From NCBI GenBank assembly GCA_030523725.1, contig JAUNHV010000002.1, forward strand, positions 62,001 to 126,000: 64,000 nucleotides of DNA, written 5' to 3'. A program made the translations under genes and the position numbers. Source of the DNA: Synergistaceae bacterium (GTDB lineage Bacteria; Synergistota; Synergistia; Synergistales; Synergistaceae). The notes beneath the pieces were generated by a model. It was not told where the DNA came from and made no database searches. It saw only the letters and a program-made list of their open reading frames with translations. Numbering within the stretch: the first letter of the stretch is position 1; the number at the start of each line of letters is the position of its first letter. Shown in pieces: positions 1 through 64,000 of the stretch.

Positions 1-2
1 TT

Positions 3-563
3 GGTCTAACGATTGTAGCAATGGCTTATAGCATAGGTAATACTTCAGGTTGCCATATTAACCCAGCCGTTTCTCTTGGTATCTTTATGACAGGTGGTAT
101 AAGTCTCTCCGAGTTTCTTCAATACATTATTGCCCAGTGTCTTGGTGCTCTTGCAGGTAGCGGTGTTCTCTATGCAATCTTTGAGTTAGGTGATGTATTA
201 GATATGACGGGTGGTCTTGCTTCGAATGGACTTGGTGGTGTTGGTGGCTCTGCCGCAGCAGGCTTACTGGTTGAGATTATTCTCACATTCATTTTTGTCC
301 TTGCAATTCTTGGGGTGAATTCCAAAAAAGCTTCACACGGTTCTTTTGCTGGACTTGTAGTTGGGTTAACATTGACCTTGGTTCACATCTTAGGCATCGG
401 GCTTACCGGAACATCTGTGAACCCAGCTAGAAGTTTTGGACCAGCTGTCATTGCAGCAATCACAGGACATACAGAGCCTATTGCCTGCCTTTGGGTGTTC
501 ATCGTTGGACCTCTACTTGGTGCTGTTCTTGCTGCACTTGTTTATAAGTTTTTAGATGATTAA
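3..563 (+). CDS. Aquaporin (AqpZ-like MIP channel), 5' end outside window
   Basis: Membrane water channel of the MIP family. The open frame runs in from the left edge (first codons read G-L-T-I-V-A before M-A-Y-S), so the start and first helices are missing; the Met at 21 is internal. Both pore motifs are present: NPAV in the first half and NPAR (in GTSVNPARSFGPA) in the second. The His in the helix before the second NPA (LTLVHILGIG) together with the NPAR arginine matches the narrow selectivity filter of water-selective AqpZ rather than glycerol facilitators. The gene ends at a strong hairpin shared with the convergent gene. Family assignment is secure; water selectivity is inferred. Confidence 0.9.
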   Translation, partial: GLTIVAMAYSIGNTSGCHINPAVSLGIFMTGGISLSEFLQYIIAQCLGALAGSGVLYAIFELGDVLDMTGGLASNGLGGVGGSAAAGLLVEIILTFIFVLAILGVNSKKASHGSFAGLVVGLTLTLVHILGIGLTGTSVNPARSFGPAVIAAITGHTEPIACLWVFIVGPLLGAVLAALVYKFLDD

Positions 564-572
564 TTGTAAATA

Positions 573-630
573 GTAAACAATACAAAAAGAGTTTCGGTTA
601 ATTTGCCGAAACTCTTTTTGTATTGTTTAC
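573..630. terminator. Bidirectional intrinsic terminator
   Basis: A perfect 25-bp inverted repeat (573-597 and 606-630) with an 8-nt loop lies between two convergent genes. The stem carries A-runs on one side and T-runs on the other, so it gives a hairpin followed by a U-rich stretch in either direction. The right arm overlaps the stop codon of the leftward Aas-type gene. Confidence 0.9.
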
Positions 631-2780
631 AGCTTTTCCATTAGTGAGGGGTAGTCGGTTTTTCCATTGCCCAAAAGCGGTAATTCTGTCATATAAACAA
701 GCTTTTTGGGAATTGCAATTTCTGCCATACCAATTTCTGATAATGCATTTTTAACTTCTTGACACTTAAGATTAGAATCAGTGGTTACAGCTACAATTAC
801 CTCTTTTTCTCCTATCGTTTGTGCGACGACAGCAAAGACCTTATCAGGGTAGATTGTTTGTAATGCTTCTTCTATTGACGGTAGAGACACCATTTCACCA
901 CCAAGCTTTGCAAATCGCTTTGCTCTGCCTAGTACAGTAACGTATCCCAAGTCATCTATTTTTACAATATCACCGGTGTCGTACCAACCATCTTTTAATG
1001 GTTCAATTACGCCAGGAGCAGTAGCACGCATATAGCCCTTCATAATGCTATCCCCTTTTAGCCAAAGCCTTCCACCCTCTGCTACACCTTCTATTGGCTC
1101 AAGGCGATATTCAAGTCCCTCAACAATTGGACCAACTGTGCCAGTTTTGTGGTGTGCATAGTAATTGTGGGCGACAATAGGTGAACATTCAGTTACTCCG
1201 TAACCTTCAGTAATGCGGATATTAAAACGCTCCATCCAAAGGTTTTGTGTGGATGCCTTCGTTTTTTCTCCACCTTGAACAACAATTCGCATTGTTGCAA
1301 AGTCATAGTTGTCACTTGCTGCTTTGCCATATCCGGCAAGAAATGTATCTGTGGCAAAAAGAATTGTAATACGTTCGTCGTAACACAAGCTAGCGATGGT
1401 CTTGTATTGTAACGGAGTGGGATAGAAATAGGCCATGAAGCCAAGCACCATGGGGAAGTAAATTCCGCAAAGCCCAAATGAGTGAAAGATTGGCAAAACA
1501 CAAAGGGCTCTATCAGTGCGGTAAAAATCAACTCTTGTTACAGTTTGGTAAGCATTTGTGTTTATGTTTTTGTATGACAGGACGACGCCCTTTGGAAGAC
1601 CTTCACTGCCTGATGTGAAGAGAAGGTAGGCTGGGTTTTCTGTTTCCTGTAGGAGCTTAGTACTTGCCTTTCTAGCAGAAACAAAATATGTCTTAAGAGC
1701 TTTACACAACTTTTGCCATGCCGTAATTAAATGTGCTTCATTTTCTAGGTAAACAATTTTGCATCCTGCTTCTTCTGCCGCGTTTGTGAGGTGTTCTAGT
1801 TTACCTATGGTAACAAATTTGCGAGAAGTAATAACAGTTTTTATACCGCCTATTTTCAGACAATTTTTTAGTTGTTTTACTCCTTGTGAGAAGTTTAGCA
1901 TCGCAGGAACTTTTTTCATTTTTTGCAGTGCAAAAATTGTTACTGCACCAGCTACTGAAGTTGGTAAAAGAACACCAACATACTGTTCCTTTATTTTTAC
2001 CTTTTTTATTAGGTATTCAAAAAGTAAGACTCGAGTGATAAATCCATTGTATGTAATTGGTTCTGAGCCAACATCACAATAAAGCTCTGTTTTCCCCCCA
2101 TAGGTTGCTCTACTATCCAGCAAAACGTCCCAAGTGGGTTTGTGGCGACGTCGGGCAACAAGAGCTGCATTGTCCATTATACGTTCTAATGCTCTGCCTG
2201 CCTTTGCGTATTTTATACGAGATTTACGTTGTTGCTCGTCAATATCGTTACCGTCCAGCTGTAATCTTAAATCTTGAACAGGAAGAATTGTTATCTCGAC
2301 ATGAGTAAACAAGCGTGGCCACTTCTTGTGTGTCAAACGGGAGAAGTGCGTGCGTTCTGTTCCTTCAATGTGAATTGGAAGAACGCGTGCCCCAGTGTGT
2401 AACGCGATTGCAGCGACACCTGCAGAAACCTTCATTGGATTTCCAGTTGTAGTTGGCTGTAATTCCGGAAATATTACACATCTGCCACCATTTTTTAAAA
2501 GGTTGAAGAAATATTTTAATGTAATCGGAGAGTCCGCATCTAGAATGTGGGTTTCAGCAAGAGGTAAGAAGTATTTCACATATCTTTTTTGAGCTAGGCG
2601 ACGTTCCACTGCAAATGGAACAGGCTCAGGCAAAAAAAGTGCCAAGAGCAAAGGATCTATGAAAGAAACATAATTTGGAGCAATTAACACTCCGTCTCCC
2701 ATGTTCTTCCAATTTTCAATCCCCTTGATCTTGACTCTAAAGAAAAATCTAATTATTAATTTAGTTAAAAATCTTTTCAT
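627..2780 (-). CDS. aas: Aas-type fused lysophospholipid acyltransferase / acyl-ACP synthetase
   Basis: Two-domain protein of the Aas family, which in E. coli re-acylates lysophosphatidylethanolamine at the inner membrane. An N-terminal PlsC-like domain (about residues 10-200) is followed by an AMP-forming ligase with the P-loop TSGSEGLPKG, the GYGVTECSP motif and GWYDTGD. The start at 2780 gives 717 aa, the length of E. coli Aas (about 719); the frame stays open further upstream only because the start region is tandemly duplicated. Odd: the acyltransferase HX4D motif reads N-Y37-V-S-F-I-D42, with Tyr for the catalytic His, and FPEG-x-R reads FPELQ (residues 104-108). The ligase half looks intact, so acyl activation may survive while acyl transfer may not. 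Confidence 0.87.
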   Translation of the reverse strand: MKRFLTKLIIRFFFRVKIKGIENWKNMGDGVLIAPNYVSFIDPLLLALFLPEPVPFAVERRLAQKRYVKYFLPLAETHILDADSPITLKYFFNLLKNGGRCVIFPELQPTTTGNPMKVSAGVAAIALHTGARVLPIHIEGTERTHFSRLTHKKWPRLFTHVEITILPVQDLRLQLDGNDIDEQQRKSRIKYAKAGRALERIMDNAALVARRRHKPTWDVLLDSRATYGGKTELYCDVGSEPITYNGFITRVLLFEYLIKKVKIKEQYVGVLLPTSVAGAVTIFALQKMKKVPAMLNFSQGVKQLKNCLKIGGIKTVITSRKFVTIGKLEHLTNAAEEAGCKIVYLENEAHLITAWQKLCKALKTYFVSARKASTKLLQETENPAYLLFTSGSEGLPKGVVLSYKNINTNAYQTVTRVDFYRTDRALCVLPIFHSFGLCGIYFPMVLGFMAYFYPTPLQYKTIASLCYDERITILFATDTFLAGYGKAASDNYDFATMRIVVQGGEKTKASTQNLWMERFNIRITEGYGVTECSPIVAHNYYAHHKTGTVGPIVEGLEYRLEPIEGVAEGGRLWLKGDSIMKGYMRATAPGVIEPLKDGWYDTGDIVKIDDLGYVTVLGRAKRFAKLGGEMVSLPSIEEALQTIYPDKVFAVVAQTIGEKEVIVAVTTDSNLKCQEVKNALSEIGMAEIAIPKKLVYMTELPLLGNGKTDYPSLMEKL

Positions 2781-3043
2781 TTGCCCTCGACATCTCCGAA
2801 GATATTTTATGTAACTAATATATACACATAGTGTTATTATTGTAGCATAATAGCTAAAATTGTTCTTCCAATTTTCAATCCCCTTGATCTTGACTCTAAA
2901 GAAAAATCTAATTATTAATTTAGTTAAAAATCTTTTCATTTGCCCTCGACATCTTCGAAGATATTTTATGTAACTAATATATACACAGTAGAAGCATCTA
3001 CCAACTTCCCCTAGTGTTATTATTGTAGCATAATAGCTAAAAT
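2702..3043. repeat. Imperfect tandem duplication of promoter, leader and start of aas
   Basis: Copy 1 is 2702-2860 (159 bp) and copy 2 is 2861-3043 (183 bp). They are the same apart from one C/T difference (CTCCG versus CTTCG) and a 24-bp block present only in copy 2, which holds a small inverted repeat (GTAGA-AGCA-TCTAC). On the minus strand each copy carries a -10 box, leader, Shine-Dalgarno region, ATG and about the first 26 codons of aas. Both copy lengths are multiples of three, so the frame stays open across both. Starting at the copy-2 ATG (2939) would give a 770-aa protein with a repeated N-terminus. The near identity indicates a recent event. Confidence 0.92.
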
Positions 3044-3050
3044 ATAACAA
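3022..3050 (-). promoter_or_regulatory. Probable sigma-70-type promoter of aas
   Basis: On the minus strand TTGTTA (3050-3045) is separated by 17 nt from TACAAT (3027-3022), preceded by TGC as an extended -10. Copy 1 of the tandem repeat has the same extended -10 (2844-2839) but no -35-like hexamer at the right distance, so the distal copy holds the better promoter. Confidence 0.6.
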
Positions 3051-3070
3051 TAATTTTGGCAAGATTAGCA

Positions 3071-3110
3071 AAAAAATATAGAGTTAGCATTTGCTAACTC
3101 TATATTTTTT
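3071..3110. terminator. Intrinsic terminator after the leftward 5'-nucleotidase
   Basis: Perfect inverted repeat (3071-3089 and 3092-3110, 2-nt loop) with A-runs at one end and T-runs at the other, just beyond the stop codon of the leftward nucleotidase gene. It should end that transcript before the aas promoter and could act in both directions. Confidence 0.85.
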
Positions 3111-3116
3111 ACTAAT

Positions 3117-4859
3117 TTATTTTACAATTATACGTCCTTCGGGCTTTGAATATTTACTTGCAGAGACCTTACCATGCAAGAAATTCTCGACATATTTTAC
3201 ATAGGTCTTAAAGTAGTGGTCGTTACTAATTGTGTTTAATAATTTACAGTTTTCTGTAATTGTGTTTCCATCGCCTCCCGAAACGAGACCGAAAGAATTA
3301 CCAGCGGCGGTGTAGGTTTTCTTTGGATCAATCGGAACTTCCTTGCCATCATCAGTAACAAGCTTTACAGACACAACACGGCGCTTACCTTTAATTGCTT
3401 TGAAAAGACTATTCTCTATGATGACTGGGGTTGGAATTGAACTATCAACTACGACCTTGAGCCCTGACACATGCATAAAAGCACCGTTTTCCTCGCTTGG
3501 CTCTTTGCTTTTTGGGTCGAAATGAAGATTTTCGTACTTATCAGTCTTAGAGTAGGCAAATTCAAGAAGATCAAGTAACTGTTGTCCAGTTACCTCTATC
3601 TTTGCAAGGAAGCCGACGGCAGGATAAAGTTCGAAAAGATCTTTTTCTGTCAATTGACCTTTTTTGATTTTTGCCTTCATGCCTCCACCATTCATAAGAC
3701 CGATTTGTGCACCAGCAACGTAGCGTGCAGCATCCGCACAGAAATTGCCAAATGGTATTTCAGCAACCTTTGAAAGACGCTCACCCTTCTCGTTCAAGCG
3801 AGTCATGGTGACCTCGCTCTCTCCGACCTTGCGCGAAAGCAGTTTATCCATCTGACCTACAATTGCGTCAATTTTCTTTTGTATTGCTTCGTCACGAACG
3901 ACCTTTCCATCTTTTGTAACATCTTTTTTGTTGATTAGCTCTGTTGCAGCTGTCTTGTCGTCATAAATTGTGACATGACCGACATTTTCCAACCAGCAGC
4001 CTGTGCTTGTAATCGGGACAATCTTACCGCTCTTATCCTTCTCTTCACGACGAGGCAAAACGGAGTGAGAGTGACTATCCAGAACAAGATCTGCACCAGT
4101 AACATTATGGACAAGGTCAACTGACTGGTATGGGGCAAAGTTTTCGTCTGTACCAAGGTGGGTAAGAAGAATAACCATTTCTGCCCCTGCCTTGCGGCAA
4201 GAATTGATTGCCTGCTGTATACTTTCATAGAAGGTGAAACGATCTTGAGCAGCTCCTCTTCCCCAAAGACTCCAAACAAATTTTCCATCTTGCATGAAGT
4301 ATCTTGGGTTACCGTCAGTAATTGACTTCGGAGTTGTTACACCAACAAATCCGATCTTCATCTTCTTTCCCTTGCCATAATTAACGGTTTCAATGGTAAA
4401 TGGCTTAATCATGCTAAGTGGGTTTTTGCCAGGACCGGTGTAAACAAGGTTTGCAACAAGCCAGTGCTTGGTGTTACTGCGTTTGACTGCTTTAACCAAT
4501 GCGGGGAAAAGATAGTCGAATGCGTGGTTGCCAAGGATTGCGATGTCATAATGCAAAAGGTTCATGATATCGACTGAATACTCACCAAAGGAAAAAACAC
4601 CGTAAGCAGTGCCTTGGATAGCATCGCCTAAATCAATGAGGAACAACTTTCTGTTTGGATTTTTGCTTTGCAAGTCCTTCTTTATTGCAGCAACGCCAGC
4701 GAAACCGATATTTTCACTGTAATGACAGTGAGTGTCGTGTGTGAAAAGGATTTCGGCCACTGTCTCCGCTGCAATACTGCTGGAGCAAAAACAAACCAAA
4801 AGAACAAAAGAAACTAAAAGCGTCTTAAATGTGTGTTGAAATTTTTTTGTAAAAGTCAT
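3117..4859 (-). CDS. Secreted 5'-nucleotidase / 2',3'-cyclic phosphodiesterase family protein
   Basis: Exported metallophosphoesterase of the UshA/5'-nucleotidase family, expected to dephosphorylate nucleotides outside the inner membrane. The start at 4859 is chosen because AGGGAG lies 8 nt upstream; it gives 580 aa beginning with a signal peptide (charged start, hydrophobic core, cut probably after SSSIAA). Metallophosphatase motifs run D-T-H-C-H, GDAIQGT, GNHAFDY, THLGTDE and DSHSHS; a C-terminal 5'-nucleotidase domain follows (about residues 360-560, with NGGGMK and SGGDGN). The usual GNHE is GNHA here; the metal-binding Asn and His remain. A paralogue lies at 29414-31033. Substrate is not predictable from sequence. 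Confidence 0.87.
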   Translation of the reverse strand: MTFTKKFQHTFKTLLVSFVLLVCFCSSSIAAETVAEILFTHDTHCHYSENIGFAGVAAIKKDLQSKNPNRKLFLIDLGDAIQGTAYGVFSFGEYSVDIMNLLHYDIAILGNHAFDYLFPALVKAVKRSNTKHWLVANLVYTGPGKNPLSMIKPFTIETVNYGKGKKMKIGFVGVTTPKSITDGNPRYFMQDGKFVWSLWGRGAAQDRFTFYESIQQAINSCRKAGAEMVILLTHLGTDENFAPYQSVDLVHNVTGADLVLDSHSHSVLPRREEKDKSGKIVPITSTGCWLENVGHVTIYDDKTAATELINKKDVTKDGKVVRDEAIQKKIDAIVGQMDKLLSRKVGESEVTMTRLNEKGERLSKVAEIPFGNFCADAARYVAGAQIGLMNGGGMKAKIKKGQLTEKDLFELYPAVGFLAKIEVTGQQLLDLLEFAYSKTDKYENLHFDPKSKEPSEENGAFMHVSGLKVVVDSSIPTPVIIENSLFKAIKGKRRVVSVKLVTDDGKEVPIDPKKTYTAAGNSFGLVSGGDGNTITENCKLLNTISNDHYFKTYVKYVENFLHGKVSASKYSKPEGRIIVK

Positions 4860-4881
4860 AATCCACACTCCCTTCATGCGC

Positions 4882-4910
4882 ATTTTCGCAAAAAAATTAT
4901 TTTTTGTCAA
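4882..4910 (-). promoter_or_regulatory. Promoter of the leftward 5'-nucleotidase gene
   Basis: On the minus strand a perfect TTGACA (4910-4905) is followed after 17 nt by GAAAAT (4887-4882). The start codon at 4859 is close, so the leader is short. The promoter is divergent from that of tRNA-Ala. Confidence 0.55.
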
Positions 4911-4969
4911 TTACAATATTGAAATTTGTATAAAAAAAACGTAAAAAAACGAAGGGGTAAAACTAACTC

Positions 4970-4998
4970 TTGACAGAGGCAGAATTTTGCTATATAAT
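4970..4998 (+). promoter_or_regulatory. Consensus promoter of tRNA-Ala
   Basis: TTGACA (4970-4975) and TATAAT (4993-4998) with an exact 17-nt spacer, about 13 nt before the tRNA 5' end. Both hexamers are perfect, as expected for a strongly expressed stable RNA. Confidence 0.9.
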
Positions 4999-5011
4999 TC
5001 GCGTCGTGCTA

Positions 5012-5087
<76 letters not shown>

Positions 5088-5100
5088 TTTGTGAAAATTG

Positions 5101-5122
5101 AGGTGCGTAAGCACCTTTTTTT
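5101..5122 (+). terminator. Intrinsic terminator of tRNA-Ala
   Basis: AGGTGC, loop GTAA, GCACCT, then a run of T residues, starting 13 nt after the tRNA CCA end. Confidence 0.88.
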
Positions 5123-5233
5123 GTTTATATGACTTTACCTCGTTACAATCCATTTTTTAATAGAACAGAATTTTACGTTTACGGTAAGTACTTTTCATAA
5201 ACAATGCCACCCTGCATTGTCATAGTGTTTAAC

Positions 5234-5262
5234 TTGACAGTGTTTTGATGGTAACTTATAAT
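5234..5262 (+). promoter_or_regulatory. Promoter of the LpxL-type gene cluster
   Basis: TTGACA (5234-5239), 17-nt spacer, TATAAT (5257-5262): both hexamers perfect. The predicted start is about 60 nt before the ATG at 5328. It probably drives the acyltransferase, RNase H-fold and macro-domain genes, which overlap one another. Confidence 0.85.
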
Positions 5263-5327
5263 TTAATTCAAGGTGTTTTATGCAATGATTCTAACAAAAA
5301 ATAGCAAATTAAAAAAAGGAAATCAAC

Positions 5328-6221
5328 ATGTCACAACCAGTGATTTATCGTGCTCTTTATGCTTATAGAAATATTGTATCGCTTTTGCCACGCAGGACAG
5401 CTTCACGTCTTGGTGGTGCGATAGGAAAACTTATTTATTACTTGAACCATAAAAAAACTGTTCAAGCAATAGCACGCGTGGAAAAATATCTCGGTGTTTC
5501 GCATAAAGAGGCAAAAAAAATTATAAAAAAATGCTACTGGCACTTTGGAGCAGCTGCGACAGAGTTTGTACGCTTGCCACATGATGCAAATCATATTACT
5601 GATTTTGTTGAGCAAGATGGAGCAGAGTATGTCTTGAACCCTATAAAAGAAGGTAGGGGAGTGTTACTTGTCACGGCTCACATTGGCAACTGGGAATATG
5701 CTGCAAGTGCTTTGGCACACATTGGCGTGCCTATAAATGGACTTGGTGCTGACCAGCGTGATGAACGCATTACACAGATGATAGCAGATATTCGTACGGC
5801 AGCAGGAGTAAAGCCACTCGGCAAGGCAAGTGACCTTAGGGCTGTGCTTGGTGCTTTGCGAAAGGGAGAAATGATAGCAGTGCCTATTGATCAAGATCCA
5901 AAAGAAAAGGGATTGCCTTCGCCATTTTTGGGGCATATTGCAAGCACACCGCTTGGCGTGGCAAAATTGGCAGAAAAAACTGGCTGTGCTGTGGTTGTTG
6001 GTGCTTGCCTTAGAAAGCCTAATGGCGATTTTGTTTCAAAATATTTGCCACCTTTGGAAATGGCAGGGGGCAAAAAATTTGGAGAAGATTTGCAGGCGAG
6101 CCTTGACCTTGCAAATGAAAAAATTTCAGATTTCATAAGGGAAAACTCGTGGCAGTGGCTTTGGCTTTACCCACGTTGGGAGTCTGTTGAAAGAGGGCTT
6201 TTTAATGAAGATAGGAATTGA
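5328..6221 (+). CDS. LpxL/HtrB-type lipid A (Kdo-lipid) acyltransferase
   Basis: Inner-membrane acyltransferase of the LpxL/LpxM family, which adds a secondary acyl chain to lipid A from acyl-ACP. It has the HX4E catalytic motif HIGNWE (near residue 118), the PIDQDPKEKG segment with PSPFLG, and the late WQWLWLYPRW motif typical of the family; 297 aa is a normal length. AAAGGAAATCAAC precedes the ATG. It overlaps the next gene by 17 nt, suggesting coupling. With LpxA, LpxC and LpxD elsewhere in the window it supports lipid A synthesis. Chain length and position specificity cannot be read from the sequence. Confidence 0.87.
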   Translation: MSQPVIYRALYAYRNIVSLLPRRTASRLGGAIGKLIYYLNHKKTVQAIARVEKYLGVSHKEAKKIIKKCYWHFGAAATEFVRLPHDANHITDFVEQDGAEYVLNPIKEGRGVLLVTAHIGNWEYAASALAHIGVPINGLGADQRDERITQMIADIRTAAGVKPLGKASDLRAVLGALRKGEMIAVPIDQDPKEKGLPSPFLGHIASTPLGVAKLAEKTGCAVVVGACLRKPNGDFVSKYLPPLEMAGGKKFGEDLQASLDLANEKISDFIRENSWQWLWLYPRWESVERGLFNEDRN

Positions 6222-6636
6222 CCCTGGACATTATAAAATAGGTGTAGCTTTTGTTGAAGGTGACAAATTGCTTTTTTCTGCCATTGTTCCACAGGCAAAA
6301 AGGGAAATTTTGTTTTTCGCTTTGCGTGCAAATGATTTTTCTGCCCTTGCAGAATATAAATGTGAGGGAAATTTCTCTACCATACAAGACAAGAGCATAG
6401 ATTTAATCTGTCTTGGTGATGGAACAGGGCACGACAAATTTGCGCAAGAGCTTGCTCTCAATGTAAAGCTTGTGAACGAAAAAAATTCAACAATGGAAGC
6501 ACGTGGTGAATATTTCAAGCTCCATAAACCACGTTTTTGGCAGAGATTTTTACCTCATGGACTTTGGCTTCCGCCACGCAACATTGATGACCTCGCAGCC
6601 TATGTCATAGCAAAGAGAGGAACGGAGACAAAATGA
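6205..6636 (+). CDS. RNase H-fold protein of RuvC/YqgF type, function unknown
   Basis: A 143-aa protein beginning MKIGIDPG, the first beta strand and Asp of RNase H-fold nucleases such as RuvC and YqgF. A second acidic residue in VNEKNST and a third in [10 protein letters not shown] near the C-terminus give the D..E..D spacing expected of a metal-dependent active site. The ATG at 6205 is preferred because GAGGG lies 8 nt upstream; an in-frame TTG at 6187 lacks this. It overlaps the LpxL-type gene by 17 nt and the macro-domain gene by the ATGA tetranucleotide. It is not a convincing RuvC or YqgF orthologue over its full length, so only the fold is claimed. Confidence 0.6.
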
Positions 6637-7100
6637 GCTTTAAGATAATCTATGGTGATATAACTCGTCAAACTGCAGATGCTATTGTAAACGCAGCAAA
6701 CAAAAGTTTGCTCGGCGGTGGTGGTGTTGACGGAGCAATCCACAGAGCGGCAGGGAGCGAATTGCTTGCAGAATGTTGCACCCTTGGAGGTTGCGAAACT
6801 GGCGAAGCAAAGATAACAAAAGGCTATAACTTACCTGCTCGTTTTGTTATCCATACGGTCGGTCCCGTGTATCGTGACGGACATCACGGCGAGGAAGAAA
6901 AACTAGCCAACTGCTACAAAAATTCTTTAGCTCTTGCAAAAGCGAATGGTTGCAAAACTGTCATATTTCCTTTGATATCTGCTGGCGTTTACGGTTACCC
7001 AAAGGAAGAAGCAAAAGCAGTTGCAGAAAGTGAGATAAAAAATTTCTTGCAAGAAAATGGCGACGAAATGGAAGTCAGTTTGATTTTGTATGAACGGTAA
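6633..7100 (+). CDS. Macro-domain protein (O-acetyl-ADP-ribose deacetylase-like, YmdB type)
   Basis: Single macro domain covering almost all 155 residues. Ligand-binding signatures are clear: [20 protein letters not shown], then [14 protein letters not shown], and [13 protein letters not shown] followed by [12 protein letters not shown]. Proteins of this type bind ADP-ribose and remove O-acetyl or ADP-ribosyl groups. The start codon overlaps the upstream stop (ATGA), so it is very likely translationally coupled to the RNase H-fold gene and belongs to the LpxL-type transcript. The in vivo substrate is unknown. Confidence 0.92.
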
Positions 7101-7141
7101 ATGAAAGGTGATTTACTAGCTGTTTGAAAATTTTGACATTA

Positions 7142-7170
7142 TTTACACTGAAAAAGAAAAAAAATAGTAA
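7142..7170 (+). promoter_or_regulatory. Possible promoter of proX
   Basis: TTTACA (7142-7147), 17-nt spacer, TAGTAA (7165-7170), 26 nt before the ATG. The -10 box is weak and a run of A residues fills the spacer, so this is tentative. Confidence 0.35.
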
Positions 7171-7196
7171 TAACATTATACAGGAGATAAAAGTTA

Positions 7197-7754
7197 ATGG
7201 CAGAGTTAACGTTAGTGAAGGGACGTCCTACGGAATTAACTGGACGTTTAGACAAAGAAATAAGAACATATAATCTTTTGGATAGGCTTGGAATTGTATA
7301 TGAGCGAGTGGATCACGAGGGTGCGGAAACAATGGAAGCTTGTGTTGAAATTAACAAAACAATTGCGCCAGCAGCAATTTGCAAAAATCTGTTTTTATGT
7401 AATACGCAAAGGACAAAGTTTTATCTTCTCATGGTAAAAGGAGAAAAAAAATTCAAAACTAAAAATGTATCCAAACAGATTAATAGTGCTAGACTTTCGT
7501 TTGCTCCATCAGAAGATATGAAAAAATATTTGGATATAACTCCTGGCTCTGTCAGTGTGTTGGGCTTGATGAATGACAAAAATAATAGTGTTCAGCTCTT
7601 AGTAGATAAAGACATAATAAATTCTGAATATGTTGGTTGTCATCCATGCATAAATACATCAAGTTTACGGCTAAAAACTAGTGATGTTTTTGACAAATTC
7701 TTAAAAGCAATTCATCATGATTACATTGTGGTTGAGTTAGACGATGAGGAATAA
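7197..7754 (+). CDS. ProX/PrdX-type prolyl-tRNA deacylase (YbaK superfamily)
   Basis: Stand-alone trans-editing protein of the ProX/PrdX branch of the YbaK/INS superfamily, which hydrolyses mischarged Ala-tRNA(Pro). The family core can be followed: YERVDHEGAETMEACVEI, the lysine-containing CKNLFLCN, FYLLMVKGEKKFKTK, and the late GCHPCINTSSLRLKT. Length (185 aa) is normal. The Shine-Dalgarno CAGGAG is well placed. No prolyl-tRNA synthetase gene is adjacent. A hairpin terminator follows, so it is probably a single-gene transcript. Confidence 0.85.
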   Translation: MAELTLVKGRPTELTGRLDKEIRTYNLLDRLGIVYERVDHEGAETMEACVEINKTIAPAAICKNLFLCNTQRTKFYLLMVKGEKKFKTKNVSKQINSARLSFAPSEDMKKYLDITPGSVSVLGLMNDKNNSVQLLVDKDIINSEYVGCHPCINTSSLRLKTSDVFDKFLKAIHHDYIVVELDDEE

Positions 7755-7807
7755 TATCAACATCTTTACGATCAACAATTCACTTTGCCTATGCTCAAGA
7801 AAAATTA

Positions 7808-7845
7808 CAGAGGAGAGAAACAATAAAAATTGATTCTCTCCTCTG
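7808..7845 (+). terminator. Hairpin terminator after proX
   Basis: CAGAGGAGAGAA (7808-7819) pairs with TTCTCTCCTCTG (7834-7845) as a perfect 12-bp stem, followed by TGCTTTT. It lies 53 nt after the proX stop. Confidence 0.75.
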
Positions 7846-7850
7846 TGCTT

Positions 7851-7936
7851 TTACCTATGGATTTACACCTCTCTCAAACCTCTGCCAGTAACTTCCATTG
7901 CGTTCATGCGTTTGAGTTACCTATGGATTTACACCT
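7851..7936 (+). repeat. 20-nt direct repeat, two copies 66 nt apart
   Basis: TTACCTATGGATTTACACCT occurs identically at 7851-7870 and 7917-7936. The spacer begins and ends with CTCAAAC and GTTTGAG, which can pair, so the second copy directly follows a potential hairpin. No third copy is visible here. Confidence 0.85.
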
Positions 7937-7999
7937 TGAGCTCAAATATTGCCATTATGGCGAAATCGTCGGCTTATCCGATCGCACAATGTGTGCATT

Positions 8000-8023
8000 G
8001 AGTCCTTTCGGGGACTCTTTTTT
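8000..8023 (+). terminator. Intrinsic terminator upstream of folD
   Basis: GAGTCC (8000-8005), loop TTTCGG, GGACTC (8012-8017), then six T residues. It has no gene of its own directly upstream and ends the structured stretch. Confidence 0.85.
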
Positions 8024-8180
8024 ATTTGGCAAAAATTATACAACAAAATTGCTAACTGCAACTATATATTTTTCTATTATAAAGTGTTCTGTCTTTTTTA
8101 TGTTTTTCTCCAAAAAATGTAATTTTGTGCTATTATTACCTGTAAAGAGAAAAATAAAGATTAAGGGGAGAGGGGCGACC

Positions 8181-9035
8181 TTGAATCAAATTTTATATGG
8201 AAAACCAGTAGCAGAAAAGATAAAACAAAACGTGGCAGGTGAAATTTCCTCCGGCTCATTAAAACCCATCTTGGCACTCATCAGGGTTGGCGACAGACCA
8301 GACGACGTTTCCTTTGCAAAATCAATAACAAAAAATTGTGAAAATCTTGGCATAGGCGTTTTAGATTACCACCTTGCAGAAGACGGGACAGAAACGGAGC
8401 TTTTGCCAACGACTATCATTGATTGCAACGAAGATGAAAATGTTTCTGCTATTATGTTGCTACGCCCTTTGCCCAAACATTTGAATGAAAAAAAAATTGT
8501 AAACCTTATAAATCCACTCAAAGACGTGGACGGAATAACAGTTTTTTCTCAAGCTATGGTTTATGGTGACTCCTGTGATGGTTTTGCTCCATGCACGGCA
8601 CAAAGTTGTATGGAAATTTTAGATTTCTACAACGTAGATTTAACGGGTAAAAATGTTGTTGTGCTCGGCAGAAGCCTTGTTGTTGGCAAGCCACTTGCCA
8701 TGATGCTTTTGAAAAAAAATGCAACGGTAACAATTTGCCACAGCAAGACAAAAAATCTGCAAGAAATATGCAAAGCTGCCGACATAGTTATTGTTGCCAT
8801 TGGCAAGGCGAAATTTTTGACAAGCGATTATGTAAGAGACGGGCAAATCGTCTTGGACGTTGGCATAAATTTAGACGAAAACGGAAAACTCTGTGGCGAT
8901 GTGGATTTTGAAGGCATAAAAGACATTGTCGCTTCTGCAACGCCTGTGCCAGGTGGCGTTGGACCAGTTACGTCTGCTCTCATTTGTCAGCATATAATTC
9001 AGGCACACAAGAAGGGGATGACGAGCAAATGTTAA
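8181..9035 (+). CDS. folD: Bifunctional methylene-THF dehydrogenase / methenyl-THF cyclohydrolase
   Basis: FolD interconverts methylene-, methenyl- and 10-formyl-tetrahydrofolate in the cytoplasm. The protein starts LNQILYGKPVA at a TTG with AAGGGGAG ahead of it; the open frame extends upstream through terminators, but that part is non-coding. The 284-aa length is typical. Family signatures include LRPLPKHLN, NPLKDVDG, the GRSLVVGKPLA nucleotide-binding loop, CHSKT and the C-terminal TPVPGGVGPVT. An extended -10 box (TGC-TATTAT, 8128-8136) may be its promoter. It overlaps def by 7 nt, and fmt follows, so folD sits beside the enzyme that consumes its 10-formyl-THF product. Confidence 0.93.
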   Translation: MNQILYGKPVAEKIKQNVAGEISSGSLKPILALIRVGDRPDDVSFAKSITKNCENLGIGVLDYHLAEDGTETELLPTTIIDCNEDENVSAIMLLRPLPKHLNEKKIVNLINPLKDVDGITVFSQAMVYGDSCDGFAPCTAQSCMEILDFYNVDLTGKNVVVLGRSLVVGKPLAMMLLKKNATVTICHSKTKNLQEICKAADIVIVAIGKAKFLTSDYVRDGQIVLDVGINLDENGKLCGDVDFEGIKDIVASATPVPGGVGPVTSALICQHIIQAHKKGMTSKC

Positions 9036-9508
9036 GAACAATAGTTCATTTCCCAAATCCTGTTTTGCGTGCAAAAACTGAGGAAGTAACCGTCTTTGAT
9101 GACGAGCTGAAAAATCTTATCAGCGACATGTATGAAACAATGGAAGATGCAGACGGTTGCGGACTAGCCGCTCCACAAATTGGACTTTCCAAACGCCTTG
9201 CTGTCATTGAATATAATGGGGAAAAACTTACCATAATCAACCCAGAAATTTCCAACCGCGTTGGTTCAAGCGTTAGAGAGGAAGGTTGCCTTTCATTTCC
9301 TGGTGTTTTTGAAAAGGTGGAGGCTCCGGACAAAATTACCTTAACCTACCAAACAGAAACGGGTGAAAAAATAACAGAGGATATTGAAGGGTTTTTGGCA
9401 CGCATTGTCTGTCACGAAACAGATCATCTTTTTGGACGAATGATAATTGACCGTGTGCCACCACTAAAAAGAACACTTATAAAAAAGCGTTTGGCAAGAA
9501 AAGATTAG
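9029..9508 (+). CDS. def: Peptide deformylase
   Basis: Removes the N-formyl group from nascent proteins. All three metal-site motifs are present: GCGLAAPQIG, EEGCLSFPG (Cys ligand) and CHETDH (HExxH). The ATG at 9029 overlaps the folD stop and has GAAGGGG upstream; the longer frame from 8984 lies inside folD and is rejected. Length is 159 aa. It is placed between folD and fmt, so formyl donor synthesis, formylation and deformylation are encoded together. Confidence 0.96.
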   Translation: MLRTIVHFPNPVLRAKTEEVTVFDDELKNLISDMYETMEDADGCGLAAPQIGLSKRLAVIEYNGEKLTIINPEISNRVGSSVREEGCLSFPGVFEKVEAPDKITLTYQTETGEKITEDIEGFLARIVCHETDHLFGRMIIDRVPPLKRTLIKKRLARKD

Positions 9509-9521
9509 GAAAATCAGAAAA

Positions 9522-10433
9522 ATGCAAAAATTAAAAATAGGTTTTTGCTCCAGTGGCAATTTTGGAGCAAGATGTTTGGAGCTTATTGCACAAAAAGTTT
9601 CAATAGATTTTGTTGTTACTTCTGCTCCACAAAAAGCAGGCAGAGGCCTTACCTTAAAGCCAACACCAGTGGAAGAAGTTGCAAAAAAAATTGGGATTCC
9701 TTTTGTTACAACAGAAAGACTTTCTCGTGACACGGAGACGACAGATTTTATCGTGTTTCAGGCTTGCGATGTTTTGCTTGTGATAGACTTTGGGCACATG
9801 GTGAAAGAGCCTGTGCTTTCCGCTCCGAAATACGGCTGTATAAACATACATCCAAGCGCCGTGCCACAGTATCGTGGCTCTGCTCCAGTGCAAAGGGCAA
9901 TTATGGACGGGCAGAAAGAAACAGCAGTTTCCATTTTCCGCCTTGACGAGGGAATGGACACAGGGGACATTTTATCCCAAGTGCCGGTAACGATAGAAGA
10001 TACAGACACGACAGAATCGTTAGAGGAAAAATGTGCGGTTGTTGGTTCAAATGAGTTATTGCACTTTTTGTGTGATGTGTCGCCTCTTGATTGGACTTTT
10101 ACACCTCAAACTTCTGAAGGTGTCAGTCTTGCTCCAAAGATAGAAAAAAGTGAAGGTTTTTTATCCGAAGCGCTATCTGCACAGGTTGCCTTGAACAGAG
10201 TGCGAGCCTTGGGGCAAAATATGGGGACATATTTCTTTTGGAACAACAAGCGTATCCGTGTTTTTGAAGCAGAATATAAAAATTTGCAAGGCGAGGCAGG
10301 AAAATTGGCACTAGATACAGACGGTTCTCCTTTGCTTTTCTTTGCAGACAGTGCGTTAAAATTATTGACGGTTCAGTCAGAGGGCAAGAAAAAATGCAAT
10401 GCCCGTGACTGGGCAAGAGGCATCAGGTTTTAA
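9522..10433 (+). CDS. fmt: Methionyl-tRNA formyltransferase
   Basis: Transfers a formyl group from 10-formyl-THF to Met-tRNA(fMet). The formyltransferase core shows NIHPSAVPQYRGSAPVQ with the catalytic Asn/His region, and GMDTGDIL near residue 150; a C-terminal anticodon-side domain covers about 205-303. Length 303 aa is close to the family norm. It lies 13 nt after def. A short inverted-repeat element occupies the gap before the next gene, which may separate transcripts. Confidence 0.94.
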   Translation: MQKLKIGFCSSGNFGARCLELIAQKVSIDFVVTSAPQKAGRGLTLKPTPVEEVAKKIGIPFVTTERLSRDTETTDFIVFQACDVLLVIDFGHMVKEPVLSAPKYGCINIHPSAVPQYRGSAPVQRAIMDGQKETAVSIFRLDEGMDTGDILSQVPVTIEDTDTTESLEEKCAVVGSNELLHFLCDVSPLDWTFTPQTSEGVSLAPKIEKSEGFLSEALSAQVALNRVRALGQNMGTYFFWNNKRIRVFEAEYKNLQGEAGKLALDTDGSPLLFFADSALKLLTVQSEGKKKCNARDWARGIRF

Positions 10434-10450
10434 CATCGCCAAACAAAAAA

Positions 10451-10510
10451 TTGTAGGGGCTTTACTTGTAAAGCCCGAAAAGGCTTGTTTTACAGGCAAT
10501 TCCCCTACAA
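10451..10510. repeat. 60-bp REP/MITE-like palindromic element
   Basis: The element begins TTGTAGGGG (10451-10459) and ends CCCCTACAA (10502-10510), perfect terminal inverted repeats. Inside are a hairpin GGGCTTTAC-TT-GTAAAGCCC and a weaker GCTTGT/ACAGGC hairpin. It sits cleanly between fmt and the NUDIX gene. Its form resembles short dispersed extragenic palindromes of other bacteria; no second copy is in this window, so dispersal is not shown here. Confidence 0.6.
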
Positions 10511-10559
10511 GTAAATGATAATTACTGGACACACATAAAGAAGGGGGAATAACAGCAAA

Positions 10560-11096
10560 ATGGCACACCCATTACGCAATATCATTGAAACAAAAAAAAT
10601 TTATTCTGGGCATATATTGGATTTGATAGTTGACCGCGTAAAATTTCCCAGTGGGCAAATTCACGACAGAGAAGTTGTGTTGCATAAGTCTGCTGTGGCA
10701 ATTTTGCCAATAAATGACAAGGGTAATTTTCTCTTGATAAAACAATATCGTCATGCAGTTGATGAAGATATTTTGGAAATTCCGGCAGGGCTTTGTGAAG
10801 CAGGAGAAAATCCGGAAGAATCTGCCATGCGTGAGCTTGAAGAAGAAATAGGCTATTGCGGAGACTTGGAGCGTGTGGCAGAAACATACAGCTCACCAGG
10901 TTTTTGCACAGAAAAAATTACAATTTTCCTTGCCCGTAACTTGAAGCCAAAAACACTACCTTGTGACGACGACGAATATATTACAGTCTTTGAATATAGA
11001 CCAGACCAAATTGAAACTATGATTGCAGACGGAACAATAAAAGATGTAAAGACAATAGCGGCTTGGGGCTGCTATTTAAGCAGGTTGCAAAAGTGA
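10560..11096 (+). CDS. NUDIX hydrolase, ADP-ribose pyrophosphatase type
   Basis: Cleaves ADP-ribose or a similar nucleoside diphosphate derivative. A complete Nudix box (G-x5-E-x7-RE-x2-EE-x-G) begins at GLCEAGENPEE and continues AMRELEEEIGY around residues 79-101. The preceding IKQYRHAVDEDILEIPAG and following SSPGFCTEKI fit the ADP-ribose pyrophosphatase subgroup. AAGGGGG lies upstream of the ATG. The stop overlaps the GTG start of the recombinase (GTGA). The macro-domain gene upstream also acts on ADP-ribose compounds, but it is in a different transcript. Confidence 0.88.
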   Translation: MAHPLRNIIETKKIYSGHILDLIVDRVKFPSGQIHDREVVLHKSAVAILPINDKGNFLLIKQYRHAVDEDILEIPAGLCEAGENPEESAMRELEEEIGYCGDLERVAETYSSPGFCTEKITIFLARNLKPKTLPCDDDEYITVFEYRPDQIETMIADGTIKDVKTIAAWGCYLSRLQK

Positions 11097-12004
11097 AGCA
11101 CCCAATAGACGACGATCCAAATAATGTTCGTATAGCACAGAATTTTTTGGATTATCTGCGCTATGAAAGGGGTTCATCCGAAAACACTGTCCTTTCATAT
11201 AAAAACGATTTAAAAAAGTGGTTTGCCTTTTGCAAAAGCGAAAATTATGATCCGCTTGAGATCTCTCAAGAAAGGGTTAGCCGTTTTCTATTTGGAGAGC
11301 AGAGCGATGGAAGCAAAAAATCAACTGTGCAGCGCAGTAATGCTATGCTACGTTCCTTTGCCAAATTTCTTGTTTATGATGAAGAAAAGAAAACTTTGCC
11401 AACGCTTGACCCTCTCGGAAAGCTTGACAAAAAATTGCCGGAGCTTATGACAGAGGGTGAAATTTCTCGCCTATTAAATGTTTGTGCTACGGGAAAACCT
11501 CTGGACGAACGTGACAAAACAATAATTGAGCTTACATACGGCACAGGACTTCGTGCATCTGAGGTCTGTCGTTTGAAGCTGAAAGACGTTGATTTTTCCC
11601 GTGGTGTTTTTTATGTTTTTGGCAAGGGAAGCAAGGAGCGCATAGTGCCTCTTGTCGGTGGCGTGAAGAGGACATTAGAAACTTACATTCAAAAATACCG
11701 CCCAAAACTTGACAAACATAATGCTGAGGAAGTTTTTTTATCACGTACAGGGCAAGCCTTGCCAAGGGAAACTCTCTGGACAATGCTCCATAAACGAGGA
11801 CTCCAAGCTGGGATTTCCACAAAGCGACTTCACCCACACGTCTTGCGTCACACCTTTGCAACACACCTTCTTCGCAATGGTATGAATATTCGTAGTTTGC
11901 AGGTTATGCTAGGACATGCAAGCATAATGACGACGGAAAAATACACACACCTTGACACAGAGCTCCGAGACCTGTATGACAAGTATCACCCACACGCAAA
12001 ATAG
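11093..12004 (+). CDS. Xer-family tyrosine recombinase
   Basis: Site-specific recombinase of the XerC/XerD class, expected to resolve chromosome dimers at dif. An N-terminal SAM-like core-binding domain (about 10-95) precedes the catalytic domain with the full set: R154 in GTGLRASEV, Lys in GKGSKER, H249 and R252 in HPHVLRHTFATHLL, H275 in MLGHASIMTTEKY, and nucleophile Y284. The GTG at 11093 overlaps the NUDIX stop (GTGA), giving 303 aa, normal for XerD. No partner recombinase and no attachment site are evident, and the housekeeping context argues against an integrase. Whether it is XerC, XerD or a single XerA/H-type enzyme is unresolved. Confidence 0.88.
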   Translation: MKHPIDDDPNNVRIAQNFLDYLRYERGSSENTVLSYKNDLKKWFAFCKSENYDPLEISQERVSRFLFGEQSDGSKKSTVQRSNAMLRSFAKFLVYDEEKKTLPTLDPLGKLDKKLPELMTEGEISRLLNVCATGKPLDERDKTIIELTYGTGLRASEVCRLKLKDVDFSRGVFYVFGKGSKERIVPLVGGVKRTLETYIQKYRPKLDKHNAEEVFLSRTGQALPRETLWTMLHKRGLQAGISTKRLHPHVLRHTFATHLLRNGMNIRSLQVMLGHASIMTTEKYTHLDTELRDLYDKYHPHAK

Positions 12005-12034
12005 TTTTAAGATTTAGCTATAAAGAACATAAAG

Positions 12035-12069
12035 GCGAGAAGCTGTTGGCATAGCCAACAACTTCTCGC
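12035..12069 (+). terminator. Hairpin terminator after the Xer gene
   Basis: A 16-nt arm (12035-12050) pairs, with one mismatch, with 12054-12069 across a 3-nt loop, followed by TATTTCTTT. Located about 30 nt after the recombinase stop. Confidence 0.7.
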
Positions 12070-12159
12070 TATTTCTTTGTCGGCAAGCCGATAATTCTGT
12101 GCCCCCTATGACCTTTAAGGCAAAAGATTTTTTTGCTTTTAACAATAACGTAATAAAAA

Positions 12160-12187
12160 AAGACGCTATAAAAGCGTCTGATTTTTT
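12160..12187. terminator. Terminator of tmRNA, bidirectional
   Basis: AGACGC and GCGTCT pair around TATAAAA, flanked by seven A residues on the left and GATTTTTT on the right. On the minus strand this lies directly after the tmRNA CCA end and is its likely terminator. Confidence 0.8.
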
Positions 12188-12191
12188 AATT

Positions 12192-12544
12192 TGGTGGAGG
12201 CGGGGAGAATCGAACTCCTGTCCGACTATGACACCCCGAAGGGCGCTACGTGCGTAGCTTGTATATTAGTCTCGCTTTAACATCTCCCACAAGCAGGATT
12301 TATAAAAGCCAGTCTTGCTAATCTCGTGGCAAGTTGCATAAGACGGCTGCAACAGACCACCAGCCGTTATTGTGACAGACTATCCGAGTGAAACGGCAAT
12401 CACAAGGTAGTCCGTCGCCGCTAACTAAGCAGCGAGGCCGAAAGAATTTTCGACAATTATTGTTTTGAGCCCGTATTAGCGAGGTTTGCTCATCCTCGGC
12501 ACGCTCCCAACGAACCATCCTAGCCGTCGAAACCGGTCGCCCCC
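12192..12544 (-). ncRNA. ssrA: Transfer-messenger RNA (tmRNA)
   Basis: Rescues stalled ribosomes together with SmpB. On the minus strand the 5' end reads GGGGGCGACCGGTTTCGAC and the 3' end is tRNA-like, GGTTCGATTC ... CGCCTCCACCA. The ends pair as an alanine-type acceptor stem with a G:U pair at position 3, and CCA is encoded. The tag reading frame lies at 12451-12425 with codons GAA AAT TCT TTC GGC CTC GCT GCT TAG, giving (A)ENSFGLAA; the resume codon is placed by analogy with the AGUC-GCA context of E. coli. Total length is 353 nt. An extended -10 promoter is just upstream. Confidence 0.95.
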
Positions 12545-12564
12545 AAGTTAAATTTTGTTTGCGT

Positions 12565-12573
12565 ATTGTAGCA
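12565..12573 (-). promoter_or_regulatory. Extended -10 promoter of ssrA
   Basis: On the minus strand TGC-TACAAT precedes the tmRNA 5' end by about 20 nt. No good -35 hexamer is found 17 nt upstream, so the extended -10 probably carries recognition. Confidence 0.55.
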
Positions 12574-12611
12574 TAAAATAAATTTTTGAAAAGGAAAAAA
12601 CGAAAAGAAAA

Positions 12612-12637
12612 AGAGATGCAGATTTCTCTGCCTCTCT
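12612..12637 (-). terminator. Terminator of hpf
   Basis: On the minus strand AGAGAGGCAGA, loop GAAA, TCTGCATCTCT (one mismatch) is followed by TTTTCTTTT, 17 nt after the hpf stop. Confidence 0.8.
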
Positions 12638-12654
12638 TTTATAAATTCAGATTT

Positions 12655-13197
12655 TTAGCCTCTTGGCTCTAAAATGCCGAGGTTGCCGTCTCTTCTCTTG
12701 TATAAAACGTTTACATCGCCAGTTTCATAATTTTTGAAAATGAAGAAGTCATGTCCAAGAAGTTCCATCTGAAGGACAGCTTCTTGCTCTGTCATAACTT
12801 CCAAATCGAATTCCTTACGTCTTATGACATCAAGAGATGTCTCCTTAGCCTGTTCTTGTGGGAAATCCACGCCAAAGTCGATATCTTCTTCTAGATGGCG
12901 AAGGACTCTTCCTCTATCTTGTAGATATTCCTTGTGGCGTTTAACACGGCGCTCAAGATTTTTCAATGCCTTATCAAAAGCTGTGTGGAGATCATCGTCA
13001 GATTCCTCACCACGAAGGACAACATGTCCAGCCTTTATGGTTATTTCCACAGTAAAAAGTCCACGCTTGTAACTCAATGTAACATTTGGGTTGCCAATGT
13101 TTGCGAAGAACCTTTCCAACTTTGACAGCTTGTCGTCCATGTAATCTCTCAGGCTGTCTTTTAATTCCACATTGCGAACTAAATAACGAACTTCCAT
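12655..13197 (-). CDS. hpf: Long-form ribosome hibernation promoting factor
   Basis: Binds the 30S subunit and drives formation of inactive 100S ribosome dimers in stress or stationary phase. The N-terminal HPF/YfiA domain (residues 1 to about 100, opening MEVRYLVRNVELKDSLRDYM) is followed by a linker and the C-terminal dimerisation domain (about 125-178, FDLEVMTEQEAVLQMELLGH). The two-domain length of 180 aa marks the long form, which needs no separate RMF. A strong GGAGGAGG precedes the start. It is a monocistronic leftward gene with its own promoter and terminator. Confidence 0.95.
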   Translation of the reverse strand: MEVRYLVRNVELKDSLRDYMDDKLSKLERFFANIGNPNVTLSYKRGLFTVEITIKAGHVVLRGEESDDDLHTAFDKALKNLERRVKRHKEYLQDRGRVLRHLEEDIDFGVDFPQEQAKETSLDVIRRKEFDLEVMTEQEAVLQMELLGHDFFIFKNYETGDVNVLYKRRDGNLGILEPRG

Positions 13198-13251
13198 AGT
13201 AGAATACCTCCTCCGAGCCTACTCAAGTTATACAAGAATTTCGCTGGTTGT

Positions 13252-13280
13252 ATTCTAACATGAAGCAAATTTATAAACAA
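13252..13280 (-). promoter_or_regulatory. Promoter of hpf
   Basis: On the minus strand TTGTTT (13280-13275), 17-nt spacer, TAGAAT (13257-13252) preceded by TGT as an extended -10. The leader to the ATG is about 50 nt. Confidence 0.55.
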
Positions 13281-13390
13281 GACATTATTTGCAAAATTTA
13301 CAAAAAATACTGTAAGAAATTTTCTTTTTTGGAAAAATGTGAGGTGTAGTAGTTGAGGCATAAAAAATCACTATGAAAATTATTTAAAAT

Positions 13391-13420
13391 ATTGATTTTA
13401 TTTGACCAATATGCTACAAT
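13391..13420 (+). promoter_or_regulatory. ctsR promoter overlapped by a degenerate CtsR-box-like site
   Basis: TTGATT (13392-13397), 17-nt spacer, TACAAT (13415-13420) with TGC ahead of it form a good promoter. Over the -35 lies ATTGATT-TTA-TTTGACC (13391-13407), which matches the 7-3-7 layout of the CtsR operator with one perfect heptad (TTTGACC) and one degenerate heptad. This suggests autoregulation of the ctsR-mcsA-clpC operon as in Bacillus; the weak half-site leaves room for doubt. Confidence 0.6.
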
Positions 13421-13450
13421 GCCGAAAAGTAAATTTGAGGAAGTGACAAA

Positions 13451-13930
13451 ATGGCGAGTCTAACAAGAGAAATTGAAAAATATATTGAGCAACTTTTGGA
13501 AGCTGCAGAAGCTGGAGACATTTCTCTCAGCAGAAAAGGGCTTGCAGAACACTTTGATTGTGTTCCAAGCCAGATTAACTATGTGCTTCGTAGCCGTTTT
13601 GCGCCTGAAAATGGATTTTTGGTTGAAAGCCAAAGAGGTGGTCACGGATATATCAGAATTTTACGCCTTGATTTTTCAACTAACGAAGAAAAGGTTGAAC
13701 ACCTTGAAAGCCTTATTGGTGGCAAAATTTCTGAAACGGATGCAAGACGACTTTTGTTAAATTTGCAAAACAGAAATTTAATTTCTTTGCGTGAGCGTTT
13801 GCTTATTGAAGTGGCATTGAGGGATCAAGAGGAGAAAGCTAGAGACTTGTTTGAAATTTCTATATACAAACGAGATGTCCTTCGTGCCGATACATTAAAG
13901 CGTTTGTTAACTAGCCTTGCTTTGGTTTAG
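13451..13930 (+). CDS. ctsR: CtsR family heat-shock transcriptional repressor
   Basis: Represses clp stress genes by binding a tandem heptad operator. The N-terminal winged helix (LTREIEKYIEQLLEAAEAGD followed by LAEHFDCVPSQINYVLRSRF) and the glycine-rich wing tip ESQRGGHGYIRI are both present; the C-terminal dimerisation and regulation domain spans about 80-159. GAGG lies 10 nt before the ATG. First gene of ctsR-mcsA-clpC; mcsA starts 11 nt after its stop with a strong ribosome site. Confidence 0.95.
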   Translation: MASLTREIEKYIEQLLEAAEAGDISLSRKGLAEHFDCVPSQINYVLRSRFAPENGFLVESQRGGHGYIRILRLDFSTNEEKVEHLESLIGGKISETDARRLLLNLQNRNLISLRERLLIEVALRDQEEKARDLFEISIYKRDVLRADTLKRLLTSLALV

Positions 13931-13941
13931 GAGGTATCTTC

Positions 13942-14439
13942 ATGTTGTGTGATATTTGCGGAGAAAATGAAGCAATAGTTCATGTATTACAAATTGTAAA
14001 CGGTGAAAAAAAATTATTACACCTTTGTAAAAATTGTGCGGCTGGTCATGCAGTTGGAAAAGAACTTTGTTTGGCAGAACAAAATATTGACATGCCACCA
14101 GTTTCACCTGATGAGCTAAATGCAATGTTGCATGATGTTATAAACAAACTTGTTTTGCCAGAAATAGCAAAGGTTCAAGCTCATGTGCAGCATATTACTT
14201 GTCCCCATTGTGGTCAGGAACTCCCTCCAGAATTTTTTGACCAACTTTTTAAGACTTTGAATAATATTGAAATACAGGCTAGTAGTAACCCAATGAGCAG
14301 AAAAACTCAATCTGGTATGGCTAAGGTTTCGTACTTAGAGCATAGGTTAAAGTCAGTTATTAGTGAGGAAAGATACGAAGAAGCGGCAGCTATACGTAAA
14401 GAAATTAACAGACTAAAGGAAAAGACAAATAAATCTTAG
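13942..14439 (+). CDS. mcsA: McsA-like zinc and UVR-motif protein
   Basis: In Bacillus McsA binds metal through CxxC pairs and acts with the arginine kinase McsB and ClpC. Here CDIC and CKNC lie near the N-terminus, CPHC about residue 90, and a UVR motif at the C-terminus (LEHRLKSVISEERYEEAAAI, about 130-160). The gene starts 11 nt after ctsR with TAGGAGG upstream. No mcsB follows; clpC is next. McsA could therefore serve as a ClpC adaptor alone, or mcsB may be elsewhere or absent. Confidence 0.9.
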   Translation: MLCDICGENEAIVHVLQIVNGEKKLLHLCKNCAAGHAVGKELCLAEQNIDMPPVSPDELNAMLHDVINKLVLPEIAKVQAHVQHITCPHCGQELPPEFFDQLFKTLNNIEIQASSNPMSRKTQSGMAKVSYLEHRLKSVISEERYEEAAAIRKEINRLKEKTNKS

Positions 14440-14477
14440 GAACGGTAGGGTTTTATTATTAAATTGGAGATTATAAG

Positions 14478-17075
14478 TTGATTTCAAATTTTAGTGAAAA
14501 TGCAAAAAAAATGTTTCTTGAAGCGCGGTTGATAGCGCTTTCCTTGAAACATGCAATAATAACGCCTGAACACCTTCTCTTGGCTTTGTTGCAAAGTGGT
14601 GACCCCGTCATCTTAAAACTATTTGAGCAAAAGGGAGTCTCTATTCAAAATTTTGCAAATGTAATAAAGCAGATTGCTATTTCAACAACTAAGGTTGAGG
14701 AGTTGGCACAGGATGCTGACATGCCAATACATATAATGACTAAAAATATTATAGATACCTCAAAAGAAGAATCAAAGTTGATGGGGCTTACCTATGTTGG
14801 ATTGGAGCATATGTTTTTGGCATATCTTTCACAGGATAATCTGCCATGTGCTAATGTGTTTAAGGATGCAGGCTTCACTCTTGATGAAACAAGACAGGAA
14901 GTAGCCTTCATCATGTCTGGTGGAGTTCCACCTAAGCAGGAGGGACAAGCTGTTGAGACTAGCGAGCCAACTGAGCAGAAAACAAAAAAAGCTGAGCAGG
15001 AAGAGTCTATACACATGGAAGAAATCCGCCAGCTAGAGCGAGAGAAAAGAAAAAAGCGTGGCAAACAAAAAAGACAAACGCCAGTGCTTGATGCTTTTTC
15101 CGTTGACCTTACTGCAATGGCGCAGGATGGAACGCTTGATCCTGTTATTGGAAGAGAATCTCAGCTTGCACGATTGATACAGATTCTTGCACGCAGAACA
15201 AAGAATAATCCTGTCCTTTTGGGGGATCCCGGCGTTGGTAAAACTGCTATTGTTGAGGGGCTTGCTCAAAAAATCATAAAAGGAGAAATCCCGTTTAATT
15301 TGCGTGGTTGCCGTGTATTAAAATTAAATATGGCAAACCTTGTTGCTGGGACACGCTACAGAGGAGAGTTTGAAGAAAGAATTTCACGTCTCGTTGCCGA
15401 AGTTGTGCAGTCGAAAGATGTAATACTTTTTATTGACGAGCTTCATACCATAATTGGTGCTGGTGGTGGTGAAGGGACATCTGATGCAGCTAACATATTG
15501 AAACCAGCTTTATCGCGCGGAGAATTTCAATTGATTGGAGCCACTACGACTAGGGAATACCGCCTTTTTATTGAAAAAGATCAAGCCCTCGAAAGACGTT
15601 TCCAGACGATAGATGTGCCAGAACCTACAGAGGAAGAGACGATTCAAATTTTGCGTGGACTTGCACCACGATATGCTGCTCATCACGGGGTAACCTTTTC
15701 TGACGAGGCAATAGTTGCGGCAACGCATCTTTCAAAGAAATATATTACAGACAGATTTCTTCCAGATAAGGCAATTGACTTGCTTGATGAAGCTGGTGCT
15801 GCTGTGAAAACTGAAAACTACACAATACCAGAAGAAGTAAAAATGCTCGATAACAATATTCAGTTACTAGATAGCATAAAAGAAAAGGCGGCACAGAGTG
15901 AGCAATTTGATTTAGCAATTTACTATAGAGACACAATTGATGTTATGAGGCAAGAAGCAGAAATAACCAAAAAATTACGTCTTGAAAAAATAAAAAACGC
16001 TTGTCCTGTTATAACAAAAAAAGAAATAGCTCAAGTAGTAAGCATGTCTACCGGTATCCCTGTTGCACGTATGACAGAAGAAGAGAATAAAAAGTATCTT
16101 GAAATGGAGTCGATTTTGAAAAAATCACTCATTGGACAGGATGAGGCAGTCAGTGCTGTTTGTCGTGCTATTCGTCGTGGTCTTTCTGCTATGAAAGATC
16201 CGAGAAAGCCTGTGGGTTCATTCTTGTTTCTAGGTCCGACTGGGGTCGGTAAAACAGAACTAGCCAAGGTTCTTTGTGACTTTATGTTTAATGATAGAGA
16301 TGCTCTCATCCGTTTTGATATGTCTGAGTTTATGGAGCGTCACGAGGTGTCAAAACTAATTGGTTCGCCTCCTGGCTATGTTGGATTTGACGAAGGTGGA
16401 AAGTTGACAGATGCAGTGAAACGTCATCCGTATTCTGTAGTATTATTTGACGAGATTGAAAAAGCTCATCCGGATGTGTTTAATCTGTTATTACAGGTGC
16501 TTGATGATGGGCGATTGACGGATGGACAGGGGCGTTTCACAGATTTTAGTAATTGTGTCATTATTATGACTAGTAATGCTGGCGTTAAGGAAGGAAATTC
16601 CTTACGGCATCTTGGTTTTACATCTGAGCAGGAAGGGACAAAACGTGATAGAGAAAAATTTATTTCGACGGTAAAAGACGCAGCTAAAAAGCTTTTTAGA
16701 CCGGAATTTTTGAATAGGATTGATGAAACTTGTGTTTTTAACTTCCTTGACAAAGATGAATTGACAAGTATAGTTAATCTTATGCTAAACTCCTTGAAAG
16801 AAAGAGCCATGGAGCAGGAAATCACGCTAAATGTGGATCAATTCGCTGTGGACTACATATTGGGAAAAGGTACGAATCGTGAATATGGTGCAAGACCTTT
16901 GAAGCGCGCAATTCAAAATCTTGTAGAGGATCCTGTATCTGATATTATCCTTTCTGGTGAAGCTGAAAAAGGAGATACTATCTTCATTTCTCATGAAGAT
17001 GGAGCAGACAAACTATCCTTAAAGGTTGATAAGCATTATGACAGTCAAAACGATGAAAATAAAGAGGGCGCATAA
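14478..17075 (+). CDS. clpC: ATP-dependent Clp protease ATPase subunit ClpC
   Basis: AAA+ unfoldase that feeds substrates to ClpP. Order: double Clp-N repeat (about 1-145), a charged linker (about 155-200, rich in E, K and Q), first AAA+ module with Walker A GDPGVGKT (about 249-256) and Walker B LFIDELHT, a middle domain with a UVR-like segment (about 425-460), then second AAA+ module with GPTGVGKT (about 586-593) and the C-terminal D2-small domain. At 865 aa it is somewhat longer than typical ClpC because of the linker. The TTG start follows TTGGAGA. A hairpin overlapping the stop codon ends the operon. Confidence 0.96.
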
Positions 17076-17086
17076 CACCCTCTTTT
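17061..17086 (+). terminator. Terminator of the ctsR-mcsA-clpC operon
   Basis: AAAGAGGG (17061-17068) pairs with CCCTCTTT (17078-17085), continuing into TTTTG. The left arm is inside the last clpC codons. Confidence 0.75.
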
Positions 17087-17093
17087 GTAACGA

Positions 17094-17831
17094 ATGTGGA
17101 AATTAAAAATGCGGCAAATTACTAAACAAGTGCGAAATAAAGAGACCAAATTTGATTCACCGGGATTTTCTATAGATTTTTCCGGTAAAAAAATCGTTTT
17201 TGTTAGGCATGGAAAGTCTATTTGGAATCTTGATTTTCGTTATCAGGGACGAACCGATATTGAGCTTTGTCAGGAAGGTATAGACGGAGCGTTTCGTGTT
17301 GCAAAAAGGCTTAAACAATTTCCCGCAGATGTCATTATTACAAGTCCGTTAAAACGAGCATATGTTACAGCAAGGATAATATCAGCGGAAAATGGCGATG
17401 TGCCAATTGAAAAGAACCCATTGCTTATCGAAGCTGATTTTGGCAAACTTGAAGGTAAGACAATTCAAGAGATTAACGAAATTTATGGTCAAGAAATTTT
17501 CATACAATGGAAGAAAAATTTGCTTGATAATACGTTATTCGGAGGAGAAAGTGCGGTAGAAATTATTACTCGCCATAAAAAATTTGTTCAAAAATTATTG
17601 AAAAGAGCAGAAAAAAATATAGTGTTAGTCGGTCATGGTGCAGAGGCGAGAGCTCTGTTTATCACGCTCCTAGGCGAAAAACCGAGTAGTATATTTTGGA
17701 AATGTGCTATAGAAAATTGCAGTATTAGTACATTTCTTCAAAAAGATGATAGTTTTACTTTGTATACCATAAACGATACACTTCACCATAAGGTACCTGG
17801 AGATTTAATTTCATCAATTCCTATATTCTAA
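17094..17831 (+). CDS. Histidine phosphatase (phosphoglycerate mutase-like) family protein
   Basis: The RHG signature FVRHGKSIWN lies around residue 40, with TSPLKRAY (second basic motif), an acidic IEADFGKLEG and the late catalytic His in VLVGHGAEARA. This is the branch of small broad-range phosphatases rather than glycolytic mutase, judging by length and by the missing mutase-specific insert. An N-terminal extension of about 30 residues precedes the domain. Two in-frame ATGs (17094, 17109) compete and neither has a convincing ribosome site. The gene stands alone after the clp operon. Substrate unknown. Confidence 0.85.
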   Translation: MWKLKMRQITKQVRNKETKFDSPGFSIDFSGKKIVFVRHGKSIWNLDFRYQGRTDIELCQEGIDGAFRVAKRLKQFPADVIITSPLKRAYVTARIISAENGDVPIEKNPLLIEADFGKLEGKTIQEINEIYGQEIFIQWKKNLLDNTLFGGESAVEIITRHKKFVQKLLKRAEKNIVLVGHGAEARALFITLLGEKPSSIFWKCAIENCSISTFLQKDDSFTLYTINDTLHHKVPGDLISSIPIF

Positions 17832-18192
17832 TAGTTTTAGGTTGATTTTCGTATTAACACTAAGGTACTGTTAGTGAGTGGGTATTTTCATTTTACAAAA
17901 TTAAATAGTTATGTTAAAATACATAATGTGTGCTTTCATGATATGTGAAAGTGTGTTTGTGAAGTTAGAATGTCCAGAGTATTCAAGTGTGATCTTGTCG
18001 AATGGAGAATTAGATCTTTCGCAAAAGTAAAATCTAAGACGAAATAAGATGTAGTTTTGGAATCAGTTGGGGAACAAACATCAGGGAGCTTTTAGCCCTT
18101 GTTTAAGTTAGGGAGCAAAATTTGCGCAGTAATTCAGGGAATAGATTCATAATAAGAAAAAATAGAGAATTACAGTCAAAGGAGCAGTTGTT
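17832..18192 (+). other. 361-nt intergenic region: promoter and long leader of bamA
   Basis: No gene of credible length is present. CACTAA/TTAGTG can pair just after the phosphatase gene but no U-run follows. A good promoter lies at 17892-17920, leaving a leader of roughly 265 nt before bamA. In that leader CTTTCA/TGAAAG (17933-17951) and a nested TTAGAT-CTTT/AAAG-ATCTAA hairpin (18010-18037) are visible, plus two GGGAGC boxes at about 18085 and 18112. I recognise no riboswitch class. Confidence 0.5.
17892..17920 (+). promoter_or_regulatory. Promoter of the bamA-lpx block
   Basis: TTTACA (17892-17897), exact 17-nt spacer, TAAAAT (17915-17920) with TGT directly ahead as an extended -10. Confidence 0.65.
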
Positions 18193-20286
18193 ATGAAAAA
18201 AGTATGTCAGTATCTTTTCTGTGTAAGTCTCGTCTTCGTATTAATGCTCGGAGCTTTTTCAGTAAGTTATGCTGAGGAAATTATGGCACAAGGTCAAGAA
18301 GAGCCAAAAAATGAACAGAAAACAGGACAGAAGGAAGAACGAAAAGTAGAACAGGACATCGAACAAAGCAGTAAAAATACTGTTTCTACCATTGAGCAAT
18401 CAAAGGTAGATAAAGATGCTTCGAAGTCCGTGTCTACTTCAGAACAACCTAACTCTATTAACTCCACGGAAATTTCTCCTAAAGCGCCTAACATTTTAAA
18501 AGACACGTATAAAAGAAAGGCTAGTTCGGCAACTACGATAGTAGAGTTCGATGTAAGTGGAAATGATCAGGTTACCAAAGAACACATTTTGAGCGTTTGT
18601 ACATCAAAGATTGGAGAGGAAATTGATGAAGAAAAGTTGCGCAAGGATGCAGAAGCTATTTTCGAGCTTGGTTTCTTTGGTATGACTGATTATGAGGTTG
18701 TGGATGTTGACGGTGGCTTGAAGGTTACATTTGTTGTTACAGAAAACCCGAAAATTGAAGAAATTGATTTTGAGGGTAATACTGTATACAAGACCGACGA
18801 ACTTCGTTCAATTCTTTTTACTCAACCTGGTATGATTTTTAACAGAACTTTTTTCAGAAACGATATTCAACGTATTAAGGAAAAATATCAAAATGATGGT
18901 TATTCAATGACTACTGTTAAAGATGTTCGTATAGAAGGTGAAAAAATTACCATCATAATTGCAGAGCCTGTTGTTTCTCAAGTAATTGTGCAAGGTAATA
19001 AGTACACTAAACGTTATGTCATTGATCGTTATCTAAAAGTCAAGTCAGGGGAGGTTTTTAACGCAAATAAGCTTCGTCAGTCAATAACGCGTTTGCAGGC
19101 ATTAGGCTATTTTAGCGATGTAAATGTTAGTTTTGATAGTGGTGATACGCCAGATGAAATGCTTGTCATTATTACGGTTGAGGAAGCAAGGACTGGTAAG
19201 CTTGGCTTTAACGTTTCCTACGGAACGCAGAGTGGCTTTGGTGGCGGTATTACCTATGAAAACAGCAACATAGGTGGCAATGGAATGAGGCTAGTCGTTG
19301 GTTTTGAGATTGGTAGAAGAAGCAACTATTGGGCATCCTATGAGCAGCCTTACATGTCCGGCAAGGTATTATCTTGGAAGGTAGGCGCGTATCGTAGAAT
19401 GTGGAATGATGTTTACTATTACTACAACAGTAAACGTATATTAGAATATGACAGAGACAAGTATGGTGTTTATTTTGGATTTGGAAAACTATTTAAGGAT
19501 GAATCCCGTTATAGTTGGTATGCGTTGCTTGACTGGCACAACACGAGAAATAGTAATATGAAGGTTGATTCCAACTGGACTGACTATGCACGAGATAAAA
19601 GTGATTTGATTAAAAAAGCTGGGCTTAATCCAGCTAAACAAAGTGACGTCGTTGATTTTATTAGTGCGCGTGAGCTTCGTGATGGTAATTATTATTCTTT
19701 AACACTGAGCGCTCGTCGCAACGGTCTTAGCGAATATGTTGTCTATCCGAAGGGAGACGTTGAGAGTGTGCATCTCCAAGTTGGATATGCAAGTATTACT
19801 GGATCAAGCAATACCTACTTGAAATATTGGTTTGATGGTCGTGTGTATTTTCCACTTAATAAAATCTTTTCTGGTATAATTGACAGTGAGCTTTTTGATG
19901 GTTTTGATGGGGTGCCTTTGTCTCTTGCAGCACGTGCGATTATTGGTAGTTCTACAGGAACGGTTCCATATGATGAAATGTACGAGGTCGGAGGTGACAC
20001 TACGCTTCGCGGATATGATAATGACTTTTTGCATGGTGAACAGATGTTCTTAGGAAATATTGAACTTCGTTTACCTGTTGCAAAGATGGTTACCCTGGTT
20101 GGTTTCTATGATATTGGTGGTGCATGGGGTGGTAACAGTGGTTGCCTAGATGGAAGTTTTCTATCTAATATGCAGTCAGCACCTGGTGTTGGTATAAGAC
20201 TAAATACACCAATGGGAAATATGCGTCTCGATTATGCAAATGGTGACGAAGGACGTTTCCATTTTGGCTTTGGCGACATGTTCTAA
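18193..20286 (+). CDS. bamA: BamA/Omp85 outer-membrane protein assembly factor
   Basis: Inserts beta-barrel proteins into the outer membrane. A signal peptide (MKKVCQYLFCVSLVFVLMLG, cut after SYA) is followed by an unusual hydrophilic stretch rich in E, Q, K and S (about 30-95). Three POTRA-like repeats then cover about 110-330 (TTIVEFDVSGNDQV, KIEEIDFEGN, VSQVIVQGNKYTKR), and a 16-strand-type barrel fills the rest. The conserved loop motif GGDTTLRGYDND (near 600) and the C-terminal phenylalanine (HFGFGDMF) fit BamA. AAAGGAG precedes the ATG. It heads the envelope block, with lpxD about 100 nt downstream after a terminator-like hairpin. Confidence 0.93.
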   Translation: MKKVCQYLFCVSLVFVLMLGAFSVSYAEEIMAQGQEEPKNEQKTGQKEERKVEQDIEQSSKNTVSTIEQSKVDKDASKSVSTSEQPNSINSTEISPKAPNILKDTYKRKASSATTIVEFDVSGNDQVTKEHILSVCTSKIGEEIDEEKLRKDAEAIFELGFFGMTDYEVVDVDGGLKVTFVVTENPKIEEIDFEGNTVYKTDELRSILFTQPGMIFNRTFFRNDIQRIKEKYQNDGYSMTTVKDVRIEGEKITIIIAEPVVSQVIVQGNKYTKRYVIDRYLKVKSGEVFNANKLRQSITRLQALGYFSDVNVSFDSGDTPDEMLVIITVEEARTGKLGFNVSYGTQSGFGGGITYENSNIGGNGMRLVVGFEIGRRSNYWASYEQPYMSGKVLSWKVGAYRRMWNDVYYYYNSKRILEYDRDKYGVYFGFGKLFKDESRYSWYALLDWHNTRNSNMKVDSNWTDYARDKSDLIKKAGLNPAKQSDVVDFISARELRDGNYYSLTLSARRNGLSEYVVYPKGDVESVHLQVGYASITGSSNTYLKYWFDGRVYFPLNKIFSGIIDSELFDGFDGVPLSLAARAIIGSSTGTVPYDEMYEVGGDTTLRGYDNDFLHGEQMFLGNIELRLPVAKMVTLVGFYDIGGAWGGNSGCLDGSFLSNMQSAPGVGIRLNTPMGNMRLDYANGDEGRFHFGFGDMF

Positions 20287-20299
20287 TGAGAAATATGTA

Positions 20300-20346
20300 A
20301 ACAAAACAGCTGTGGTAAGTTTTCTTGCCACGGTTTGTTTTTTTCT
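20300..20346 (+). terminator. Hairpin with U-run after bamA
   Basis: AAACA...GTGGTAAG pairs with CTTGCCAC...TTTGTTT, with internal mismatches, and is followed by a long T-rich run (TTTTTTTCTTTTTT). It should end or attenuate the bamA transcript before lpxD. Confidence 0.7.
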
Positions 20347-20388
20347 TTTTTCCTGCTCTAACAAAGGATTTACTCTAGGAGTATCAAG

Positions 20389-21408
20389 ATGAAACAATAT
20401 ACATTAAAAGAAATTGCAAGTATAACTGGTGGGAAAATAGTGGGTGATGAAACACTTATCATTAACGGTGTTTCTGCTCCTGATAGTTATGTGCAAGGCA
20501 CAATTTGCCCGCTTTGGGAAAAAAAATATGAAAAATATGTAATGCCAGAGATGGTTCTTTTTACAGTTGAAGGTCAAGTTGCAGAGTGCGCATCTGGAAT
20601 AGTGTTTGACAAAAACCCTAAAGAAGAATTGATTAAGTTACTTAATCTTTTTGACGAGTCCCCCAAAGAAGATGCAATGCAAAATGATCTTATTGCACCT
20701 GATGCAAAAATTTCTGAAACAGCCACTGTATGTGTGGGCGCAATCATAAAAAGTGGAGCTGTCATTTCTGATGGTGCTATAATAAAAGAGTATGCAGTTA
20801 TTGGAGAGAATGTTTTCATAGGGAAAGGGACAATTGTTGAAAGTCATGTTGTAATATATCATGGAACAATCATCGAGGATGAATGTATAATACGCTCTCA
20901 TGCTGTTATTGGTTGTCCGGGATTTGGCTTCATGCCGGATAAAGAATGTGGCATTGTCCGCGTGCCACAAATTGGCATTGCCCACATCAAACGTGGAGTT
21001 GAAGTTGGTGCTTATTCTTCTATAGACAGGGCTACCTTTGGAGAAACACTTATTGGAGATTTTACAAAAATAGATAGTCACGTAAAAATTGGACATAATT
21101 GTCGTATAGGAACGTTTTGTGTTTTCTGTGGTAGAGTTGGACTTGCTGGCAGTACGATAGTTGGTAATGGTGTTACTTTTGCGGCTGGTAGTGGAGCTGG
21201 AAATCACGTTACGATTGGAGATGGTGTAATGGTTGGTGGTCTTTCCGGAGTCTCTACGAATATTCCTGCTGGGGCTGTGGTCTCAGGATTTCCTGCACAG
21301 GATCATAAAAAGGAACTCCGTTATCAGGCCTCTTTGCGTCGAGTGCCAGATTTGATAAAGAAAATTAAGGAGCTTGAAATAAAATTAGAAAAGCTTGAAG
21401 GTAATTAA
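20389..21408 (+). CDS. lpxD: UDP-3-O-(3-hydroxyacyl)glucosamine N-acyltransferase
   Basis: Third lipid A enzyme, adding the N-linked hydroxyacyl chain from acyl-ACP. The N-terminal uridine-binding domain (about 1-100) precedes left-handed beta-helix hexapeptide repeats (about 105-290) and a C-terminal helix. The catalytic His lies in HVKIGHNCRIG; the GFGFMPD-type segment and GVTFAAGSGAGNHVTIGDG are family features. Length 339 aa is normal. CTAGGAG is well placed before the ATG. Its stop is one base before the lpxC ATG, so the two are tightly linked. Confidence 0.95.
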   Translation: MKQYTLKEIASITGGKIVGDETLIINGVSAPDSYVQGTICPLWEKKYEKYVMPEMVLFTVEGQVAECASGIVFDKNPKEELIKLLNLFDESPKEDAMQNDLIAPDAKISETATVCVGAIIKSGAVISDGAIIKEYAVIGENVFIGKGTIVESHVVIYHGTIIEDECIIRSHAVIGCPGFGFMPDKECGIVRVPQIGIAHIKRGVEVGAYSSIDRATFGETLIGDFTKIDSHVKIGHNCRIGTFCVFCGRVGLAGSTIVGNGVTFAAGSGAGNHVTIGDGVMVGGLSGVSTNIPAGAVVSGFPAQDHKKELRYQASLRRVPDLIKKIKELEIKLEKLEGN

Positions 21409-21409
21409 A

Positions 21410-22231
21410 ATGAAAACATTAGCAAGAGAATTAACCTTCAATGGAATAGGGCTTCATAGTGGACAGGAAGCATGTGTTACACTTTGTCCTTATGATAAGC
21501 AAGGTATATACTTTGAAAATAAAAATGGTGTTTGTTCAATTACAGAGGCAGAGTTAGCTGAAGATTCTCGTCTTACGGCTTTTCGTTTGCCAAATGGAGT
21601 TGTAGTTCGCACTGCTGAGCATATGCTTGGCGCTATCATTGGCATGGGGCTAGATTCTGTTCTCATAAAGAGCAAGTTTGAAGAAATCCCGATTTTGGAT
21701 GGAAGCGCGGAAGTTTTTGTTGGGCAAATAAAAGATAACATTGTTGATGATGACCAACCTATTAAGAAGCTGTTCATTTCTTCTCCTGTTTCCGTGATGG
21801 AGCAAAATGGATGTAGATTAGTAATAGCTCTGCCATCTGAAGTGTTAAAAATAACTTATACTATTGATTATTCCGGAACACCGGTCGAAATTCAAACAGT
21901 GACTTATGAAATAAATCCAGTGAATTTTATTAACATAATCTGTAAAGCTAGAACCTTTGGTTTGACACGGGAATTTGAATTTCTGAAAAAAAATGGTCTT
22001 GCTCGCGGGGGTTCATTAGAGAACGCAATGGTCTTTGATGAGCGTGGTCTTGCAGATGGGCAAGAACTTCGTTTCCCTTTGGAGTGCGTTACACATAAGG
22101 TGCTAGACCTATTAGGGGACCTTGCATTGCTTGGACAAGCTCCAATTGGACATTATATTGCTCATTGTGCTGGGCATTCAACTCATGGATTGTTACGAAA
22201 TAAATTAATAAAGATATTAAATATGCAGTAG
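21410..22231 (+). CDS. lpxC: UDP-3-O-acyl-N-acetylglucosamine deacetylase
   Basis: Zinc deacetylase that commits the pathway to lipid A. Zinc ligands are visible: H71 in TAEHMLGAI, and His/Asp in VTHKVLDLLGD; the general catalytic His is in AGHSTHG near the C-terminus. GLHSG at the N-terminus and KARTFGL fit the family. The ATG at 21410 is preferred (GAAGG upstream inside lpxD) over the TTG at 21395. Length 273 aa, without fusion to FabZ. The next gene, 12 nt on, is lpxA; the usual fabZ between them is missing. Confidence 0.96.
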   Translation: MKTLARELTFNGIGLHSGQEACVTLCPYDKQGIYFENKNGVCSITEAELAEDSRLTAFRLPNGVVVRTAEHMLGAIIGMGLDSVLIKSKFEEIPILDGSAEVFVGQIKDNIVDDDQPIKKLFISSPVSVMEQNGCRLVIALPSEVLKITYTIDYSGTPVEIQTVTYEINPVNFINIICKARTFGLTREFEFLKKNGLARGGSLENAMVFDERGLADGQELRFPLECVTHKVLDLLGDLALLGQAPIGHYIAHCAGHSTHGLLRNKLIKILNMQ

Positions 22232-22243
22232 GAGATTATAGCG

Positions 22244-23068
22244 ATGGCTAACATTAAAATTCATCCAACAGCAATAGTCTCGAAAGATGCTCAGATTGCA
22301 TCAAATGTCGAGATTGGTGCTTATTGTGTTGTTGATGGTAAGGTGGAAATAGGCGAAGGCACGATTCTTCGCCCATTTTCACGTGTTTGTGATTATACAA
22401 AAATTGGTAAAAATTGCCGTATACATGAGCACGCGGTCATTGGTGGTCCACCACAAGACCTAAGTTACAAAGGTGAAATTACTTGGGCTATCCTAGGTGA
22501 TGGGGTTACATGTCGTGAATATGTAACAATAAACCGAGCAACAGGCGAAGGTGAAACGACAGAGATAGGTGACGGATGTTTTATTATGGAAAACGTGCAC
22601 TGCGCTCATAATGTGAAGACAGGCAAAGGATGTACGATCGCTAATAAAAATGGTATAGCGGGTCATGTTCATATTGGTGACTATGCTGTTATTGGTGGCA
22701 TGAGCGGGTTTCATCAGTTTGTGCACATAGGTTCTTATTGTATGGTTGGTGGAATGAGCAGACTTACTCAAGATATTCCTCCCTTTATGATGGCGGTTGG
22801 TGCACCAGTTAGAGTTTATGATATAAACAAGGTTGGACTTCGTCGTCATGGCTTTAGCCAAGCGCAAAGAACAAAAATCCACAATCTGTACAAAAAAATT
22901 TACGATGAAGGGTTGCTTTTTAAGGAAGCTATCGCCGAAATTGAAAAAGAATTTCCTACGGATCCTGAGGCTATATTAATACTGGACTTTGCACGTTCAA
23001 CGATCCGTGGCTTTGCTCCACGTTTTACGAAAGATACGAGAAACTCCTGTCCTGAAGGTATGGCTTAA
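22244..23068 (+). CDS. lpxA: UDP-N-acetylglucosamine O-acyltransferase
   Basis: First enzyme of lipid A synthesis, transferring a 3-hydroxyacyl chain from acyl-ACP to UDP-GlcNAc. Left-handed beta-helix hexapeptide repeats run from about 5 to 190 with the catalytic His in the MENVHCAHNV segment, then MSGFHQFVHIG and the helical C-terminal domain opening DINKVGLRRHGFS. Length 274 aa. AGGAG lies upstream of the ATG. It lies between lpxC and the LptF/LptG permease; lpxB and lpxI/H are not in the window. Confidence 0.96.
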   Translation: MANIKIHPTAIVSKDAQIASNVEIGAYCVVDGKVEIGEGTILRPFSRVCDYTKIGKNCRIHEHAVIGGPPQDLSYKGEITWAILGDGVTCREYVTINRATGEGETTEIGDGCFIMENVHCAHNVKTGKGCTIANKNGIAGHVHIGDYAVIGGMSGFHQFVHIGSYCMVGGMSRLTQDIPPFMMAVGAPVRVYDINKVGLRRHGFSQAQRTKIHNLYKKIYDEGLLFKEAIAEIEKEFPTDPEAILILDFARSTIRGFAPRFTKDTRNSCPEGMA

Positions 23069-23072
23069 AACT

Positions 23073-24188
23073 ATGAAGAAAGATTTTAAATTTAGAACCC
23101 TTGACAAATTTATATTGAACGAAATAAAGGGGCCATTTTTTTATGGTCTCGTGGCTTTTTCAATTTTGCTTGTAGCGGGAGGTTTGCTTTTTAAGACTGC
23201 ACAGTTGATTGTTGAAAAACATGTCCCCATACTTGTTGTGGCTAGGCTTTTTGTCTATAGTTTGCCACGCTTTGTTGTGCTCACCTTTCCGATGAGTTGT
23301 CTGCTTGCTTCTCTTTTGGGATTTGGTAAACTTTCTTCTAATTCTGAGTTGGTAGCCTTGAAGTCTGCTGGGCTTTCCTTTAATCGAATTACACGCCCAA
23401 TCGTACTTTGTGCAGTCTTCATTGTCTTTGCAATGTTTTTCTTGAACGAGGCAGTAGTGCCTATGAGTGAAAAGGCAGCGCAAAACGTGCTCCGTTATGA
23501 AATCCTTCATGAACAAGCACCTATCTTTACTGCTAAAACTTTTTTTAAGGAAGAAGAAGATGGTTTGATAAAGCGTATGTTCTACATAGACATAATAGAT
23601 AATAGAACAAAAACAATGTACAACATTGTCTCTCAAGAATTTACAGAAGGAGTACTTACGCATATTGCTATTGCAACTCGTGCAAATTGGGAAAATGGTC
23701 AGTGGTATATGCATAACGGAGCAGTGTTTGAGATAGATACAAAGACAAAAAATGTGCAACAACTTTTTTCATTTGAAAAGCAAATATTACATATAAATCT
23801 AACACAGAGACAACTTATTGTTTCTCATGACACGCCTGATGAGATGACAATACCGGAACTTATAGATGCAATAAAAATAAAAAAACAGACTGGTGAATTT
23901 ACTGGTTGGCATGAAATGACACTTCATATGCGTTTTGCTGTTCCATGGGCGTGCCTTATATTTGCATTACTCGGTGCAGCACTTGGAAGTAGACCTCAAA
24001 GATCAAGTTCAAGTGTCGGACTTGGAATGTCGGTAATAATAATATTTGCTTACTATGTAATTTTGTCATTTTCTAGTGCCTTTGGCGAAAATGGTAAGGT
24101 ACATCCAGCAATTGCAGCTTGGTCTGCAAATGTAATATTTATATTTGTTTCTTTAAAGCTGTGTCGCAAGGCTAATGCTCTTGGCTAA
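23073..24188 (+). CDS. LptF/LptG family LPS export permease
   Basis: Membrane half of the Lpt ABC transporter that pulls LPS out of the inner membrane. About three helices at the N-terminus (LNEIKGPFFYGLVAFSILLV and two more), a periplasmic beta-jellyroll domain (about 145-270), then three helices at the C-terminus. The ATG at 23073, giving 371 aa, is preferred over the longer frame that begins inside lpxA; it lies 4 nt after the lpxA stop. Only one permease gene is here, whereas Proteobacteria have lptF and lptG side by side, so it either homodimerises or the partner is elsewhere. Confidence 0.88.
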   Translation: MKKDFKFRTLDKFILNEIKGPFFYGLVAFSILLVAGGLLFKTAQLIVEKHVPILVVARLFVYSLPRFVVLTFPMSCLLASLLGFGKLSSNSELVALKSAGLSFNRITRPIVLCAVFIVFAMFFLNEAVVPMSEKAAQNVLRYEILHEQAPIFTAKTFFKEEEDGLIKRMFYIDIIDNRTKTMYNIVSQEFTEGVLTHIAIATRANWENGQWYMHNGAVFEIDTKTKNVQQLFSFEKQILHINLTQRQLIVSHDTPDEMTIPELIDAIKIKKQTGEFTGWHEMTLHMRFAVPWACLIFALLGAALGSRPQRSSSSVGLGMSVIIIFAYYVILSFSSAFGENGKVHPAIAAWSANVIFIFVSLKLCRKANALG

Positions 24189-24333
24189 AAGATGTTTCCT
24201 TGGGTGAAGCGTTTTTGATGTTGTAGTATCTTTGTGTGGCATTTGAGCGAGTATTTTTTACGAAAGAGTTCATTGTTTTTTAGCTTACTTTATTAGATAT
24301 ATTCAATAATGCATATTTTTAGGAGGCATTTTT

Positions 24334-27129
24334 ATGGCGGATAAATCATTTTATAAAGAGACACTGTTTTTGCCAAAAACAGATTTCCCAATGAGAGCAA
24401 ATCTTTCTGCTCGTGAACCAAATTTTTTGAAATTTTGGGACGATATCGATGTGTACCAAAAATTAAGAGAAAAAAGGCGTGATGCACGCCCTTTCATTTT
24501 GCATGATGGTCCACCTTATGCAAATGCAAGCATACATATTGGAACAGCTACAAACAAAATTTTGAAAGATTTTGTTGTTAAATATAAATGGCAACGTGGT
24601 TATTTTACTCCTTATGTTCCTGGTTTTGACACTCATGGACTTCCAATAGAATTAAAAGTTTTGAAAGACGATGGCGTTAGCAAGGATGAGCTTACACCAA
24701 CAGAGCTTCGTTCAAGATGTGCTGCCTATGCGAAGAAACATGTAAAAATTCAAACAGAACAGTTCAAACGTCTCGGCGTTATAGGTGACTGGGGACATCC
24801 ATATCTAACTCTTCTTCCAAAATATGAAGCGACACAGCTTGAAGGCTTTGCAACAATGGTTGAGAAAGGACTCGTTTATAAGGGCTTAAAACCAACTTAT
24901 TGGTGTATAGATTGTCAGACAGCACTTGCTGCAGCAGAAATTGAATATAAGGATTCAACAAGCCATTCAATTTTTGTTGCCTATCACTATCAGGATGCAG
25001 AAAAAATTTCATCACAGTTTGCAGGCAAGGATGTCAACGTCATAATTTGGACGACAACGCCTTGGACGCTCCCTGCTTCTATGGCTGTGTCTGTGCATCC
25101 TGTGTATGATTATGCTTTCTACAAGGTTGGCGAAACATATTATTTAATTGCAAAGGAATTGAAAGCTCAAGTTGAAGTAGCTACTGGTCTTGCTCTTGGC
25201 GAACCAGTATATACATGCAAAGGGCGTGACCTTGAAAACACAAGGGCTACACATCCATTCTATAACAGAGTTGTTCCATTCTGCCTTGCAGATTATGTTA
25301 CATTAGAAGATGGCACAGGATGTGTCCATACTGCCCCTGGACATGGTGTGGAAGACTATGAAACCGGTGTAAAGTATGGAATAGAAGTCTATAATCCTGT
25401 TGATCCAACAGGGCATTATTATAAAGAAACTCCTATTTTCGGCGGAATGAGCCTTGGCGAAGGTGAAGCTCGTGTATTTGAAATCTTGACAGAGAATGGC
25501 AGACTCCTTGGGGAAAGCAAAATAACCCACAGCTACCCACATTGTTGGAGATGCAAAAAACCTGTTATCTTCCGTGCAACAAGCCAGTGGTTTGTGAATG
25601 TTGCGAAGTTCAAGGATGAAGCCTTGAAAGCAATAGACAGTGTAAAATGGATTCCAGACTGGGGACAGGATAGAATTACAAATATGGTGCGTGACAGAAG
25701 CGATTGGTGTATTAGCCGCCAAAGAACTTGGGGCGTGCCAATTCCGGCTTTCTATTGCGAAGATTGTGGTGAAGTCATCTTGACAGCAGACAGAGTTAGA
25801 GCAGTTGCAGCAAAGATAAGAGATAAAGGAAGCGATATTTGGTGGCAAGAGTCACCAGAAGAATTGCTTGGCGAGCTTGCCGTTTGCCCACATTGTGGCT
25901 CCAAGCATTTGACAAAAGATAAAAACATTATGGACGTGTGGTTTGACTCTGGTACTAGCCATACTGCTGTTTTGAATAACTGGGAAGACCTTTCCTGGCC
26001 GGCAGATCTTTACCTTGAAGGAAGTGACCAACATAGAGGATGGTTCCAGACCTCTCTCTTGAATAGTGTGGCAACTCAGGGATCTGCTCCATATAAAGCT
26101 GTCCTTACCCACGGATTTATTATGGGACCAGACGGTCAAAAAATGTCAAAGTCTCTTGGAAACACCATGAAGCCAGAGAACATCATCGACAAATGGGGTG
26201 CTGATTTACTCCGCCTTTGGGTTTCTTCCAGTGACTATCGTGGTGATGTTCGTATTTCAATAGAAATTTTCAATAACCTTAGCGAGCTTTACCGTAGAAT
26301 TAGAAACACAGCAAGATTTTTACTTGCAAACCTCGCTGGCTTTAACCCAAAGACAGATATTGTTTCGCTTAACGAAATGTCAGAGCTTGACCAATATATA
26401 ATGTTAAAACTTGAGAAACTCCGTGCTCGTGTGACGGTGGGGCTTGATGAATATGAATTCCACCAGCCGATGACTTTAATTTACCAATTCTGTGATAATG
26501 AAATGTCTTCCTTCTACATAGATGTTTGTAAGGACAAGCTCTATGCAGATTCAGCTACCGCACCGTCACGCAAAGCTATCCGCACAGTGATGTGGTATGC
26601 CTTGAAAACACTAACGCAGCTTATGTCGCCTGTTCTTTCCTTTACGGCAGAAGAAATTTGGCAGGAAATTAGAAAGATGAATTCCGATGTGGAGGAGAGC
26701 GTTTTGCTTGCAGATTGGCCAACGGAAATTGCATTCGGTCTTGATTCTTCCATTGAGGAAAAGTGGGAACGAGTTTTACAGGTACGCAGTGCTATTCAAA
26801 GAGGACTGGAAAAGGCACGTACGGCAGGTGTCATAGGTCACCCACTTGATGCAGAAGTTTCCCTTGTACTTAACGACAAGTTTACCGGCCTTAATTTAAC
26901 TGACACAGAGTGGCAGGAAATTTTGATAGTTTCATCCTGTAAAGTTGTAACAAGTTTGCCAAAGGCAAGCATTGAATATAAGGACGACTTGACAGGAATA
27001 GAAATTGCGGTTGAAAAATCTGAAGCAGAAAAATGCCCACGTTGCTGGAGACATGCAGCCGAAGTGGGTAAAGATGGTCAAGAAGTCTGCGATAGATGTA
27101 AAAAAGTTCTTGAGGAGCTAAACCATTAA
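24334..27129 (+). CDS. ileS: Isoleucyl-tRNA synthetase
   Basis: Class I synthetase charging tRNA(Ile). The HIGH-type motif is in PPYANASIHIGTA (near 62), the CP1 editing domain follows (WTTTPWTLPAS and later GHGVEDYETG), KMSKS is in GQKMSKSLGN (near 604), then the anticodon-binding helical domain and a C-terminal zinc site (CPRCW and CDRCKK). Length 931 aa is typical of the bacterial type. TAGGAGG precedes the ATG. The 145-nt upstream gap shows no T-box features. rluD begins 6 nt after the stop. Confidence 0.97.
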   Translation: MADKSFYKETLFLPKTDFPMRANLSAREPNFLKFWDDIDVYQKLREKRRDARPFILHDGPPYANASIHIGTATNKILKDFVVKYKWQRGYFTPYVPGFDTHGLPIELKVLKDDGVSKDELTPTELRSRCAAYAKKHVKIQTEQFKRLGVIGDWGHPYLTLLPKYEATQLEGFATMVEKGLVYKGLKPTYWCIDCQTALAAAEIEYKDSTSHSIFVAYHYQDAEKISSQFAGKDVNVIIWTTTPWTLPASMAVSVHPVYDYAFYKVGETYYLIAKELKAQVEVATGLALGEPVYTCKGRDLENTRATHPFYNRVVPFCLADYVTLEDGTGCVHTAPGHGVEDYETGVKYGIEVYNPVDPTGHYYKETPIFGGMSLGEGEARVFEILTENGRLLGESKITHSYPHCWRCKKPVIFRATSQWFVNVAKFKDEALKAIDSVKWIPDWGQDRITNMVRDRSDWCISRQRTWGVPIPAFYCEDCGEVILTADRVRAVAAKIRDKGSDIWWQESPEELLGELAVCPHCGSKHLTKDKNIMDVWFDSGTSHTAVLNNWEDLSWPADLYLEGSDQHRGWFQTSLLNSVATQGSAPYKAVLTHGFIMGPDGQKMSKSLGNTMKPENIIDKWGADLLRLWVSSSDYRGDVRISIEIFNNLSELYRRIRNTARFLLANLAGFNPKTDIVSLNEMSELDQYIMLKLEKLRARVTVGLDEYEFHQPMTLIYQFCDNEMSSFYIDVCKDKLYADSATAPSRKAIRTVMWYALKTLTQLMSPVLSFTAEEIWQEIRKMNSDVEESVLLADWPTEIAFGLDSSIEEKWERVLQVRSAIQRGLEKARTAGVIGHPLDAEVSLVLNDKFTGLNLTDTEWQEILIVSSCKVVTSLPKASIEYKDDLTGIEIAVEKSEAEKCPRCWRHAAEVGKDGQEVCDRCKKVLEELNH

Positions 27130-27135
27130 AGAGTA

Positions 27136-28074
27136 ATGGCTGAAGAAATTAACGAAGCAACAAACAATAAAGAAATTTTTACAGTAGATAATGAATTAGC
27201 GGGACATAGGCTTGATTTTTGCCTGTCCCGCTATTTTGGATTGTCAAGAAATTTTGCAAGCGCACTAATTAAAAATGGTGCGGTTGAAATTGCACCAAAT
27301 AGACGCTTGAAGCCTTCTATCAAGGTGAATGAGGGAGACGAAATTTCTGTTCTTCTGCCTCCTCCGCAAAGTTTGGAGCTTGAGCCAGAGGATGTTGCTT
27401 TTGATGTTGTGTATGAGGATACTGATATAATTGTTGTGAATAAGCCGGCTGGGCTTGTTGTTCACCCGTCTCCTGGCCATTGGACAGGAACGCTCGTTCA
27501 TGGACTTTTATATCGCTTTCGTGACATTGGAACGTTGAATGGCGTTGAAAGACCTGGCATTGTGCATCGTCTTGATGCTACAACAAGTGGGCTTTTGGTC
27601 GTGGCTCGCAACGGGCTTGCACAGGAAAATCTCTTCAAGCAATTCAAAGAGCGAGAAGTGAAAAAAGTTTACCTTGCACTTTGTTACGGTTGTCCGAAAA
27701 AAGACGAGGGCAATATTGACTACCCTATTGATCGTGATCCTTTTAACAGGCTGAAGATGGCTTGCATTGAAGGTGGAAGGGAAGCGTCAACGGATTACGA
27801 GGTTATAAAAAAGTTTGACAAATATTCGCTTGTCAAATGCACTCTTCACAGTGGTAGGACTCACCAAATCAGAGTGCATATGGCAGCCATTGGCTGCCCT
27901 CTTGTGGGCGACACCCTTTATTCTCCAGCACGTTCGCAGCCGTTTGAAGTGCCACGAGTATTTCTTCATGCTTGGCATCTTGGTTTTATTCATCCACGGA
28001 CAAGAAACTGGCTCGATTTTTGGCAGAAATTGCCAACTGAATTATTAAACTTTTTGATAACGCTAAGGGCTTAA
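27136..28074 (+). CDS. RluD-family 23S rRNA pseudouridine synthase
   Basis: Converts specific uridines of 23S rRNA to pseudouridine. An S4 RNA-binding domain (about 18-75, LDFCLSRYFGLSRNFASALI) precedes the RluA-type catalytic domain with the nucleophilic Asp in GIVHRLDATTSGLLVV (near 145) and the SGRTHQIRVHM motif. The usual HRLDK is HRLDA here. It starts 6 nt after ileS. In many bacteria lspA lies in this position; it is absent from this locus. Which rRNA position is modified cannot be told. Confidence 0.9.
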   Translation: MAEEINEATNNKEIFTVDNELAGHRLDFCLSRYFGLSRNFASALIKNGAVEIAPNRRLKPSIKVNEGDEISVLLPPPQSLELEPEDVAFDVVYEDTDIIVVNKPAGLVVHPSPGHWTGTLVHGLLYRFRDIGTLNGVERPGIVHRLDATTSGLLVVARNGLAQENLFKQFKEREVKKVYLALCYGCPKKDEGNIDYPIDRDPFNRLKMACIEGGREASTDYEVIKKFDKYSLVKCTLHSGRTHQIRVHMAAIGCPLVGDTLYSPARSQPFEVPRVFLHAWHLGFIHPRTRNWLDFWQKLPTELLNFLITLRA

Positions 28075-28209
28075 GATATCGTACCAGTAGTCCAAACGCA
28101 TTTATATTAATTCTTAAGTATATACCTGTACAGTTAAATGCGAACTTCCCTGTCTGTGTAATTTTTATCCAATCTAGATATGTTTTTGTGTTTTCGTTGT
28201 TTTCACTAC

Positions 28210-28237
28210 TAGACAAAAAAAAAAAAGAGAGTATAAT
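28210..28237 (+). promoter_or_regulatory. Promoter of the OmpH/Skp-like gene
   Basis: TAGACA (28210-28215), a 16-nt A-rich spacer, and a perfect TATAAT (28232-28237), 42 nt before the ATG. Confidence 0.65.
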
Positions 28238-28279
28238 TATCGGTGTTATCAAAACTTATGCGTAAAGGAGTTATTTGAA

Positions 28280-28699
28280 ATGAGGAAACTAGTAGCAGTA
28301 GTAGTTCTTTCAGCAACTTTGGTTTTTGGTTTTGCTGCCCTTGCAATGGCAGATGATACCATTGGCACGATCAGTGCGCAGCAGATTCTTTTGCAGCATC
28401 CGAAGTTTAGGCAGGTTCAAGATCAGTTGAAAAAGATCTCTGAACAAAAAGAGAAGGAAGCTCGTTCAGCTATTGACAAGGAGAAGAGTGATCAGAAGAA
28501 GCAGGAAATCTTCAACAAAAAACGTGGTGAACTCGCTCAACAGGAGCAGAAGCTCATGGAGCCACTCCTTAAGGATATCGACAACGCAATTAAAAAGGTT
28601 GCCGAGGCAAAAAAACTCACTGTTGTTCTTGAAAAGGATGCAACATTCTACGGTGGTGTAGACATCACTAAGGATGTCCTTGCACAGTTGAAGAAGTAG
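28280..28699 (+). CDS. OmpH/Skp-like periplasmic chaperone
   Basis: Exported protein with a clear signal peptide (MRKLVAVVVLSATLVFGFAA, cut after AMA). The mature part opens with IGTISAQQILLQHPKF, the first OmpH strand, followed by a long charged coiled coil (about 45-110, rich in K, E and Q) and a closing strand TVVLEKDATFYGGVDIT. This is the tentacle plan of Skp, which escorts unfolded outer-membrane proteins to BamA. Length 139 aa. AAAGGAG precedes the start. It has its own promoter and terminator, away from bamA. Confidence 0.88.
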   Translation: MRKLVAVVVLSATLVFGFAALAMADDTIGTISAQQILLQHPKFRQVQDQLKKISEQKEKEARSAIDKEKSDQKKQEIFNKKRGELAQQEQKLMEPLLKDIDNAIKKVAEAKKLTVVLEKDATFYGGVDITKDVLAQLKK

Positions 28700-28719
28700 T
28701 TTTAAGAGTAATGATTTTG

Positions 28720-28746
28720 AGGCGACACTTGATGTCGCCTTTTTTG
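28720..28746 (+). terminator. Intrinsic terminator after the OmpH/Skp-like gene
   Basis: AGGCGACA, loop CTTGA, TGTCGCCT, then TTTTTTG, 20 nt after the stop codon. Confidence 0.9.
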
Positions 28747-28784
28747 TGCTTGTGTATTAACCATGAGAAAGGAAGATAATTAGC

Positions 28785-29276
28785 ATGGAACTTAAATTTG
28801 ATGTTGTTGATGTAACAATTCCTGCAGAATCAAACGTAATTGTAGGGCAGAGCCACTTTATAAAAACCGTTGAGGATATCTATGAAGCTATGATAACTTC
28901 AAGTCCATATGTGAAATTTGGCGTGGCCTTTAGTGAGGCATCCGGTGATTCTCTCATTCGTTTTGATGGGAACGATAATGAACTTATAAATGCAGCTGTT
29001 GAAAATGCAAAGAAAGTCTGTGCAGGTCACACGTTTATTTTGCTCATGAAAAATTGCTATCCTATAAATGTGTTGAAAAGGATTCAAAATGTGCAGGAAG
29101 TTTGTAACATTTTTGCTGCTACAGCAAACCCACTTCAGGTAATAGTTGCACAAACCAAGCAGGGACGTGGCATAATGGGGATTATTGATGGAGCTACAAC
29201 GGATAAGCTAGAAACTGACAAAGATAAAAATGATAGACTTACACTTTTAAAGGATATTATCGAATATAAAAGGTAG
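28785..29276 (+). CDS. Adenosine-specific kinase family protein (DUF355)
   Basis: Matches the small DUF355 / adenosine-specific kinase family over its full 163 aa, with the conserved [52 protein letters not shown] and [15 protein letters not shown] segments and the late [10 protein letters not shown]. Family annotation rests on archaeal and thermophile members; biochemical evidence is thin. GAAAGGA precedes the start. A gene for a secreted 5'-nucleotidase follows with its own promoter, an appealing but unproven link in adenosine salvage. Confidence 0.85.
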
Positions 29277-29311
29277 TTCAAACAGAAATTCTAACAGAAA
29301 GCTTAAAAATT

Positions 29312-29340
29312 TTGACATAGTAATTTTAATGTAATAAAAT
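29312..29340 (+). promoter_or_regulatory. Promoter of the second 5'-nucleotidase gene
   Basis: TTGACA (29312-29317), exact 17-nt spacer, TAAAAT (29335-29340); the ATG is 74 nt downstream. Confidence 0.75.
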
Positions 29341-29413
29341 ATGCCCACAATGTTGTTTTTTGTTGCGTATTTTTACTAGATGTAAAATGTACATTATTTA
29401 GGAGGATAACTTT

Positions 29414-31033
29414 ATGAAGTTCCAAAGAAAAGTTGTTTTAGCAGCAGCATTATTAGCTTTTTTTGTTTCACCTGCCTGGGCAGTAAATGTGCAATTTTTG
29501 TCAACGAATGATATGCACAGTCGTCTCTATTCGGAGCAGGACACAAAAACGAAGGAAATAGTTGGAGGTTTTGCAAGACTTTGCACTGCAGTTGAGCTTG
29601 CTAAAAAGGAATACAAGGGCGATAGCCTTGTGATTTGCGGTGGCGACTACTTTGAGGGATTTTTCTATTACTATTTTAAAGGTGTTCCTGAAGTTACAGT
29701 ATCCAACATGCTTGGTTATGACGTAGCTACAATAGGGAATCATGAGTTTGACGGCGGAGCAGAGGAATTTGTAAAATTACTCAACTTATTCAAATATCCG
29801 ATAATTTCAAGTAATCTGACATTTAGAGATGAAGCCTTGAATAAAAGGATAAAGCGTACCCACATCGTCAAGACCAAGGGTGGTGTAACGGTAGGTTTTT
29901 TTGGACTGACAACACCAAGACTTGTGCACTCAAGCCACATTTGCGAAACTGGTTTTGTATCAGTTGACCCAGATACAATCAAAGTTGCTCAAGAGGCAAT
30001 TAACGAACTCAAGAAACAAAAATGTGACATGATAATTGCTGTTACACATCTTGGTTATGAAGATGAGCTTTCACTGGCAGAGCGGGTTCATGGACTGAAT
30101 GCAATCATTGGTGGCCATAGTCATACAAAAGTTGAAGAACTAACGGTAGGAAAAAATCTGGATGGTGCTCCCGTTATAATCACACAAACAGGTTGCTACG
30201 CACATTACCTGGGCAAACTCGACCTTTGCGTGGAAAATGGAAAAACTGTCGTTGAAAAATCAAAATGGAAATTAGAGCCAGTGAATGCAAAGTATAGCGA
30301 AGATGCTAAGATTGCAAAATACCTTGCACCATTCAAGAGCGAGCTTGACAAAAAACTTGGGGTAACGATATCAACTTGCCTAGACCCAATTAACCTCGTA
30401 AATGCTTGGGTGAGAAACAATGAAGCTCCTATCGGAAATTTGATTGCGGATGCGATGAGAGAGGGAGCTCAAACTGATGTTGCAATTCAACATTCAGGTG
30501 GTATTCGTGGAGGGAAAATTCTTCCACCTGGTCCTATAAGTGCTCTTACACTTAACTCGATTCTTCCCTTTGGCAATAACGTTTGTGTTATTGAAGTGAC
30601 AGGCAAAGAGCTAAAGAATATTATGGAAGTTTCTGCTGCCTCCTTAACTCGCGAGGGAGAAAATAAAGATAAGACACTTCGCCCGTCGAACGGGGGCTTT
30701 TTGCAAATTTCAGGTATGAGGGTGACTTTTGATCTGGCAAAGAAGCCTGCCCTTGTTGATAGCGAGTTTAATGCAAAATTTGAAGGTGAAAGGGTTGTTA
30801 AGCTAGAAATTTTAAAGGATGGAAAGTATGTTCCAGTAGATCCAAATGCCACATATAAACTTGCGACAACAGACTGGACAGCTACTCCAAAAGACAGGTA
30901 CTATTCATTTATTGGTAAGAAAAAATTAAACACAGCGACAACAAACAAAGAATTTTTTGTTCAAAAACTAACGACTGTTGGTAAAGAATTTCATCTACCC
31001 AAACAGGGCAGAATGATATTTTTAAATCGGTAG
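29414..31033 (+). CDS. Secreted 5'-nucleotidase family protein
   Basis: Second UshA/5'-nucleotidase-like exported enzyme. Signal peptide at residues 1 to about 23 (VVLAAALLAFFVSPAWA). Metallophosphatase motifs are canonical: STNDMHSRL, CGGDYFEG, IGNHEFDGG, THLGYE and GGHSHTKVEE; the C-terminal 5'-nucleotidase domain (about 320-520) shows IGNLIADAMREG and IQHSGGIRGG. Compared with the leftward paralogue at 3117-4859, its GNHE motif is intact. TAGGAGG precedes the ATG. Promoter and terminator flank the gene, so it is probably monocistronic. Substrate range unknown. Confidence 0.9.
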   Translation: MKFQRKVVLAAALLAFFVSPAWAVNVQFLSTNDMHSRLYSEQDTKTKEIVGGFARLCTAVELAKKEYKGDSLVICGGDYFEGFFYYYFKGVPEVTVSNMLGYDVATIGNHEFDGGAEEFVKLLNLFKYPIISSNLTFRDEALNKRIKRTHIVKTKGGVTVGFFGLTTPRLVHSSHICETGFVSVDPDTIKVAQEAINELKKQKCDMIIAVTHLGYEDELSLAERVHGLNAIIGGHSHTKVEELTVGKNLDGAPVIITQTGCYAHYLGKLDLCVENGKTVVEKSKWKLEPVNAKYSEDAKIAKYLAPFKSELDKKLGVTISTCLDPINLVNAWVRNNEAPIGNLIADAMREGAQTDVAIQHSGGIRGGKILPPGPISALTLNSILPFGNNVCVIEVTGKELKNIMEVSAASLTREGENKDKTLRPSNGGFLQISGMRVTFDLAKKPALVDSEFNAKFEGERVVKLEILKDGKYVPVDPNATYKLATTDWTATPKDRYYSFIGKKKLNTATTNKEFFVQKLTTVGKEFHLPKQGRMIFLNR

Positions 31034-31092
31034 CTGCATTTTTCTTTAGAGGAATATTTTTCAACTGGCCCCCTTTTGAATTAAATAGCATA

Positions 31093-31139
31093 AAAAGCAT
31101 CTATTCCCCAATTTATTCTTTAGGGGAATAGATGCTTTT
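31093..31139. terminator. Bidirectional terminator between convergent genes
   Basis: AAAAGCATCTATTCCCC (31093-31109) and its exact complement (31123-31139), a 17-bp stem with a 13-nt loop, followed by ATTTTTT. It serves the nucleotidase gene and the leftward small gene. Confidence 0.88.
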
Positions 31140-31200
31140 ATTTTTTAATTGTTGGTTCTTCACCATATTTTTGGATTTGATTGTAATTTTTGATATTATT

Positions 31201-31569
31201 TTACCTGAGACAATTGCATATTTCTGTGTTTTGACCATTCCCTTCTCTTGCTACTAAGCTCAGTATTTCAATCTTGCCTTGTCTATGTAGTGAAAGAGCA
31301 AGTGACAAAATCGTGCTTGGTAAAACACCAATTTTTCGAGATAGTTCAATTGGCTCAATGACATGTTCGACCTTACTTGCCTCTATAATTTCTTTCCCTA
31401 CAAGGTTTAGCCATTCTTCAAAAAGTAACCGCATTTCTGGTGTCTCCGATGATGCAAGTTGTGATGCTTTTGTAACACTTTCTATCAATCTCGCAGAAAC
31501 CAACTCAAGGGATTTGATAAGTTCTTCCAAATTTTGCTGTTTCAAATTTTTTTTTAATTCCATTTCCAT
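31201..31569 (-). CDS. Small protein of unknown function, possible winged-helix
   Basis: I do not recognise this 122-aa protein. The start at 31569 is chosen because GAGGTG lies 6 nt upstream. The N-terminal half is helical and charged with hydrophobic spacing (LEELIKSLELVSARLIESV), possibly for dimerisation. The C-terminal third (IELSRKIGVLPSTILSLALS then LHRQGKIEILSL) has the look of a helix-turn-helix followed by a wing, so a DNA-binding regulator is the best guess. It ends with two Cys (EICNCLR). It is a lone leftward gene between a nucleotidase and a YfcE-type phosphodiesterase transcribed away from it. Confidence 0.55.
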   Translation of the reverse strand: MEMELKKNLKQQNLEELIKSLELVSARLIESVTKASQLASSETPEMRLLFEEWLNLVGKEIIEASKVEHVIEPIELSRKIGVLPSTILSLALSLHRQGKIEILSLVAREGNGQNTEICNCLR

Positions 31570-31649
31570 AAAAATCACCTCAGATTTCTATATTTTGTGA
31601 TATTATACAGCGAAGTATGTAATTTTTGTATTATTGAGGCATGTTTTTT

Positions 31650-32228
31650 ATGACTATAATTGATTCAAAAATAAAGAAAATTTGCGTTATGTCTGACACG
31701 CATGGAAGTTTTCCTGCGTGGAACACAGCACTCTCTCGTACGGGTGGAGAATTAGTGCTACACGCGGGGGATTTGCTTTACCACGGCCCACGTAATATGA
31801 TTCCAAACGGATATACTCCCGCTGACCTAGCTACTGCAATGGAAGAGTATATTGAAAAAGGTGGACAAATGTTTGTCTCACGTGGAAATTGTGATGCAGA
31901 TGTTGACATTATGATTCTTGGATCGGCCGGGGCGTTTGTTCGTGATTTTCAATCTTTAGTATGGAATGGTAAGAAAATTTTTATGATGCATGGCGACAAC
32001 TATTCTATATTCCGCCAAACTGCGCTTGATAATAATGTGGAGCTGGCAATAAGTGGGCATACACATATAGCAGGAGTTACAAAAGAAAAGAGTACTGCTT
32101 TTTTGAATCCAGGTTCTACCACCTTGCCAAAATCTCATGATGCTCCAAGTGCGGCTCTTTTAACAAGTGATGAAATAAAAATTATATCTCTGAATAATGG
32201 AACGGTGTTGAAAGTTGAAACATGGTAG
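31650..32228 (+). CDS. YfcE-type metallophosphoesterase
   Basis: Small cytoplasmic calcineurin-like phosphodiesterase. Metal ligands are laid out as in YfcE/MJ0936: MSDTHGSFPA, LHAGDLLYHGP, SRGNCDADVD, MMHGD and SGHTHIAGV. The start at 31650 has GAGGC at a good distance; an ATG 9 nt earlier is also possible. Length 192 aa. It overlaps the GAF-domain gene by 14 nt. No signal peptide. Physiological substrate is unknown for the family. Confidence 0.88.
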   Translation: MTIIDSKIKKICVMSDTHGSFPAWNTALSRTGGELVLHAGDLLYHGPRNMIPNGYTPADLATAMEEYIEKGGQMFVSRGNCDADVDIMILGSAGAFVRDFQSLVWNGKKIFMMHGDNYSIFRQTALDNNVELAISGHTHIAGVTKEKSTAFLNPGSTTLPKSHDAPSAALLTSDEIKIISLNNGTVLKVETW

Positions 32229-32988
32229 TGTCTACACAACAATAAATAGTGTATTTCTTACAATCTTTTTTATTTTACTTTTAGGATTTGCCATGTTTCT
32301 TGCCTTTGCATCTCCAAGAAGTGCGTTGCCTACTGCTGCTGTGCTTGTGGCATCACTACTTGGGCTTTATTCCTTTGGCGTTTTTTCAAAAAAAATTAGT
32401 TTCTTGATTGTTTCCATAGTCGTATTAGCATTACTTTTTGTAGGAATATTTAGTCAAGCAGAAGCCTTGTCACTTGTGTGTATTATTTTGCTTGTTGCTT
32501 TTTATGTGTGTCATTATGATATCAGACTTCGTACATTCATAGAACGCGCAAAAGTGATACAAGATACTCTCTCATCCATAACTGACTATGGTAAATATTT
32601 GGATACAGCTATTGAGGAAGTAAGGAAAATTTCTCCTTCGTCAGTTGCTTTCATAATTTTACGTGATACAAATGGTGCCCTCTACCTTCCCGCGACCTTT
32701 CCACGTACAGATGATATTATAATCAGCAATAGTAGTATGACATACAGGTCGTGCAATAAATCAATTACATTAAATATTCCCCATCTTTCCCCCTCCAAGG
32801 ATAGGCCGTTAGACAAAAATGCCCTTTCGGCTATCTGTATTCCACTCATAGCAATGGGTGAAACAATTGGGGTTTTACAGTTGGAAAGTGCTAGAATTAG
32901 CGCATACTCGCACGATGATGAAATCAAGCTCTCACTTCTGGCCCAAATGATTGCAAAAGATATTTTTATGTTCCAATTAGAAATTTAG
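32215..32988 (+). CDS. Membrane protein with C-terminal GAF-like domain
   Basis: About four hydrophobic helices occupy residues 10-105 (TINSVFLTIFFILLLGFAMF through CIILLVAFYVCHYDI). A short coiled segment follows (LRTFIERAKVIQDTLSSITD), then a GAF-like domain (about 130-255) ending AICIPLIAMGETIGVLQLES, the typical last GAF strands. No histidine kinase, GGDEF or other output domain is attached, so it looks like a sensor without effector. It begins at a TTG overlapping the YfcE-type gene by 14 nt, and the PHP gene starts 11 nt later; the three probably share a transcript. Ligand unknown. Confidence 0.6.
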   Translation: MKHGSVYTTINSVFLTIFFILLLGFAMFLAFASPRSALPTAAVLVASLLGLYSFGVFSKKISFLIVSIVVLALLFVGIFSQAEALSLVCIILLVAFYVCHYDIRLRTFIERAKVIQDTLSSITDYGKYLDTAIEEVRKISPSSVAFIILRDTNGALYLPATFPRTDDIIISNSSMTYRSCNKSITLNIPHLSPSKDRPLDKNALSAICIPLIAMGETIGVLQLESARISAYSHDDEIKLSLLAQMIAKDIFMFQLEI

Positions 32989-32999
32989 AAGAGTTAAAA

Positions 33000-33833
33000 A
33001 TGATTTTTATAGATATGCATTGTCATAGCAATTTTTCTGATGGCAAAGAAACTCCAACGTGGCTTGCAAAACGTGCTAAACATCGTGGCGTTTCATTTAT
33101 GGCACTAACTGACCATGACACAACTGATGGTGTTGCAGAGTTTTGTCACGAGGCGAAGCATCTTGGCATAAGGACAACAACAGGAATTGAGTTTTCTGCC
33201 GAGCCACCATTTGATGGAACTCTTCACATACTTGCCTTTAGGTTTGATCCTAAGAACGAAAAGATTCTCTCTCTTGTCCCGCGTTTGGCAGAAATGAGAG
33301 AAGAAAGAAATAGGCAAATTGCGATAAAATTACAAAAGCTAGGTTACGACATAACCTTGGAAGAAGTTGAGCAAGAATCAGGTTGTGGAGTTGTTGCACG
33401 TCCTCACTTTGCTCGCCTTCTTGCAAAGAAAGGTCTTGTAAGATCTGAAAAAGATGCGTTTACATGCTTTTTGATGCGTGGTGCAGCTGCATATGTTGAT
33501 CGGCAACGCCTCACAATAGACGAATGTTTTAACGTAATTAAATCTGCTGGCGGTTTACCTGTCTTGGCACATCCTATCCAATGCAGGTTAAGTGATAATA
33601 AACTAGACAAGTTTGTAGCTGAACTGAAAGAAAAAGGGCTGTGGGGACTTGAAGTATTTTATGGGACAAACACAGTCGGAACTACCAAGAAGCATTTAGA
33701 GTTGGCCCGAAAATATAATCTTGCTACAACGGCTGGTTCGGACTTTCATTCACTTAATTCACACAACCATGCGAAGGACATTGGAATTTCTGTTGAAGAA
33801 AATACTATGCCTTGGGCAAAAGTTTTTAGTTGA
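33000..33833 (+). CDS. PHP-domain phosphoesterase (YciV/TrpH type)
   Basis: Metal-dependent phosphoesterase of the PHP superfamily. Metal-binding motifs appear in the expected order: DMHCHSNFSDG, LTDHDTTDG, TGIEFSAE, a His in VLAHPIQ, and GSDFH. The family includes RNase AM/YciV, which hydrolyses 3',5'-nucleoside bisphosphates and trims rRNA 5' ends; that activity is likely but not certain here. Length 277 aa. It follows the GAF membrane gene by 11 nt. Confidence 0.87.
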   Translation: MIFIDMHCHSNFSDGKETPTWLAKRAKHRGVSFMALTDHDTTDGVAEFCHEAKHLGIRTTTGIEFSAEPPFDGTLHILAFRFDPKNEKILSLVPRLAEMREERNRQIAIKLQKLGYDITLEEVEQESGCGVVARPHFARLLAKKGLVRSEKDAFTCFLMRGAAAYVDRQRLTIDECFNVIKSAGGLPVLAHPIQCRLSDNKLDKFVAELKEKGLWGLEVFYGTNTVGTTKKHLELARKYNLATTAGSDFHSLNSHNHAKDIGISVEENTMPWAKVFS

Positions 33834-34014
33834 TAGTTAGCCAATAATAAGATTTTTATTGAAAATGACAGATTAACCGGCGCAGGTGATGGTGCCATAA
33901 TGGCAGGAAATTTTGCTGATCTTTGGAATCAGATAGTTGCAGTTTCTTCCTGCAGTGTTTGGAGTGGCTCAGTTTGTTGTCCTGCAATAGTCTTGAAAGG
34001 AGTTGTGTTAGCTG
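33834..34014 (+). other. Leader region of the amidase gene with alternative pairings
   Basis: No gene is credible here; a short open frame from 33900 runs into the amidase in another frame and resembles nothing. GCAGGAA (33903-33909) can pair with TTCCTGC (33947-33953), extended by CTGAT/ATCAG inside, or with TCCTGC (33980-33985) nearer the ribosome site. A further GGCGC/GTGCC hairpin lies at about 33880-33896. The exclusive pairings recall leader switches, but no known class is recognised. Confidence 0.35.
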
Positions 34015-35781
34015 GTGAAAAGCGTAAAAAAAATTTTTATAGCATCTTTAGTTCTAGTGTTTTTTATTTTGTGTTCCAATGTTGCCAAGGCAACTGAAGC
34101 CCAACTTTTAGATGGGGGTAAACAGATAGGGACTGTAACAGTTAAAAATGAATATGGTTTGCAATTGGTTTCTGTTGCATCACTTTTTAAGGTATTGGGA
34201 CTTGAAGCTAAATCATCCGATAACAACGGTTTGTTTGCAAGTGACAAAAGCGGACGAAGCGTATGTTTTTTCGATGGGACGAATGTTGTTCGTTCATTAG
34301 GTGAGTTTATCATTGCGAAAAAAACTGTTAAGTATGAGAAACCTTATCTTTGGTGTGATTCACAAGCTGCCTTTGCTGCTTGCCAAAAATTTCTGAAAGC
34401 GAATGGTAGATCAGTTTCCCTTTCATTAAAAGTTTCTGGACAGGAAAAAGCGAGTTTTTTTAGGGACTCGACAAGACCAATTACAATCACTGTAGAATCT
34501 GAAAAAAACAATCTTACGTTAGATGAGCTGTTAATAAAATCTGCACAAACAACAAAAACAGCCAAAAAATCGGAAGAAAAAGGCTGCGATGCAAAAATAA
34601 CGACGGAGGCAAAACCTCAGGAATCGAGCAATACAAAAACAAAAATTATAGTTGGAACAAATCAGCCTGAATCGAACATTACAGCTACTGGACAAATAGG
34701 CCAAGTAATTGCACCTAATAATCTCATCATTACAAATCCCCCCACAAAAATGTTAAAAAATCAACCTATTAAGCCAACTACGTCACAAAAATTTGTTCCT
34801 GCTCCTCTTCTTGCTAAAACAAAAACCACAAGCGAGGATTCTGTAAAAGCTAACAATGTAACACAAAAGCAAGCTTCAATCGTGCAAAAAGTGGTATCTG
34901 TTTCAGAGTCCAAGACAACAACAACAGAATCTGCCAAGCCTGCTAAACAAGAATTTGAGGAGCCCAAGCCCACAGTTATTCAGATTCCTAAAACGGCGCA
35001 GCTACGACCTGAGCAAGCTTACTTAAAAGATACTCCAGCAGTTCCACCAGTACAACGGGTAGCAAACACAACCTCACAAAAGCCCATTGTTGTGTTGGAT
35101 GCAGGGCATGGTGGACACGATCCAGGAGCGATGGCAAATAATGTTAGGGAGAAGGACATTGTCCTAAAGGCTGTACTTGAATTGGCAGAAATCTTGCGTA
35201 ATCGCGGAATTGATGTTCACCTCACTCGCTCCACAGATGTATATTTGAAGCTTTCTGAAAGGACTGCCATTGCAAATAAGCTTAATGCAAATGTTTTTGT
35301 ATCGCTACATTGTAACTCTTTAGCTAAAAAGAACTCCAGTGTTTCGGGACTTGAATATTACATCATGGCGCTTCCTCGTGATAAGGACTCTATGGCCTTG
35401 GCACTTGCTGAGAATAAGGAACTTGCAGGAGGAAGTAACGTTAGTTCATCTTCAGCTGTTACAGACAAAAAGACCAAAATTCTTTTGCAAATTCTAGGTG
35501 ACATGCAGCAAAATGACAAAATTGACGAAAGTACTACCTTTGCGGAATACCTATATAATGCATCTAGAGCCACTGGACTAAAAATGAGAAAAGTTGCACA
35601 GGCCCCTTTTTTTGTTCTCCGCGGAGCGGCTATGCCTGCAGTGCTAGCAGAACTGGGGTACCTTACTAACAAAGAGGAAGCACAAAAATTAACAACATAT
35701 GCTTATAGACAAAAACTATGTAACACTATTGCTTCTGGTATCATAGCGTATCTTAATGAACACCCTACTATTACCGAATAA
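34015..35781 (+). CDS. N-acetylmuramoyl-L-alanine amidase, AmiC-like (Amidase_3)
   Basis: Exported cell-wall hydrolase that cuts the amide bond between MurNAc and the stem peptide. Signal peptide at 1 to about 27 (SVKKIFIASLVLVFFILCSN). A copper amine oxidase-type N-terminal domain (about 30-165, likely wall binding) is followed by a long T/K/P/S-rich linker (about 165-350) and the zinc amidase domain: LDAGHGGHDPG (His ligand near 363), Glu in VREKDIV, SLHCNS and the catalytic Glu in ELGYLTN. GTG start; AAGGAG lies a rather long 12 nt or so upstream. Terminator directly downstream. Confidence 0.92.
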   Translation: MKSVKKIFIASLVLVFFILCSNVAKATEAQLLDGGKQIGTVTVKNEYGLQLVSVASLFKVLGLEAKSSDNNGLFASDKSGRSVCFFDGTNVVRSLGEFIIAKKTVKYEKPYLWCDSQAAFAACQKFLKANGRSVSLSLKVSGQEKASFFRDSTRPITITVESEKNNLTLDELLIKSAQTTKTAKKSEEKGCDAKITTEAKPQESSNTKTKIIVGTNQPESNITATGQIGQVIAPNNLIITNPPTKMLKNQPIKPTTSQKFVPAPLLAKTKTTSEDSVKANNVTQKQASIVQKVVSVSESKTTTTESAKPAKQEFEEPKPTVIQIPKTAQLRPEQAYLKDTPAVPPVQRVANTTSQKPIVVLDAGHGGHDPGAMANNVREKDIVLKAVLELAEILRNRGIDVHLTRSTDVYLKLSERTAIANKLNANVFVSLHCNSLAKKNSSVSGLEYYIMALPRDKDSMALALAENKELAGGSNVSSSSAVTDKKTKILLQILGDMQQNDKIDESTTFAEYLYNASRATGLKMRKVAQAPFFVLRGAAMPAVLAELGYLTNKEEAQKLTTYAYRQKLCNTIASGIIAYLNEHPTITE

Positions 35782-35794
35782 AAGATACAGTGCA

Positions 35795-35834
35795 AAAAAG
35801 CAGGTATCAACCGTTGGGTTGATACCTGCTTTTT
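35795..35834. terminator. Bidirectional terminator between amidase and homoserine dehydrogenase genes
   Basis: An 18-bp perfect stem (35795-35812 with 35817-35834), 4-nt loop GTTG, with A-run and T-run at the ends. It lies just past both convergent stop codons. Confidence 0.92.
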
Positions 35835-35839
35835 ATATC

Positions 35840-36862
35840 TTACTTTGTTCTTGCAAATTCTATTAAATCATGTAAAAGTGCCTGCCCTGTTTCACGTCTG
35901 CCAGCACCTGGACCAATAAGTGTTATATCTCCAAGGTTATCTGTTGTTAAGGTAATTGCATTTGTTGCACCGTTAACAGAAGCAAGAGGGTGAGTATTTT
36001 CTAATTCTCTTGGCATTACATAAAGATGAAGTCCGTTGATGTCGCGATGAATTCCAGCTATCAATTTAATTCTATGATTGTTTTTTGCAGCGATTTCTAT
36101 CATTTCTTTCGTAACATGTGTAATACCAATTCTTTTTATGGAGTTGAAATCAACATTTATTCCATAGATTAGTTTGGCTAATACAAGCACTTTGCCTGCT
36201 GGGTCAAAAGCTTCGACATCTTGCCTCGGGTTGGCTTCAGCAAATCCTAAAAGTTGCGCTTTTTTCAATGCAGCTTCGTATGTTTGCCCCTGCTCCATTT
36301 GTGACAATATGAAATTAGTTGTGCCATTCAATATCCCTTGAACTTCCAGTATCTCACATCCTGCAAGCCCATTTTTTAGGAGATCAAGAAGCGGTGTACC
36401 AGACAAAACCGTTCCTTCACAGAAAATTTTTGCACCATGTCCATCCGCTATCTGTTTCAAGTCGTCAATTGCGAGAGCAATTGGTCCCTTGTTAGTTGTG
36501 GAAACGCTAATGCCATTGTCTAGGGCAAATTTAATATGACTCATCCCAGGCTCGCCAGTTTCAAAATCTGTTGGTGTGCATTCTGCCAAAAAGTTTGCTC
36601 CGCTTGCAAGCAACACCTCTTGAAAATTACCTTTAGCTTGTTCAAAGTGTGACAAATTGTGTTCTTCATGCAATGCTAAAACGAGTTCATCAATGTCAAA
36701 TCCGTTTTTATTACATATCGTTCCTTTTATTTTGTCACTTACCATAACAAGTGAAAAGAAAAAACCAAACTTGTTTTTTAATTCATTTCTTTTTTCTGCT
36801 AAAAGTTCAATAAAGGCAGTACCAACATTACCACAACCGACCAAAGCAATCTTTATTTCCAT
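35840..36862 (-). CDS. hom: Homoserine dehydrogenase, short form without ACT domain
   Basis: Reduces aspartate semialdehyde to homoserine, the branch to threonine and methionine. NAD(P)-binding GCGNVG is at the N-terminus, TTNKGPIA near 125, the signature GILNGTTNFIL near 185, and the catalytic region ANPRQDVEAFDPAGK. At 340 aa it stops after the catalytic domain and lacks the C-terminal ACT domain, so threonine feedback through ACT is not expected. TAGGTG lies ahead of the start. It is a lone leftward gene. Confidence 0.9.
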   Translation of the reverse strand: MEIKIALVGCGNVGTAFIELLAEKRNELKNKFGFFFSLVMVSDKIKGTICNKNGFDIDELVLALHEEHNLSHFEQAKGNFQEVLLASGANFLAECTPTDFETGEPGMSHIKFALDNGISVSTTNKGPIALAIDDLKQIADGHGAKIFCEGTVLSGTPLLDLLKNGLAGCEILEVQGILNGTTNFILSQMEQGQTYEAALKKAQLLGFAEANPRQDVEAFDPAGKVLVLAKLIYGINVDFNSIKRIGITHVTKEMIEIAAKNNHRIKLIAGIHRDINGLHLYVMPRELENTHPLASVNGATNAITLTTDNLGDITLIGPGAGRRETGQALLHDLIEFARTK

Positions 36863-37055
36863 AAGAACACCTACTCTTCAATGTTTGCAGGTCATTCTAT
36901 CAAAAATAACGATAAAAGTAAATAAGTATTGTGTTAAACATTACGGCTGAAATAACTCTTTATTTTAGAAAATAAAAGGTAGAAAATAAAAATAGCCAAA
37001 AATCCAATTTTGTTGTATCATAACTCATAAGTATATTTTTTGGAGGCTGTAGGAT

Positions 37056-37385
37056 ATGAAAAGTTTTTTTGTTTCTCTGGTATTGCTTATGTTGGTATCA
37101 GCTGTTTATGTTTTTCAAAATTCAGCTATTGTGAATGTAAGATTTTTAGTTTTTAATTTTGCTTTTTCCCAGGGACTTTTCGAAGTGGGGATTTTTGCTC
37201 TTGGAGCTGCATTGATGTGGTTTTTCTCAATATTTTCTTATTTTGAGAATAGAGCTAGTTATAAGGAAAAATTAGCGGAAAGAGTAGCAGAAGTTAGACA
37301 ACTAGAAAGTGCGAATAAGATTTTGCTTGATACTTTAAGGCAAAATTCAATTGCCAACCCGTTGGAAAATCCAGAATTAAAATAA
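37056..37385 (+). CDS. LapA-domain membrane protein (DUF1049)
   Basis: Small 109-aa inner-membrane protein: two hydrophobic helices (about 4-24 and 42-62) with the VYVFQNSAIVNVRFLVFNF signature between them, followed by a charged coiled coil (about 68-100). In enterobacteria LapA acts with LapB in LPS control; in other phyla the domain is poorly understood. GGAGGC precedes the ATG. It is the first gene of the long rightward run and recJ begins 21 nt after its stop. Confidence 0.8.
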   Translation: MKSFFVSLVLLMLVSAVYVFQNSAIVNVRFLVFNFAFSQGLFEVGIFALGAALMWFFSIFSYFENRASYKEKLAERVAEVRQLESANKILLDTLRQNSIANPLENPELK

Positions 37386-37406
37386 ATTTTACAGGCTTTT
37401 TTTGTT

Positions 37407-39065
37407 GTGGTTTCTTGTATTAAGAAGTGCAATTTAACAATACACGAACCTAATGATACGACATTTCAGCTTGCGCAGAAACTTTCTTGTTCTGTTCTCC
37501 AGGCTGCTGTTTTAGAAACAAAAGGGGTTACTTTAGACACACCGCTACAAATTGCTTGGACATGGAATAAACCTGTTCTGCCTGATTTACTTGACAAATT
37601 GTATCTTGGGGCACGGTCATTACAAGCTGCAGAAACTTTAAGGAATATTTCACCTGGTGCGAAAGTTGTTGTTTACGGAGACTACGATGTAGATGGTATT
37701 TCTGCTACGAGTGTGGCAATGGATCTTGTGCTTTTTTATGGTGCATCAGTTCGTTTTTATATTCCACATCGTTTTAAGCAGGGCTATGGATTCCACGTTG
37801 ACGTGGCTCGTGACATTGTAAAGATAAATTGTGACTTAGTGATAGTTGTAGATTGTGGAACGCATGACGATGAAGCTATAAGTATACTACGAGATGCGAA
37901 TGTTCCAGTTGTCGTTTTTGATCATCATTTAGTTGAGGGACAAGTTGCTAATGCAAATGCGATTGTTAATCCTCAAATTGATGGTGATGAAATAGCCAAG
38001 AAGCTCTGTGCAACTGGAGTAATTTGGTCTTGGATATGGCAGACCGACCTTTTGCCAAAGACCAAATTGCTTGAAATGATAGATGTAGTAGCGTTGGCTA
38101 CGGTTGCTGATTGCATGCCGTTATCTTCACCTTTGAATCGTGCAATTGTTTCTCAAGGGACAGAACAGCTGAAACGTACAAAGAGAATTGGACTAAAAAC
38201 GTTGATGAATCTTCTTGATGTATCGCTTGAATGGTTAGATACCGAAGATATGTCTATGAAAATAATTCCATGTTTAAATGCAGCTGGTAGGCTATATTTT
38301 GCAGATGCAGCTGTAAATGTGTTGTGTGGTATAGGTAATGTTGTAGAATTAGCTTCTGAGCTTGTAAGCCTGAATAAGAAAAGGCGAAACCTTTCGACAA
38401 AAATATTAGAGGAAATAAAAACAGATTCATCTTGTAGTTACAGGTATGTTTTATTTAGTGATACTTGGTATTGTGGTGTGTTATCTTCTGTTGCTTCTCG
38501 TGTTTGTGTAGAACGTAACTCCCCTATTGCGCTTGTTGCGAATGTAGGAGAGATAATGAGAGGTACGTTGCGTATGCCACAAGGTGGGGATGCGGTTAGT
38601 GTGTTGAAGGAACTTGCGCCTCTCCTTAAAAGCTGGGGAGGGCACAAATTAGCAGCGGGTTTTTCTGTTCTCCCTGAAAATTGGCAAGAATTGCGCGATG
38701 GATTAGAAGAAAAACTTGCTGCTGTCATCCCGACCGAAGAGAAATTAAGTGTACTTTTATGGAATCCAAGTGAATTTGATAGACTCTGTTGGCATGATAT
38801 TACTAGTTTTGGACCTTTTGGTATAGATAATTTGTTACCTTTATTTTATGTTCCTCTAACGGGAGACGAATTGATATCCGAATTGGGGCATGATAATAAA
38901 CATTCAAAAATTAAGATATCGCATGTAACTATATTAGCTTTTGGTGTTCCTCCTTCCTCATTTGACAATGTTAAGCCAATTGGCTTAGTCTATAAGCCAC
39001 GTATAGATACTTGGAGAAACGTACCTAAACTACAGTTTGTTTTGGAGAAGTTGGTAGTTGACTAA
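37407..39065 (+). CDS. recJ: Single-stranded-DNA-specific exonuclease RecJ
   Basis: 5'-3' single-strand exonuclease of recombination and repair. DHH phosphoesterase motifs are all visible: VVYGDYDVDGISAT (near 93), VVDCGTHD, VVFDHH and VADCMPL; the DHHA1 motif is WGGHKLAAGFSV (near 415) and an OB-like C-terminal domain follows. GTG start with only a weak AGG upstream; 552 aa is slightly short for the family. Its stop TAA overlaps the rel start (TAATG). Confidence 0.92.
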   Translation: MVSCIKKCNLTIHEPNDTTFQLAQKLSCSVLQAAVLETKGVTLDTPLQIAWTWNKPVLPDLLDKLYLGARSLQAAETLRNISPGAKVVVYGDYDVDGISATSVAMDLVLFYGASVRFYIPHRFKQGYGFHVDVARDIVKINCDLVIVVDCGTHDDEAISILRDANVPVVVFDHHLVEGQVANANAIVNPQIDGDEIAKKLCATGVIWSWIWQTDLLPKTKLLEMIDVVALATVADCMPLSSPLNRAIVSQGTEQLKRTKRIGLKTLMNLLDVSLEWLDTEDMSMKIIPCLNAAGRLYFADAAVNVLCGIGNVVELASELVSLNKKRRNLSTKILEEIKTDSSCSYRYVLFSDTWYCGVLSSVASRVCVERNSPIALVANVGEIMRGTLRMPQGGDAVSVLKELAPLLKSWGGHKLAAGFSVLPENWQELRDGLEEKLAAVIPTEEKLSVLLWNPSEFDRLCWHDITSFGPFGIDNLLPLFYVPLTGDELISELGHDNKHSKIKISHVTILAFGVPPSSFDNVKPIGLVYKPRIDTWRNVPKLQFVLEKLVVD

Positions 39066-41407
39066 TGCAAAATGAAGATACGAAGACTGAAGATATTGAA
39101 TTCCAAGAAACTAAGCCGATTAGTGTTAGACATCAACATATAAGTGATATTTCTGCTTTGACAAGTTTTGCTAAGCAGGATGATGAAATGCAAACTATGA
39201 TGGAAGATTTTTGGCATCAGATTCCAAGAGTTCAGCGTATAGTTGCTCTCAGAAGAGCTTGGCAAGAATTGTGGAGTAAGGCCTCTGCCTATCTTAACAA
39301 GGATGACATGAAGTTACTTGGTTCAGCCTTTGTCTTTATGACGTTGAAACATGGCTCGCAAGTTAGGCATTCTGGAGAACCCTATTCAATTCACCCAACA
39401 TCTGTCGCTGTAATTTTAGCGTCAATAAAGGCGGATATTCCAACTGTTATAGCTGCTTTATTGCATGATATCCTTGAGGATACAGATTTTACAGAAGAAG
39501 AATTTAAAGCTCAGTTTGGTGCAACAGTCTATGCGCTTGTCAATGGTGTTACTAAATTAGATAAACATCAGTTTAACTCAACAGAAGAATATCAAGCCGA
39601 AAATCTCAGAAAGATGTTTGTGTTAATGGCAAAGGACTTTCGTGTTATTCTTATAAAATTAGCAGATAGACTTCACAACATGCGTACGATTTCTTCTCAT
39701 CGCAGGGACAAGCAAATACGAATTTCCAGGGAAACAATGGAGATTTATGCTCCTTTAGCACATAGAATCGGTTTGTACCAAATAAAAGGTGAATTAGAGG
39801 ATATATCCTTTAGAATATTAGATCCTGAGGCTTACTATGATATTAAAAGGCGTATTGCACAAAAGCTTCCAGAACGCGAAAGTGTCATAAAAGAGGTTAT
39901 AAGTGTATTACAAAAACGCCTTGCAGATGAGAATATTGAGTGTAGCATAAAGGGGCGTCCGAAACAGCTTTATAGCACTTATGAGAAAATGCACAGAAAA
40001 AATATTTCTTTTGATCAAATATATGATCTATTAGCTGTTCGTGTGATTGTTGATACCGTTGCTCAATGTTATATCGTTTTGGGATTTGTCCATTCGCTTT
40101 GGAAACCAATCGATGCTGAATTTAATGATTATATCTCAAAACCTAAGGAAAATGGTTATCAGAGTCTCCATACTACGGTTGTAGGTCCTAAAGGGCAGAC
40201 TGTAGAAATACAAATAAGAACAAAGGAAATGAATCTTTTGGCAGAATATGGGGTTGCTGCACACTGGAACTACAAAGAAGGTGGTGCCCGAATAGATACA
40301 CTGGATAAAGGACTTGACCTTATTCGCCAAAGCTTTGAGCGGGCGGTTAGTGCATCTGAGGAAAAGGCAGGTGCTGATTTTACTGATTCTGTAAAAACTG
40401 ATTTACTTTCTGAAACAATTTATGTTTCGACTCCACAGGGAAAATCATTAGGGTTGCCTTATGGCTCTACTCCTGTCGATTTCGCCTATGCTATACATAC
40501 AGAAGTGGGGCATAAGTGCATAGGGGCAAAGGTAAATGGTAGAATTGTTCCTGTGTATCAGAGGTTAAAAAGTGGAGATAGAGTTGAGATTCTAACTTCA
40601 TCACAAGGGCATCCTTCAAGGGATTGGTTAAAATTTGTAAAGGCATCACGAACAAAATCTAAAATTCGTTCGTGGTTTAATTTGCAAGAAAAGGCAGAAA
40701 AGGAAGAAAAATTCAATCGTGGAAAGGAGTTTTTGCTAAAAGAAGCTAAAAAGCGCTTTCCAGGTGAAGCTGATCCATTAGGTACATATTTGCCCAATTT
40801 GAATCAGGTTGCTCGCGATATCGGTTATACATCACTTGATGAGCTTTATGTTGCTGTTGGTGATGGAAACCATGCCCCCTCAGCCATTTGGGGAAGGGTT
40901 TCCACTATAAAGGATAAAAAATTGCCTCCAGTTTCTGTGGTACATCCTCTAAAAAGAAATCTTGATACAGAGATTATCGTAGAAGGTGCCAAGGGTGTTC
41001 TTGTCGTACTTGCAGGTTGTTGCAAACCAATTCCTGGAGATGAAATTTGCGGTGCAGTTACCAAAAATAAAGGTATTGCAATACATAGAAAATCTTGTGC
41101 AAATTTGAAAGATAGAGATACATCGAAATTGGTACCTGTTTCCTGGGGGAATGCGACCAAAGATAGATATGCTTTGAATTTGATTATAGACGGTGTGGCA
41201 CGTCAGACCTTGCTAGGCGATGTTGTTAATGCTCTCTCTCTAAATGATGCATTGATTAGTCAAATACGTAGTAGTGTGGTGAATCACAGTAGAACATTTA
41301 TAGTAGCCGAGGTTGCAGTTAGAAATTTAGAACATCTTTATCGTGTAATTGCAGCGTTGAATGGCATATCAGGTGTTTACGAGGTAAAGAGAGAGTGCGA
41401 GCGTTAA
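39065..41407 (+). CDS. rel: RelA/SpoT-type (p)ppGpp synthetase/hydrolase
   Basis: Makes and degrades (p)ppGpp in the stringent response. Order: N-terminal extension (about 1-70), HD hydrolase domain (HSGEPYSIHP, LLHDILEDT), synthetase domain (KGRPKQLYSTYEKM, DLLAVRVIV, ENGYQSLHTTVVGP, EIQIRT), TGS domain (about 450-510), and a C-terminal ACT domain. The HD motif is intact, so hydrolase activity is expected as well as synthesis. At 780 aa it is some 40-50 residues longer than usual Rel enzymes owing to the N-terminus. It overlaps recJ by one base and dtd by 13 nt. Confidence 0.94.
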   Translation: MQNEDTKTEDIEFQETKPISVRHQHISDISALTSFAKQDDEMQTMMEDFWHQIPRVQRIVALRRAWQELWSKASAYLNKDDMKLLGSAFVFMTLKHGSQVRHSGEPYSIHPTSVAVILASIKADIPTVIAALLHDILEDTDFTEEEFKAQFGATVYALVNGVTKLDKHQFNSTEEYQAENLRKMFVLMAKDFRVILIKLADRLHNMRTISSHRRDKQIRISRETMEIYAPLAHRIGLYQIKGELEDISFRILDPEAYYDIKRRIAQKLPERESVIKEVISVLQKRLADENIECSIKGRPKQLYSTYEKMHRKNISFDQIYDLLAVRVIVDTVAQCYIVLGFVHSLWKPIDAEFNDYISKPKENGYQSLHTTVVGPKGQTVEIQIRTKEMNLLAEYGVAAHWNYKEGGARIDTLDKGLDLIRQSFERAVSASEEKAGADFTDSVKTDLLSETIYVSTPQGKSLGLPYGSTPVDFAYAIHTEVGHKCIGAKVNGRIVPVYQRLKSGDRVEILTSSQGHPSRDWLKFVKASRTKSKIRSWFNLQEKAEKEEKFNRGKEFLLKEAKKRFPGEADPLGTYLPNLNQVARDIGYTSLDELYVAVGDGNHAPSAIWGRVSTIKDKKLPPVSVVHPLKRNLDTEIIVEGAKGVLVVLAGCCKPIPGDEICGAVTKNKGIAIHRKSCANLKDRDTSKLVPVSWGNATKDRYALNLIIDGVARQTLLGDVVNALSLNDALISQIRSSVVNHSRTFIVAEVAVRNLEHLYRVIAALNGISGVYEVKRECER

Positions 41408-41838
41408 TTCAACGAGTAAAAAAAGCATCTGTTGCAGTTAATGGAAAACAGGTTTCTTCCATCGGTTGTGGTGTCCTAGTTTTGCTTGGTGTAGAATCAA
41501 GTGATTCAGATACGGAAATAAAATGGTTGGCGAAAAAAATATGTAATTTAAGAGTTTTTAATAATGATGACGAAGTTATGGATAGGTCGTTGTTAGACGT
41601 TGCTGGAGAATGTTTGGTAGTATCGCAATTTACACTTTGCGCAGATTGCAGAAAAGGGAATAGACCAAGTTGGTCAAGAGCAGCAACTGCAGATTTTGCC
41701 AGAGAAGTGTATGAGAAGTTTATACAGGAAGTAAAAAATATTGGTGTTGATGTATATGCAGGGCAGTTTCAAGCTAATATGCAGGTGTCCTTGATAAATG
41801 ATGGCCCTGTTACAATTATGCTAGACACCAAGGAGTGA
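41395..41838 (+). CDS. dtd: D-aminoacyl-tRNA deacylase
   Basis: Hydrolyses D-amino acids from mischarged tRNAs. Family motifs: MRALIQRVKKASV at the start, SQFTLCAD (catalytic Thr region) and NDGPVTIMLDT (Gly-cisPro-type recognition loop region) at the end; 147 aa is the normal length. The GTG start lies inside the end of rel, with GAGG upstream. It continues the overlapping run into the MBL-fold gene. Confidence 0.95.
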   Translation: MRALIQRVKKASVAVNGKQVSSIGCGVLVLLGVESSDSDTEIKWLAKKICNLRVFNNDDEVMDRSLLDVAGECLVVSQFTLCADCRKGNRPSWSRAATADFAREVYEKFIQEVKNIGVDVYAGQFQANMQVSLINDGPVTIMLDTKE

Positions 41839-41843
41839 TCTTT

Positions 41844-42482
41844 ATGAAAATAAAAAGACTTCCAGTCGGGGCTCTTTGGACAAATTGTTACCTTGTGTGG
41901 GATTCGCAAAAACATGGTTTTTTTGTTGACCCAGGTGGTGATGCCGGTGAACTTGCTAGGTTTGCGTGCAATAATGACATAACAATCGATTGGGTAATTA
42001 TTACTCATGGACACATTGATCATATTGCAGGGCTTACCACTTTAAGAAATTTGGCTGAAAATGGCGTAGCAATTCACGAAAAAGATGCAGACTGTTTAAC
42101 TAATTCCAGCAAAAACTTATCTGATCAGTTTGTAGAGCAGACTTCTACATTTTTGGCGGCAGAGAAAACATTATTGGATGGAGAAATTCTTCATGTTGGC
42201 AATATGTCCATAGAAGTTATACATACACCTGGTCATACAAGAGGCGGAATTTGCCTCTATGTAACCGATGGAGATGAAAGCATATTGCTTTCTGGAGATA
42301 CTCTTTTTGCAAGCTCTGTTGGAAGAACTGATCTGCCTGGCGGAGATCATAACGAGTTGAAAAAATCACTGCAAAGGCTGTGTCGTTTACCAGATGCTTT
42401 AGTAGTATATCCTGGGCATGGTCCTGAAACGACCATTGGTGAAGAGAAAAAAAACAATCAATATTTTAATGGTATTGACTAG
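41844..42482 (+). CDS. MBL-fold hydrolase (glyoxalase II-like)
   Basis: Metallo-beta-lactamase-fold hydrolase with the dinuclear zinc motif ITHGHIDHIAG (HxHxDH), HTPGHTRGG, LLSGDTLFASSVGRTDLPGG and the final YPGHGPETTIGEE. This is the glyoxalase II-like YcbL subgroup. The ATG at 41844 has AAGGAG 8 nt upstream; a GTG 9 nt earlier is unlikely. Length 212 aa. It lies 5 nt after dtd. True substrate unknown. Confidence 0.9.
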   Translation: MKIKRLPVGALWTNCYLVWDSQKHGFFVDPGGDAGELARFACNNDITIDWVIITHGHIDHIAGLTTLRNLAENGVAIHEKDADCLTNSSKNLSDQFVEQTSTFLAAEKTLLDGEILHVGNMSIEVIHTPGHTRGGICLYVTDGDESILLSGDTLFASSVGRTDLPGGDHNELKKSLQRLCRLPDALVVYPGHGPETTIGEEKKNNQYFNGID

Positions 42483-42510
42483 AACCTATAAAAAATTTGG
42501 AGGCATAAAA

Positions 42511-43557
42511 ATGTTCGGTAGAAGAAGTCATGTTTTTAATAATGCTCTAGGGCTTGACATTGGAACAGCAAGTGTAGTAATGTGCACATTAGATAAAGGT
42601 GTTATTGTAGACGAGCCCTCAGTGGCTGTTGTTAAAGGTGAAGGACAAGACAGAGAACCTATAATTTATGGTACTCAAGCTAAAATGATGCTAGGTAGAA
42701 CGCCTGTTGGACTTACGATGGTTTCTCCGCTTGCAAATGGTGTTATTGCTGATTTCGATTTAACGTGTTCAATGGTGAAAAAATATATGCAACAATCAAA
42801 TATGGTTGGTACATTTAGCAGGCCGACTGTTGCTGTAGGTGTCCCTGCTGGTTCTACAGAGGTTGATAAAAATGCAGTTATTGATGTTGCGTTGCAAGCG
42901 GGAGCGAAGGAAGTAATTGTTGTTAGTAATTCTATTGCGGCTGCGTTAGGCAATGATTTGCCTGTAAAAGAGCCCACAGGAACTATGATTGTGTCTATTG
43001 GTGCTGGAATTTGTGAAGTGGCATCGATTTCTTTAGGGGGAATAGCCTATTGTGATACAATTAATATTGCGGGTAACTATTTTGATGAAATAATTACGAC
43101 AATGTTAAGAATGGATAAGCAATTTGCAATAGGTTCTGTAACAGCTGAAGAAGTTAAGATAAATATTGGAACTGCTTTAGCTGGTGATAAAGAACTTTTG
43201 ATGGATGTTAAGGGGAGAGATCTGTTAACAGGGCTACCGGGGGCGATGAGCCTTTCCTCTCGTGAAGTTCAAAAGGCACTTGATGAACCTATAATGCGTA
43301 TTGTTGAGCTAATTCACAATGCGCTAGAGGCTACACCTACAGAATTAATCAGAGATATTATGGATAATGGAATTATTCTTGATGGTGGTGCAGCACAGTT
43401 GCGTGGACTTGCTGCACGTCTCGTGCAGGAACTTAAAATTCCATTTCACGTATCAGAGAATCCTTTTCATTCTGTTGCAATAGGTTTAGCAAGAGTTCTT
43501 GAAATGAGCAACGGTAAACTAACAATTCCGGTAGAAATCGAGAGGATTGGTAAATAG
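42511..43557 (+). CDS. mreB: MreB-family actin-like cell-shape protein
   Basis: Filament-forming ATPase that guides lateral wall synthesis. The ATG at 42511 follows GGAGG and gives 348 aa; the longer frame from 42418 lies within the upstream gene. Actin-fold parts: phosphate-1 loop GLDIGTASVVM, VISPL-type GVIADFD, connect-1 NSIAAALG, and the adenosine motif DGGAAQLRGLAARL. The phosphate-2 loop, usually DIGGGTTE, reads SIGAGICE (162-169): the catalytic Asp and the Gly-Thr pair are replaced. The gene order mreB-mreC-mreD-mrdA-rodA shows it is the shape locus MreB, perhaps with altered ATP hydrolysis. Confidence 0.9.
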   Translation: MFGRRSHVFNNALGLDIGTASVVMCTLDKGVIVDEPSVAVVKGEGQDREPIIYGTQAKMMLGRTPVGLTMVSPLANGVIADFDLTCSMVKKYMQQSNMVGTFSRPTVAVGVPAGSTEVDKNAVIDVALQAGAKEVIVVSNSIAAALGNDLPVKEPTGTMIVSIGAGICEVASISLGGIAYCDTINIAGNYFDEIITTMLRMDKQFAIGSVTAEEVKINIGTALAGDKELLMDVKGRDLLTGLPGAMSLSSREVQKALDEPIMRIVELIHNALEATPTELIRDIMDNGIILDGGAAQLRGLAARLVQELKIPFHVSENPFHSVAIGLARVLEMSNGKLTIPVEIERIGK

Positions 43558-43562
43558 CTATA

Positions 43563-44372
43563 ATGCGTGAAGTGGCCAGAGAAAGCTCCTACTGGATTCA
43601 TAGTGTAGTTAGTGTTGTTGCTTCAGTTATTTTGATAGTGTGTTTTTCTTTTGCACCCAATACCAAAAGATTAGTAGTAGGTATTTGGATTTCAGCTCTT
43701 AGTTACATCGAAGCACCAGTCGTTGTGTGTAGGAATAGCATGGAATCTTTAACTGATTTTTTCTTGGCTAGAAAAAATTTGAACCAAAAAATAACTGAAA
43801 TGGAATTGCACCTTATGTCTATGCAGGAAGCAATTGAAAGAAGTAGTGTGCCAATTGTAGAATCTGAGCAGGAAGGATATATCTTGGCAGATGTAGTTGC
43901 TCGAAGCCAAGATGATTGGTGGAATGAATTTGAAATAAACAAGGGTTCCCTTGATGGAATTAGCGAACATTCCGCTGTTATTGCCGATGGCTTTTTAGTT
44001 GGTAAAGTAAAAGACGTTTATCCTCATGCCAGTCGTGTTGTTATGATTACATCTTCGGAATTTATTCATGTTGTAACTGTTGCTGATACACGTGATCTGG
44101 GACTCATTTCTGGTGATGGGCAGGGTAACATCACGCTTAGCTTCATACCGGTAGATAGAATGTTGCAGGATGGAATGAAAATATATACAAGTATTATGAG
44201 TAGTTCAATTCCGCCTGGAATAGCAGTTGGGCAGGTAATTTCTGTTGGCGAAAAAAAAACACTCTACAGAGATTATAGTGTGAAGGCAGGGGCACATTTG
44301 ACGCAGTTATATACTGTTGCAATTATTAAAAATAGTAATAAAGGTAATTCAACTTCAAGGAATAATAAATGA
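43563..44372 (+). CDS. mreC: Rod shape-determining protein MreC
   Basis: Inner-membrane scaffold linking MreB filaments to wall synthesis. One N-terminal transmembrane helix (SVVSVVASVILIVCFSF), a coiled coil (about 62-100, FLARKNLNQKITEMELHLMS), then the periplasmic beta-rich core with VARSQDDWWNEFEINKGS, GFLVGKVKDVYPHASRV and GLISGDGQGN. Length 269 aa. It begins 5 nt after mreB and overlaps mreD. Confidence 0.93.
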   Translation: MREVARESSYWIHSVVSVVASVILIVCFSFAPNTKRLVVGIWISALSYIEAPVVVCRNSMESLTDFFLARKNLNQKITEMELHLMSMQEAIERSSVPIVESEQEGYILADVVARSQDDWWNEFEINKGSLDGISEHSAVIADGFLVGKVKDVYPHASRVVMITSSEFIHVVTVADTRDLGLISGDGQGNITLSFIPVDRMLQDGMKIYTSIMSSSIPPGIAVGQVISVGEKKTLYRDYSVKAGAHLTQLYTVAIIKNSNKGNSTSRNNK

Positions 44373-44845
44373 TGCAAAAAAAATTTGTAGTAGGCATATG
44401 GCTTTTGCAGGATCTGTTACAGGTATTACTTATTGGCTTCTGTCTGGTGCCAAATTTATGCGTAACATATCTATTACTAGTTACAATGCTGGATTTTTCC
44501 AACGATGCACTTGCAAGAGATGCACTTTGGGGGGCATTTGTTGGTGGAATTTTGTATGACTTGCGTTGGACTAATGTTCCTGGTGCTTCTGCCTTACTTT
44601 GGTGTCTTAGTTTAGCTGTTGCATCAGCTGTGTGGGGGCACATTCCACAAAATGCTAGAAATTATGTTGCTCATTTTTGGTTAGTGTTTTTTGTCCTCTT
44701 GTCTTCAGAATTAATTCATTTTGTGCTATTTGCTGTATCAAGTGGTGCAATACTGAGATTGATGTTGCTAAATATGGTGATGAGTCTAGTAGTTGCTCTT
44801 ATTTCTAGTGCTATATTTATGAGGAATCAACACGGTGATTTTTGA
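44369..44845 (+). CDS. mreD: Rod shape-determining protein MreD
   Basis: Integral membrane partner of MreC. The 158 aa form about five hydrophobic helices (for example VCVTYLLLVTMLDFSNDA-type and FWLVFFVLLSSELIHFVLF). The motif GAFVGGILYDLRWTNVPGAS, near residue 60, is characteristic of MreD. The start overlaps the mreC stop (ATGATG), with AAGGAA upstream, and the end overlaps the mrdA GTG by 11 nt, so coupling is likely. Confidence 0.88.
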   Translation: MMQKKFVVGIWLLQDLLQVLLIGFCLVPNLCVTYLLLVTMLDFSNDALARDALWGAFVGGILYDLRWTNVPGASALLWCLSLAVASAVWGHIPQNARNYVAHFWLVFFVLLSSELIHFVLFAVSSGAILRLMLLNMVMSLVVALISSAIFMRNQHGDF

Positions 44846-46583
44846 CAATAATAGTAACAAAAATTTTTTGGTGACAAAGCGTATTCAGCTAGTAAGGGTT
44901 GTAATATTGGCTTTGTCTTTTGTGTTGCTTTCTGCGTTGGCATACTACCAAATATTTTTTCGTAGCAGATATGTCATATTGGCACGTAAAAACAGATTAC
45001 GTTCTATTCGTATGGAGGCACCAAGAGGAAGTATATATGATCATAATGGGAATCCGCTAGCTTTAAATGTCATAATGTTTGATATAAAATGTTATCCTAA
45101 TATTTTGTTGCAAGATGATAATATGAAGCGTATTGCTGAAGCTTTAACACGATGTGGAATTGTAACAACCGAAAAAATTCTAGATGAAAAGTTGCGCAAA
45201 CAATACACCACTCCATATTCGGCAATTACTGTTGCGAAAAATCTTACTTTTGCTCACGTTGCTGAGATCATTTCTGATGAAAACATAAATTCTCTGGTGT
45301 TCCCAACCAGATCTTGGAAAAGAACTTATCCATCCGGTAAATATACTGTTCACGTGGTAGGCTATGTTGGGGAAATCAGTGATAAGGAATTAGAAAAACG
45401 TCAGGGAACTAATTATCATGGCGGTGATACGGTTGGCAAAAACGGGATTGAGTATGTGTATGAGGATGATCTTTTTGGAGAGCCTGGTGAGGAACTTATA
45501 GAAGTTGATGCTAAGGGACGCAAGGTTAAGGATGTAGTTTATAATGAACCAGTCAAAGGTGACGATATATTTTTAACGATTGATCTTGAAGCTCAAAAGT
45601 ACGCGGCAGAGTTGCTGGGTGATTTCCGTGGAGCTGTTGTCGTTATGGATGTGAGAGATGGTAGTATTTTGGTACTGTATTCTTCACCTTCATATGATCC
45701 CAATAGTCTTACATGGGGGATTACGCATGAGGACTGGCTTGCTATGTCTGATCATAGGGAGCGCCCCATGATGAACAGAGCAATTTCCGGTGCGTATCCC
45801 CCAGCTTCTACTTTCAAGGCAATTATGGGAAGTGCGTTGCTCGAGAAAAATGTTGCTAATATGTATTCCCAAGTTTATTGTAGTGGATATTATGAACTTG
45901 GAGGAACAAAATTTAGATGCTGGCGGCACTCAGGACATGGAACAGAGAATATTTTTAGAGCTCTTTCTGATTCCTGTGACGTGTATTTTTATACATTAGC
46001 CCATAGAGCAGGAATAAACGCCTTAACAGATGTTGCTGAGAAGTTTGGTGTTGGCAAAAAAACAGGTATAGATCTTACTAGTGAATCTTCAGGGACACTT
46101 CCTACCCCAAAGTGGAAAAAGCACAGATTAAAAGTGGGATGGTATGGTGGTGATACTGTAAACTTTTCAATTGGGCAGGGATACGTTTTAATGACCCCAC
46201 TGCAAGTGCTACGCGCCTATGCTGCGATTGCAAACGGTGGTAAACTTGTAACCCCATATATTAGGCAAGGAAAGGTCAAGACAGCAAAAGCACTTGGAAT
46301 ATCACATTTGACCCTGGAAACTATAAAAAAGGGATTATATGCGGTTACACATGGTGGAACTGGAACTAGGGCAAGTGCTTTTGGTGTTGATGTGTCCGGA
46401 AAAACTGGTACAGCCCAAAATTCGCAGGGTGCGGACCATGCTTGGTTTGTTGGTTTTGCACCTAGTGGTCAACCTAAGTATGCTGCTGTCGTTATAGCTG
46501 AAGCAGGAGAACATGGTTCTTCCGTTTGTGGTCCAATTGTAGGAAAAATTTTGTCTTATTTAATTACAGGCAAAAAACATTAG
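44835..46583 (+). CDS. mrdA: Penicillin-binding protein 2 (elongasome transpeptidase)
   Basis: Cross-links peptidoglycan for cell elongation. One transmembrane helix near 20-40, the PBP dimerisation (pedestal) domain (about 55-230, LRSIRMEAPRGSIYDHNG), then the transpeptidase with S325-T-F-K328, SDSCD as the second motif and K523-T-G-T as the third. Length 582 aa. GTG start with GAGG 9 nt upstream. The order mreBCD-mrdA-rodA pairs it with its glycosyltransferase partner RodA. Confidence 0.95.
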   Translation: MIFDNNSNKNFLVTKRIQLVRVVILALSFVLLSALAYYQIFFRSRYVILARKNRLRSIRMEAPRGSIYDHNGNPLALNVIMFDIKCYPNILLQDDNMKRIAEALTRCGIVTTEKILDEKLRKQYTTPYSAITVAKNLTFAHVAEIISDENINSLVFPTRSWKRTYPSGKYTVHVVGYVGEISDKELEKRQGTNYHGGDTVGKNGIEYVYEDDLFGEPGEELIEVDAKGRKVKDVVYNEPVKGDDIFLTIDLEAQKYAAELLGDFRGAVVVMDVRDGSILVLYSSPSYDPNSLTWGITHEDWLAMSDHRERPMMNRAISGAYPPASTFKAIMGSALLEKNVANMYSQVYCSGYYELGGTKFRCWRHSGHGTENIFRALSDSCDVYFYTLAHRAGINALTDVAEKFGVGKKTGIDLTSESSGTLPTPKWKKHRLKVGWYGGDTVNFSIGQGYVLMTPLQVLRAYAAIANGGKLVTPYIRQGKVKTAKALGISHLTLETIKKGLYAVTHGGTGTRASAFGVDVSGKTGTAQNSQGADHAWFVGFAPSGQPKYAAVVIAEAGEHGSSVCGPIVGKILSYLITGKKH

Positions 46584-46599
46584 CAGACGGGGTGCGAAT

Positions 46600-47715
46600 A
46601 TGAAAACAAATTTTTCTTCCATCAGAGAGCTTTGGAACAGATTGGATAAAGTATTATTTTTTATTCCATTAGTGCTTCTGTGTTGTGGGCTTCTTAGTAT
46701 TTATTCACAGTGTGCACTGATTGACCAATCTATTTTGCAGTTTGGAATTTTATCTCGCCAAATTATTTGGTCATTGGTAGGGCTTATTTTTTACTTTTTT
46801 ATAGTCTTATTTGACTATAAAGTAATATATCGTTACACCACAGTTTTATATGCTATTCTGATGGTGATGCTACTTTTGTTACTAGTAATTGATTATGCTA
46901 CAAAAGGGGCAAGCCGTTGGTTTAACTTGGGATTTATGCGATTTCAACCATCTGAGTTTGGAAAAATTGTTTGGGCCTTTGTAATAGCCTTTATGTGTAG
47001 CAATTTTCCACCTAAGCGATTTTATGACATAGGTATCACGTTGGCTGTTGCTGGTGCAACCATACTCCCCATACTGCTTCAGCCTGATTTAGGTAGCACA
47101 TTAGTTTATGTTGTGATGCTTTTGGCTGTTTTTGTTGTTGCATGTATTCCTTGGAAATATATTTGGGGACTCGTTGGAATTGCACTTGGTTCTTTTCCAC
47201 TTCTTTGGCCATTTTTGAAAGAGTATCAAAAGTTAAGGATTCTTGTGTTTATAAATCCATCTTTAGATCCTCGTGGTGCGGGTTATAATGTTATACAATC
47301 TCGCATAGCGGTGGGGAGTGGTGGTTTTTTCGGTAAAGGTTTTATGCAAGGTACACAGGGGAAATTGCATTTTTTGCCCGAACCGCATACGGATTTTATT
47401 TTTAGTGTTTTTTCTGAGGAATTTGGTTTTGTTGGTAGTTCAATGGTCATCTTGTTGTATGTAACTCTTATGATGAGAATTCTACAGATAGCAGAAAAAA
47501 CTCAGGATGAAAAAGCTCGTTATGTGTGTATAGCGATAGTAGCTTGTTTGTGGTTTGCTGTGACGGAAAGTGTTGCAATGACAGTTGGACTTGCTCCTGT
47601 TACTGGAATTCCATTACCGCTTTTTAGCTATGGTGGTAGCAGTATTCTTGTTACCTTCATGATGCTTGGTATTGTCCAAAGTATCGGGATTGCGGCAAAT
47701 GAAGGAGAAAATTAG
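46600..47715 (+). CDS. rodA: Peptidoglycan glycosyltransferase RodA
   Basis: SEDS-family membrane glycosyltransferase that polymerises lipid II with PBP2. About ten hydrophobic helices; signature regions ASRWFNLGFMRFQPSEFGK, LQPDLGSTLVY (essential Asp area), RIAVGSGGFFGKGF, FLPEPHTDFIFSVFSEEFG and GIPLPLFSYGGSS are all present. Length 371 aa. It starts 16 nt after mrdA and its TAG overlaps the GTG of the radical SAM gene by one base. Confidence 0.95.
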   Translation: MKTNFSSIRELWNRLDKVLFFIPLVLLCCGLLSIYSQCALIDQSILQFGILSRQIIWSLVGLIFYFFIVLFDYKVIYRYTTVLYAILMVMLLLLLVIDYATKGASRWFNLGFMRFQPSEFGKIVWAFVIAFMCSNFPPKRFYDIGITLAVAGATILPILLQPDLGSTLVYVVMLLAVFVVACIPWKYIWGLVGIALGSFPLLWPFLKEYQKLRILVFINPSLDPRGAGYNVIQSRIAVGSGGFFGKGFMQGTQGKLHFLPEPHTDFIFSVFSEEFGFVGSSMVILLYVTLMMRILQIAEKTQDEKARYVCIAIVACLWFAVTESVAMTVGLAPVTGIPLPLFSYGGSSILVTFMMLGIVQSIGIAANEGEN

Positions 47716-49469
47716 TGCAGCAGACTATAGGTGTCGATAAATTAAAATATATTCTTTCTCAAGTGAAACATCCATCACGTTACATTGGGGGTGAATGGGG
47801 AGCGATTTGTGAGCAGAAAGCAAACTCAGCTACAATTTGTTTAGCTTTTCCTGACCTTTACGAAGTTGGAATGAGCTATTTGGGTTTTCAAATTTTATAT
47901 TCTCTTATCAACTCTTTACCATATGCTACAGCTGAACGTGTGTATGCTCCATGGGTTGATGCAGAAACTGTGATAAGAAAAGAAAACACGCCCCTTTGGT
48001 CTCTTGAAACCAAAAATCCATTGAAAAATTTTGACGCAATTGGTTTTACTTTACAATATGAATTATCTTACACAAATATCTTGACAATTTTATCACTTGC
48101 TAACATTGCTTTTCGTTCGGATAAAAGAACGGATGATGATCCAATAATTGTTGCTGGTGGTGTCGGTGCTCTTTATCCAGCGCCTCTTGAGGCTTTTGTT
48201 GATGTGTTTTTGCTTGGTGATGGCGAAGCGACCTTGCCAAGGTTGATGAAAGTTTTGAAGGAAATGAAGGGGCAAAGCAGAGATGCAAAATTGAAAGAAA
48301 TTGCAAAAATAAAAGGCGCTTATGTCCCTCATTGCAGTGTATTACCGGCAACAAGAGTAATTGTAGAGAACTTAGAAAATGAATTTATCCCTAACACTAT
48401 GATTGTACCAAATACGAGCATAGTGCATGATAGAGTTGCTGTACAAGTTTTTAAAGGGTGTACCAGAGGGTGTCGCTTTTGTCAAGCGGGGATTATAGAT
48501 AGACCTGTTCGTGAGAGAAATTCTAAAAGTGTCCTTCAACAAATAGAAAATCTTCTAAAATTTACAGGTTGGGACGAGGTAGGGCTCTTGTCTCTAGCAA
48601 CCTGCGATTGGTCTTGCTTGAAAGAGACATTGGACAAACTCTCAGAATATTTAGCAAAAGATAAGGATCGTCTTTCCCTGCCAAGCTTGCGTGTAGATGC
48701 TTTTTCAGTAGGTATGGCGGCTACTTTGGAAAAGTTACGCAAAGGAGGCTTAACCTTTGCACCTGAAGCAGGAACGCAGCGTTTGAGAGACGTCATTAAC
48801 AAAGGCGTTACGGACAACGATATAAATGACGCCTTGACTTCTACATTTGAGCATGGCTGGGATAGAGTAAAACTTTATTTTATGATGGGACTTCCAACAG
48901 AAACGGATGAAGATTTGGATGGAATTACAGAAATTTGCAACAGAGCATTTAGCATTGCAAAACAATACAAACGTCGTGGAGATATCAATGTTTCCGTTGC
49001 TGGATTTGTGCCAAAACCACACACGCCATTTCAGTGGGAAAAGCAGGCTACAATAGAGGAACTTTGGGAAAAAGGCAAACGTATAAAACACAGCATAAAA
49101 AATAAACATATATCTCTTTCTTATCATGAACCGGAGCAAACATTCTTGGAGGGCGTTTTTGCACGTGGTGACAATAAGCTTTCCGATGTTTTGGAATGCG
49201 TTTGGAATATGGGAGAACGATTTGACGGTTGGACGGAACATTTCAATTTTGAAAATTGGCGAAAAGCATTTGCGGAAACGGGGATTGAACCAACTACTTA
49301 TACCAGGAAAATAAATCTCTCTGACACCTTGCCATGGGATCATATAAATGTTGGTGTGACAAAGGAATTTCTTTTGGAAGAAAGAGAAAAGGCATACATG
49401 ACAGAGACTACTCACGATTGTAGGCAAGGCTGTAATGCATGTGGTTGGCAAGATATATGCAAGAAGTAG
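47715..49469 (+). CDS. Radical SAM protein, TIGR03960 family, function unknown
   Basis: Radical SAM enzyme with an N-terminal B12-binding-like region (about 20-190) and the core. The [4Fe-4S] motif is GCTRGCRFCQ (Cys at about 249, 253, 256), followed by radical-SAM strands ending KLYFMMGLPTETDEDLDGI. The C-terminus carries a Cys cluster (CRQGCNACGWQDIC), perhaps a second metal site. It matches the TIGR03960 family, normally encoded beside DUF2344 and RNase G as here; its reaction is unknown. GTG start overlapping the rodA stop by one base. Confidence 0.88.
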   Translation: MQQTIGVDKLKYILSQVKHPSRYIGGEWGAICEQKANSATICLAFPDLYEVGMSYLGFQILYSLINSLPYATAERVYAPWVDAETVIRKENTPLWSLETKNPLKNFDAIGFTLQYELSYTNILTILSLANIAFRSDKRTDDDPIIVAGGVGALYPAPLEAFVDVFLLGDGEATLPRLMKVLKEMKGQSRDAKLKEIAKIKGAYVPHCSVLPATRVIVENLENEFIPNTMIVPNTSIVHDRVAVQVFKGCTRGCRFCQAGIIDRPVRERNSKSVLQQIENLLKFTGWDEVGLLSLATCDWSCLKETLDKLSEYLAKDKDRLSLPSLRVDAFSVGMAATLEKLRKGGLTFAPEAGTQRLRDVINKGVTDNDINDALTSTFEHGWDRVKLYFMMGLPTETDEDLDGITEICNRAFSIAKQYKRRGDINVSVAGFVPKPHTPFQWEKQATIEELWEKGKRIKHSIKNKHISLSYHEPEQTFLEGVFARGDNKLSDVLECVWNMGERFDGWTEHFNFENWRKAFAETGIEPTTYTRKINLSDTLPWDHINVGVTKEFLLEEREKAYMTETTHDCRQGCNACGWQDICKK

Positions 49470-49503
49470 ATTTTTGGTTTTATGTTATTTGTGGAGATGA
49501 AGT

Positions 49504-50112
49504 ATGTCTAGAATTAGAATAATTTTTTCAAAAACTGGTCTTGCTACCTACATAAATCATCAAGATTTGCCAATTATTTTTTCTCGTAGCTTGAAACGTA
49601 CAGGAGTAAACCTTGAGTTTACCCAGGGATTTTCACCTCATCCAAGATTAAGTTTTTCTGTTGCTTTAGCAATTGGTGTTGAGGGAAAAGCTGAGGTTGC
49701 AGATTTTTGGGTGGAAGATGAAACCGTGCAAAATATATCCAGGATAAACGATTTTCTTCCTGAGGGTTTTCGTGTGCTAGATTATTTTGAAATACACAAT
49801 GATTTTCTTTTGGGAAAACAAATTAAGGCAGCAAATTACGATTTAGCTTTCAAAGATGTCACGCTAGCGCAAAAAGCACAGGAGATTTTGTGTGAAAAAT
49901 TAACGGAAGAAAATGCGTTGGTAAGAATGGAGACAAAGGAGAATGTAATTTGCCTTACGGTGCTTCTGCCGGAGCGTTTTAGTGCGTCTTATTTTGTGAA
50001 ACAGCTTAAAGAAAATGAGATAATTTCAGGTTGGCAAGATATAAAAATGACAAGGAATGCGATAGGAAAAATTGACGAAGTGACAAATGAAATTATGGTT
50101 CCAAGGTCATAA
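49504..50112 (+). CDS. TIGR03936/DUF2344 protein, function unknown
   Basis: A 202-aa protein matching DUF2344, the constant partner of the TIGR03960 radical SAM protein; in some bacteria the two are fused. The diagnostic N-terminus reads IRIIFSKTGLATYINHQDLP and continues RSLKRTGVNLEFTQGFSPHP. GGAGATG precedes the ATG. It lies 34 nt after the radical SAM gene and just before rng. A role in RNA modification is sometimes assumed from the RNase G neighbour; that is inference only. Confidence 0.85.
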   Translation: MSRIRIIFSKTGLATYINHQDLPIIFSRSLKRTGVNLEFTQGFSPHPRLSFSVALAIGVEGKAEVADFWVEDETVQNISRINDFLPEGFRVLDYFEIHNDFLLGKQIKAANYDLAFKDVTLAQKAQEILCEKLTEENALVRMETKENVICLTVLLPERFSASYFVKQLKENEIISGWQDIKMTRNAIGKIDEVTNEIMVPRS

Positions 50113-50132
50113 TTTTTTAGTGGGTTAGAGTA

Positions 50133-51602
50133 ATGCAATTTTCTTCAAAAAAAATTGTAGCAAATTTAATAGACAAGGAAGAACAACGAATTGCTATCCT
50201 TGGAACAAATGGCAAACTTGATGAAATTTTTATCAGTGATGCTGAAAATCCCGACTCGATAGGTGCAATATACAAGGCTAAAATAAATAATATTGTCAAG
50301 GGAATGAATTCAGCCTTTTTGGATTTAGGTGGGGGGCAGACAGCATTTTTTTATCTAGGAAAAACACATGAGACCTTTACCCAAGGGCAACATGTAATTG
50401 TTCAAATTGTTAAACCTGCTGTTAAGGGGAAAGTTGCACGTGCTACAACAAAAATTTCACTTTCGTCTCATTCTTTAGTCTTGTTGCCTAATGAAAGAAC
50501 AGTGGGGGTTTCCAAAAATATTACAGATGAAGAAAAAAGAGTTGCTCTGCATAAGCTTGCAGCAAAAATTCGTCCTAATGGTTTTGGGGTTATCATAAGA
50601 ACACTGGCACTTGACGCGACGGAAGCAGAGCTTTCTGATGAAATTGACAAATTAGTTCACAAATGGCAGGAAATTACAGATGCTTCAGCTCATCTTACTC
50701 ATCCAGCCTTGCTTTGTAAGGAGTCAAATTTATTAGAAAAAGTTTTAAAAAAGTATTTATCAAACCAGTTTGACGAGATTGTTACAGATGATGAGTCGTC
50801 AGTAGAAGAAATAAGAAAAATTGTAGATGACACTTTACTCGGTGCACCGATAGATGTTAATTTTTACAATGGCAATACACCGTTGTTTGAACTTTACGGA
50901 ATAGAAAAAGAAATTGCTTTGCTTTTTGAAAGAAAAGTTTGGCTCTCTTCTGGTGCTTTTCTTGTGATAGACAGAACTGAAGCGCTTACCGTAATTGATG
51001 TGAATAGTGGTAAATTCGTTGGCAAAAATGAGCTTGCAGATACTGTCCTTGCGGTAAATCTGGAGGCATGTGAGGAAATTGCAAGGCAATTGCGTTTGCG
51101 TGCTATTGGTGGAATAGTAATAGTTGATTTCATAGATATGTTTTCTCGTGAAGATGCGGAGCGAGTTATTGCGAGACTTGAAGCAATCTTTAAGGATGAC
51201 AGATCAAAGGTTCAGTTGTATGGCATAACAAATTTAGGGCTTGCTCAAATAACAAGAAAAAAAGAACGTAAGGAACTTGCATCACTTCTTGCCACGACCT
51301 GTCCGTGTTGTGGTGGAAAAGGTATAATTCAAAAGCCACGAAGTGTTGCTATTCAGATAAAAAGGTTTATTAGAAAAAATATTTCTGCATCACATAATGA
51401 AGCTTTATTACTTGAATGTGATTCAGAGGTCGCAAATTATATAAGAAAATATTTTCTAAATTCTTGGGAAAATGAATTTAGTGTAAAGCTTCTGTTTGTC
51501 GAGACGTGTAATCTGTCAAAAGATAATTATAAACTTTTAACGGCAGGTACATTAGAGGAAGTAGAACAGTCAAGAGGAAATTATATAAAGAGGAAAGAAT
51601 AA
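50133..51602 (+). CDS. rng: Ribonuclease G/E family endoribonuclease
   Basis: Processes and degrades RNA, including 16S rRNA 5' maturation in E. coli. The S1 domain (about 38-125, YKAKINNIVKGMNSAFLDLG) leads into the RNase H-like and DNase I-like catalytic part with metal-binding Asp in VIDVNSGKF (near 290) and VIVDFIDM (near 335), and the zinc-link CPCCGGKG (near 390). At 489 aa it equals E. coli RNase G and lacks the long RNase E scaffold tail. It directly abuts smc. Confidence 0.94.
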   Translation: MQFSSKKIVANLIDKEEQRIAILGTNGKLDEIFISDAENPDSIGAIYKAKINNIVKGMNSAFLDLGGGQTAFFYLGKTHETFTQGQHVIVQIVKPAVKGKVARATTKISLSSHSLVLLPNERTVGVSKNITDEEKRVALHKLAAKIRPNGFGVIIRTLALDATEAELSDEIDKLVHKWQEITDASAHLTHPALLCKESNLLEKVLKKYLSNQFDEIVTDDESSVEEIRKIVDDTLLGAPIDVNFYNGNTPLFELYGIEKEIALLFERKVWLSSGAFLVIDRTEALTVIDVNSGKFVGKNELADTVLAVNLEACEEIARQLRLRAIGGIVIVDFIDMFSREDAERVIARLEAIFKDDRSKVQLYGITNLGLAQITRKKERKELASLLATTCPCCGGKGIIQKPRSVAIQIKRFIRKNISASHNEALLLECDSEVANYIRKYFLNSWENEFSVKLLFVETCNLSKDNYKLLTAGTLEEVEQSRGNYIKRKE

Positions 51603-54600
51603 TTGTATATTAGTCGTTTGCAGCTAAAAGGATTTAAAAGTTTTGGTGGAAAGCCTCACGATCTTCAGCTTTCACCGGGATTTACAGCAATTGTCGGTCC
51701 AAACGGTTCTGGCAAAAGCAATTTGCTAGACGCATTACGTTGGTCTCTTGGAGAAACGAGTGCGTCTCGTATCCGTATATCTCGTCAAAGTGATCTGCTA
51801 TTCTCTGGCTCTCCAACCTATACCAAAGCAAATGAGGCGGAGGTTTTTTTGCAGTTGCGTGATGAAGACAAAATCTGCTCCATTCGCCGTCGTGTTACAG
51901 GCAAGGATGGTGGAACAGCACTTTTTGTTGATAATGTTCGTCATACATTGTCTGGTCTTGAGTTGGTTAAACACCAGTGGAAACTTGAGGGAACTCGTTT
52001 TGCCTTTATTGGTCAGGGAGAGGTTCAAGAAGTTCTCAGTGCGTCTCCAAGTGAAAGACGCCAAAGCTTAGAATCTCTTTTTGGAATAGATATTTATAGA
52101 AAAAAAAGAATGGAAGCAAGTGATAGGCTTGCAACCGTCAGAGATGAATATGAAAAGTTACGTGGCCTTTACGTTGAGCTCTTGAATAGACGTGAAGAAA
52201 TAAAAGAAGATGTCAAAAAAGCATTGATTGCAAAAGAAATTGCAGATAAGGTAGAAGAAAATAGGCGTCTTCTTTACTTTGCACAACGTAGAAAGGCAGA
52301 AGAAGCCATTGAAAAGCTGAATAAAGAAATAGAGCTTGAAATAAAAAATGGTATGGGGGCTGCCTTTTGGGAAAATTTCTGGAAAAATATATCTGCAAAT
52401 GTTAACAAAAAAATAGAAGATGCAACTAGTGGTCAGGAGACGCAAAGGCAAGAGTTAGCTTCTTGCAAAAACCGCTTTGATAGCTTGACAAAATCTGGTA
52501 TAGCATCTGCAATGAATCTCCGTTCTGCTAAGGCAATTATCAAGACAAATGGCGAAAATTTATTAGAGGCAAGAGAAGATTTAAAAAAATTGCTTGATGA
52601 ACAGAAGCTTGCACAGGAATCTATATCCAAGGCAAGGGAAGATGCAAAAAAAGCAGAGGAAGAATTGAAAAAGGCAGAAGATGCCTATGCAGAATTTGAA
52701 AAGGCACTTGCAGGGGTAAAAGAAGCAAGGGAAGCAAGAGCAACAGAGCATGGCAGGCTTGATGCAGAGCTAGATAAACTTCGTGCAAAGCTTGCATATC
52801 TAGGTAAGGAATTACTAGAAGCAAAGAAAGAAAAAGAAAAGTTTCGTGATACCACACGACACACAATAGACGAGGAAATCAAAAAGCTCAAGCTGGAGCG
52901 TGATGAAATAACAGAAGAGCAGGAAGCAATAAACAAAAAACATATGGCACTAACTGCTCTCTGTCAAGACTTATCTACAAAACTAGGAATGGCTAAGCGC
53001 CAAACTTCTTCTTTGAAGGCGGATTTGCAGGATGCTCGTGATAATTTGGAACAGGGAATGTATCCTTCTCCTGTTCGTTTTGTGTTGTCCTCTGCAAAAC
53101 TTGGTAGAATTGCGGCTAAACCATGTGCCTTGATTGACGCAATGAATGTGCCTGCAGAATTGGCTATTGCACTTGAGGCATATCTTGGTGGTAGGCAATT
53201 TCAGCTGTTTGTAGAGACAATTGACGAAGCAAGACTTTGCATTGACAGATTAAAACAAAAGCAAGAAGGAACTGCCACCTTCTTGCCACTTGAGCGTGCA
53301 AAGCCACGCACACCAAACAGATCTTACCCATTGCCCAAAGCTGGTATAGTTGGTTTTGCTGTTGACCTTATAAAAATTAGCGATAAATGGAGAGCTTGCA
53401 TTGAACACAATTTGGGTGATCTCTTAATAGTTGAAAATTTTGAAACTGCAACGCGTCTAGTGCGTGAAGGATTTAAAGCACCTATCGTTACTCTTGAAGG
53501 TGATGTATTCCAGCCAGGTGGAACAATTTCTGGCGGTAGAAGCAAAAGAAGTGGAAAAACACTTGAAATGAAGGTGCAGGTTGCTGTACTAGAAGAAAAG
53601 TTTAATGCTTCTTACGTTGCTTTGCTGGAGTTGGCAAAGGAGTATAAAACGTCTTCTGAAGAAGAAGTAAAGGTCGCAGAGCAAAAGGAAGAATTTACCA
53701 AAAAAGTCCGTGAAATTAACGGCAAAATTGCTGTAGCTGAGGATGATTTAGAAAGGCTGGAGCGTGAGCAAAAGCACAGACAAACTGAGACAAACAGAAT
53801 TTTGACCACCTTGAAGCTTGAAGGTAAAAATTGGATAACAATATTAGATAACATTGCTCAATTAGAAGCTGAACAAGATGAAGAAGTTGATATTCCGGAC
53901 GACAAGGAACTAATTGAGAATCGTGAAAAGGCTCGTGCAAAGGCAATGCTTGCTGCAAGTGAAATTTCTAAAAATTTTGCCTTGGCAGAGAGAACTGTTC
54001 GTGAAGTTAGCTCTGCCAATGAAAGAATAAGACATCTTGAAGAAGAGTATAATGAGGCAGTTAGCACACAAGCACAGTCAAAAGCAGATCTCGGTAGAAT
54101 GGGCAAAAGCTGGCTTGACGTGTTTTATCAAAAGCAAAAAATTGAGGACATACTTGAAAAATCTAGCAAAGGGTATAAAAAATATGAGCGGATTCGGCTT
54201 TTTGCTGCAAAACGTTTGCTAGTTTCTCAAAACGCTGCGATGCAGCAAAATGAGAATTTAAACAAGAAAAAAGACAAAATTGCTCATTATGAACAGGAAA
54301 TAATAGACCTTACAAACACATGGGATGAGCGCTTTCCTTATAGCAAGGATTTCGTCATAGAATTTAACCTAGAGGACTTAAAAAAGCAAACAAGGGATTA
54401 TGAAAGAAAATTGCGTGGGCTTGGTGAAGTCAACATGGGAGCTCTTTCAGAAGACGAATCTCTTGAAAAAAGAACAGGAAAACTTGGGGAAGATTTGACA
54501 GATGTTGAAAATAGTGCTGCGGAAATTGAGCGCCTCATAACAGATGCAGACATGATGGCATACACAAAGTTTACTGCGGCACTTGACAAGGTTGATGAAA

Positions 54601-55022
54601 AATTCACATATCTTTTCAAAAAGTTGTTTGGCGGTGGAGAAGCGCATCTTGTTATGACTGAAGGGGCTACAATTTGGAATTGTGGTGTGGAAGTCAAGGC
54701 ACAACTTCCTGGCAAACAAAGTCAAGTTTTAAATCAATATTCTGGTGGTGAAAGAGCTCTTATTTCTATTGCACTTCTTTTTGCAACTATGGACGTTGCA
54801 GGAAGTCCACTTGCCGTTTTAGATGAGGTTGACGCTGCACTTGATGAAGCAAATTTAAAGCGTTTCTCACAATTGACAAAGGAATATGCCAAAGAGCGTC
54901 AAATTTTGGCAATGACTCACAGACGTGTCACAATGGAAGGTGCAGATGTGCTCTATGGTGTTACATTGCAAGAGCCAGGGCTTTCGCAAATAGTTGGTGT
55001 AAAACTGGACGATTGGGATTAA
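51603..55022 (+). CDS. smc: Chromosome partition protein SMC
   Basis: Condensin-like ATPase that organises and segregates the chromosome. Walker [10 protein letters not shown] (32-40), a long coiled coil, the hinge (about 495-650, [20 protein letters not shown] and [17 protein letters not shown]), a returning coil, then the signature [15 protein letters not shown] and Walker [16 protein letters not shown]. Length 1139 aa, slightly short of the usual 1170-1190. The region after Walker A ([19 protein letters not shown]) differs from the standard Firmicutes sequence. TTG start immediately after the rng stop. Confidence 0.93.
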
Positions 55023-55032
55023 TAGGATAAAA

Positions 55033-55755
55033 ATGTTGGATTGTGAAACACACGAACTTCTTTCGGGAGAGCTAAAAATTTTACAACCAAGCAACTCTAA
55101 TTGTCTTCGTGTTAATTTAGACACAATGCTTTTGGCATACTTTACGCAAGATGACAACCTGAAAAAAAATGAACGAGTACTAGAGCTTTGCACTGGGCAT
55201 GGTGCAATTTCACTAATTTTGGCGTATAAAGGCTTCAGCCTTTCTGCTTGTGATATAAATACTGACCTCATTGAAATAGCAAAACAAAATGCAAAGCTAA
55301 ACAATCTTAATATAAATTTTTTTGCGCAGGATGTAAAAAATTACAAGAGCTGGGGCAAATGTGAGGAGTATGACAGAATTGTGGTAAATCCGCCGTATTT
55401 TGAGCAAGATATGGTTCAATGTAGTGCGAGTGAAGCTCGTGCATTAGCTAACAATGGTGTTGCGCTTTCACTTGAATCATTGCTACAAGCTGTAAAATAT
55501 TTACTTCGTAACAGAGGTAAATTTGACCTAATCATAAATACTAGCAGAGTGTCTGAGCTTTTGATGATGTTAGAGAAAATGAAGATGCCTGCAAAGAAGC
55601 TACGTTTTGTTCATGCAAATCCGTCAAAAGAGTCCTATATATGTTTCGTTTCCGCAATGAAAGGAGCGAAAACCGGTGTGAAAATTTTACCGCCATTGTT
55701 TGTAAAGAATGAAGCAGGACATGATACATCTGAGTTAGGAGAGGCATACAAATGA
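55033..55755 (+). CDS. tRNA1(Val) adenine-37 N6-methyltransferase-like (TrmN6/YfiC type)
   Basis: SAM-dependent methyltransferase with motif I LELCTGHGAISLILA, ACDINTDLIEIAKQNA, and the catalytic NPPY in RIVVNPPYFEQD, typical of N6-adenine methylation of tRNA or proteins. Its place next to rsmI and metG is the conserved position of yabB/trmN6. Length 240 aa. It overlaps rsmI by the ATGA tetranucleotide. Substrate is inferred from synteny. Confidence 0.85.
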   Translation: MLDCETHELLSGELKILQPSNSNCLRVNLDTMLLAYFTQDDNLKKNERVLELCTGHGAISLILAYKGFSLSACDINTDLIEIAKQNAKLNNLNINFFAQDVKNYKSWGKCEEYDRIVVNPPYFEQDMVQCSASEARALANNGVALSLESLLQAVKYLLRNRGKFDLIINTSRVSELLMMLEKMKMPAKKLRFVHANPSKESYICFVSAMKGAKTGVKILPPLFVKNEAGHDTSELGEAYK

Positions 55756-56564
55756 GTTTAACCCTAGTGCCAACACCTATTGGCAATTTAGATGATATAA
55801 CATTGCGTGCCTTGAAGGTGCTCAAGGAAGCGGATGTTATAGCCTGTGAAGATACACGTCACAGTTTGCAGTTATTAAATCATTATGATGTTTCAAAACC
55901 GTTACTTTCCTGCTACAAGGAAAACGAAAGAGCTAGAGCAAAAGAAATAATTGCAATGCTCAAAGAAGGGAAAAAAATTGCGATGGTGTCCGATGCTGGT
56001 ACTCCAGGAATTTCTGATCCCGGTGCTGCATTAGTTCAAGAATGCCTTGAAAATAATATTGAAGTTGACTGTTTGCCCGGGGCGACGGCAGTAATTCCGG
56101 CACTTGTTATGTCGGGGCTTTCAACTGAAAAATTTTATTTCTTTGGATTTTTGGCAGGAACTGACAAGGAAAAGAAAAATTCTCTAGAAAAAATAAAAAA
56201 CTTACAATCAACACTAATATTTTACATTGCACCGCATAAACTCATGAAGGAATTAGATATTCTGTTTCAGGTTCTTGGGGAACGCAAATTTGTTTTAGTA
56301 AAGGAAATTTCAAAAATTCACCAAACAAGAATCACCGGCACACTAAGCAATTTGACGGTTGATCTTGACAACATAAAGGGTGAATTTGTTTGTATAGTAG
56401 AAGGTGCGACGAGTGTTGTGCAACTTGATGATGATGCATGGAAAGAAGAAGCAGAGAAATTGAAAAAAGATGGGATATCCTTAAAAGATATTTCTCAAAA
56501 GATGTATGATGACTTTGGTGTAGCAAAAAATTTGGTAAAAAAACATATATTGAGCATTGAATAG
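55752..56564 (+). CDS. rsmI: 16S rRNA (cytidine-1402 2'-O) methyltransferase
   Basis: Methylates the ribose of C1402 in the ribosomal P site. Tetrapyrrole-methylase fold signatures: LTLVPTPIGNLDDITLRAL at the start, ACEDTRHSLQLLNHY, VSDAGTPGISDPGAALVQ and LPGATAVIPALVMSGL. Length 270 aa, with a C-terminal helical extension typical of RsmI. ATGA overlap with the upstream methyltransferase; GGAGG-preceded metG follows after 15 nt. Confidence 0.96.
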   Translation: MSLTLVPTPIGNLDDITLRALKVLKEADVIACEDTRHSLQLLNHYDVSKPLLSCYKENERARAKEIIAMLKEGKKIAMVSDAGTPGISDPGAALVQECLENNIEVDCLPGATAVIPALVMSGLSTEKFYFFGFLAGTDKEKKNSLEKIKNLQSTLIFYIAPHKLMKELDILFQVLGERKFVLVKEISKIHQTRITGTLSNLTVDLDNIKGEFVCIVEGATSVVQLDDDAWKEEAEKLKKDGISLKDISQKMYDDFGVAKNLVKKHILSIE

Positions 56565-56579
56565 AGTAGGAGGTAAATT

Positions 56580-58535
56580 ATGGATAAGGATAAGACCTTT
56601 TATATCACAACTCCAATTTATTATGTTAACGATGTGCCACACATTGGGCATGCCTATACAACCATAGCAGCAGATGTGCTAGATAGATGGTATACCTCTG
56701 GTGGATACGATAGCTATTTTTTAACTGGGACAGACGAACACGGTCAAAAAATTGAACAATCGGCACAAAAGAGAGGTATGACACCGAAGGAACTTTGTGA
56801 TGAAGTTGTGCAGAATTTCAAGCGTCTTTGGGAAACCTTGAATATCCAAAATAACGATTTTATCAGGACAACAGATAAACGCCACGAGGAAGTGGTGCAA
56901 GAGGTATTCCGTCACCTTTTAGCGCAGGGAGACGTTTATAAAGGCGAGTATGAAGGCTGGTATTGCGTGCCATGCGAAACCTACGTTCCTGAGGCGCAAA
57001 TGGCAGAGGAAAATACATGTCCAGACTGTCATCGTCCCTTGACAAAAATGACGGAGGAAACATATTTCTTCCGCCTATCAAAATATCAAGATGCTCTCTT
57101 GGATTACTACGAAAAGAATAAAGACGCTATTTTGCCACATGAGCGTTATAACGAAGTCGTCAGCTTTATAAAAAGTGGCTTGAAGGATCAGTCAATTTCG
57201 CGCACTACATTAAAGTGGGGAATCCCTCTTCCTGGGGACGACCGCCATGTAATTTATGTTTGGTTTGATGCTCTGATTAACTATCTTTCAGCAATGGATT
57301 TTCCAAAGGAAGATGGTAAATGGAAAAAGTATTGGCCGTCTGTTCGTCATTTAGTGGGAAAAGATATAATCCGTTTCCACTGTGTAATTTGGCCGGCAAT
57401 GCTCTTGGCTCTTGGTGTTAACCCACCTGTTCGTGTCTTTGCTCATGGTTGGTGGACAGTTGATGGAGAAAAAATGTCAAAATCTATAGGCAATGTTGTT
57501 GATCCGTTTGAAATGACAGAGCTTTTTTCACGCGATAGCTTTAGATATTTCTTGCTCCGTGAAGTTCCATTTGGTCAGGACGGGAATTTCTCAGAAATGG
57601 CTATGGCAAGCCGTATTAATAGCGACTTAGCAAATGACCTTGGCAACTTACTTTCACGTTCATTGCAGATGATACAAAAATATAGGAATGGTGTCTTGCC
57701 AGATTTTGCCGAAGTAACGGAGCTCGATACGGAAATAAAAAATTTGGCACAAGCGACGGTAGGCGAGATGGAAGAAGAGCTTGACAGATTTGCTTTTGAC
57801 GAAGCGTTGAAAACTCTTTGGAAGTTGATTTCTCGTGCCAATAAATACATTGATGAAACAGAACCATGGAAACTTGGCAAGGAAAATAATGCTGCAAGGC
57901 TTGATACAGTGCTACGCACCCTTTGGGAAGTCTTGAGAGAAGTTTCTATCCTGCTTGCACCATTTATGCCTGATACAGCGACAAATATGACTGTCCAGCT
58001 TGGCATTGAGCCAATGAAAAGAATTGACTGGGTATGGGGAAAAATAAATTGCCCCGTTTCCATTGCCAGGGGTGAGAATCTTTTTCCACGTCTTGACCTT
58101 GTGCAATGGGAAAAAGAGAAGGCAGAACGCGATGCAAAAAAGCGTGCAAAAGCAGCTGGAATTTCCAATTCAAATTTTGAATTTGAACCTTTAGCAGAAG
58201 AAATTTCAATAGATGATTTCAAAAAAGTTGACTTGCGTGTGGCTCTCATTGAAAGTGTAACACCTGTTCCAAAAGCAGACAAACTATACAAGTTGGAATT
58301 AAATTTAGGATTTGAAAAGAGATTTGTGGTGTCTGGTATTCGTCAATACTATGCCCCGGAAGACCTTGTCGGTAAGAAAGCAATCATTGTGGCAAACTTG
58401 AGGCCAGCACGAATTCGCGGTGTAGATAGTAAGGGAATGCTTTTAGCGGCTGAAAATCCTGAAAAAGGCAAAGAAGGTATATCTATCGTGACAATCTTAG
58501 ATACAACAATGCCACAGGGAGCTAGGGTCTGTTAA
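56580..58535 (+). CDS. metG: Methionyl-tRNA synthetase with C-terminal tRNA-binding domain
   Basis: Charges initiator and elongator tRNA(Met). The HIGH motif is in VPHIGHAYTTIAAD (near 22), a zinc-type pair in CVPCETYVPEAQ and CPDCHRP, and KMSKS in GEKMSKSIGN (near 303). The C-terminal OB-fold tRNA-binding domain (about 545-651, FKKVDLRVALIESVTPVPKA) allows dimerisation. Length 651 aa. TAGGAGG precedes the ATG. It ends the long rightward run that begins with lapA. Confidence 0.97.
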   Translation: MDKDKTFYITTPIYYVNDVPHIGHAYTTIAADVLDRWYTSGGYDSYFLTGTDEHGQKIEQSAQKRGMTPKELCDEVVQNFKRLWETLNIQNNDFIRTTDKRHEEVVQEVFRHLLAQGDVYKGEYEGWYCVPCETYVPEAQMAEENTCPDCHRPLTKMTEETYFFRLSKYQDALLDYYEKNKDAILPHERYNEVVSFIKSGLKDQSISRTTLKWGIPLPGDDRHVIYVWFDALINYLSAMDFPKEDGKWKKYWPSVRHLVGKDIIRFHCVIWPAMLLALGVNPPVRVFAHGWWTVDGEKMSKSIGNVVDPFEMTELFSRDSFRYFLLREVPFGQDGNFSEMAMASRINSDLANDLGNLLSRSLQMIQKYRNGVLPDFAEVTELDTEIKNLAQATVGEMEEELDRFAFDEALKTLWKLISRANKYIDETEPWKLGKENNAARLDTVLRTLWEVLREVSILLAPFMPDTATNMTVQLGIEPMKRIDWVWGKINCPVSIARGENLFPRLDLVQWEKEKAERDAKKRAKAAGISNSNFEFEPLAEEISIDDFKKVDLRVALIESVTPVPKADKLYKLELNLGFEKRFVVSGIRQYYAPEDLVGKKAIIVANLRPARIRGVDSKGMLLAAENPEKGKEGISIVTILDTTMPQGARVC

Positions 58536-58542
58536 TGAACTG

Positions 58543-58595
58543 CAAATAACAAGCACAGGTAGTTTGTAATACAAATTACCTGTGCTTGTTATTTG
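58543..58595. terminator. Long hairpin after metG
   Basis: The arms 58543-58567 and 58571-58595 form a stem of about 25 bp with one mismatch and a 3-nt loop. A strong U-run is lacking after it, but length and position suggest it ends the transcript. Confidence 0.65.
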
Positions 58596-58636
58596 TCGGC
58601 AAAGTGTTGCTAGTTGTATTTTTTGTCAAGTTTTAT

Positions 58637-58665
58637 TTGACGTAAAATTATTTTAATAATATACT
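58637..58665 (+). promoter_or_regulatory. Promoter of the membrane-module genes
   Basis: TTGACG (58637-58642), exact 17-nt spacer, TATACT (58660-58665), 38 nt before the first ATG. It indicates that the three membrane genes form their own transcription unit. Confidence 0.7.
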
Positions 58666-58703
58666 AACACCGTCGTGGATTTTAGCACGAAATTTATTTT
58701 TTT

Positions 58704-60296
58704 ATGGTGAAGTATATGAAAATTTTAGATGCTCTAAATTTTTTTTATAATATTCCGATTGTTTGGTATCCAATTTTTATATTGTTGTTAGGTAGCTTAT
58801 TTTTTAGTTTTTTCCTGATTAGAAACCGTTTTTTCACACGCTCCAGGAAGGAATGGATTTATTTTTCACAACCAACACTTAAGAAAATATTTACCTTTTT
58901 GATGTTGATTTCACTGCTTTTTTGCCTTATGATTTGGGTAAATTTGATGAGGTTTGTTCCAGATAGACTTGCTAACTTTGTGACGAAAGATTCTTTGCTT
59001 GTTGCTGGAATGGCCAATGCGGTCGATTATGCGGTAAATTTGGATGCATTTGGTTCTTTTTCTGCCTTATTATTTTCTTTGATACTTTTTTCCTCTGCAT
59101 TATCTGCAGCTTTTGATAAGGATTCTGTCTTTACACCAAGCATAGCGATTTTTGAAATCTTGGTTTTTACGGGTTTTTTAGGAATTTTTTATACAGATTC
59201 ATTGTTTATTATTGGATTCTGTTTGATGGTGGTCCAACTAGGGATTTCAGGTTTGATTAGGCAGTGGGCAAGGGGCGAAGATAATTCGGATGGTGTAAAA
59301 ACAAATGTTTTCTTGCGTTTATTGTTAGCTAGTTTGTTTCTCTTGGGAGTTGCGCTATTGAAATTACGCTATCATACAACTCTAATATCAGCCTTGGTTA
59401 TGCCACTAGTTGATTCTCTGGGAACAAAACTTGCATTTGTATTTATTACTGCCCCGTTACTGTATCTTTTTGTAAAACCGAGTGGACATATTTCTATACC
59501 AAGCATGAATGTTTATTTTAAACTGAAATCCTTGATAGCCTTTTATGCATTTTTGAAGTTATTTTTCTTACTTTTTGCACCAATTGAAGGTTATGAAAGA
59601 GTTTCCTTATTTTTGCTAATTACTGGTATATTGTTGGTCCTTTTTGCTTTGATGCTTGCTTGTAAAGAGCCAAGTCCATTATCTATGATGAATTCCACTG
59701 AATCATTTATAAAAGGGTTGCTTTTAATTGCTGCAGGGATTGGACAATATGGAATTTACTCAGGTGAGAAAGCAATATTTTTGGGAATACCTGGTTTGCA
59801 GGCAATGCTGATGATGTGGATGTTCTTTGTGCCACTTTTAGCATTGTTTTCTTATATGACCGCATATATGGAGCAAAAAGTTGGTGAATTTTATCTTTGG
59901 CAGATTCCTGCCCTATTGAAGAAAATTCCATTTTTAATTCTTATTCTGGTCCTGATAGTGTTTACTGCAACTGGAATTCCGCCATTTGGAGGTTTTATTT
60001 TCTATCAGTTGTTGCTGCGGGCTAGCCTATTTATTTCACCAACTCTTACATACGTTTTATTCATGTTAAGTCTGCTTTTTCTGTTGTTTTCGCTGCGTTT
60101 TATTTTAGCAATTGCCTTTGCCTCTGCTTCATCAGCCGATGGGGTGTCAAATATTGCTTTACCAACATTAGAAAAGAAATTACATATCCCCATGATTATT
60201 GCTTTTTTACTCTGTTCTATTTTTATTTTCTTTCCCGGACTTATTTTTGATACATTAATTTCTTCTTGTGTAGAAGCACTAACCATAGTGTTTTAG
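58704..60296 (+). CDS. NuoN/MrpD-like antiporter-type membrane subunit
   Basis: Very hydrophobic 530-aa protein with some 13-14 helices. FTATGIPPFGGF (about 420-430) is the hallmark of the NuoL/M/N and Mrp antiporter family. Two lysines sit where the family has its buried proton-path lysines: K242 in SLGTKLAFVF and K285 in YAFLKLFF. The family Glu of the fifth core helix seems replaced (FCLMVVQLG, Q178) and the usual PLH is PLL, so the proton path is degenerate. It starts an apparent three-gene unit with a 99-aa membrane protein and an NuoH-like protein. An ATG at 58716 is an alternative start. No catalytic complex subunits are adjacent. Confidence 0.72.
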   Translation: MVKYMKILDALNFFYNIPIVWYPIFILLLGSLFFSFFLIRNRFFTRSRKEWIYFSQPTLKKIFTFLMLISLLFCLMIWVNLMRFVPDRLANFVTKDSLLVAGMANAVDYAVNLDAFGSFSALLFSLILFSSALSAAFDKDSVFTPSIAIFEILVFTGFLGIFYTDSLFIIGFCLMVVQLGISGLIRQWARGEDNSDGVKTNVFLRLLLASLFLLGVALLKLRYHTTLISALVMPLVDSLGTKLAFVFITAPLLYLFVKPSGHISIPSMNVYFKLKSLIAFYAFLKLFFLLFAPIEGYERVSLFLLITGILLVLFALMLACKEPSPLSMMNSTESFIKGLLLIAAGIGQYGIYSGEKAIFLGIPGLQAMLMMWMFFVPLLALFSYMTAYMEQKVGEFYLWQIPALLKKIPFLILILVLIVFTATGIPPFGGFIFYQLLLRASLFISPTLTYVLFMLSLLFLLFSLRFILAIAFASASSADGVSNIALPTLEKKLHIPMIIAFLLCSIFIFFPGLIFDTLISSCVEALTIVF

Positions 60297-60322
60297 AGTA
60301 TACGATTAAGGGAGGAATTATC

Positions 60323-60622
60323 ATGTCTATATTTAAAATAGCAACCGGTTTTATTGTTTGGGATGTATTGAGCTTCTTTTGCCTTTTACTTGTTTTTGGT
60401 TTTATAATTCTTGTAGTAATGTCATTAATTATGAAGCCAAAGCTGGAGCGTACGGAAAATGTGCAGCGTCCAAGCTTCCAGTTTTATATGGCAGATTTTT
60501 ATTTGGAAAAGCTTTTTAAACATTTTATCGCTACATTGTTTTCAAATCCTCTAAAAAGTGTAGAATTTCAAATAATGACTGCTGCTAGCATTTTTATAGG
60601 TCTGTTATGTTCAGTTTTGTAG
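60323..60622 (+). CDS. Small membrane protein of the NuoN/NuoH-like module, unknown
   Basis: I do not recognise this 99-aa protein. A hydrophobic helix (about 12-37, VWDVLSFFCLLLVFGFIILV) is followed by a basic turn (MKPKLERTE), an aromatic amphipathic stretch (about 50-78, FYMADFYLEKLFKHFIATLF) and a second helix (about 82-99). GGGAGG precedes the ATG at 60323; the longer frame from 60266 lies inside the upstream gene. The helix - lateral amphipathic segment - helix layout recalls the C-terminal arm of NuoL/HycC proteins, but that is speculation. No Cys motif, so it is not an iron-sulfur subunit. Confidence 0.65.
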   Translation: MSIFKIATGFIVWDVLSFFCLLLVFGFIILVVMSLIMKPKLERTENVQRPSFQFYMADFYLEKLFKHFIATLFSNPLKSVEFQIMTAASIFIGLLCSVL

Positions 60623-60649
60623 GAAAATATTTGTGGGAGATAGGGTAAG

Positions 60650-61648
60650 ATGAATTTTTTGAATTTCTTTTTCTTTCCTGCTATTCTACTAAGTGCAGTA
60701 TTTGCTTTTTCGTTTTTGGTAGAAAAAGTTCGTGAAAGATTACAGATTTATTATTATGCAACACATAAAAAATTGTTGCTTCCAAGTAGTAATTACATTA
60801 GATTTCTTAATGTTTCTTCACTCCCGAATGGTGCGAATGCTAAAGCGTGTTTTTCTTTGTCAATTTTATCTTTTGCCTCTCTTTTTATTGTAACATCCGC
60901 TTTACCATTTTCTTCTTTTGTTCCACTGTCAGTTAACAGAGGTGATTTATTGCAAATTGTTTACTTTTTGCTTTTCTCTGAGCTGTTACTATTATCTACA
61001 TTTTTAGCATTGCGTAGTGAACAGGCAATTTCACTTGCACTTGATGAATTGGCGAAATTTTTTCGTTTTATAGCAGTGTATGTAGCTTTTTTATTTTTTT
61101 TCGCTTCTTATCTAACTACGAATTCTGTGGAGCTTGATCCCTTTAATGCAAATTTACTATTGATTTTTCCAACAATTACGGACATGTCGTTTCGTGGTGT
61201 GATCTCAATTTTGCTTTTTATAGTGTTGATTATTTTAGCAATTCCGACAAATCATGAAACTAGAAGTTATTCAATCATTTCTGATGTTGAGATGCCCGAG
61301 TTTGCTGGTGTTTCCCGTTTACTTGTGCATTTTATATCTATCTTTAGAAGTGTATTGTTTGTATTTATGCTGTGCTACTCGCTGGTTCCATACGAGAGCT
61401 TATATGGCAGATTTGCAGTTTTTGATACAACATTAATGGGGCAGTTTATCTTTTATATTTGCTTTATGTTATTTGTCTTTGTAATGGCGGTCATTATTGT
61501 ACCTTTAGTAAAATTAGCTTATAGCAAATGTATGCAACATTTTCCTAAACGATTTGAAATATACACATTTATATTTCTGACCTTTATTGCAGTTGTATTG
61601 ATGGCATTAGAGGAAGATTTACTTGTGCAGGAAGCGGCATCATTCTAG
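60650..61648 (+). CDS. NuoH/HycD/EchB-like membrane subunit, degenerate
   Basis: Hydrophobic 332-aa protein with about eight helices, resembling subunit 1 of complex I and of group 4 hydrogenases. VEKVRERLQ (24-32) lines up with the ERKVxARLQ start of HycD/EchB, and TNHETRSYSIISDVEMPEFA (200-219) continuing GVSRLLVHF with the THLELTMIHE ... SG loop of the hydrogenase branch. The arginine-rich RxGP motif of true NuoH is missing. GGGAGAT lies before the ATG. It is preceded by the NuoN-like and 99-aa genes. Probably the anchoring half of a membrane module whose partner is not in this window; glnS follows. Confidence 0.6.
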   Translation: MNFLNFFFFPAILLSAVFAFSFLVEKVRERLQIYYYATHKKLLLPSSNYIRFLNVSSLPNGANAKACFSLSILSFASLFIVTSALPFSSFVPLSVNRGDLLQIVYFLLFSELLLLSTFLALRSEQAISLALDELAKFFRFIAVYVAFLFFFASYLTTNSVELDPFNANLLLIFPTITDMSFRGVISILLFIVLIILAIPTNHETRSYSIISDVEMPEFAGVSRLLVHFISIFRSVLFVFMLCYSLVPYESLYGRFAVFDTTLMGQFIFYICFMLFVFVMAVIIVPLVKLAYSKCMQHFPKRFEIYTFIFLTFIAVVLMALEEDLLVQEAASF

Positions 61649-61673
61649 AGGGAGTAATTGGGAGAATACTGCA

Positions 61674-63326
61674 ATGGAAGATAAAAAGTTAAATTTCATA
61701 GAGGAAATTGTAAAAAATGATTTAGAAAGTGGTGCGGTCAAAGAGATAATAACTCGTTTTCCACCAGAACCTAATGGTTATCTTCATATAGGGCATGCGA
61801 AAGCGATCTGTCTTGATTTTGGAATTGCTCGAGAATTTGGAGGCAAATGTAATCTTCGTTTTGACGACACAAACCCTACAAAAGAAGATACAGAGTATGT
61901 GGATTCTATTAAGGAAGATGTCGAGTGGCTCGGTTTTAAGTGGAATAAACTTTGCTATGCTAGTGACTATTTTGATCAGTTCTATGCTTGGGCGGAGGAG
62001 TTGATTGAGAAAGGACTTGCCTATGTTGATGACCAAAGTTATGAGGAAATAAAGCAGGGGCGTGGCACCTTAAAAACACCTGGTGTGAATTCACCATTTC
62101 GTGACAGAAGCGTCACAGAAAACATGGATTTGTTTCACAGAATGGCTGCTGGTGAATTTGAAGAGGGACAAAAGGTCCTTCGTGCAAAAATAGATATGGC
62201 ATCAAACAACATGAATTTCAGAGATCCAATAATCTATCGTATTTTGAAAAGAGCACATCATAGAACCGGTAGCAAGTGGAATGTTTATCCAATGTATGAC
62301 TTCGCTCATGGCTTTGAGGATGCAATAGAGGGTGTTACTCATTCAATTTGCACTTTGGAATTTGAAGACCATAGGCCACTTTATAATTGGTTTATAGATC
62401 ATGTTTCCGTTCCACATAAGCCACACCAATATGAATTTGCTAGGTTGAATTTGACCTATACACTAATGAGCAAAAGAAAGCTGTTAGAGCTAGTTAGCCT
62501 TGGCATTGTGGATGGATGGGACGATCCGAGAATGCCAACAATTTGTGGATATAGACGTCGAGGGTACACGCCTGCATCCTTACGTCGTTTTACGCAAGAA
62601 ATAGGTGTTGCAAAATCAGACAGCCTTGTAGAAGTTGAGCTTATGCAACACATTTTGCGCGAAGAGTTGAACAAAACTTCAACTCGTGCAATGTGTGTGA
62701 AGCATCCATTAAAGGTTACCTTAACAAACTGGGATGACGATTTTATTGATACCTTTGTTGCTGTGAATAATCCAGAAGATGCAGAGGCTGGAACACACGA
62801 AATTCACATCGGCAAGACTGTTTATATTGAGCGAGAAGACTTTATGGAAGATCCTGTTAAAGGATTTTTCCGCCTTGCACCAGGACGTGAAGTTCGCTTA
62901 AAGTATGCCTATGTTATTAAGTGTGATGAAGTTGTGAAGGACGAAGCAGGAAATGTCGTTGAATTGCTTTGCTCTTGTGATATGGCTACAAGAGGTGGTG
63001 ACACGCCAGATGGTAGAAAGATTAAAGGCACATTGCACTGGGTCTCCGGATGTGATGCAGTGCCAGTTACGCTCAATATTTACGATCATCTTTTTACATT
63101 AAAGAATATGGCGGATATGGAAGAAGGGCGTGATTATAAGGATTACCTTAATCCTAATTCACTTGTTGTGGAAAATGCACTAGCAGAGCCAATGCTTGCT
63201 ACGGCAAAGCCGCTAGACAAATTTCAGTTTTTACGCCACGGATATTTCTGTTGTGACAAAACAAGCACAAAGGAAAAACCTGTGTTTAATCTCACAGTTG
63301 GTCTGAAAGACAGCTGGAAAAAATAG
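61674..63326 (+). CDS. glnS: Glutaminyl-tRNA synthetase
   Basis: Charges tRNA(Gln) directly. The HIGH motif is in PPEPNGYLHIGHAKA (near 38), FDDTNPTKE is diagnostic of the Gln/Glu class Ib family, and the KMSKS equivalent is LMSKRKL (near 267); two beta-barrel anticodon-binding domains fill the C-terminus. Length 550 aa matches E. coli GlnRS (about 554) and the sequence lacks non-discriminating GluRS features. The ATG at 61674 has GGGAG 9 nt upstream and is preferred over the longer frame inside the upstream gene. Confidence 0.95.
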   Translation: MEDKKLNFIEEIVKNDLESGAVKEIITRFPPEPNGYLHIGHAKAICLDFGIAREFGGKCNLRFDDTNPTKEDTEYVDSIKEDVEWLGFKWNKLCYASDYFDQFYAWAEELIEKGLAYVDDQSYEEIKQGRGTLKTPGVNSPFRDRSVTENMDLFHRMAAGEFEEGQKVLRAKIDMASNNMNFRDPIIYRILKRAHHRTGSKWNVYPMYDFAHGFEDAIEGVTHSICTLEFEDHRPLYNWFIDHVSVPHKPHQYEFARLNLTYTLMSKRKLLELVSLGIVDGWDDPRMPTICGYRRRGYTPASLRRFTQEIGVAKSDSLVEVELMQHILREELNKTSTRAMCVKHPLKVTLTNWDDDFIDTFVAVNNPEDAEAGTHEIHIGKTVYIEREDFMEDPVKGFFRLAPGREVRLKYAYVIKCDEVVKDEAGNVVELLCSCDMATRGGDTPDGRKIKGTLHWVSGCDAVPVTLNIYDHLFTLKNMADMEEGRDYKDYLNPNSLVVENALAEPMLATAKPLDKFQFLRHGYFCCDKTSTKEKPVFNLTVGLKDSWKK

Positions 63327-63348
63327 CGATAGAATTACTTTTGTTTCT

Positions 63349-63377
63349 TGACGGTAATGCTTAATTGGTGTATCATC
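63349..63377 (+). promoter_or_regulatory. Promoter of the transaldolase-like gene
   Basis: TTGACG (63349-63354), exact 17-nt spacer, TATCAT (63372-63377), about 50 nt before the ATG. Confidence 0.65.
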
Positions 63378-63426
63378 TTGCTAGATGTTAATAAAATAAA
63401 TTGTCACAGAAAGGATGATTTTAGTC

Positions 63427-64000
63427 ATGAAGTTTTTTCTAGACACAGCAAACTTTGAAGAAATTAAAGAGGCATATGGTTGGGGCGTTATTGCTGGTGT
63501 TACCACAAACCCTTCCCTTGTTTCCAAAGAGGGCAACATTGACTTTTACGCAAGAGTAAAAGAGATTGCTGACTATGTTCAGGGACCAACCAGCGCAGAA
63601 GCAACATCGATGGAAAAAGATGTTCTTTTAAAGCAGGCTCTTGAAATCGCAGCGTTGTCACCAAATATTGTTGTAAAAATTCCGTGCTACCCAGATGGAC
63701 TTGGTGTTGTCAAAGAGCTTTCGAAGAAGGGAATCAAGACGAACGTTACACTTATCTTCTCAGCAAACCAGGCAGTTTTGGCTGCAGCGGCTGGTGCAAC
63801 TTATGTTAGCCCATTTGTTGGCAGACTTGATGATATCAGCGAAGATGGCATTCGTCTCATTGAGGACGTCAAGGAAGCATTCATCATGGGTGGAAATGAT
63901 ACAAAAATAATTGCAGCAAGTCTCCGTCACCCAGCACACGTTTTAGCATGTGCAAAGGCTGGTGCAGACTATGGCACAGTTCCATTCAAGGTTTTGAAAC
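63427..64000 (+). CDS. Transaldolase / fructose-6-phosphate aldolase family (TalC type), 3' end outside window
   Basis: Short transaldolase of the TalC/FSA group. The frame is open from the ATG at 63427 to the right edge (191 codons), so perhaps 25 residues are missing. MKFFLDTANFEEIKEA opens the barrel, GVTTNPSLVSKEG is the family signature, and the Schiff-base lysine is in VVKIPC (near residue 85). VTLIFSANQAVLAAAAGATY and SPFVGRLDDI follow, as in the family. Whether it acts as transaldolase in the pentose phosphate pathway or as a fructose-6-phosphate aldolase cannot be decided by eye. AGAAAGGATG lies upstream. Confidence 0.93.
   Translation, partial: MKFFLDTANFEEIKEAYGWGVIAGVTTNPSLVSKEGNIDFYARVKEIADYVQGPTSAEATSMEKDVLLKQALEIAALSPNIVVKIPCYPDGLGVVKELSKKGIKTNVTLIFSANQAVLAAAAGATYVSPFVGRLDDISEDGIRLIEDVKEAFIMGGNDTKIIAASLRHPAHVLACAKAGADYGTVPFKVLK

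Follow-up and report, generated by a model that had tools for sequence, protein, structure and literature searches.

Background

On the prevailing view, complex I and its relatives came about by modular assembly, in which a catalytic arm was coupled to membrane parts of the antiporter type. The closest described relative of the locus reported here is the membrane-bound hydrogenase (Mbh) of Pyrococcus furiosus, a group 4, Mrp-linked enzyme whose structure (PDB entry 6CFW) is the single solved complex matched by all three proteins of the locus. In the solved Mbh, the two transmembrane (TM) helices of MbhI and its lateral helix join the module of MbhM to MbhH, and the MbhI loop contacts the catalytic subunit (PMC7684303, PMC11228991). 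Antiporter-fold (PF00361) subunits also occur outside complex I in DabB of the DAB2 CO2-uptake complex and in MpsA; in DabB the pathway residues of TM7/TM11 are preserved and the partner is DabA (PF10070), whereas the gene trio described here has lost the pathway residues and keeps homologues of MbhI and MbhM instead. The trio shares the H, I and M subunits, their order, chromosomal slot and folds with Mbh and with the complete clusters of other Synergistota, but its loci are without MbhJ, K, L and N, the Mrp subunits, the catalytic-arm loops and the proton-path residues.

Features of the locus

The window (the whole stretch of 64,000 nucleotides of Synergistaceae DNA that was analysed) belongs to a genome of 1.55 Mb (G000) that was scored 100% complete. 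The three genes, designated A, B and C, and the features around them are as follows.

58542..58596, no strand assigned: hairpin of 26 bp in the gap between metG and the module (folding against shuffles)
58637..58665, + strand: putative sigma-70-like promoter TTGACG-17-TATACT (10/12 matches; weak evidence)
58704..60296, + strand: protein A, MbhH-like antiporter-fold subunit, 530 aa, canonical proton-path residues lost (profile and AF2 model)
60323..60622, + strand: protein B, MbhI-like clamp, 99 aa, two hydrophobic segments (profile comparison)
60650..61648, + strand: protein C, MbhM/NuoH-like, 332 aa, without the RxGP loop and the acidic TM5-6 loop
61674..63326, + strand: glnS, constant downstream neighbour (syntenic context, outside the module)

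A previous reading of the window, made from the sequence alone, had described an orphan complex-I-type membrane module (a NuoN-like protein, one of 99 aa and a NuoH-like protein) lacking a catalytic arm. This description is supported by the results below, and the flanks that it gave, metG and glnS, agree with the ORF layout; no catalytic gene was found near A, B and C in the neighbourhood within the window. The motif TGIPPFGGF, noted in the first protein, is present at residue 423 of A, and GGGAGG lies upstream of ORF B. The promoter that it proposed exists as a site at 58637 with 10/12 matches, but such sites are not commoner than in shuffled sequence (15 in the region versus 13.3 +- 3.8, i.e. 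no excess). The hairpin at 58542-58596 has a folding energy of about -38 to -40 kcal/mol (z -8.7), a value equalled by 0 of 200 shuffles, and is likely a transcription terminator or insulator. It is perfect and unusually long, and sets metG apart from A.

Identity of the subunits

Profiles built from 18-19 relatives were compared with the PDB. Protein A yielded chain H of 6cfw (E 2.8e-26) and protein C yielded chain M of the same complex (E 5e-13), whereas the formate hydrogenlyase subunit 7z0s_D was matched by C at E 1.6e-4. Regarding B, the sole PDB match was 6cfw_I at E 0.05, obtained with a profile that contained one intact MbhI and was therefore partly circular. Comparisons of profile with profile (hhalign), which are free of this circularity, gave E 3e-43 for A and MbhH, E 2e-8 for B and MbhI (probability 95, controls below 2) and E 1e-23 for C and MbhM, and the six other cluster subunits used as negative controls gave scores near zero.

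The AF2 model of A (pLDDT 78, pTM 0.83) resembles the antiporter-like chains of complex I, Mrp and MbhH, and the presence of the antiporter fold is borne out by model and structure matches together; the Mrp Na+/H+ antiporter subunit MrpD shares the fold and distant similarity (7d3u_D, 7qru_D, 6z16_D), but A is without key MrpD-type residues. The model of C (pLDDT 75, pTM 0.76) resembles NuoH/MbhM chains, with 6cfw_M giving the top TM-score among the matches listed. The alignment of C with HycD/EchB proposed from the sequence alone stands as to the NuoH-type fold, which C has in common with HycD/EchB, but MbhM is closer and the hydrogenase is absent. Protein B shows the layout of MbhI, i.e. an N-terminal TM helix with a conserved W, a loop and a C-terminal TM helix, the loop being partly missing in comparison with intact MbhI. 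Assignment of the three proteins to another transporter family was ruled out, since profiles and folds indicate Mbh. A, B and C are MbhH, MbhI and MbhM of an Mrp-Mbh type [NiFe] hydrogenase, in the ancestral gene order.

No Pfam match was obtained for the window copies of A, B or C. PF00361 was matched by 7 of 18 family members of A (best E 1e-9), the window copy not being among them, and the only NCBIfam match of A was a sub-threshold one to cation/H+ antiporter subunit D. Since G000 is without any PF00361 match, Pfam-based annotation would leave A, B and C as hypothetical proteins.

Distribution and origin

The trio was found in 24 of 53 Synergistaceae genomes (12 genera); all three genes were read in 18 loci, and glnS adjoins the trio at every locus whose neighbourhood was read. 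These counts take related genomes as separate, and some of the assemblies are fragmentary. A search across the phylum was sharply bimodal: 24 orphans, all of them in Synergistaceae, scored E < 1e-160, while the values for full-length MbhH from the remaining families ran from about 1e-38 to 1e-60. The orphans form one clade (support 100/100) with long branches. A single-sequence scan of genome contigs gave no match; outside Synergistota the coverage was one limited alignment scan, which returned 12 named loci.

The hydrogenase large subunit (Complex1_49kDa) occurs in 80 of 188 Synergistota genomes and in 0 of the 24 with the trio. Neither the large subunit (PF00346) nor the small subunit (PF01058) was present in G000 or in any other of the 24 trio genomes, and the same holds for MrpB (searched as MnhB, the marker of the Mrp sodium module). 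Among the 53 Synergistaceae, large subunit, small subunit and MnhB were found in G004 only, the holder of the one complete cluster, so that MrpB was not found in 52 of the 53, a further difference from the Mrp antiporter, and 28 of the 53 carry neither trio nor hydrogenase; the large- and small-subunit searches were validated by matches in G004 and in control genomes. G000 itself gave no match to PF00361, PF00346, MnhB, Oxidored_q6 or HypD. HypD is generally required by [NiFe] hydrogenases; it was detected in four Synergistaceae genomes (G004, G005, G024 and, partially, G065) and is absent in 22 of the 24 trio genomes including G000, the exceptions G005 and G065 carrying the trio. A catalytic arm encoded elsewhere in the genome was ruled out by these family searches (large subunit, small subunit, MnhB, HypD); the complete operon at another place, which the sequence-only reading had named as a finding that would count against it, was likewise looked for and not found.

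Complete clusters, present in other Synergistota families and in one Synergistaceae genome, have the order MrpE, F, B, C followed by MbhH, I, J, K, L, M, N (22 loci; in the divergent complete-type locus L123, MrpE and F were not detectable) and mostly lie beside gltX and polA. Reduced loci share this arrangement, e.g. polA< gltX> <glnS <C <B <A, and the occupation of the same slot identifies the trio as a positional orthologue that was reduced where it stood. In the genome of the window, trio and glnS are located elsewhere and do not adjoin gltX/polA. The trio is what in-situ loss has left of an ancestral Mrp-Mbh hydrogenase in one branch of Synergistaceae.

Gene integrity and selection

Divergent sequences, and the very long branch of the window copy in the tree, would fit a non-functional remnant decaying after loss of the hydrogenase. 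The frame of A is, however, uninterrupted in the genomes found: no copy has an internal stop, and the TAG listed for G000 falls past the end of the ORF. Between congeners, dN/dS (NG86) was mostly 0.04-0.17 (A and C in five genera, B in one), 0.26 being reached once, by C between the two most divergent congeners. The single clade, the A-B fusion, the conserved gene order and the newly invariant residues described below argue in the same direction. The trio is kept under purifying selection; decay is a most improbable explanation, rejected at the family level by dN/dS and intact ORFs. The stop and start codons of A and B commonly overlap. In two loci of one genus (L029 of G028 and L030 of G012) A and B are fused as one ORF of about 630 aa, which recalls the MbsH' arrangement of the MBS complex.

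Residue changes in A and C

The 19 orphan copies were compared with intact MbhH and MbhM, numbered after locus L040. All 19 copies of A have lost the TM5 residue Glu149 and, by deletion, the segment that carries TM7 Lys229. Other residues stand in place of His353 and Lys361, and TM12 Lys416 is kept as K/R in 17 of 19 (Y434 in the window copy). New invariant residues of A (19/19) are Q178, R205, K337, W372, P377, Q435 and R439, and K258 is a conserved basic residue (17/19). Protein C is without the RxGP loop and has lost D213, E216 and E220 of the acidic loop, and mostly E206; it retains D104 (19/19), E/D228 and R244 (MbhM of L040), and has acquired the invariants Q102, D163 and R223 (19/19). 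The losses in A and C map to the proton path and to the side turned towards the catalytic arm.

The loss of the core Glu and of RxGP, already suspected from the window copy, holds across the 19 copies. The two lysines that had been considered well placed do not: K242 is K in 5 of 19 and L in 12 of 19 copies, and K285 corresponds to Arg in 17 of 19 copies and in 22 of 22 intact MbhH, a general Arg/Lys position and hence not the pathway Lys. The ion-translocating reading of that stage, taken as a standard path, finds no support, the key residues TM5 Glu and TM7 Lys being absent in 19 of 19.

Conventional proton or sodium translocation through a preserved antiporter pathway is accordingly improbable, although the antiporter fold and the TGIPPFGGF-type TM12 region are retained, the TM12 Lys persists as K/R in 17 of 19 and D104 of MbhM in 19 of 19, and the TM5 Glu is dispensable in DabB (PMC13144422). 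Against it stand, besides the missing TM5 Glu and TM7 Lys and the replaced His353 and Lys361, the loss of the acidic MbhM loop, the window copy without a TM12 Lys and G000 without MrpB. With neither an engine nor a standard proton path, redox-driven pumping by the trio is very unlikely.

Neighbouring genes

Asparaginase genes lie beside the reduced trio (L021-L030, L036) and beside complete Mbh clusters (L039, L106, L108, L109, L112, L113, L123). The neighbours asparaginase, gltX and polA are explained by ancestral synteny. Asparaginase, glutaminase and glnS were dropped as functional partners, asparaginase also adjoining complete clusters. The trio is also often accompanied by glutaminase and by a symporter of the glutamate/aspartate type. 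Genes judged by eye to be CbiM, CbiQ and CbiO-like, of a cobalt/nickel ECF transporter, lie directly upstream of A in L032-L034, in genomes without HypD; they were set aside as a partner, being confined to one genus. At the locus, no DabA (PF10070) gene adjoins the trio.

These neighbourhoods bear on the main rival explanation, according to which the trio would serve as an anchor or coupling platform for a soluble enzyme encoded elsewhere. A precedent is the antiporter-fold subunit DabB2 (PF00361, outside complex I), which pairs with an unrelated subunit (PMC13144422), and C keeps both the MbhM fold and several MbhM positions flanking the lost loops (E/D217, R233). The survey for a conserved partner that had been recommended, carried out over 18 loci, recovered none: only the ancestral asparaginase and glnS recur. 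Moreover, what has disappeared from MbhM and MbhI is the loops turned towards the catalytic arm. A coupling platform is considered rather unlikely.

Proposed function

The trio without its catalytic subunits apparently does a new membrane job in altered form. After deletion in place of the arm (MbhJ, K, L, N) and of the Mrp sodium module, the MbhH-MbhI-MbhM core remained; since MbhI ties the module of MbhM to MbhH in Mbh, the retained trio comprises pump, clamp and coupling subunit, which are in physical connection there. A, B and C probably assemble as one complex, in which B would hold the MbhM-like C to the antiporter-fold A; the A-B fusion, the overlapping starts and the Mbh structure are indirect pointers to this. 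The rewired polar residues within the membrane would most likely move an ion or a small charged solute, and the driving force would be a membrane gradient, not electron transfer. We rate as about even the chance that the trio is such a stand-alone complex, with both its assembly and its translocation activity inferred. The missing equivalents of TM5 Glu, TM7 Lys, His353 and Lys361 argue against proton pumping, and the window copy is without the TM12 Lys as well; neither a conserved substrate gene nor a partner gene marks the trio operon in the neighbourhoods read.

The trio represents the reverse of modular assembly: the engine and the sodium module were removed, and pump fold, clamp and coupling subunit were kept together under selection in 12 genera. 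Its role alone, and the residues needed for it, would put to the test which contributions H, I and M make apart from redox-driven pumping. The trio was not described in the literature on Synergistetes hydrogenases and orphan antiporter subunits covered by a limited search, with subscription journals mostly outside it.

A second MbhM paralogue

A second orphan MbhM paralogue, designated d0 (about 290-305 aa, no Pfam match), was found; examples are as follows, with about 16 further loci.

L088:9743-10660: d0
L091:9621-10532: d0
L184:8238-9110: d0

All 19 loci read have d0 next to a divergent DUF1850 gene. At 15 of these loci it directly follows a TAXI-type substrate-binding protein and its TRAP permease; of the other four, two are cut by contig ends and two, of genus g6, have no transporter there. 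With E 2.6e-40, the paralogue stands nearer than C to intact MbhM, and it shares with C the loss of the arm-facing loops. Of the 24 trio genomes 22 carry it, whereas hardly any of the remaining Synergistaceae do (Fisher p 1.4e-10 with genomes as units, shared ancestry not corrected for); in G000 it was not found. A tentative possibility is that, after loss of the hydrogenase in one lineage, complex-I-type subunits were recycled twice for gradient-driven transport, once as a free-standing MbhH-I-M complex and once as d0, an extra gene in a TAXI-TRAP operon.

A very diverged d0-like ORF lies beside DUF1850 at 8377-9201 of L193 (G036), in a genome without Mbh and trio.
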